Translations under genes and position numbers: made by a program
Virus record (IMG/VR): IMGVR_UViG_3300019766_000020
Span: 1 to 24,595 of that record
Strand: one strand, 5' to 3'
Origin: a virus
Length of the DNA: 24,595 nt
Shown: positions 1 through 24,595 of the stretch, in pieces
Layout of the letters: each line of letters opens with the position of its first letter
Numbering within the stretch: the stretch's first letter is position 1
Notes under the pieces: model-generated
Database searches by the model: none
The model's input: the letters and a program-made list of their open reading frames with translations, nothing else
What the model was told of the DNA's origin: nothing

Positions 1-1785
1 AGCCAAGAAACCTACCTTAATAGTTCTGCGGCTTCCAGCTACGTACCATGCACCAGCTGCAAGTTCAGAGTCAACAATAACAGTCATTGCGTTGTAGAAC
101 GGATTTACTACACCGCTGTTTTTATTGTCAACTGTGCTTGACATAGATGCGATCAGTTTTTTCGCTGGTATCTCTTGCTCAGGTGCTACGATCAAGAACT
201 TAGGTGTGATGTTAAGTGCCTTTTCTGCAGCATCTTTTTGGTTTCTCATTGCAGTAACTGCAGTACCAAGTGAATCTTCCGAAAGTGCAGCACCGGTCAT
301 AAGGTTTTTGTGTTTTGTCGCTTCAAAAATAGCTTTACCATCTGCCATTATGTATGATGCAAACTCTCCAGTTTTTTGAAGCATGTCATATACAAGACCG
401 TTTGCAGTTCTTTTTGCCATGCGACCAAATTCTTGAAGCAAGTTGTTAAATGCGCCAAGGTCGTCATTGATGATCATTTGACGAGTAAGAACAAATTTAG
501 CACCGTAACTTTCAAGTTTCCAAGACTCTCCGTTTTCACTAACTTTTGCCTCTTTAAACTCTCCGTTTTCAGTCATTTTTGAAAGACGACCAGCAGAACC
601 AAGCGTGATATCGCTATTTGATTTAAAATCAGAACGCTCAACCTGCGTTACCCACAGATCATAAGTTGCCATCTCGTCATCAAATGCAGTTTGTAGTACA
701 CGGTTACCTGCACTTACAAGTAAAAGCGGGAAGTCTGCCGTAGTCATAGCACGCTCTACAAGTTCGTTTGTATCGAACCCATCATAACCAGTAATTGAGC
801 GAGCCATAGCAAGCAGGTTCATACCCATATAGCGTTCAGCTTCTGCAACAGGTTCACTAAGTGTAATACCTGCACGAAGTACCATTGCATCTCTCATACC
901 GTCAAGCATAGCTTTACGAGTGTTTGTGTCACTCGGTACAGTTGGCACACTATCTTGTTTTGCAACTCTCTCATCTAAGATAGCTCTCATAAACGATTGC
1001 GGGTCACCCTCTTTTTCAAACTTCTCGCGAAGTTCATTACTTGCATCGTAATCGCGTGCGATCGTTAAAATCTCAGCTTTACGCTCAGCTTCAGCTTTTT
1101 CAGCTCTTAGCTTGTCTGCTTCATCCTTACGCTCTTTGTCTTGCTCTTGTTTAATTTGAGCTCTTAAAGATGAGATCTCTTTATCTTGCTCTGCTGTACG
1201 CTCAGACACTTTTTCCAATTTTGCTAAACGCTTCATCAACTCTTTTAACATTTTGTCTCCTTGATTATGAATTTCGGATTCTCTTCCGATGTGTTTTGCT
1301 CCTTGGTCAAACCCGATACCGACTGCTGAGAGTTCAGTAATGTCAAAATCTGTAACAGTAACAATATCAGGCTCACCTTCTCGCTCCTCTACTTTGTATG
1401 CATTAATCTTGTAGCCGATCGATACATCCGTAAGCGTTCCGTTTTCATACTTACGCTTTACATCTGCACCGCTCTCATCAAAGACAACATCACCCAACAA
1501 AGACGTCCCATCCACTCTTTTATTCTCCACTCGCCCTATGGCAGCATCTACGTCTCTGTTATGGTTTTTGAAAAAGGTATTTAGCTTTTCCATATTTGCG
1601 CCGTTTATGTCTAAGCGCTCAATGTAGTAGCCAAAATCCCAACTGTATCTCATACCATCGTTGTCCTCTGATACCATTACAAAGGTAAGAGCATTATCTT
1701 GTTTTGCGGCAGTTGCAGAAACACTCGCTTTTCTAACGTGTTCTACACCTTGCAAAGCCTCTCTTTTTTGCATTTTTTTAGGCAT
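1..1785 (-). CDS. prohead protease / major capsid protein fusion (partial)
   Basis: The frame stays open from the ATG at 1785 to the window edge, at least 595 codons, so the C-terminus is missing. Residues about 1-165 look like a phage prohead (maturation) protease of the HK97/S78 class; the segment containing NTFFKNHNRDVDAAIG carries a plausible catalytic His. About residues 179-260 are a charged coiled coil (KLEKVSERTAEQDKEISSL) that resembles a scaffold or delta domain. The rest is like a gpT/HK97-type major capsid protein. An internal ATG at 1251 is exactly in frame, so capsid could also be made separately by internal initiation; TCAAGGAGACAAA before it is a good ribosome binding site. 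The start overlaps the portal stop by 8 bp (ATGCCTAA). Such fusions are known in other phages; the protease assignment rests on my reading of the sequence only. Confidence 0.82.
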   Translation of the reverse strand, partial: MPKKMQKREALQGVEHVRKASVSATAAKQDNALTFVMVSEDNDGMRYSWDFGYYIERLDINGANMEKLNTFFKNHNRDVDAAIGRVENKRVDGTSLLGDVVFDESGADVKRKYENGTLTDVSIGYKINAYKVEEREGEPDIVTVTDFDITELSAVGIGFDQGAKHIGRESEIHNQGDKMLKELMKRLAKLEKVSERTAEQDKEISSLRAQIKQEQDKERKDEADKLRAEKAEAERKAEILTIARDYDASNELREKFEKEGDPQSFMRAILDERVAKQDSVPTVPSDTNTRKAMLDGMRDAMVLRAGITLSEPVAEAERYMGMNLLAMARSITGYDGFDTNELVERAMTTADFPLLLVSAGNRVLQTAFDDEMATYDLWVTQVERSDFKSNSDITLGSAGRLSKMTENGEFKEAKVSENGESWKLESYGAKFVLTRQMIINDDLGAFNNLLQEFGRMAKRTANGLVYDMLQKTGEFASYIMADGKAIFEATKHKNLMTGAALSEDSLGTAVTAMRNQKDAAEKALNITPKFLIVAPEQEIPAKKLIASMSSTVDNKNSGVVNPFYNAMTVIVDSELAAGAWYVAGSRRTIKVGFLA

Positions 1786-3106
1786 TTGTTGTCCCCTTGT
1801 TTTTAAGTCCGTACTTTGTTAGAAGTTCCTGCTCTTTTTGTTTTGTTGCAAGCACCTCTTCAAAGTCAAGCCCACGCTCGTGAGCCAAGTCTGTCATAGT
1901 TGTAAGATTTAACTCGATCTCTTTTTCGATCGCCTTCATGTCTTGTTGCGGGTTTACCCACTCACGTTTTGGGTATGACCATCTAGGTGCTATAAATTGT
2001 TCTTTGTCTTGAAGCCACTTGTTTGTCGGTATATCAAGTTTTCCTCGCATCATCTCAACTTCGATCCATGTTCTAAACACATCTGCAAGCACATAGTTTG
2101 CAAGATGCTCTTGCTCATAGTCAAATCTTTTGTTGTCTTGAATGAGAGATGCGCGTGAAGATGCGAAATTAACTTGAGAGTAGTCTCTAAATGCAAGTTC
2201 GTACGATATGTTTCTCGCAGTAGCGATCAATCTGACTGTAGAGGTGATAAAGTCTGAGTAGCCATTACCCATGTCATTTTTATGTTTTGTAGCTTTTTCA
2301 CCAGGGCGAAGGTAATAAACCATAAGACCGTTTATTTCTTGTATCTCTTCCCCTACTTCTGTTTGTGTATGCCCAAATGTACCACTATCTCTTTCAGACT
2401 CGATCGTGTATGCAATCTCAGCGTTTGCGCGTGCATTTTTGACAGTTGCACTTTGAAAGGCAGAGAAGTTTTTAATGTCTAGTACAGCTTGTTTATACTC
2501 GCTAATTCCACGGAACTGAGTAGCACGTTCAATTCTGCAGTAGTTTATGATGTGTTCAGCTGGGATATCTATGCTTTTGTTGTCTACTTTGAAGTGGTAT
2601 GTTTTTATGGAACCACTATCATCCAAAGTGATCCCGTTTGTACCTTTGAAACTATCGAGTGCATCTGCTTCTATAAGTTGAAGTTTGAGCCCGTCTTTTG
2701 TAATCTTTTTGTAAATAAATATCTCGCCATCAACCATACGTGTTTCAAGTATTACGCGTTGTAGGTCTGCAAAACTTAGTCTGCCTGTAATGTCACATCT
2801 ATTTGACCAAGATTTAAAACGCTTCTCAATAATATCATCTACTTTTTTATCACCTGTTTTCGACTGTAATCCGATCCCTTTTCCTACTACATTATTAAGG
2901 ATAGCTTTGTCGATGTTGGCCATAATAGGATTGTTTTCATGCAGCCAGCGTGCGCGTGCTCTTAGTGTGTCACGGTCTGCAGTTGCAGTCTCTTCAAAAG
3001 GGTTGTTTGCATTCCAAAAGTCACGGTTTGCAAGGGTGCGTTTTCCACCCTCATAAAATGCACGTTTTTGTGTTTTTCGTCTAAAAAGCTTACCCAAAAG
3101 AGACAT
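1778..3106 (-). CDS. phage portal protein, lambda gpB family
   Basis: Forms the dodecameric vertex ring through which DNA is packaged. The sequence has the look of lambda-type portals: N-terminal RAFYEGGKR.. and a conserved RARWLHENNPIMANIDK stretch, followed by VVGKGIGLQSKTGDKKVD, typical of the family. I place the start at the ATG at 3106 (MSLLGKLFRRK), preceded by AAAAAGGC. The longer frame begins with TTG at 3160 and would overlap gpW by 71 bp; with the ATG at 3106 the overlap is 17 bp. This gives 442 aa, a little shorter than the lambda portal. It lies between gpW and the protease-capsid fusion, the order found in lambda. Confidence 0.88.
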   Translation of the reverse strand: MSLLGKLFRRKTQKRAFYEGGKRTLANRDFWNANNPFEETATADRDTLRARARWLHENNPIMANIDKAILNNVVGKGIGLQSKTGDKKVDDIIEKRFKSWSNRCDITGRLSFADLQRVILETRMVDGEIFIYKKITKDGLKLQLIEADALDSFKGTNGITLDDSGSIKTYHFKVDNKSIDIPAEHIINYCRIERATQFRGISEYKQAVLDIKNFSAFQSATVKNARANAEIAYTIESERDSGTFGHTQTEVGEEIQEINGLMVYYLRPGEKATKHKNDMGNGYSDFITSTVRLIATARNISYELAFRDYSQVNFASSRASLIQDNKRFDYEQEHLANYVLADVFRTWIEVEMMRGKLDIPTNKWLQDKEQFIAPRWSYPKREWVNPQQDMKAIEKEIELNLTTMTDLAHERGLDFEEVLATKQKEQELLTKYGLKNKGTTNA

Positions 3107-3320
3107 TTGCAAAAGCCTTTTTAAGTGTAGTGGTTTGTCCCTCAACATAATTAGATCCAAACTGATCTATTTTTGCAAGGATGCGGTCTCTCTCTTCGTA
3201 TAGTCTGAACAGTGCTGCACGATTTACTTGTTTATCTCCATTTTGATAGCTTTGAGCTTTTTCCGCTTTGTCTATCTTTGTGTTGATATCTTCAAGTCTT
3301 TGTCCAAGAGTGAGAGTCAC
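3090..3320 (-). CDS. gpW-like head-tail joining protein
   Basis: A 76-aa protein of the size of lambda gpW (68 aa), which plugs the portal after packaging and makes the site for gpFII. The predicted helices at about 5-22 (QRLEDINTKIDKAEKAQ) and 34-53 fit the gpW fold, and the gene sits directly between terminase and portal as in lambda. The start is GTG at 3320 with AAAAAGG seven bases upstream. This ribosome binding site lies inside the right arm of a 9-bp inverted repeat (3321-3329 with 3345-3353), so its translation may be damped by a hairpin. Assignment rests on size, context and sequence character. Confidence 0.72.
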   Translation of the reverse strand: MTLTLGQRLEDINTKIDKAEKAQSYQNGDKQVNRAALFRLYEERDRILAKIDQFGSNYVEGQTTTLKKAFANVSFG

Positions 3321-3418
3321 AAATACACCTTTTTAATTTTTATGGGTGTATTTTGACTGTATTTTTTTTTGATCGGTATGGGTACTAAAAAGTTTTTAAA
3401 ATATTTTTCATACCGATC
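3321..3418 (-). promoter_or_regulatory. intercistronic inverted repeats before gpW
   Basis: Two inverted repeats fill the gap between the 72-aa gene and gpW. AAATACACC (3321-3329) with GGTGTATTT (3345-3353) would form a hairpin in the minus-strand RNA that covers the gpW ribosome binding site. GATCGGTATG (3371-3380) with CATACCGATC (3409-3418) gives a 10-bp stem that includes the stop codon of the upstream gene. In the minus-strand transcript this second stem is followed by a run of A, not U, so it is not a standard terminator. Confidence 0.5.
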
Positions 3419-3626
3419 CCTTAAACTCCTCAACATCCTTCTCAAACCACTCAGATCCTTTAGAGAGAGTATCAAGAGCTTTATTGAAGCCTTCAGACTC
3501 TAAAAGTAGTTTTTCAAGAGCTTTTCCAAAAGATATTCCCTCTTTTTCTGCAAACTCATAAACACCTCTAAGTGCTGCATAGTCAACCGTTGAACGCGGT
3601 AAGTAAGATCTCTTTTGTAATGCCAT
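3408..3626 (-). CDS. small unknown protein between terL and gpW
   Basis: A 72-aa acidic, mostly helical protein that I do not recognise. It begins MALQKRSYLPRSTVDY and ends in a helix-rich segment (KALEKLLLESEGFNKAL). A strong ribosome binding site, GAGGAG, lies eight bases before the ATG and overlaps the end of the terminase gene, whose stop is only two bases upstream of this start. Tight coupling inside the packaging and head operon suggests a role with terminase or head completion, but that is inference from position only. Confidence 0.7.
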   Translation of the reverse strand: MALQKRSYLPRSTVDYAALRGVYEFAEKEGISFGKALEKLLLESEGFNKALDTLSKGSEWFEKDVEEFKGSV

Positions 3627-3628
3627 TG

Positions 3629-5512
3629 TTAAAACTCCTCTAAGTGGTTTGTAGTACGTTTAGGTTTTTTCTTTTTCTGAGGCTCTTGAACTACATGCAT
3701 GATCGGTTTATTGTTCGCAGAAAGTATCTCTAAATCTATACCAGCTACAAAGAGCGAAGCATAACCATAGCCTCTAACATCAAGCGCCTCGTTTCTTGCA
3801 CGTGTTTTTTTCCATCTTCCATCTTTACCGCGCTTTTCTGCAGTGAGCTGTTTAAAATATTCTTCGTTGTAAGCATCATCTTCAGGGAAGTGCATGTAAC
3901 CTGGTCCGATCGCATCAGTTGTTAAATGGGAGTGAATGACATCTTTGACTTGATTCACCCCTATATTGTAAAGAGGAACCTTTGCCATATTACTTCTAGT
4001 TGCGACTCTTGGTGCAATCGGAGCATCAATAGCTTTTGCACCTTTGAATGCAAACACTCTTCGACCAAAACGAGCTTTACAAAATGCGTATGCTTCTTTC
4101 GCACGGTGTCCACCTGTATCGACACCACCACAGTATGCACGCATAAGTCCGCCGTTGTCGTGCATGTATGTTTTTAGTAAAAACTCATCGAAACGCTGCC
4201 AAACTTCAGGCTTAGATGTATCACCGTGAAATATCTTGTACTCAATGCTCCAAGACTCTTCGTTTGCGCCCCACCCAATCACTTCGCACTCTATACGATC
4301 ATCTTGTGTGTCTGCTCCAAAGGTAAGTACAAGAACTCCATCAGGCACCTGCGCCGGATAGAACTCTTTGCGATCTTCCCAGTTGTTGATATCTACTTTT
4401 TCGTAGTCCTCTTCCCACGTTCTTGCAAGTACCTCATTATAGAATGTCTTTAGTTTTAGTCTGCTCTTTTTCGCATCAAGAAACTCTTTAACTATATCTG
4501 TCCATGTAACGTTTGGAGAGTAAGAGAGCATCGCCCAGATATGAAATGATCGGATCTTGTTTTCAAATGCTGCAGGATTTTCCGCGACCCACTTCCCGCG
4601 CTTATCCATCCAGCGTTTATGCTTGTCGTATATTTTACCTCCGCACTTTTTACATGCTACGTGCACAGTATTTGGATAGTGTCTAATAGTTTTACCATTC
4701 TCGTCTTTGTCTTTATCCCATACAAAGTCTTCAAACTCAAAACGCTGATAATTTTCACAATGAGGGCACGGAAGGTGTCTATGCTCTTGGGTCCCTTTTT
4801 TAAACCAATAGTCAACTACAGACACACCGTCTGTCAAGTCATCTTCCTCTTCAGGGTTGTATTCAGCTCCGATCGGCTTTCCTCCGAGTATATTTTTGCG
4901 ATCCCAAAAGTCAGATGTACGGCGCATCATGGTTGATACTGTGTCCCCAGCTTTACCGGCTTCTTTTTTCCAAGTATCTAACTCATCCCCGGACACTACC
5001 CGTGCGGTACGGCGGTTGAAGTTACGGTCAGATTCAGCCCCCAAAAATTCTGCATATCCGCCCGGATAAAGTTTTTTAATGGTCTTCTCTTTTTTAACAC
5101 GACCCCTTATATTTGGTGTTTCTATCAGTTCTGCAATAACTTTGTTGTCACGAACCATAGGCTCAAACTCATCCTCTGCATATCCTTTCGCTTCATCCGC
5201 ATTTGGCTGATAGTGTAACTGCACAGATGGTCGCTGGTGTATATAGTACCCGGCAACTGCCCCAAGAAGTTTTGTGTATCCGACACGGGTCGGCTTTTTG
5301 ATCACAACTGTTTGACATATCTGATCAGTCATAGCATTAAGAGGATCTACTTGCCACGCATGCGTTTTCCACTTACCGGGAACCGCCGAACTTTCAGATG
5401 ACAAGAAATAATACTCATCGGCCCACTCTGAACCAGTGAGCGTTGGCTTTGGCTTAAGTATCTGCACCCCGTAGTTTATGATTGCTAATTGTTGCGGTGT
5501 CAATCTTCCCAT
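3629..5512 (-). CDS. terminase large subunit, GpA family
   Basis: ATPase and nuclease that cuts and pumps phage DNA into the prohead. 627 aa, close to lambda gpA (641). Visible features: a Walker-A-like KPTRVGYTK at about 73-81, Walker B RVVSGDELD at 171-179 (acidic pair DE), a zinc-ribbon pair CPHC (249-252) and CKKC (287-290), and the nuclease start GADTQDDR at about 399-406. Further conserved GpA-type text is CGGVDTGGHR near 462-471. The C-terminus is lysine-rich (EPQKKKKPKR). The start overlaps the small-terminase gene by 13 bp, with GAGGGTAAAGCA ahead of the ATG. All motifs appear intact. Confidence 0.93.
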   Translation of the reverse strand: MGRLTPQQLAIINYGVQILKPKPTLTGSEWADEYYFLSSESSAVPGKWKTHAWQVDPLNAMTDQICQTVVIKKPTRVGYTKLLGAVAGYYIHQRPSVQLHYQPNADEAKGYAEDEFEPMVRDNKVIAELIETPNIRGRVKKEKTIKKLYPGGYAEFLGAESDRNFNRRTARVVSGDELDTWKKEAGKAGDTVSTMMRRTSDFWDRKNILGGKPIGAEYNPEEEDDLTDGVSVVDYWFKKGTQEHRHLPCPHCENYQRFEFEDFVWDKDKDENGKTIRHYPNTVHVACKKCGGKIYDKHKRWMDKRGKWVAENPAAFENKIRSFHIWAMLSYSPNVTWTDIVKEFLDAKKSRLKLKTFYNEVLARTWEEDYEKVDINNWEDRKEFYPAQVPDGVLVLTFGADTQDDRIECEVIGWGANEESWSIEYKIFHGDTSKPEVWQRFDEFLLKTYMHDNGGLMRAYCGGVDTGGHRAKEAYAFCKARFGRRVFAFKGAKAIDAPIAPRVATRSNMAKVPLYNIGVNQVKDVIHSHLTTDAIGPGYMHFPEDDAYNEEYFKQLTAEKRGKDGRWKKTRARNEALDVRGYGYASLFVAGIDLEILSANNKPIMHVVQEPQKKKKPKRTTNHLEEF

Positions 5513-6042
5513 TGCTTTACCCTCAACTGCTCTTTTTGTCTATTGTTTTCATCGTTAATCCACTCAACAACCTCTTTGCTGACATCAGGAAAATGGTTTT
5601 TAAGATGGTTTCCAAGGTCGTCAAGATATTGATTAAATGGTGACAGCAACTCGTTAATCGCTTTTTTAGCATCATCAACAGAGATAAGTTCTCCCTCTGA
5701 CTCCAAGAACTTAAGTCTGTTGATCTGCCCTTGCCAAAAATCTTTTGTTATCTGAACTTTTTGATGTGGAGTTTTCGCTTTTGCAAGTAATCTTTTGAGT
5801 GCTTTTTCGTTGTCACCGTTTAACAGCCCTGCATCTTTGTAATTTTCAGGAACAGTAACCTCAAAAGCTTCATTATCTCTCTTTTTTGAAAGTGCGATCG
5901 CCTGTATTGCTTTTTCAAGATAGAGTTTTTTCCCACCTTTTACAAAACACCCATCTAAAACCCCTGATTTTACGTGTTTTGATATCATTGCAGCAGATAC
6001 ACCAAGGTTTTGTGCAAGTTGTGTCTTTGTGACCTCTGTCAT
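5500..6042 (-). CDS. terminase small subunit, Nu1-like
   Basis: 180 aa, the same size as lambda gpNu1 (181). Residues about 4-30 form a winged helix-turn-helix (KTQLAQNLGVSAAMISKHVK) for recognising the packaging site, followed by a helical middle and an acidic/helical C-terminus that should bind the large subunit. A TTGGAG ribosome binding site precedes the ATG at 6042. The 3' end overlaps terL by 13 bp, as expected for translational coupling of the two subunits. The roughly 350-bp gap just upstream may hold the DNA site it binds (see the entry at 6043-6389). Confidence 0.85.
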   Translation of the reverse strand: MTEVTKTQLAQNLGVSAAMISKHVKSGVLDGCFVKGGKKLYLEKAIQAIALSKKRDNEAFEVTVPENYKDAGLLNGDNEKALKRLLAKAKTPHQKVQITKDFWQGQINRLKFLESEGELISVDDAKKAINELLSPFNQYLDDLGNHLKNHFPDVSKEVVEWINDENNRQKEQLRVKQWED

Positions 6043-6389
6043 GCTCTTAACTCCAAAAACTTAACCAAGTGCAAATCCCTATTTTTTGGGATAAACAGAG
6101 AAACCTTAAACGAAAAACTTAACCAACTTTTAGCGTTTGAAAAATAGTGATCTCTCGGGGTTGCCTTTACCCTCATTGGTTTCAAAGTCCTAGGAGAACC
6201 TATATTTAGGGCTTTGCACACATTGACTATTTTTTTATTATATTCCCTATAGTTATTTTTCTTTAACCTCTTTTCACCAAGCGTTAAAATTTCGCTGGCG
6301 AAATAATTTGAGATATATTTGCAAGTGTTTGAAATGTATAAAATTTCTAACCTATTTCTACACATAATATTTTCCATATTTTATTTAAC
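6043..6389. other. gap upstream of terS, candidate cos/pac site
   Basis: No convincing gene. A 112-codon minus-strand frame (6039-6377) exists but lacks normal protein character, while terS has its own ribosome binding site. The gap holds a 14-bp direct repeat AAAAACTTAACCAA at 6055-6068 and 6113-6126, and a palindrome ATTTCGC-TG-GCGAAAT at 6289-6304. In lambda the cos site (terminase-binding repeats plus a nicking palindrome) lies directly upstream of nu1, the place this gap occupies. The cos reading is inference from position and repeats. Confidence 0.4.
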
Positions 6390-7088
6390 CTACTTAGCTG
6401 TACTTATTGCATACTTCAATGCTTTATAAAACTCTTTTTCAATGTTCTTTTCAACTACCTTTGTGACAGTCTTATAGAACTCTAAAGTTGGTTTCTCTTT
6501 AACACTCTTAGCAATTATGAAGAGTGGGATTGCATCTCTATTTAAAACCTTTCTAGCTTTAAGTAAACGGCCACTCTTGCCTCTTCTTTGTCGAGTTCCA
6601 TCAACTTTACCTTTCTTTCTTTGGAATATTGCCATCGTTCCATACTTACTACCCTCGCTTCGTTTGTTCCATCCGGTTGTTAGAGGAGCTTCAAAAATTC
6701 TGTTCTTTGCTTTATTGTTGAGTAGTTGCTGTGCTTTTTTCTTGATAGCTCTATTTGTCTTAAGGTTAGGGAATAACTCTTTAAACCCATTAGTTGGTAT
6801 CAACTGGTTAGCTCTCATACCACCATCTTCGTGGTCATCCAACCAATCATGAGGAATATAGATTTCAACTTCTAGATTTTCTTTTGTTGCTGACTCTTTC
6901 TTAATCCCTACCCCAACTTTATTCCAATTTTTATCAGTTATATCAAATGCACTTTTATTTTGCTTTACCTGTGCTTTCATAGCTTTTTCTGCGACTCTAT
7001 TAAGTGTTAACTGTGAAGCAAAATTTACTTGTTTCTCTAAGTCACTTAGGCCTCTTATCACCTCATTAATATTAGTTTCTATACTCAT
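6390..7088 (-). CDS. phage tail-completion-like protein
   Basis: 232 aa, basic. The arrangement (N-terminal helix EVIRGLSDLEKQV, a TLNRVAEKAMKAQVKQ helix, a beta segment EVEIYIPHDWLDDHEDGGMR, then basic RQRRGKSGRLLK and a C-terminal helix) resembles minor tail protein Z or HK97 gp10-type tail completion proteins. I put this no higher than likely. Its start shares one base with the integrase stop (TGATG), so the two are translationally coupled. A tail gene placed before terS rather than after the capsid genes is unusual for a lambda-like order. Confidence 0.55.
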   Translation of the reverse strand: MSIETNINEVIRGLSDLEKQVNFASQLTLNRVAEKAMKAQVKQNKSAFDITDKNWNKVGVGIKKESATKENLEVEIYIPHDWLDDHEDGGMRANQLIPTNGFKELFPNLKTNRAIKKKAQQLLNNKAKNRIFEAPLTTGWNKRSEGSKYGTMAIFQRKKGKVDGTRQRRGKSGRLLKARKVLNRDAIPLFIIAKSVKEKPTLEFYKTVTKVVEKNIEKEFYKALKYAISTAK

Positions 7089-8176
7089 CAGCCAACCCTC
7101 TTATACAAGTTCTCAACAAAACTACGCCCACTTCCTGGACTAAGCTTTGCATATTTCTCTGTCTGTTTTATATCTTTGTGGTTCATTAGTTTTTGTATCT
7201 CTTGGATTGATACACCTGCTATTGCTAAGTGACTTGCAAAAGTGTGTCTTAGTGTGTGAATCACTACTTTGTTTGCTCTGTCATCTTTAGATAAACCATC
7301 ATTAAATTCTTTAAATATCTCTGTCAGCTGGTCATATAGAACATGGTACTTAGTCTCTTTGCCAAAAAGAGAAACAACATAGTCATTTGCTCTAAAACTT
7401 TCAAGGTGTTCTTGCAGCATATTAAACGTATTATCATCTAAGTAGCCAATGTAAAAGTTATTGCGTTTATAGTCTTTTAGAGTTACTGATCTTGTTTCCA
7501 AGTTTATATGTTTTCTTGGAAGCTTGAGTAAACTCTTTACCCTTGCACCTGTACAAAGTGCCATGCTTATAAATAGTTTTAAGACCTTATCATTATCCAC
7601 AAGCTCACGCAGTCTTTCGATCTCAACATTGCTTAGATATCTGAGTCTTGTGTTATTGACTTTGAGCATCTTTATATTTCTAAACGGACTCTCTCTTATT
7701 ATCGCTCTCTTGACTCCAAAACCAACTATCCTCTTAATAAGCTTGACTATCTGGTTGTTTGTAGATGCTGCCATACCATCAGCTTTTTTAAGTGCTTGCA
7801 GTTCCGAGATCAGTGAATCATCTAACTTTGCTATGGTCACGTCACCAAGACTTGGTTTGATATGTTTTTTATACATAAGCATGTTACTGTGGTTGCTTTT
7901 ATTATGAGCTTCATTGCTAGTGAAGTACAGTTCTGCCAACTTATCTAATGTCAAACGCTTATAGTTTTGCTGAGACAGATCTAGTCCGTGTCTTAGTTCA
8001 CTTATCTTTTGGTTTCTGAGTTCAATACATTTGGCCTCAGTAATGCCCTCAGACTTTTTACCAACCTTCAGCCATACAGTTTCTTTTCCGATTTTGTAAG
8101 TTACAAAATATGATATATCACCGCTCTTTAAGTGGTTAAGCTGAACTCTAGAACCATATCTTTTGCTTGACTGCAT
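7088..8176 (-). CDS. tyrosine recombinase (phage integrase)
   Basis: 362 aa, complete. N-terminal about 1-70 is an arm-binding-type domain (YFVTYKIGKETVWLKVGK); a SAM-like core-binding domain covers about 73-165; the catalytic domain follows. Catalytic residues seen: Arg212 in CTGARVKSLL, a beta-hairpin Lys near 233, His307/Arg310 in HTLRHTF, His333 in LMNHKD and the nucleophile Tyr342 in TEKYAKL. The ATG directly follows the stop of the replication gene (TAGATG). An intact integrase within a replication-to-packaging operon is odd: phage integrases normally sit next to an att site at the end of the prophage. It may integrate this phage, resolve dimers, or be a leftover of recombination. Confidence 0.92.
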   Translation of the reverse strand: MQSSKRYGSRVQLNHLKSGDISYFVTYKIGKETVWLKVGKKSEGITEAKCIELRNQKISELRHGLDLSQQNYKRLTLDKLAELYFTSNEAHNKSNHSNMLMYKKHIKPSLGDVTIAKLDDSLISELQALKKADGMAASTNNQIVKLIKRIVGFGVKRAIIRESPFRNIKMLKVNNTRLRYLSNVEIERLRELVDNDKVLKLFISMALCTGARVKSLLKLPRKHINLETRSVTLKDYKRNNFYIGYLDDNTFNMLQEHLESFRANDYVVSLFGKETKYHVLYDQLTEIFKEFNDGLSKDDRANKVVIHTLRHTFASHLAIAGVSIQEIQKLMNHKDIKQTEKYAKLSPGSGRSFVENLYKRVG

Positions 8177-8995
8177 CTAATTCTCACTTACGAAACTCAT
8201 TTCATTTGCTTTTAGTTTTTCAATGTACTTAGCTATAGACAGTTTAAAAGCTCCATCATTCGTTGTAAGTACTTCATTTGAGTATAAGCCCTCTATCTCT
8301 TCACCTTCACTTTTTATCTTTATCTTTTTAGGTAAGTATGTTAAGTAAACTTCATTGTCAATAAATGTACTTAGACCGACTATATTCTCGCTATCCTGTA
8401 GTTCCGACACATAAACTCTGTAAGCATTTGCAAGCACCTTGATATTTAAATAGCTTTTGACTCTCTCATAGCTCTTATAGATTTTTTCTTTACCACCTAA
8501 CCATTTACTAGCTACAAACCTTAATTCACTATAGATGACATTAAATTCTCCATCGGTAGCAAAGTTTGAAGGTTCCGTCTTTGTTGATGTATTATTATTA
8601 AAGTCTTGGTTGCATTGGTGTTGCATTGGTGTTGCTTCTATTTTTTCAAAGTCCTTATTTTCGGTACTTAGAGGAGGGTTGTTTTTTGCATTGGTGTTGC
8701 ATTGGTGTTGCTTTTGATTTTTGACAGAGCTATAGTGTTGAGTATTTTTGATTTCCCAAAATGCAAAGTATTTAGATATTTCATCTTTAAACTCTTGAAT
8801 CCATCTTTGTACAGATCCTCTGTTCTTTGGTTTGTCTTTTGCACCCCATGACTGAGCATAAAAGCTTATGCTGTTGACTTCATCATCATGCATATCACTG
8901 AAGTATTCCATAAAAGCTCTGGCTTTCTCTCTTTTACCATCCTGTTTTAACTTGTTTATGTAGTTCGATGGTACATTTATATAGTAGTTCTGCAT
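8177..8995 (-). CDS. replication initiation protein, lambda-O-like organisation
   Basis: 272 aa. Residues about 1-85 read as a winged-helix domain of phage replication initiators (FMEYFSDMHDDEVNSISFYA, then GSVQRWIQEFKDEI, like the primase/replication wHTH proteins whose helix contacts origin DNA). A low-complexity Asn/Gln/Thr-rich linker at about 93-145 is encoded by iteron-like DNA repeats. The C-terminal half (KWLGGKEKIYKSYERVKSY onward) may contact the helicase encoded just upstream. ATG and the helicase stop overlap as TAATG. The initiator-plus-helicase pair with repeats inside the initiator gene matches the lambda O/P plan; I have not matched it to a specific family. Confidence 0.65.
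   Translation of the reverse strand: MQNYYINVPSNYINKLKQDGKREKARAFMEYFSDMHDDEVNSISFYAQSWGAKDKPKNRGSVQRWIQEFKDEISKYFAFWEIKNTQHYSSVKNQKQHQCNTNAKNNPPLSTENKDFEKIEATPMQHQCNQDFNNNTSTKTEPSNFATDGEFNVIYSELRFVASKWLGGKEKIYKSYERVKSYLNIKVLANAYRVYVSELQDSENIVGLSTFIDNEVYLTYLPKKIKIKSEGEEIEGLYSNEVLTTNDGAFKLSIAKYIEKLKANEMSFVSEN
8610..8711. repeat. iteron-like 11-bp repeats, candidate replication origin
   Basis: TTGCATTGGTG occurs four times as two tandem pairs: 8610-8620 with 8621-8631, and 8686-8696 with 8697-8707. Each pair is followed by a partial TTGC. Because 11 is not a multiple of three, the copies are read in different frames, giving HQCNTNA in one place and TPMQHQCN in another. Conservation is therefore at the DNA level. 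An AT-rich tract (8585-8604) adjoins one pair and could be the unwinding element. Lambda has its origin iterons inside gene O in the same way. Confidence 0.65.
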
Positions 8996-10227
8996 TATCT
9001 AATCTCCGGCATACCTATTCTAGGTGAATCATTTATTGTAGATGTGTACTCTATCTCATATAGAGCTGGAGCATGTGTTTGAAACTTAACGGTCTTAGGA
9101 TTTATATATACTTCTTCTTTAAACTCATTACCGTTTTGTCTATTTTTCTCACACACAAAAAATCTTTTTTGGTAGTTGTCTTTTACTTTTTGTATAAAAA
9201 ACATCACATCCGCATCATGGTCCGCATCACCACTGTTCTTAACAGCCATACGACCATTTTTAAGATCTTCATTACTTACCTGAACTATCAGAACTATGAT
9301 GATACTTAGCTCCATACACAAACTAGAAAGTCTGTCTGTTATGTCGCTGACCTGTTCATGTCTTTTTGCATTTAGATATTTATTTCTTATTTTCATAAGA
9401 GAATCAACTGTAAAAAACCTCACACCATCACGAGCAAGTTTTCTTATGTTTTTCTCTATCTCAGATATATCCCTACCCTCATCTATGATGTAAAAATTAT
9501 CCGATTGTTTTTCGCTTGGTTTTAACTTATCAAACCTAGCCTGTATCTTCCACCAAGGCATCTCATAACTGAGATATGCTGACTTGAATCCATTAGACAC
9601 GTTATATAAGAACTGCAAAGTAAAAGCTGTTTTACCGCTGCCCTTTTCACCACCTAACATAACAAGCTGTGCAAGCTCCAAACCACCATCGAAGTAGTTA
9701 TCTACAACGTCAAGACCCGTTTCATACTTTGGCATCTTTGGCATAGCTGCAGCTTCTATTCTGGCTTCGCTTTGGGTCCTTACTTTTATAGAGTTATTAT
9801 CGTTCTCTTCTATTAGCTTTATTTCATGCAATATGTTCGATATAACTTCATTACTTGGCAGTTCATCTTCAACTACACCTCTTTTAATAGCAGTCGTTAC
9901 ATGTAGCAGTCTTCTTTTACTAGATAGCTCTTTTACCTCTTCACAATAAACTCTTAAATTAGATATAGGATTTTGAAGCATGATCTCTAGCATGACCTGT
10001 TCATCAAACTTGTTAGAAGTGCTCAACTCTTTTTTTATAAACTCTTCATCTATTGGAAGGTTTTTATGAGTCAAAGACACCATAGATTCATATATATTCT
10101 GATGCGCAGGAAGATAGAAGTCTTCTTTGAAAATAACTTCATCTACGTCTTCAAATTGTCGTGAATCAAAAATAATAGAGTTTAATACACTTCTCTCAAA
10201 AGCTAAGTTATATAAGTTCTCTTGCAT
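8995..10227 (-). CDS. DnaB-like replicative helicase
   Basis: 410 aa, slightly shorter than cellular DnaB (about 470). The N-terminal DnaB domain (NLAFERSVLNSIIFD, then LPAHQNIYESM) binds primase; the RecA-like core has Walker A GGEKGSGKT at 192-200 and Walker B RFFTVDSL at about 270-277. A QVSNEDLKNGRMAVKNSGD segment further on corresponds to the DNA-binding and sensor loop of the DnaB family. It should unwind the phage origin in concert with the initiator encoded downstream, whose ATG overlaps this stop. AAGG lies shortly before the start. Confidence 0.88.
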   Translation of the reverse strand: MQENLYNLAFERSVLNSIIFDSRQFEDVDEVIFKEDFYLPAHQNIYESMVSLTHKNLPIDEEFIKKELSTSNKFDEQVMLEIMLQNPISNLRVYCEEVKELSSKRRLLHVTTAIKRGVVEDELPSNEVISNILHEIKLIEENDNNSIKVRTQSEARIEAAAMPKMPKYETGLDVVDNYFDGGLELAQLVMLGGEKGSGKTAFTLQFLYNVSNGFKSAYLSYEMPWWKIQARFDKLKPSEKQSDNFYIIDEGRDISEIEKNIRKLARDGVRFFTVDSLMKIRNKYLNAKRHEQVSDITDRLSSLCMELSIIIVLIVQVSNEDLKNGRMAVKNSGDADHDADVMFFIQKVKDNYQKRFFVCEKNRQNGNEFKEEVYINPKTVKFQTHAPALYEIEYTSTINDSPRIGMPEIR

Positions 10228-10298
10228 TAGTAAGCCTTAGCTTTGAGGAATAAGCTTACAATGGACAACTGCCTTGATAATTAAAAATATTACTTTTT
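10228..10298. other. short gap with weak inverted repeat
   Basis: A 71-bp spacer between the CII-like gene and the helicase gene. GTAAGC and GCTTAC form a weak inverted repeat near 10229-10255. It may be a weak attenuator or a processing site. There is no U-run to support a terminator. Confidence 0.3.
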
Positions 10299-10793
10299 TC
10301 ATATTTCACTCAACTTGGTTTTTAGCTCTAATGCAGCTTTTATGACTTCATCTAACTCTTTGTTGATTTTGTCTTTTTCTGTAGAGTCTATCTTCCCATC
10401 ACGAAGTGCCTCTTTAGCAACACGAAACACATCACCCTCTTCCATAGAGAGGTTATCTACAAGAACGTGCACTTCATGATGTGATACTTTTACATCTTCA
10501 TTTTTTACAGCGACCATATTGTGTTCTTTAAGTAGTGCATCTATAATAATGCTTCTATGTTCACCAAGTTCATCCAAGAGAACTGCTAAGTGATCGACAC
10601 TCAACGGGTGTGGAGCCGCATGGTTGTATGTTATGTAATTAAGGTGCGTTCCTATCTGAATATGCCCGTTTGGTCCTGTAAAACCTAACAGCGGGGCAAA
10701 ATGCTGACGAGCGGTAAGCCCATTTGCTTCACCAAACTTATTGATCGCTTCGTTGATCGCTTTGTAGATAAACGGATGTTTAGAAAGTGCCAT
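10299..10793 (-). CDS. CII/CP76-type phage regulatory protein
   Basis: 164 aa from the ATG at 10793 (MALSKHPFIYKAINEAI), preceded by AAAGAGGAAACGTT, a very good ribosome binding site; a longer frame to 10862 would run into the divergent promoter. The text NGLTARQHFAPLLGF followed by HLNYITYNHAAPHPLSVDH is characteristic of the phage regulatory protein CII (CP76) family as I remember it: an N-terminal helix-turn-helix that acts on a lysis-lysogeny decision, then a C-terminal helix pair. It opens the left operon and diverges from the small gene at 10889, so it probably controls or is controlled by the operator between them. Confidence 0.68.
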   Translation of the reverse strand: MALSKHPFIYKAINEAINKFGEANGLTARQHFAPLLGFTGPNGHIQIGTHLNYITYNHAAPHPLSVDHLAVLLDELGEHRSIIIDALLKEHNMVAVKNEDVKVSHHEVHVLVDNLSMEEGDVFRVAKEALRDGKIDSTEKDKINKELDEVIKAALELKTKLSEI

Positions 10794-10814
10794 AACGTTT
10801 CCTCTTTTTATTTT

Positions 10815-10882
10815 TGAGTTATTCACTCTAAGGTGCCCTTTTGCTATAATTAATCTCCACACAAATCAATACAAAAGGGCAC
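10815..10882. promoter_or_regulatory. divergent promoter/operator, copy 1
   Basis: Contains TGAGTTATTCACTCTAAGG (copy 1 of a three-copy element), a plus-strand -10 TATAAT at 10845-10850 and a likely minus-strand promoter for the CII-like gene. GTGCCCTTTTG (10833-10843) and CAAAAGGGCAC (10872-10882) are perfect 11-bp inverted arms bracketing the -10. The left arm is upstream of the transcript start, so this is a DNA operator, not an RNA hairpin. A smaller inverted repeat GAGT-TATTC-ACTC lies at 10816-10828. Confidence 0.68.
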
Positions 10883-10888
10883 ATTACA

Positions 10889-11146
10889 ATGGATACACCT
10901 ATGAATGAAGCAAGACATGCATTGCACGCTACTCAAGCTGAACTGAATTATCTGCTTGAACTATTTGGAGATTATCTAGCAGATCGCGAAAACTATCAAG
11001 CTCACGAAGGATTAGACGCAGTTTATTTTTACATTTGTCAAAAATTTCACTATCTTCCGTCTGATGTTTTCTCGATGAAGCTTGAACATCTTCAATTTCT
11101 TCTTGCTGAAGAGATGCGTGGGTGGACTGCTCCAAAAGGTGCATAG
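10889..11146 (+). CDS. small helical protein, possible Cro/anti-repressor role
   Basis: 85 aa, acidic, unknown. Sequence such as ALHATQAELNYLLELFGDYL and LEHLQFLLAEEMRGW predicts helices without an obvious DNA-binding motif. It is the first gene after the strong plus promoter of operator copy 1, about 39 bases from the -10 box; the same arrangement recurs for the 41-aa gene at 11318. An antisense frame (10929-11216) has its own good ribosome binding site, so which strand is read is not fully settled. I favour this one because of the promoter. Confidence 0.6.
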   Translation: MDTPMNEARHALHATQAELNYLLELFGDYLADRENYQAHEGLDAVYFYICQKFHYLPSDVFSMKLEHLQFLLAEEMRGWTAPKGA

Positions 11147-11216
11147 AGTTTTTTACTATGTGCATCAGTAAAGTACACTCAATTGCATCACGTTCTATTT
11201 TTATAAATTCACTCAT
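10929..11216 (-). CDS. possible antisense small gene
   Basis: 95 aa, almost wholly opposite the 10889 gene. Support: AAGGAAG seven bases before the ATG, within a 22-bp segment duplicated in front of the 75-aa gene at 11806 (CTCATCTACGCT-A/G-CTTCC, 11212-11233 and 11802-11823). Against: no recognised domain, and the opposite frame has a strong promoter. It may be the remnant of a duplicated leader attached to non-coding DNA, or a genuine overlapping gene. Confidence 0.3.
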   Translation of the reverse strand: MSEFIKIERDAIECTLLMHIVKNSMHLLEQSTHASLQQEEIEDVQASSRKHQTEDSEIFDKCKNKLRLILRELDSFRDLLDNLQIVQADNSVQLE

Positions 11217-11243
11217 CTACGCTACTTCCTTTTTTGGTTTCTT

Positions 11244-11311
11244 TTGAGTATTCACTCTAAGGTGCCCTTTGATATAATAGAAGTGCTAACTAAAATAAAC
11301 ACAAAGGACAC
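11244..11311 (+). promoter_or_regulatory. promoter/operator, copy 2
   Basis: TTGAGTATTCACTCTAAGG followed by TGCCCTTT repeats copy 1 almost exactly, with -10 TATAAT at 11273-11278. The bracketing arms are GTGCCCTTTG (11262-11271) and CAAAGGACAC (11302-11311), one mismatch. The right arm also contains the AAAGGA ribosome binding site of the 41-aa gene, so a bound repressor would cover promoter and start region. Confidence 0.68.
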
Positions 11312-11317
11312 TTTACA

Positions 11318-11443
11318 ATGAACGATGAACAACTAGAAGAGATCTTAAATTCTATTCTCTCAAACACATCAGATATTCAAGTAGTTATGAATGAGTTAGA
11401 TGAGATAAAAAAGTTGTTAAAGCAACTTCTTGAGCAAAGCTAG
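11318..11443 (+). CDS. 41-aa acidic micro-protein
   Basis: Begins MNDEQLEEILNSILSN and ends with KKLLKQLLEQS; a single amphipathic helix or small coiled coil is likely. AAAGGA lies about 10 bases before the ATG and promoter copy 2 lies 40 bases upstream. No family recognised. Being expressed from the same kind of operator as the 85-aa gene, it probably belongs to the same regulatory circuit. Its stop TAG overlaps the stop of the convergent 48-aa gene: the palindrome CTAG (11440-11443) terminates both. Confidence 0.6.
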   Translation: MNDEQLEEILNSILSNTSDIQVVMNELDEIKKLLKQLLEQS

Positions 11444-11586
11444 TCATTTTCATTTCTAAACTTGAATGAAATGTCAAGATTTGCAAAACTGCTAGTTTCG
11501 TAAGTCTTGATACTTGAAATTTCTACACCGTTTTTCCTTGCAAACTTACATAGCTTCTTTTGAAATTTTTTAATTTTTTTATTCAT
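11440..11586 (-). CDS. 48-aa basic micro-protein
   Basis: Begins MNKKIKKFQKKLCKFARKNG, strongly basic, and ends in a beta-like NLDISFKFRNEND. TTAGGAGTAAAAG before the ATG is a good ribosome binding site. The start overlaps the end of the 75-aa gene (ATGAATAA), so the two form an operon. It converges on and shares the CTAG stop with the 41-aa gene. Function unknown; the basic N-terminus suggests nucleic acid binding, as inference. Confidence 0.5.
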   Translation of the reverse strand: MNKKIKKFQKKLCKFARKNGVEISSIKTYETSSFANLDISFKFRNEND

Positions 11587-11806
11587 CTTTTACTCCTAAA
11601 TTTGAGTTATTCTCTCTAAGGTGACCTTTCTGAATGGACTCGATTTTCTTAGTTAAATGATCTACTTCAGATCTTAATTCTCTTACTGCATCATTTCTAC
11701 GTTTAAGCGCTGTTCTGCTAATTAATGCAATATTATTCTTATCTAAAAAGTCTAAAACATCTACTCCAAACTCTTTTTCTATTAAGTTTCTAGGGGTATG
11801 TCTCAT
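11579..11806 (-). CDS. 75-aa coiled-coil protein
   Basis: Unknown. N-terminus MRHTPRNLIEKEFGVDVLDF then NNIALISRTALKRRNDAVRE and a coiled-coil-like LRSEVDHLTKKIESIQKG. The start has AAAGGAAGCAGCGTAG ahead of it. A good sigma-70 promoter on the minus strand (TTGACA-16-TATATT) lies about 60 bases upstream. The 3' end contains operator copy 3, read as KGHLRENNSN. A nucleoid or repressor-accessory role is possible; nothing firmer can be said. Confidence 0.55.
   Translation of the reverse strand: MRHTPRNLIEKEFGVDVLDFLDKNNIALISRTALKRRNDAVRELRSEVDHLTKKIESIQKGHLRENNSNLGVKDE
11602..11629. repeat. operator-like element, copy 3
   Basis: TTGAGTTATTCTCTCTAAGG then TGACCTTT, in the same orientation as copies 1 and 2 but inside the end of the 75-aa gene and without a following -10 box. 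Its core AAGGT-G-ACCTT is a perfect palindrome, unlike the other two copies. It may be an auxiliary binding site that allows looping. Confidence 0.55.
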
Positions 11807-11864
11807 CTACGCTGCTTCCTTTTTGGCTTATATTTTTAAAATATAAATGTTACTCAGTTGCAAT

Positions 11865-11920
11865 AATATACTTTTTTATATACTTTTGTCAATAGTTTTG
11901 TATATACTATGTTATATAAT
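11865..11920. promoter_or_regulatory. divergent promoters
   Basis: Minus strand: TTGACA (11892-11887), 16-bp spacer, TATATT (11870-11865), driving the 75-aa and 48-aa genes. Plus strand: TATAAT at 11915-11920 for the gene at 11951. Repeats of TATACTTTT and GTATATAC in the spacer could be operator half-sites. Confidence 0.6.
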
Positions 11921-11950
11921 TTTAAAAATATCAATATGAGGAACGAGATT

Positions 11951-12178
11951 ATGAAGAAGACGTTTTTACAACTTGAAGATGCTGTAAACGAGTTAAAAGA
12001 GCAGCTGGTACTCGAAGACGGAAAAGCGATAATAAAAGATAAAAAGTGGGTAGATTTTTTTGATGCGCTAGTAGCTGAACTTATAGAAGCAAGAGCTACA
12101 GTCAGTTATGCATCAGGCTATGGAAAGATAGACTGGGAGTTTGTAAACGATGCACTGAAAAAAACCAGAGAGTTCTAA
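11951..12178 (+). CDS. 75-aa helical protein
   Basis: I start it at the ATG at 11951 (MKKTFLQLEDAVNELKEQL) because GAGGAACGAGATT precedes it; a 14-residue upstream extension is unlikely. The sequence is acidic and helical, with KKWVDFFDALVAELIEARA in the middle. No family recognised. It is the first plus-strand gene of the divergent promoter and ends overlapping the convergent 221-aa gene by four bases (12175-12178). Confidence 0.6.
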   Translation: MKKTFLQLEDAVNELKEQLVLEDGKAIIKDKKWVDFFDALVAELIEARATVSYASGYGKIDWEFVNDALKKTREF

Positions 12179-12840
12179 CCTGTTATATACTTTATTGCAT
12201 CCACTCCAAAGCCGATCAGATCCTGAATTTTAGAAGATTTATCTACAACAGAATGGAGTTTGTCGACTATGTCTTTAGATTTTTCAGTATCTTTGGTAAT
12301 ACACTCAAAAACTCTAAGAGCTTCTTTTACACCTGCTAATCCGCCTATATTGTAAAGTTCTATAGACTCTTTAAGTTTAAAGGTAACATTTACATATATG
12401 GTTTTTGTGTCATTATCTAGATCTAAATCTTTTATACCATCTAAAAAAGAGTCCAAGTCTTTTTGCATGGATCTAAGTTCATCACCTACATCAAGCTCTT
12501 CCAAATGTGTCATTTCCAAAGCATCAGATAAAACTAAAAGCTTGGGTTCTACAGCATTGACTACACTAATGATATTAGGAAAAGATATATCTAGGTTCGT
12601 AGGTGCACTTATTCTTTCAAGTAATGTTATAAGGTCTTTATATTTGTCTATTTTATTTGATTGAATAAAGAGAGCGTTTAGTCTACTCACCTCTTTTTGA
12701 ATAAGATGCAGTTTGTTAAAGAGATCAAAAACACTATCAGCTTCGAAGATCTCTTTATATACCTCATAAAGCTTACGCTTATTGTTTGGATACTTTTGCA
12801 TTTTCACAACGATCTCATGTAATCTGCTGGCTGGATTCAT
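12175..12840 (-). CDS. 221-aa helical protein of unknown function
   Basis: All-helical with several heptad-like stretches (FNKLHLIQKEVSRLNAL, VGDELRSMQKDLDSFL). The C-terminal segment NIGGLAGVKEALRVFE followed by a final IQDLIGFGVDAIKYITG is moderately hydrophobic and might bind or insert into membrane. No catalytic motif or signal peptide is visible. AAAGG precedes the ATG at 12840. It stands alone on the minus strand in the AT-rich cargo-like region, next to the two-gene operon at 13125. A conflict or superinfection role is possible but unproven. Confidence 0.6.
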   Translation of the reverse strand: MNPASRLHEIVVKMQKYPNNKRKLYEVYKEIFEADSVFDLFNKLHLIQKEVSRLNALFIQSNKIDKYKDLITLLERISAPTNLDISFPNIISVVNAVEPKLLVLSDALEMTHLEELDVGDELRSMQKDLDSFLDGIKDLDLDNDTKTIYVNVTFKLKESIELYNIGGLAGVKEALRVFECITKDTEKSKDIVDKLHSVVDKSSKIQDLIGFGVDAIKYITG

Positions 12841-13124
12841 AACAAAACCTTTTTTTTATTATTGTAGCACATCTGTGTCAAGTTAAGTTCCGGACATAAC
12901 GCTTTTTGTGGAACATTTGTTGCATACTAAAGACGAATATTTGTTTAGCAAGTGTGTAGTTTTTCTACATATTTTTTAAAATAAGTATAGTTTTATACTG
13001 AAAGTAGCACCTATGTGTTACAATCATCGACGGTCGTGGGATCGTGAGTTAGCTTAGTATATTTTTAAATATTTTTGAAGAGTTAACTAAGTATAATTCC
13101 GCAATTTTTTAGGGAGGTGCTAAT
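12841..13124. promoter_or_regulatory. regulatory gap with tandem operator-like repeats
   Basis: 284 bp without a gene. GAGTTAGCTTAGTATA (13046-13061) is repeated as GAGTTAACTAAGTATA (13080-13095), two mismatches, 34 bp apart; the second overlaps the -10 box TATAAT (13092-13097) of the downstream operon. AGGGAGGTG (13110-13118) is a near-perfect ribosome binding site for the gene at 13125. CTTGACACAG on the minus strand near 12880 could be part of a promoter for the 221-aa gene. Confidence 0.55.
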
Positions 13125-13676
13125 ATGTCAACAACAAATGTATTAAACGATGTAGAATACGACGAGTCCGTAGCAAGGTTTGCTAAGAAGCGTATGAATA
13201 TGGAGTTTAATAATAAAGGCGTATCACATGCTGTAACAGTTGTAAAGAACCTGTTAGATACAGCAGAGAACTCTGTAAAAATGTTTTCTGAACAATTAAA
13301 TAGCACTGTTGCTGATAACCATCTTTTTTTAGAGTCACTAAAAAAATACATCGAATCTGGGAAAACATTTGAATTGTTATTAGAAAAAATACCAGATAAA
13401 CAAAACAGATCAAAAGCTTTAAATATGGTGCTTGAATATTCATCAAAAAGTGACAACAATGTAAAGCATAAGATTATATCGGCTGATTCATTAAGAGATA
13501 TGGGTGCTCATTTTTCAAATAAAGACAAAATTGCATACCATTTTATTGTGGTTGACAATAGAGCTTTTAGAGTTGAAACAGACCCTCAAGAGTTTAAAGC
13601 TACTTGTAACTTTAACGATCCAGATGTGGCAGGAGCATTCTCTAAGCTATTTGATAAATATTTTAAAGAAGCTTAA
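13125..13676 (+). CDS. soluble protein of a two-gene operon, possibly PLD-like fold
   Basis: 183 aa. N-terminal helices (VARFAKKRMNMEFNNKGVS), then a segment VTVVKNLLDTAENSVKMFSE with TFELLLEKIPD, and a C-terminal part YHFIVVDNRAFRVETDPQE then CNFNDPDVAGAFSKLFDKYF. This order (tethered helix, short strand, HF..VDNRAFR, FNDP..A..F...F) reminds me of phospholipase-D-like domains that lack the HKD catalytic motif. That is a low-confidence recollection of a pattern, not a search result. A very strong ribosome binding site and the overlap TAATG with the next gene show a translationally coupled pair. It probably senses something and signals to the membrane partner (inference). Confidence 0.6.
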   Translation: MSTTNVLNDVEYDESVARFAKKRMNMEFNNKGVSHAVTVVKNLLDTAENSVKMFSEQLNSTVADNHLFLESLKKYIESGKTFELLLEKIPDKQNRSKALNMVLEYSSKSDNNVKHKIISADSLRDMGAHFSNKDKIAYHFIVVDNRAFRVETDPQEFKATCNFNDPDVAGAFSKLFDKYFKEA

Positions 13677-14590
13677 TGGCTTCACCAGTTTTACCTGAAT
13701 TACCTTCGATTATAAACTACAATGTAAGTAATCAAAATGAAAATGTCAATCAGGTTTCAGATATTTTATCATCGATAAACTTGGTGTCAGTGGATCACAT
13801 CCCGTATATACCGCTTATCGATCCATATACCTCATTTTTTGAAGTATCTATAGCTTTAAATGTAACTTATGCAGCTTCTGAACACTTTAGAAATATTTTC
13901 AGTAACGCACTTCAAAATAGTTCCAAAACAATGAGTGAGTCCTTTGAAAAAAGTATAGAAGAAACTTTTGACAAAATCAATATTATGAGCGATGACGATG
14001 TAGATAAGCAGCAAAAAGACAAACTAGGTAATAAACTATTAGATATTTTAACTAGCTTTGATGATCAAAGCACTAAGCTCAATAATGAAATCTGTGATGC
14101 TAACGATAGAATAGCTGACCAAATAAAACCAATCTATTTATTCGTAGCTATTATAAACTTGTTTGTTCTTTTCTTAGCCGGCCAAGAATCTATTCATCAA
14201 CATTTTCCAGGAAACGAATTGGTTTTATTGAGTATAACTTCAATTATAACTATCCTTTTTATATGGGCACTTACGTATACAAGTAAAAAACCTTCTGTGG
14301 TATTAGTCTCTTCTTTTGCTATAATGGTTATCCTATCCTCTTTTTTTGAGTTAATTCCTTTATATGATATTTTAGAGCTAGAAAAAGACAACAATAAATA
14401 TATTGTTGACCTTATGCTTTTAACTGCATTTTCCCCTTTTATGATAGCATTCACAAGATTATTTTTTCAAAATTTATGGCTAAGCATAAAGTATAAGTTT
14501 GTATCTGTATTTTATAAACTAGAGTTTTATAGAATTAAGCTTGGTACGAAAAAAGTAGAAGAAGCTAAAAACTATTTAAATGATTTGTAG
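13676..14590 (+). CDS. four-helix membrane protein of the same operon
   Basis: 304 aa. Residues 1-150 are cytoplasmic, acidic and coiled-coil-prone, with an Asn/Gln-rich NVSNQNENVNQV near 16-27. Four likely membrane helices follow at about 153-169, 182-199, 206-224 and 242-264, then a basic amphipathic tail (YKLEFYRIKLGTKKVEE). No signal peptide. The start shares bases with the stop of the upstream gene. The design of soluble sensor plus multi-helix membrane partner is that of several abortive-infection or exclusion modules, but no known family is recognised. Confidence 0.65.
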   Translation: MASPVLPELPSIINYNVSNQNENVNQVSDILSSINLVSVDHIPYIPLIDPYTSFFEVSIALNVTYAASEHFRNIFSNALQNSSKTMSESFEKSIEETFDKINIMSDDDVDKQQKDKLGNKLLDILTSFDDQSTKLNNEICDANDRIADQIKPIYLFVAIINLFVLFLAGQESIHQHFPGNELVLLSITSIITILFIWALTYTSKKPSVVLVSSFAIMVILSSFFELIPLYDILELEKDNNKYIVDLMLLTAFSPFMIAFTRLFFQNLWLSIKYKFVSVFYKLEFYRIKLGTKKVEEAKNYLNDL

Positions 14591-14628
14591 ACTCTTTAAA
14601 TAGAATTCCAAAAAGCAATAAAACTATT

Positions 14629-15258
14629 CTAACCAGCTTCGTCCCTCCCATATCCGCTCCAAAAAATGTCATGAAGGTATTTTGCATCTTGATATCTAAG
14701 TAGTATTAGCTTTACGCTATAAACTTTATTTGTTCTAGGGTCAATGCCAAAATATTCAATTCTCCCTTTATTCATCCACCCTTTTTTTAACTCTACAGCC
14801 CATATATCTTCGTAAAATTTATTTTTCACACCTTTATATTCAAATGCACGATCTTTATATTTTACATGCCCCCAGCTAAATTTTTTAAACATCCAGTTCA
14901 AAGAAAAAGCAGATATAAAAGCAGAGCTCACAGACAACACAACAACAAGAAGAGCAAAGAAGAAGGTTTTGTATATATCGATACCTAAAGAATGTACTAT
15001 AAAGATAGAAAGCTTTACGGATGCGAACATAGCTAGAAAAGACAAAATATAGTAGTACTTTTCAAAATCTCTTATAGGGCTAAGTTCTACATTTCTAGGG
15101 TTTGCATGTAAAAATGCAAAATAATTATTAATATTTTGGTTATTACCCTGATTAAGACTTGCAAAGCTTCCAAGGTTACCCGCACTTTTAGTACTTTCGA
15201 TTTTTTCTGCAAGAGATCTCACAGTAAGAACAAGTTCTTTTATTACTTCTTGAGACAT
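14629..15258 (-). CDS. two-helix membrane protein with C-terminal soluble domain
   Basis: 209 aa. An N-terminal helix (KELVLTVRSLAEKIEST) is followed at about 27-46 by a short motif NLGSFASLNQGNNQNINN. Two membrane helices lie at about 69-90 and 96-122. Residues 123-205 form a soluble beta-rich domain (HVKYKDRAFEYKGVK, then DIWAVELKKGW) that could be PH-like. GGAGTG precedes the ATG. It lies downstream of the XRE and nuclease genes on the same strand. The motif recurs in the XRE protein, suggesting the two contact each other; function is otherwise unknown. Confidence 0.6.
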   Translation of the reverse strand: MSQEVIKELVLTVRSLAEKIESTKSAGNLGSFASLNQGNNQNINNYFAFLHANPRNVELSPIRDFEKYYYILSFLAMFASVKLSIFIVHSLGIDIYKTFFFALLVVVLSVSSAFISAFSLNWMFKKFSWGHVKYKDRAFEYKGVKNKFYEDIWAVELKKGWMNKGRIEYFGIDPRTNKVYSVKLILLRYQDAKYLHDIFWSGYGRDEAG

Positions 15259-15341
15259 TATGTCACTCCATCATAGTTTAAGTTTGTACTATTTTAAACA
15301 ATAATGGTGAAAATATTAATTAACTATTTCATTTTGCAATA

Positions 15342-15782
15342 TCACTTACACCAATCTTTACTTTTCGTACCACCGTCATAAGAAACTGCAAAACCTCTTT
15401 TGATCAACTCCTCACCTAAAGAGTCCCCATCTATATAAACATCAGCAACGATTCTAAAATACTTTCCGCGCTGCACATTTTTTAAAACGATTTTTTTTGC
15501 TCCATGCAACATTGATGCTGTGAGCTGCTTTGCTTTACGTGCAAGTTCTTTTTCTTGTTGGCACTTAGCCCTCATTTCTGGAGTATCAATTCCGTTGACC
15601 CGTATCGGAACGCGATACCCTATGATCCTAGGATAACCTTCAATGTTTACACGAAACGTGTCTCCATCATATATGCTTGTTACTTCACTAACCTCTATAG
15701 AATCAAACTTTATATCTTTGAGTGATTCGGCATGAAGACTTATGACAAATGAGATTAGCAATAGTGTAAGTAAATTTTTCAT
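15342..15782 (-). CDS. exported thermonuclease (SNase family)
   Basis: 146 aa. A signal peptide (MKNLLTLLLISFVISLHA) sends it out of the cytoplasm. The staphylococcal nuclease core is intact: DGDT with Asp41, IRVNGIDTPE with Arg61, Asp66, Thr67 and Glu69, and Arg110 in the strand before VADVYIDGDSL. These match the calcium-binding and catalytic Asp21, Arg35, Asp40, Glu43 and Arg87 of the family type. It should cut DNA or RNA in the periplasm or outside. Its start overlaps the XRE gene by ATGA, with AAAAGGATC as ribosome binding site. A DNA-degrading periplasmic enzyme on a prophage could block incoming DNA (inference). Confidence 0.85.
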   Translation of the reverse strand: MKNLLTLLLISFVISLHAESLKDIKFDSIEVSEVTSIYDGDTFRVNIEGYPRIIGYRVPIRVNGIDTPEMRAKCQQEKELARKAKQLTASMLHGAKKIVLKNVQRGKYFRIVADVYIDGDSLGEELIKRGFAVSYDGGTKSKDWCK

Positions 15783-16195
15783 TGAATATCTGTAGATCCT
15801 TTTTGAATTACATAAACTAAGATATCTGCTTTAGCTTTCTCGTTTGCCATTCTAAAAAACTTAAGAATCATTTTTTCATCATCACTAAGAGCCTCTTGGT
15901 TGTTGCTATTGATATTTTGATCATGCCCTTGATTAGCAATAGCACCTGGCCCCATATTGCCAATAGATTTATTATATTTAGGTGGTTTGTCACCAAATTG
16001 AATATACATAATTTCTTGTTCATCAAATGCAAGTGCTAATTTCAACTTCAAATTAGTTGTAAAGTTTTTTGAACCATTTCCACTTTCATACCTACTAATT
16101 TGAGATAATTGTACACCTATTATCTTTGCCAACTCTGTCTGACTAAGATTGTGTTTATCCCTTATTTCCTTTAATCTCTCATACCAACTAGACAT
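15779..16195 (-). CDS. XRE-family transcriptional regulator
   Basis: 138 aa. Residues about 5-60 are a Cro/CI-type helix-turn-helix (LSQTELAKIIGVQLSQISRYESG). The middle holds SIGNMGPGAIANQGHDQNIN (about 77-96), a motif shared with the membrane protein at 14629. The end (LSDDEKMILKFFRMANEKAK) is a short helical segment typical of phage repressors. It diverges from the small HTH protein at 16306 across a strong promoter, like a CI/Cro pair, and heads an operon with the thermonuclease. Confidence 0.85.
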   Translation of the reverse strand: MSSWYERLKEIRDKHNLSQTELAKIIGVQLSQISRYESGNGSKNFTTNLKLKLALAFDEQEIMYIQFGDKPPKYNKSIGNMGPGAIANQGHDQNINSNNQEALSDDEKMILKFFRMANEKAKADILVYVIQKGSTDIQ

Positions 16196-16209
16196 TTATT
16201 TACTTTTCC

Positions 16210-16239
16210 TTGACTTTTATATTGACATTTGTATATAAT
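16210..16239 (+). promoter_or_regulatory. promoter of the 16306 gene
   Basis: TTGACT (16210-16215), 18-bp spacer, TATAAT (16234-16239), with a TTGACA in the spacer. It lies between the XRE repressor and the Cro-like gene, so it is the likely target of both. Repeated AACATTTATG/ATTATAACA stretches (16245-16285) may be operator sites. Confidence 0.65.
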
Positions 16240-16305
16240 TCTCTTAACATTTATGTTTTTATAACAATAACATTATAACAAATATGCAAAAAAGGTTTTC
16301 GATAA

Positions 16306-16587
16306 ATGAAATTAAATGACAATTTTAATGACAATGTTTCTTTATTTAAGAACATACAGGCAAGACTTATAGTAAATCAAAAAGACTTAGAAGATGTAGC
16401 CAGAGAGCTTAACACAACTGCATCTACGGTAAGAACAATAATTGGAAACAAGTTTCAAAGAGGAGGTAAAAGTACACCACTTGACAAAAAAGTATTTGAC
16501 TACTTCACGTCAAATTTCAAAGGCTTCAAGCAATACTGCATTAAAAACAATATAAGTACTATAGACTCAATAGAGCCTTATTTGTAA
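16306..16587 (+). CDS. Cro-like small HTH protein
   Basis: 93 aa. NQKDLEDVARELNTTASTVRTIIGNKFQ (about 25-52) contains a helix-turn-helix of the LacI/Cro type; the rest is helical and acidic (KKVFDYFTSNFKGFKQYC). It diverges from the XRE gene and is the first plus-strand gene after the strong promoter, the place of Cro. The start has no good ribosome binding site except AAAAAGGTTTTCG. The 3' end overlaps a long hairpin at 16561-16604. Confidence 0.6.
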   Translation: MKLNDNFNDNVSLFKNIQARLIVNQKDLEDVARELNTTASTVRTIIGNKFQRGGKSTPLDKKVFDYFTSNFKGFKQYCIKNNISTIDSIEPYL

Positions 16588-16604
16588 GCCTCTATTGAGT
16601 CTAT
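16561..16604. terminator. near-perfect 19-bp hairpin
   Basis: ATAGACTCAATAGAG (16561-16575) and CTCTATTGAGTCTAT (16590-16604) pair perfectly, with an inner CTTA/TAAG stem around a TTTG loop and one C-C mismatch. It includes the stop codon of the Cro-like gene. No U-run follows, so it could stop transcription weakly, stabilise the mRNA, or bind protein. Confidence 0.5.
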
Positions 16605-16793
16605 GACTCACAAAGCAAAATTTCCCCAGTGAAAATTGTTTTGAGTTTTTTAAATTATCAGTATAGGACGCTGGACAACCTATAGACTAAACGAACAATA
16701 GTACCTGAGCATAGAGGCGGTGTGATGGTTATAAAGTATCTAAATGAGAGCAGTGCGCAATGCTCTGATTAAATACTTATAAAAGGAGATGTT
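16605..16793 (+). promoter_or_regulatory. structured leader before the early operon
   Basis: 189 bp without a gene. TATAGG (16662-16667) pairs with CCTATA (16679-16684). A larger hairpin runs 16734-16778: AAGTAT..TAA..AGAGCA, loop GTGCGCAA, TGCTCT..TTAA..ATACTT. It ends just before the AAAAGGAGAT ribosome binding site of the 16794 gene and could regulate its translation. Confidence 0.45.
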
Positions 16794-17108
16794 ATGCAAG
16801 AAGTTTTAGCATCGGAGATACAAGCATTTATAGATGCTTTCCAAACAGTAGGCAACGGTGAGATTGCAGAAGAGACTGCAAAGAAACTCAAAAAGTGTGT
16901 AAAAGCAACTATGCTGCAAGAAAAAAAATCGACTCTCAGCATCAAGCTAGAGATCGCAAAAGTTGCAGATGATCAGATCACTATGGTCGGAACCGTGAGC
17001 GCAAGTGTTCCTGAACCAAAAATTAAAACAGGTTTCTTTGTAAATGACAGAACATTTATACCATCGCGAAACAGACCAAAAGAACAAATACTACCGGGAG
17101 TAAAATAA
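16794..17108 (+). CDS. conserved small phage early protein
   Basis: 104 aa. The middle KKSTLSIKLEIAKVADDQI followed by VSASVPEPKIKTGFFVNDRT and a basic tail (SRNRPKEQ) is like proteins that lie beside DUF2303 genes in many tailed phages, where a strand-rich core is followed by a VPEP box. I know no name or function for it. A strong ribosome binding site AAAAGGAG precedes the ATG. It is the first gene of the right-hand early operon. Confidence 0.6.
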   Translation: MQEVLASEIQAFIDAFQTVGNGEIAEETAKKLKKCVKATMLQEKKSTLSIKLEIAKVADDQITMVGTVSASVPEPKIKTGFFVNDRTFIPSRNRPKEQILPGVK

Positions 17109-17109
17109 A

Positions 17110-17886
17110 ATGAAATAGATTTTTGAAAAATTTATCAGTTCGTTGAGACCTGTTGCAGACACAGTGGGTCCTGGGAGAAAAGCAGTACACAAAGATTATG
17201 TAGTAGATGAAGCTGAAAGACCATTGCACTACAAGCCACCAATAGATCGCAATGTCATCACGTGCAGCATCGTGAGCAAGCTAGACTTTATCGCATTTGT
17301 AAATGAGTACAAAACAGAGGCTACAAAGCTTTTTTACAATAACGATCGTGTCAAAGCGGTGTTCAACTACCCAACAAAGCAACATGCAGACTATGGTGAC
17401 AGCACCTGCGAAATGAAACTGCAGCAAACAGAAGACTATTTTGAGTTCCAAAGACACCAAAGTGCTCTTACACAAAAACAGTTTGTTCGTTTTTTAAAGC
17501 GTATGGAGCCGTTTATCGTTGCATTTGACAACAAAAAAGCTGATGATATGGATATTATCGAGATGGCAGAGCATCTACAAGCTATCAAAACTATAGACAG
17601 TGTGCAACGTAACGCACAACAAAAGTTTCACCTCGATGTAAATATTCAAACAGGCAAAAGCTCCATGACACTTCCAAAGGTGATCATCTTTGAGTTCCCT
17701 ATCTTTAAAAACGACCGTGAACTGACTACACGTTTCGAGACAGAACTGTTTTTAAGTGCAGACGATGGTGCTCTTGCTGCAGAACTGATCTGCTACAACA
17801 TCGACCAGCTCTATGAAGAGAGCATCAGAGAGTTGACATCTTCTATTTTAAATGAGATCAATGGAGTAAGTGCATTTCAGTCTTAG
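17110..17886 (+). pseudogene. DUF2303/YfdQ-like protein, broken by an early stop
   Basis: The ATG at 17110 has a properly placed GGGAG ribosome binding site nine bases upstream but is followed by AAA and then TAG (17116-17118); the same frame then continues intact (IFEKFISSLRPVADTVG onward) to 17886. The protein part (SIVSKLDFIAFVNEYK; YFEFQRHQSALTQKQFVRFL; IEMAEHLQAIKTIDSV) fits DUF2303, a family of unknown function encoded near recombination genes in many phages (E. coli prophage YfdQ). An internal TTG at 17143 could rescue translation, but no ribosome binding site supports it. Likely pseudogene by one base change. Confidence 0.7.
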
Positions 17887-17923
17887 GGCTGTTTGCACAG
17901 AATTTTATAAAAAGGAAAATGTT

Positions 17924-18157
17924 TTGAAAAATATTTTAGACAACCTAGATAAGAAAGAGATGGAACTGGCTGAGGGTAAATACAGCTCTCTTGCAAGAGC
18001 TAATGAAAAGAAGAAACGATATCTTGCACTTCTGCAAGAAAAAACTTATCCCTTAGCAGAAGCAATATCTAAACTGAGTCCAAATGAACTTATAGTATTT
18101 GAAGATGCTCTTGCTAAGTATCGAGCTTGCCGAGATGATAAAAAACATCTTCACTAA
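17924..18157 (+). CDS. 77-aa helical protein
   Basis: Starts at TTG 17924 (then KNILDNLDKKEMELAEGKYS) since AAAAAGGAAAATGTT precedes it; the 18 residues upstream belong to the end of the DUF2303 frame. Helical, basic (ANEKKKRYLALLQEKT) with a leucine-zipper-like middle. Unknown function. Directly followed by a good intrinsic terminator. Confidence 0.55.
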   Translation: MKNILDNLDKKEMELAEGKYSSLARANEKKKRYLALLQEKTYPLAEAISKLSPNELIVFEDALAKYRACRDDKKHLH

Positions 18158-18305
18158 GCGTTTCTTGTGAGACGCTTTTTTGAATACCTAGTAAAACCCA
18201 ACCTTCATTAAGATGTTTATTGACATTATCTTGTAGATCTTGATTTATAAAATCATCTATGATTTTGATTTCTTTGACACTTAAAAGTTTACTTTCATTA
18301 TCCAT
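18114..18305 (-). CDS. 63-aa DUF1737-like protein
   Basis: Starts at the ATG at 18305 (MDNESKLLSVKEIKIIDDF) with AAAAGGCTTCATA ahead of it. The pattern VNKHLNEGWVLLG followed by VFYHLGKLD resembles small DUF1737-type proteins (helix, EGW, then a beta strand), seen often in phages. The match is by eye. The 3' end overlaps the convergent 77-aa gene by 44 bp and the terminator. Confidence 0.5.
   Translation of the reverse strand: MDNESKLLSVKEIKIIDDFINQDLQDNVNKHLNEGWVLLGIQKSVSQETLSEDVFYHLGKLDT
18156..18181 (+). terminator. rho-independent terminator
   Basis: AAGCGTTTC (18156-18164), loop TTGT, GAGACGCTT (18169-18177), then a T run. One G-T wobble in a 9-bp stem. It closes the plus-strand block 16794-18157. 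Confidence 0.85.
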
Positions 18306-18372
18306 TATGAAGCCTTTTGTTTTGATTTTGTTTTGCAACTTGATTATAACACAAAGGTTTCACCGTAAATAC

Positions 18373-18527
18373 AAAGACCTTACAAAACACGCATCGCGAA
18401 GTCATCTACTAGCATGCATGAATAGCCCCCTACTATTCTTCTCTAATCAAACGGAAACAAGATCTATAACTCACCTTTTTTAAACGGTAGGAGATTAGCC
18501 GTGCGATGCGTGTTCTGTAAGCTCTTT
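18373..18527. ncRNA. long inverted-repeat element 1 (structured RNA or cis site)
   Basis: AAAGACCTTACAAAACACGCA.. at 18373-18397 is the reverse complement of 18503-18527 with two mismatches in 25 bp. The 105-bp interior holds a perfect GAATAG/CTATTC hairpin (18420-18437), a CTAATC/GATTAG pair (18443-18448 with 18492-18497) and an ACGG/CCGT pair. No open frame of value. Could be a structured RNA, a small transposon-like unit or a phage site. The class is unknown. Confidence 0.45.
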
Positions 18528-18530
18528 AAA

Positions 18531-18658
18531 GCTTATGTGATAGTTGCAAAAATACAAGCAAGCAAGTGCTCTTACGAGCTTATATAAATTTTGATGTATG
18601 AAAAAAATTCACTACCTATAAAAAGCGGTGGGCGTAGCCGGGCAACTATCTCATAAGC
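18531..18658. ncRNA. long inverted-repeat element 2
   Basis: GCTTATGTGATAGTTGC (18531-18547) and GCAACTATCTCATAAGC (18642-18658) are inverted arms, 16 of 17 matching, only three bases after element 1. The interior holds GCTC-TTAC-GAGC and GGGCGTAGCCGG stems. It ends 33 bases before the 18691 gene. The adjacency and equal architecture suggest that both elements are parts of one structured transcript or locus. Confidence 0.45.
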
Positions 18659-18690
18659 ATTAGAGAGTTAAAAAAAACTAAGGAGAAGTT

Positions 18691-18795
18691 ATGAGTTCTA
18701 TGATGCAGTACATACTGTTAAAAATGCTCTTGCATGATAAAAAAAGAGTAAGCATAAAAGAAGCGTGTGAGGTGTTACATGTCTCAGAAGATTAA
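18691..18795 (+). CDS. 34-aa micro-protein, HTH fragment-like
   Basis: Begins MSSMMQYILLKMLLHD and ends RVSIKEACEVLHVSED, the first half of an excisionase-like helix-turn-helix, cut short by a stop. AAGGAGAAGTT is a very good ribosome binding site. Overlaps the next tiny frame by 17 bp. Could be a truncated AlpA/MerR-type regulator. Confidence 0.45.
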   Translation: MSSMMQYILLKMLLHDKKRVSIKEACEVLHVSED

Positions 18796-18853
18796 GACGG
18801 CATTTGACAAGTTCGAAGAGCTGCTGCAACAGCTCGGCGAACGGTTCTTATAA
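18779..18853 (+). CDS. 24-aa micro-frame
   Basis: MSQKIKTAFDKFEELLQQLG..., a short amphipathic helix, out of frame with and overlapping the 34-aa gene. No separate ribosome binding site is clear. It may be coupled to the upstream gene or be noise. Confidence 0.25.
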   Translation: MSQKIKTAFDKFEELLQQLGERFL

Positions 18854-18890
18854 AAGTACGAAAAAAAATTATAGCAAAAAAGGGTTAAAG

Positions 18891-19028
18891 ATGGAAATGG
18901 AGACAGTAAATCTATTTGTAAACATTGTCGGATCTACTCTGATCGTAATGGGGTTTTTAGAGATGTGGCAGAACCGTCGCCGCAGATGGGGAGAACACCG
19001 CAACAGGAAAAACAAGTATGAAGGCTAG
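18891..19028 (+). CDS. 45-aa single-pass membrane protein
   Basis: Starts at the ATG at 18891 (MEMETVNLFVNIVGSTLIVM). One membrane helix (about residues 6-22), then a very basic tail WQNRRRRWGEHRNRKNKYEG that should stay in the cytoplasm. AAAAAGGGTTAAAG precedes it. Overlaps the next gene by 11 bp. Small phage membrane proteins of this form can act in exclusion or holin-like roles; nothing specific can be said here. Confidence 0.5.
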   Translation: MEMETVNLFVNIVGSTLIVMGFLEMWQNRRRRWGEHRNRKNKYEG

Positions 19029-19329
19029 AGAAAAAAGCGAAAAGATGTACGCAGAAGATATACAGCAAGAGTACAACCAAGACGGTGCGAAAAACAGCTT
19101 TTACAACATAGAGAGCTGTAAAGACTTCGACGACCTTGCAGAGTACTTAGAACTTGACGGCTTCTGCTTCAACATCGGCAAGTCGCTCTTTGCAAACAAG
19201 GGCAACAGGCACGAAGGCACAGATAAAAAGCGTGAAGCAAAAAAGTGTCTGCACTACTCTATACGCAGAGCGTTCAAAGAGATAGGCACAGACGAAACCA
19301 AAAAGATGCTGCTCAAATACATGAAGTGA
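19018..19329 (+). CDS. 103-aa phage early protein, DUF3310-like at best
   Basis: The central part DDLAEYLELDGFCFNIGKSL followed by a REAKKCLHYSIRRAF helix resembles the small DUF3310/nucleotide-kinase-like phage proteins, where a GF..GN..KY segment precedes an ED..KA..Y helix. Conserved residues are only partly present, so the link is weak. Coupled to the membrane micro-gene by overlap. Codon choice is richer in GC than that of the 13-16 kb genes. Confidence 0.5.
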   Translation: MKAREKSEKMYAEDIQQEYNQDGAKNSFYNIESCKDFDDLAEYLELDGFCFNIGKSLFANKGNRHEGTDKKREAKKCLHYSIRRAFKEIGTDETKKMLLKYMK

Positions 19330-19339
19330 GGGTTTTATT

Positions 19340-19577
19340 GTGGAGATAGAATATGTAAACGGCAAACACCTTACATACGGTGAAGCACACTTTCTCGAGC
19401 AAAGCAGCATACAGATGATAAACGGTGAATTTGTGAATACTATATTTGTGCAGAACAAACAGCGTGCCATGCCGCATGAAGAGGCTAAAAGCAAGAGCCA
19501 TAGCACAACAGATGTTCAACTCACTTAAACGCAAGCACGTCAAGCTCACAAACGACGCGCTAAACAAAATATGCTAG
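19340..19577 (+). pseudogene. small phage gene with a +1 frameshift
   Basis: The frame from GTG 19340 (MEIEYVNGKHLTYGEAHFLE, ribosome binding site GTGAGGG) ends at 19528 in an unnatural tail KSKSHSTTDVQLT. The +1 frame after an AAAA run near 19487-19490 reads EAKARAIAQQMFNSLKRKHV and LTNDALNKIC, ending at TAG 19575-19577, with far better protein character. One extra A would explain it. The restored product has about 78 aa. Function unknown. Confidence 0.5.
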
Positions 19578-19587
19578 AAGGGAAGTT

Positions 19588-19731
19588 ATGAGAAAAGTAA
19601 AAGTAAGAATCATAGAGCACGACGTAGTGCTCACAGCAACCATAGACAAACACAACATAGCGACAGTAAGAATGTTCGGTGCCGACTGCAAGTTCAGAAA
19701 GCATCAGTATGAGATAGTAGATGTGCAATAA
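19588..19731 (+). CDS. 47-aa basic beta-rich micro-protein
   Basis: MRKVKVRIIEHDVVLTATID then ATVRMFGADCKF and HQYEIVDVQ: a small beta-barrel-like protein. GGGAAGTT is the ribosome binding site. Its last 11 bases overlap the start of the SSB gene (ATG 19721), so the two were coupled. The GAGCAC/GTGCTC stem within it may be chance. Unknown. Confidence 0.5.
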   Translation: MRKVKVRIIEHDVVLTATIDKHNIATVRMFGADCKFRKHQYEIVDVQ

Positions 19732-20207
19732 AGTAATATTAGTCGGAAACACGACACGTGACATAGAACTGCGCTACTCCCAAGGCGGAGCGGCGATAGC
19801 AAAGACGGCTATTGCTACAAGCCGCAAGTTCACCGTAAATGGTGATAAAAAAGAGGAGGTTTGTTTTGTTGATATAACCTTTTTTTGGAAGAAGCGCTGA
19901 GATAGCAAACCAGTACCTCAACAAAGGGAGCAAGACCCTCATAGAGGGGCGACTGAACTTTTAACAGTGGGTTGATCAGAACCAACAAAAGCGATCGAAA
20001 CACTCGGTAACAGTAGAGACTATGCAGATGCTCGACACCAAACCGCAAGAGGGAACCTCAGAGCAGCAGCCAAACAGCTACCAGCAACCGCAACAAAGCC
20101 AACAACCGCAACAAAGCCAACAACCGCAACAACAAAATCATGGACAGCCTCAGCAATCATACCAGGCACCTCATGGAGATGTACTAGTTTACCATCAACA
20201 ACAATAG
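19721..20207 (+). pseudogene. ssb: single-stranded DNA-binding protein (SSB), broken
   Basis: Begins MCNKVILVGNTTRDIELRYS at the ATG at 19721, then AIAKTAIATSRKFTVNGDKK and EEVCFVDITFF: an OB-fold SSB. A seventh T in the run at 19880-19886 shifts the frame (six T restores ITFFGRSAEIANQYLNKGS and LIEGRLNF). A second lesion follows: the codon after NF is TAA where CAA (Gln) is usual before W. The frame then continues with VTVETMQMLD and a Gln-rich linker of three 18-bp repeats (20082-20135). The acidic C-terminal tip (usually DDDIPF) is absent. Two independent hits make this a pseudogene. Confidence 0.88.
20082..20135 (+). repeat. three 18-bp tandem repeats in the SSB linker
   Basis: Unit CARCAACCGCAACAAAGC, three copies, coding QQPQQS in the flexible linker. 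Such repeats expand and shrink by slippage. Confidence 0.7.
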
Positions 20208-20216
20208 GAGAAAAAC

Positions 20217-20414
20217 ATGGATGAAATAAAAGCATTATATGTGAGATCTACTGAAGCTCACAAGGTTTTAGGCATAGGCAAAAGCTCTTTTTACACTCTT
20301 GCAAAAGAGGAAAAAGACTTTCCTAAAAAAATAACGGTCCGTGGTTCAGTAACATACTCTATCCAAGAGCTTTGTGACTGGTGGGAATCACATAAAGAAG
20401 ATGAGTGTGCGTGA
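20217..20414 (+). CDS. AlpA/excisionase-like regulator
   Basis: 65 aa. LYVRSTEAHKVLGIGKSSFY is the winged helix-turn-helix start of AlpA-type proteins, followed by LAKEEKDFPKKITVRGSVTY and SIQELCDWWESH, the usual strand and final helix. GGAGAAAAAC precedes the ATG. AlpA-like proteins activate or act as excisionase partner of P4-type integrases; one is encoded at 23044-24261 in this window. Confidence 0.8.
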   Translation: MDEIKALYVRSTEAHKVLGIGKSSFYTLAKEEKDFPKKITVRGSVTYSIQELCDWWESHKEDECA

Positions 20415-20566
20415 TGTGCATAAAAATAGCAAGGGTATATGTACTAGAAGGTAAGCATAGGGATGGAGAGACATTTAAAATTGCATCTACAAATGTTAAA
20501 GCTCTTCAAGAGGTTCAAACCGATGAGCTTCGTCGTGATGGAAGCGGTTATATAAGAAGGTTGTAA
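20414..20566 (+). CDS. 50-aa small phage protein
   Basis: MCIKIARVYVLEGKHRDGET... with a C-terminal basic GYIRRL. The ATG shares one base with the AlpA stop (TGATG). Unknown; likely coupled expression. Confidence 0.45.
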   Translation: MCIKIARVYVLEGKHRDGETFKIASTNVKALQEVQTDELRRDGSGYIRRL

Positions 20567-20567
20567 G

Positions 20568-20696
20568 ATGAGTGCATTTTATAAAGTCCTTGAAGCGATG
20601 CAGAACAGACCACAAAACGGACATGCTCTTGCAAATACTCAAAATATAGAGATCCTAACAAAAGCCAAAAAAGATATACAGGAGATGTTGAGATGA
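20568..20696 (+). CDS. 42-aa small phage protein
   Basis: MSAFYKVLEAMQNRPQNGHA... ending KKDIQEMLR; helical. ATG one base after the previous stop (TAAGATG). Unknown. Confidence 0.42.
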   Translation: MSAFYKVLEAMQNRPQNGHALANTQNIEILTKAKKDIQEMLR

Positions 20697-20818
20697 CAGC
20701 ATACTTCAAAGGTAAACCAAAAACTCAAACAGATATGTTGCTTATAAACGGTAAAGAGTACACCGAAAAAGAGCTAAAAGAGATCATTAAAAAGCATGAA
20801 GATAGTAAGGATAAATGA
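20693..20818 (+). CDS. 41-aa small phage protein
   Basis: MTAYFKGKPKTQTDMLLING then KEYTEKELKEIIKKHED; a helical basic segment. The start overlaps the upstream stop by ATGA; its stop overlaps the next start (TGATG). Unknown. Confidence 0.42.
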   Translation: MTAYFKGKPKTQTDMLLINGKEYTEKELKEIIKKHEDSKDK

Positions 20819-21228
20819 TGAAAATACATGATGCAATAAAATTATTAGATGATGAAAAAAACATTCTAATTTGTGATGAGGGACATAGATACCAAAAATA
20901 TAATAGCTACTTAATAATGTGTACTTACAATAAAGATACATTAAAAGGTAGTACTGTTGCTAGTTCTATAAATGTTGAAGAGTTTTTGAAAAAACATATA
21001 GATAAAGAATTTGAACGAGAGCTTCAATGGTTTCAAAAAGGAGATTTAAAACTTCCTAGATTGTGTCATGTTGATAAGTCTGATTGGGGAGATCCTAAAA
21101 TTGTCATGATTAATTATTTTAGTGGAGCTATGTTTAATACTGGATACGGCGAGAGTTATATACCAACGTATCATACTAAAATAACGCCTCTAAGCAATGA
21201 TGAAATTGAAAATCTTAAAAGGGAGTAA
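20818..21228 (+). CDS. 136-aa protein of unknown function
   Basis: MKIHDAIKLLDDEKNILICD then MCTYNKDTLKGSTVASSIN and HVDKSDWGDPKIVMINYFSG. Mixed alpha/beta, acidic. Not recognised. Its AT-rich codons contrast with the 18.9-20.2 kb genes. It ends two bases before the methylase start, so the two were probably one transcript. Confidence 0.5.
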   Translation: MKIHDAIKLLDDEKNILICDEGHRYQKYNSYLIMCTYNKDTLKGSTVASSINVEEFLKKHIDKEFERELQWFQKGDLKLPRLCHVDKSDWGDPKIVMINYFSGAMFNTGYGESYIPTYHTKITPLSNDEIENLKRE

Positions 21229-21230
21229 AA

Positions 21231-21630
21231 ATGTCACCAACTAGACCACCTCTTAGGTACCACGGTGGAAAATGGCGTGTAGCACCTAAGATAATAGAAC
21301 ACTTCCCACCTCACATGACTTACGTTGAACCTTACGGCGGTGGTGCAAGTGTACTGCTTCGTAAAAAAGAAGTAAGAATGAAATCTACAACGACCTAGAC
21401 GGTGACAAGGTGGTATGAAGTACTACAGACACGAAATGACTTATGAAGATCATGTGCAGCTGCTAGAAAGAGTTAAACAAGCTAAAGCACAAGTAATAAT
21501 TAGCGGATATCCATCGGACCTATACAATGAGATGTTAAGCGACTGGGAATTTTTAACTTTTAAAGCACGAGCATCTTCAAAGCAAGGTACCGTGATTCGA
21601 GATGAATGTTTATTTTACAGGCTCGGATAA
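21231..21630 (+). pseudogene. D12-class DNA adenine methylase (Dam-like), degraded
   Basis: N-terminal LRYHGGKWRVAPKIIEHFPP and YVEPYGGGASVLLRK match the SAM-binding start of Dam-type methylases. A -1 shift at GTAAGAATG breaks NEIYNDLDGD, which reads on in another frame. Directly after, the text jumps to YYRHEMTYEDHVQLLERVKQ and AQVIISGYPSDLYNEMLSDW, the C-terminal third of the family. The middle, with the DPPY motif, is missing. It ends DECLFYRLG. A second copy of the end (LFYRLTNQQINLFS) lies beyond the IS element at 23011-23055. Confidence 0.82.
21608..21624 (+). repeat. 17-bp direct repeat flanking the IS (left copy)
   Basis: GTTTATTTTACAGGCTC, repeated at 23009-23025. It encodes LFYRL of the methylase on both sides. 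Longer than the 8-9 bp target duplication usual for IS256 elements, and separated from the left IS end by 34 bp. Confidence 0.65.
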
Positions 21631-21658
21631 AACCTACAAACCAGGTAGTATAAAAATA

Positions 21659-23010
21659 ACTGTGTAAATCCAAAAATTGTAATTTATCAGATAGGCTTGA
21701 AAGTTGCTATCTGGTAGATTTATTTGAAGGATTTACAAATGGCAATTTTAAATAAAGAAGAATTACGCAAACAGATCAAAGAAGGTAAAGAGATCTCACT
21801 AGATGGAATTCTAGATGAGTTTAAATCTCTTCTACGAGAATCAACCCAAACAGCCAGTGAGGTTGAGATGGATGAGCATTTAGGTTATGAAAAACACCAA
21901 GAGTCAGATAATCCAAACTATCGTAAGGGTACAAATAAAAAAACATTAAAGTCAAAGTATGGCGAAATTGATGTAGCGATACCTCGTGATAGAGATGGTA
22001 GCTTCGAACCACAACTTGTAAAAAAGCGAGAAAGACTTCTTAATGGTAGTGAAGATCTAATTTTATCACTTTATACCAAAGGTATGAGTGTAAGAGATAT
22101 ACAACATCATTTAGATGATCTCTACGGCTATCAGCTTTCAGAACAAACTATTTCAAATATCACTAGTGCAATCATCGAAAAAGCCAAAGAGTGGTACCCC
22201 AAGGGCACTTCCTTTGGGCGCAAACCGTCCACTTGAGCCTATATATCCTATTATCTTTATGGATGCTACTGTACTGAAAATAAGAGTTGATAGAGTTGTT
22301 AAAAATATAGCAGCATATATCATGCTTGGAATTACTCTTGAAGGCAAAAAAGAGATACTTGGCATATGGATAGGTGAAAATGAAACTTCCAAGTATTGGC
22401 TCACACTTCTCAATGAATTAAAGAACCGTGGCGTGGATGATGTGCTTATCTTTGCAATAGATGGTCTAAACGGTTTCAATCAAGCAATAGAAGCCGTATA
22501 TCCAAAAGCTGAGATACAACGTTGCATTGTGCATCAGATTAGAAGCTCTTTACGTTATGTCTCATGGAAAGACAGAAAAGCGGTTGCAGCCGATCTTAAA
22601 ACAGTTTATACAGCCGCTACTGAAGAGGACGCTCAGGCAGCTCTTTTAGAGTTTAGCGATATTTGGGGTAAAAAATATCCCCATATCACTCAATCCTGGA
22701 CAAATCACTGGAATGAGCTTGCTACTTTTTTCAAATATCCAAAACCTGTTCAGACTCTTATCTATACGACGAATCCTATCGAATCACTCAATTCCAGTAT
22801 AAAAAGACGCACAAAGGCAAAAGGCTCATTTCCAACTATCGACTCTGCTTTTAAAGTGCTATATATATCTACTCAGGAGGTTCAGGAAAAATGGAGCCGT
22901 AACGGAATTCGAAATTGGAGTGAGATTTACCCTCAACTTTGTATATTTTTCAGCGAAATTATGGAAAAATATACAAGGTAATTAAATAGGCTAGAGGTGA
23001 TTTACACAGT
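21659..23010 (+). mobile_element. IS256-family insertion sequence
   Basis: Inverted ends ACTGTGTAAATCC (21659-21671) and, read inward from 23010, ACTGTGTAAATCA enclose about 1352 bp with one transposase gene. The transposase is of the IS256/Mutator kind (see its entry). Exact borders are uncertain, because no clean 8-9 bp target duplication is seen at these ends. Confidence 0.8.
21739..22981 (+). pseudogene. IS256-family transposase with palindromic insertion
   Basis: Starts at the ATG at 21739 (MAILNKEELRKQIKEGKEIS). N-terminal half intact: ASEVEMDEHLGYEKHQ, RKGTNKKTLKSKYGEIDVAI, RDIQHHLDDLYG. After AKEW (ends near 22193) a stretch containing CCCAAGGG-CACTT-CCTTTGGG (22198-22218) intervenes, about 25 bases more than expected before NRPLEPIYP, and changes the frame. 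The C-terminal frame is intact to 22981. DDE residues are seen in FMDAT, AIDGLNG and NPIESLNSS. The protein would be inactive unless the frame is restored. Confidence 0.82.
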
Positions 23011-23025
23011 TTATTTTACAGGCTC
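23009..23025 (+). repeat. 17-bp direct repeat flanking the IS (right copy)
   Basis: Second copy of GTTTATTTTACAGGCTC; see the left copy. It continues as the end of a methylase frame that overlaps the 3' end of the integrase gene. Confidence 0.65.
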
Positions 23026-23043
23026 ACAAACCAACAAATAAAT

Positions 23044-24261
23044 CTATTTTCCTAAAACCCCACCCCACCACTCAAGAAGCTCACGTCTCTCATCTAAAAA
23101 GTCACTTCTTAGATAAGCTTGTTTCACTTTACTCCCTACAGTGTGAGCCAGTTGAGTTTCTATAACCTCACTACTAAACCCATGTTCTTTTTGTTTTTCG
23201 TGGCATATAGTGCTGAATGAGCTACGAAAACCATGTGGTGTATGGTTTAGTATTCCCATACGCTTTAGAGCATATCCAAGTGTGTTTTCACTCAACATTC
23301 TACTCTTTGATGTAGTTGAGCAAAACACATGCTTCTCTTTGCCTGTAACAGCTCTCATGTCTTCTAGTATAGCTTCCATCTCTTTAGTGACAGGAAGCCT
23401 AAACTCCTCTTTTGTTTTCATATCTTCTTTTGGGTAGATTATAAGCTTTTTGTTTAGATTTACCTGCTCCCATCTTAACCCTCTTATGTTTATGGTCCTA
23501 AGACCTGTAAGCGTTATAAATAGTAATGCATTTTTAGTTGAGAGGTCGCCCATGTATTCTTTAAACATCTTGTAAATAGTTCTAAGTTCATCTATATCAG
23601 TTATGGCCTTGAAGTGTTCCGCATCTGACTTTATGACAAGTGAGTTTCTGTCTAGTGTCTGCATAACTGCATTCGTTGTAAGATCATTATGAAGAGCCCA
23701 CTTAAAAACCTGATTTAGTAAGTTAAAAACTTTTCTGCTAGTCTCACTTTTGTTTGAGTTCTTGGTAGATGGTGTAGACACGCTTGGGATGTTCTTTATG
23801 AGAGCTATCATATCGGCTTTGGTAATGCTGTCTATATCTATGTTACCTATGACTGGGTAAGCGTAGTATTCTAAACGGCTGCATTGTTGGTTGTAGTAGT
23901 CAAGACTAAGTTCATGAGACTTAAACTCTAAGAACTGCTTTGCAACATCTTTAAAAGAGTGAGCTGTTACTTTTTGAACTTTTACCTCTTTTTTCTTCTT
24001 TGAAGGATTTATACCGTTTTCAATATCTTCTTTTAGATCTTCAAGCTTTTTTCTTGCAGCACTCAAAGACACTACAGGGTACTTACCAAAACTCACAGAA
24101 CTCTCTTTGCCATCAAACCTGTACTTGGCTCTCCATAGTTTGCTACCATTTGACTTTACAAGTAAAAAAAGTCCGTTTCCATCAAACAGCTTGTAGTCTT
24201 TTTCTTCTATCTTTGCTTTTTTTATCTGGTTTTCACTAAGCGGTCTTACTGTCCTTGCCAT
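23044..24261 (-). CDS. int: P4-type tyrosine integrase
   Basis: Starts at the ATG at 24261 (MARTVRPLSENQIKKAK), preceded by AAGGAAAGCTT; a longer upstream frame is not supported. 405 aa, family size. The N-terminal arm-binding domain (DUF4102 type: KLFDGNGLFLLVKSNGSKLW and KYRFDGKESSVSFGKYP) is followed by the core-binding domain and a catalytic domain with Arg in TGLRTINIRGL, HGFRSSFS (His, Arg), LAHTVGSK (His) and Tyr in VKQAYLRS. All are present. It lies next to tRNA-Ser, reads away from it and is separated from it by repeats, the standard layout of tRNA-integrated elements. Confidence 0.92.
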   Translation of the reverse strand: MARTVRPLSENQIKKAKIEEKDYKLFDGNGLFLLVKSNGSKLWRAKYRFDGKESSVSFGKYPVVSLSAARKKLEDLKEDIENGINPSKKKKEVKVQKVTAHSFKDVAKQFLEFKSHELSLDYYNQQCSRLEYYAYPVIGNIDIDSITKADMIALIKNIPSVSTPSTKNSNKSETSRKVFNLLNQVFKWALHNDLTTNAVMQTLDRNSLVIKSDAEHFKAITDIDELRTIYKMFKEYMGDLSTKNALLFITLTGLRTINIRGLRWEQVNLNKKLIIYPKEDMKTKEEFRLPVTKEMEAILEDMRAVTGKEKHVFCSTTSKSRMLSENTLGYALKRMGILNHTPHGFRSSFSTICHEKQKEHGFSSEVIETQLAHTVGSKVKQAYLRSDFLDERRELLEWWGGVLGK

Positions 24262-24278
24262 AAGCTTTCCTTGTAATC

Positions 24279-24332
24279 GTACCCCTAAAAATAAGAGTAT
24301 AAAAAAAGTACCCCTAAAAAATGCCCCTAAAA
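24279..24332. repeat. three arm-type-like repeats
   Basis: GTACCCCTAAAAA at 24279-24291 and 24308-24320, and the shorter TGCCCCTAAAA at 24322-24332. They lie between the integrase start and the tRNA, so they may be arm-type binding sites of the integrase or an operator on its promoter. Confidence 0.5.
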
Positions 24333-24346
24333 GTTTTGGCTTCAAA

Positions 24347-24466
24347 TGGATTGATTTGGAATATCTTGGAAAAAGAATAATGAAAAAAAATGTAAATATA
24401 GCTTAACAGTATAGTGTTTTTGGGATTTGTTGAGTTAGTTTGGATTGATTTGGAATTGTTTGGAAA
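24347..24466. repeat. 26-bp direct repeat near the attachment site
   Basis: TGGATTGATTTGGAAT.. at 24347-24372 recurs at 24441-24466 with three mismatches in 26 bp. The second copy ends 8 bp before the tRNA 3' end. It may be an integration arm or the trace of an earlier integration at the same tRNA. Confidence 0.55.
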
Positions 24467-24473
24467 TCTTCAG

Positions 24474-24564
24474 TGGTGGACAGAGAGGGATTCGAACCCT
24501 CGGAACAGTTACCCATTCGCATCCTTAGCAGGGATGTGGTTTCAGCCAGCTCACCCATCTATCC
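24474..24564 (-). tRNA. tRNA-Ser(GCU)
   Basis: Read on the minus strand from 24564: acceptor GGATAGA pairs with TCTGTCC near 24478-24484 (one T-G wobble), anticodon loop CTGCTAA (anticodon GCT) closed by CATCC/GGATG, a long variable arm, and a T stem-loop GAGGG-TTCGAAT-CCCTC. CCA is encoded (24474-24476). The base before CCA (discriminator) is A, whereas tRNA-Ser usually has G; integration may have replaced the end. This gene is probably the att target. Confidence 0.9.
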
Positions 24565-24595
24565 GTTGAAGATTGAAAGTATATTCAATACTAGA

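Follow-up and report, generated by a model that had tools for sequence, protein, structure and literature searches.

The usual account of prophage induction invokes either SOS cleavage of the repressor or soluble antirepressors. Capture of a repressor at the membrane is exemplified by Mlc, which is held there by the glucose transporter IICB-Glc/PtsG. A different use of matched protein segments is known from amyloid signalling, in which motif pairs occur in adjacent genes (PMC9815663, PMC12261475) and the PP core has been given as NxGxQxGxN (PMC9815663). In the HET-S/NWD2 and PP systems of fungi, the BASS1-10 (Bell/NLR) pairs of bacteria and the RHIM systems of animals, a short motif rich in Gln, Asn and Gly is carried by the products of adjacent genes, one of which acts on the membrane; several motif classes exist, each matched within its pair.

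The locus described here encodes a prophage repressor and a two-transmembrane (two-TM) protein, hereafter MEM, which share a short motif rich in the same residues. As in the amyloid pairs, the products of adjacent genes carry the same short motif at six loci, although in the sequence that we started from a nuclease (SNase) gene intervenes, and here too there are several motif classes that match within each pair. The partners are of another kind, however; the amyloid pairs include an NLR (NACHT/NB-ARC) protein, whereas the protein in that position here is a phage HTH repressor and not an NLR, and HeLo/Bell proteins carry the motif at the C-terminus, whereas the two-TM protein carries it at the N-terminus. 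MEM does not belong to the Bell/HeLo-type membrane effectors, having no Pfam match and consisting of two TM helices and a beta-rich domain. The amyloid pairs are found in multicellular bacteria, whereas the hosts here are Campylobacterota. No Pfam match to RHIM or another amyloid motif was obtained at E<=10, and the amyloid-like nature of the motif is one of resemblance only, in a Q/N/G core like that of the PP, RHIM and BASS-type motifs.

The other systems also correspond in part. As Mlc is by PtsG, a soluble repressor would here be titrated off DNA by a membrane protein, but Mlc binds a folded transporter domain, whereas here a short matching motif is present in both proteins and the genes lie in a phage immunity operon. 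Repressors of the LexA/lambda-CI type, with an S24 domain, occupy the same position in the immunity region and have the same HTH domains. Phage antirepressors (the Ant family of Salmonella prophages, phage small proteins) likewise provide a second phage protein through which the repressor would be modulated independently of RecA cleavage; those described are soluble as far as we know, whereas the candidate here is membrane-bound and shares a motif with the repressor.

The window, by which we mean the whole 24,595-nt stretch that was analysed (IMGVR_UViG_3300019766_000020), is a temperate phage of Campylobacterota type, with genes for terminase GpA, a lambda-type portal, DnaB and two integrases, and a tRNA-Ser at its right end. 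Its prophage immunity repressor (XRE/Cro-CI type, 138 aa; 15779..16195, minus strand) was recognised by an HTH_3 domain (Pfam, E=1.6e-10) and by its position opposite a Cro-like gene; the Pfam search found no S24/LexA domain in it. HTH_3 occupies residues 5-61 and is followed by a motif-bearing linker and a short helical tail. The protein is homologous to a regulator of the Sulfurimonas phage SNW-1 (37%, tblastn 1e-12). The Cro-like small early gene, a conserved anchor of the immunity region, lies divergently at 16306..16587 on the plus strand. Between the two genes, a control region (16196..16305), assigned from consensus matches only, contains TTATAACAA repeats and a promoter-like TTGACT-18-TATAAT at 16210-16239 (+), likewise a consensus match only.

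Elsewhere in the window, the two tyrosine integrases (7088-8176 and 23044-24345, both minus strand) are different from one another; the second is beside the tRNA-Ser (24474-24564, minus strand), a likely attachment site, so that two elements or a host flank may be present in the record. A Mutator-family (IS256-like) transposase at 21724-22981 (+) is divided between two reading frames that overlap, apparently through a frameshift, and a D12-class adenine methyltransferase at 21231-21630 (+) is seemingly broken, its first short frame matching the start of the family and its second matching nothing.

According to the original prediction, the XRE protein and the membrane protein of this phage carry nearly the same motif, and both copies were indeed found in frame where they had been placed. 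The repressor copy, KSIGNMGPGAIANQGHDQNINS, comprises residues 76-97 (15905..15970, minus strand; core NQGHDQNIN at 15908-15934), and the MEM copy, KSAGNLGSFASLNQGNNQNINN, residues 24-45 (15124..15189, minus strand; core NQGNNQNIN at 15127-15153). They align over 22 residues without gaps, 13 of them identical, with a Smith-Waterman score of 66, which ranks best among the 406 protein pairs of the window. This score was reached in none of 5,000 full and none of 5,000 local shuffles; a second, composition-preserving set also gave 0/10,000, placing p at the 1e-4 floor.

A repeated stretch in two neighbouring genes could also be an element of DNA, for instance an operator inside both genes that is bound by the repressor; phage operators can be intragenic, and both copies lie within the immunity operon. 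The two window copies are, however, identical at only 39 of 66 nucleotides, the motifs of the non-window pairs at about 56-79%, and many of the differences are synonymous while the amino acids are kept. Identical residues use the same codon at 5 of 13 positions in the window, against 5.5 expected from codon usage, and none of the six loci departs far from chance in codon sharing, the L022 repressor and its first MEM coming highest (5/7 vs 2.9 expected). Codon agreement at chance level indicates a match preserved as protein sequence, not one left by a recent DNA duplication. The codon analysis therefore disfavours a DNA-level repeat, whether operator or recent gene conversion, and we regard a DNA element as highly improbable.

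MEM is a 209-aa protein encoded at 14629..15258 on the minus strand and identified by homology to proteins of SNW-1 (BLASTP 2e-15) and of the related loci L022 and L023; Pfam, PHROG, NCBIfam and PADLOC provided no family name for it. From the N-terminus it consists of the motif, two TM helices and a C-terminal beta-rich domain. The helices were predicted at residues 70-88 and 100-118 (14905..15051, minus strand) from Kyte-Doolittle peaks and charge counts, with an 11-residue loop between them (4-14 residues across MEMs); AF2 places them, at low confidence, at 65-91 and 95-126. The C-terminal domain of the MEMs is basic; in the window protein, for example, positive residues number 7 in the N-terminal part, 1 in the loop and 18 in the C-terminal domain, a charge bias by which the motif and the C-terminal domain would both be cytoplasmic. 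The latter (14632..14880, minus strand) is predicted by AF2 to be a beta-sandwich with a C-terminal helix, possibly PH-like; the model was built from four-sequence alignments and has a mean pLDDT of 56, and PH/PTB domains recurred among its Foldseek matches, none at E<0.1. In the AF2 models the motif itself is disordered or of low confidence.

Two features near the pair fell away on comparison. A looser version of the motif had been proposed in the protein at 13676, which proved similar to neither motif (p 0.18 and 0.62) and was rejected as a member of the system. An exported nuclease gene had also been noted between repressor and MEM; it is indeed present in the window, as an SNase-type nuclease with a signal peptide (15342..15782, minus strand; Pfam SNase 5.4e-13) whose start overlaps the repressor stop (ATGA), but its position is incidental, since the pair is adjacent at the other five loci. 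In SNW-1 the SNase gene is elsewhere on the other strand, and at the other loci it does not lie between the genes; the SNase is cargo outside the motif system. Convergent with MEM, at 13125-14590 (+), is a two-gene unit that is possibly a defence or exclusion pair, the first gene encoding 183 aa with weak likeness to DUF7931/DrmC (E about 1e-3) and the second 304 aa with about four TM helices.

The original prediction also stood or fell with co-occurrence of the gene pair elsewhere, and this was borne out: repressor and MEM with a matched motif were found at six loci in all, namely the window, SNW-1, L022, L023, L071 and L078. The motif-bearing two-TM protein begins 7-13 nt 3' of the repressor at five of them, the window having the SNase between. 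In SNW-1 the two-TM homologue, annotated only as hypothetical, follows the regulator by about 10 nt, and the motifs of the pair, SIVGNNNNQAGRDQ and RIDGNNNNQAGRDIN, differ from that of the window. L022 and L023 were located by searching viral contigs with the MEMs of the window and SNW-1. Their repressors have a CI-type HTH, unlike that of the window, and the motifs GNHNNQAGGNI (L022) and GNSNNQAGRNV (L023); next to the repressor, L022 has two tandem MEM copies with the motifs NNQVGGNL and NNQAGRDI, and L023 has a MEM directly after the repressor with the motif NNQAGRDL. The L071 repressor is composed of a CI-type HTH, SQSITGNSNNQINGSNNTV and S24, and that of L078 of a CI-type HTH, SQSMVGNGNNQVNGSNNSI and S24; each is followed after about 10 nt by a two-TM MEM, of 168 aa beginning MNNQNIEGSNNIQIIGNGNTINV in L071 and of 166 aa beginning MQNIDGNDNVQVFGDGNTITV in L078. 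The MEMs of classes A and B form one family. Those of class C have the same layout, and in an hhalign comparison with the A/B family (probability 2.8%, E 0.016) their C-terminal ends align, homology not being established by it. Further two-TM proteins with His/Gln-rich N-termini and without the motif are encoded near the pair at L022:7119-7619 (-) and L078:2853-3314 (+).

In order to sample loci independently of the motif, the Cro-like gene (16306-16587), which is conserved in the window, SNW-1, L022 and L023, was used as an anchor and yielded six more loci: L071, L072, L073, L078, L079 and L080. Homologues of it adjoin the repressor in SNW-1, L022, L023, L071-L073 and G220/G500/G427, the weakest match being that of G427/L080 (E 4e-5), and at all ten loci an HTH regulator diverges from a Cro-like early gene, the arrangement of a phage immunity repressor of the Xre/CI type. 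The repressors of L072, L079 and L080 combine an HTH with S24, and that of L073 is a window-like HTH fused to S24; none of the four has the motif, L072, L073 and L079 have no MEM, and in L080 the next gene encodes a one-TM protein without the motif. In this last locus, the one-TM protein and an ImmA-like metallopeptidase (L080:3454-3882 and 2888-3451, minus strand) follow the S24 repressor and share no motif. Motif and MEM were thus both present at six loci and both absent at four (Fisher one-sided p=0.0048), the ten being related phages and not fully independent. S24 is present in L071-L073 and L078-L080 and lacking from the repressors of the window, SNW-1, L022 and L023, that is, from four of the six that bear the motif.

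Three motif classes can be distinguished, NNQAGRD, NQGxxQNIN and Q[VI]xGxxN[ST][IV], which are in register in both partners; at each of the six loci, repressor and MEM always belong to the same class, and the motif is retained while the DNA-binding domain of the repressor is swapped between HTH_3 and CI-type. Co-variation was assessed by aligning every repressor linker with every MEM N-terminus over 720 pairings; the matched pairing had a summed score in the top 4 of the 720, on an evidence base of six pairs that are partly related. The score of 66 between the window repressor and its own MEM compares with a maximum of 28 for this repressor against the remaining MEMs and a maximum of 43 for the window MEM against the remaining repressors. 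SNW-1, L022 and L023 scored highly among one another, as did L071 and L078 (44-51). It is this change in step in both proteins across viruses that suggests recognition between repressor and MEM.

The same data bear on a simpler account, in which repressor and MEM do not interact and the stretch is a generic linker, oligomerising or of low complexity, that arose separately in the two proteins or was spread by recombination between their genes. The motif is short and rich in N, Q and G, and the loci are few, as such an account would have it. Against it stand the co-variation within pairs, the co-occurrence, the composition-matched shuffle tests and the finding that repressors without a MEM are also without the motif; spread by recent gene conversion is further opposed by codon sharing at chance. 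We consider a generic linker improbable.

Nor is the motif generally common, which would have counted against the original prediction; neither 2.9 million viral contigs nor 50,697 phage records yielded an HTH or TM protein with the motif beyond those described. Exact DNA scans of the viral contigs for NQGxxQNIN and NNQAGRDI returned out-of-frame or unrelated matches, save for the second MEM of L022; an XRE-based search of the viral contigs found none, and sensitive searches of the phage records gave no further motif-bearing HTH or TM protein. When applied to every ORF of 60 aa or longer at the ten loci, the motif regexes match these repressors and MEMs only. The A-class pattern produced no new pair in 399 genomes of the order Campylobacterales, where its matches were out of frame or fell in metabolic genes and in adhesin-like proteins rich in repeats. 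The A3 profile, run on Campylobacterota genomes in partly overlapping sets (phylum, order, two families), recovered only the G001 prophage, identical to L023, and a 5'-truncated remnant in G523; a G694 match was pilin-like and false, and weak A8 matches in G577/G587 were spurious, lying antisense to an unrelated toxin-antitoxin-like pair. The G523 remnant (L063; G523:C35:18863-19366), a MEM without 5' end or motif at a contig edge with unrelated chromosomal genes nearby, is a decayed prophage trace. In L044 (NVXJ01000007.1), from a MAG labelled Arcobacter sp. NORP14, a MEM is 100% identical to that of the L023 phage, suggesting that this phage occurs as a prophage and has its hosts among Campylobacterota.

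We reasoned that repressor and MEM are paired by the shared stretch, acting as a homotypic recognition motif, and that MEM is most likely a membrane-anchored modulator of the repressor; we give this reading about an even chance. The coupling had been put forward in the original prediction, which is supported in part, in that the pair recurs and the motif is rare and co-varies, with the 13676 protein and the nuclease left out of it. On this reading, repressor and MEM would be in direct contact, and MEM would control the repressor rather than the reverse. MEM would span the inner membrane, both the N-terminal motif and the C-terminal beta domain facing the cytoplasm, and the repressor motif, in the linker just past the DNA-binding domain, would bind the MEM motif as like binds like. 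Under some membrane or infection state, the MEM motif may capture the repressor off operators beside the Cro-like gene, and lysogeny would thereby be tuned from the membrane. That the motif assembles as a cross-beta (amyloid-type) structure is a tentative proposal, to which we assign somewhat less than an even chance. A more elaborate version, which would amount to a new mode of lysogeny control, we find doubtful: repressor and MEM would polymerise through a lineage-specific cross-beta motif, switching lysis-lysogeny or exclusion from the membrane, with the motif as a private lock-and-key against cross-talk between co-resident prophages.

We favour MEM as a modulator because S24, from which other repressors at this position derive their induction input, is lacking in four of the six motif-bearing repressors, and because both genes lie in the immunity operon. 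Because the SOS-cleavable domain is missing from the repressors of the window and its closest relatives, MEM may supply a possible alternative input in these phages. The class C repressors, of L071 and L078, keep S24 in addition to the motif, which implies that MEM does not just take the place of SOS cleavage; the motif is N-terminal to S24 in this class, so that an SOS-cleaved fragment would retain it. Mitomycin C treatment preceded the recovery of SNW-1 (PMC11290706), whose repressor lacks S24, so damage-linked induction would have taken another route, or induction was spontaneous; neither 'repressor' nor 'HTH' turned up in a term search of that paper (PMC11290706).

The direction of control might also be reversed, with MEM as a membrane effector, acting in superinfection exclusion or membrane damage at infection or induction, and the repressor sensing on its behalf or restraining it; MEM would be freed or nucleated through the motif once the repressor was lost or clustered, as in the amyloid pairs of NLR and membrane effector. 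In fungi and bacteria, motif pairs from adjacent genes do link receptors with effectors that act on membranes (PMC9815663). MEM lies in the repressor operon, so that the lysogen probably expresses it, which is common for exclusion genes, and the tandem copies in L022 would also fit. On the other hand, MEM falls into no PADLOC or exclusion family, it is unlike any known pore former, and its motif is N-terminal, against C-terminal in the HeLo/Bell effectors. This reversed direction is a serious rival to MEM as modulator of the repressor, albeit an unlikely one in our judgement.

The literature searched contained no paper joining amyloid signalling, prophage and repressor, nor did we come across an account of a link of this kind between dormancy and the cell membrane. 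If our preferred reading is true, these phages gain a membrane input to the induction decision through a co-evolving motif in repressor and membrane protein, and signalling by motif pairs from adjacent genes, so far a matter of NLR and cell-death proteins, would extend to a phage transcription factor. The paired motif classes make the specificity directly testable by swapping.
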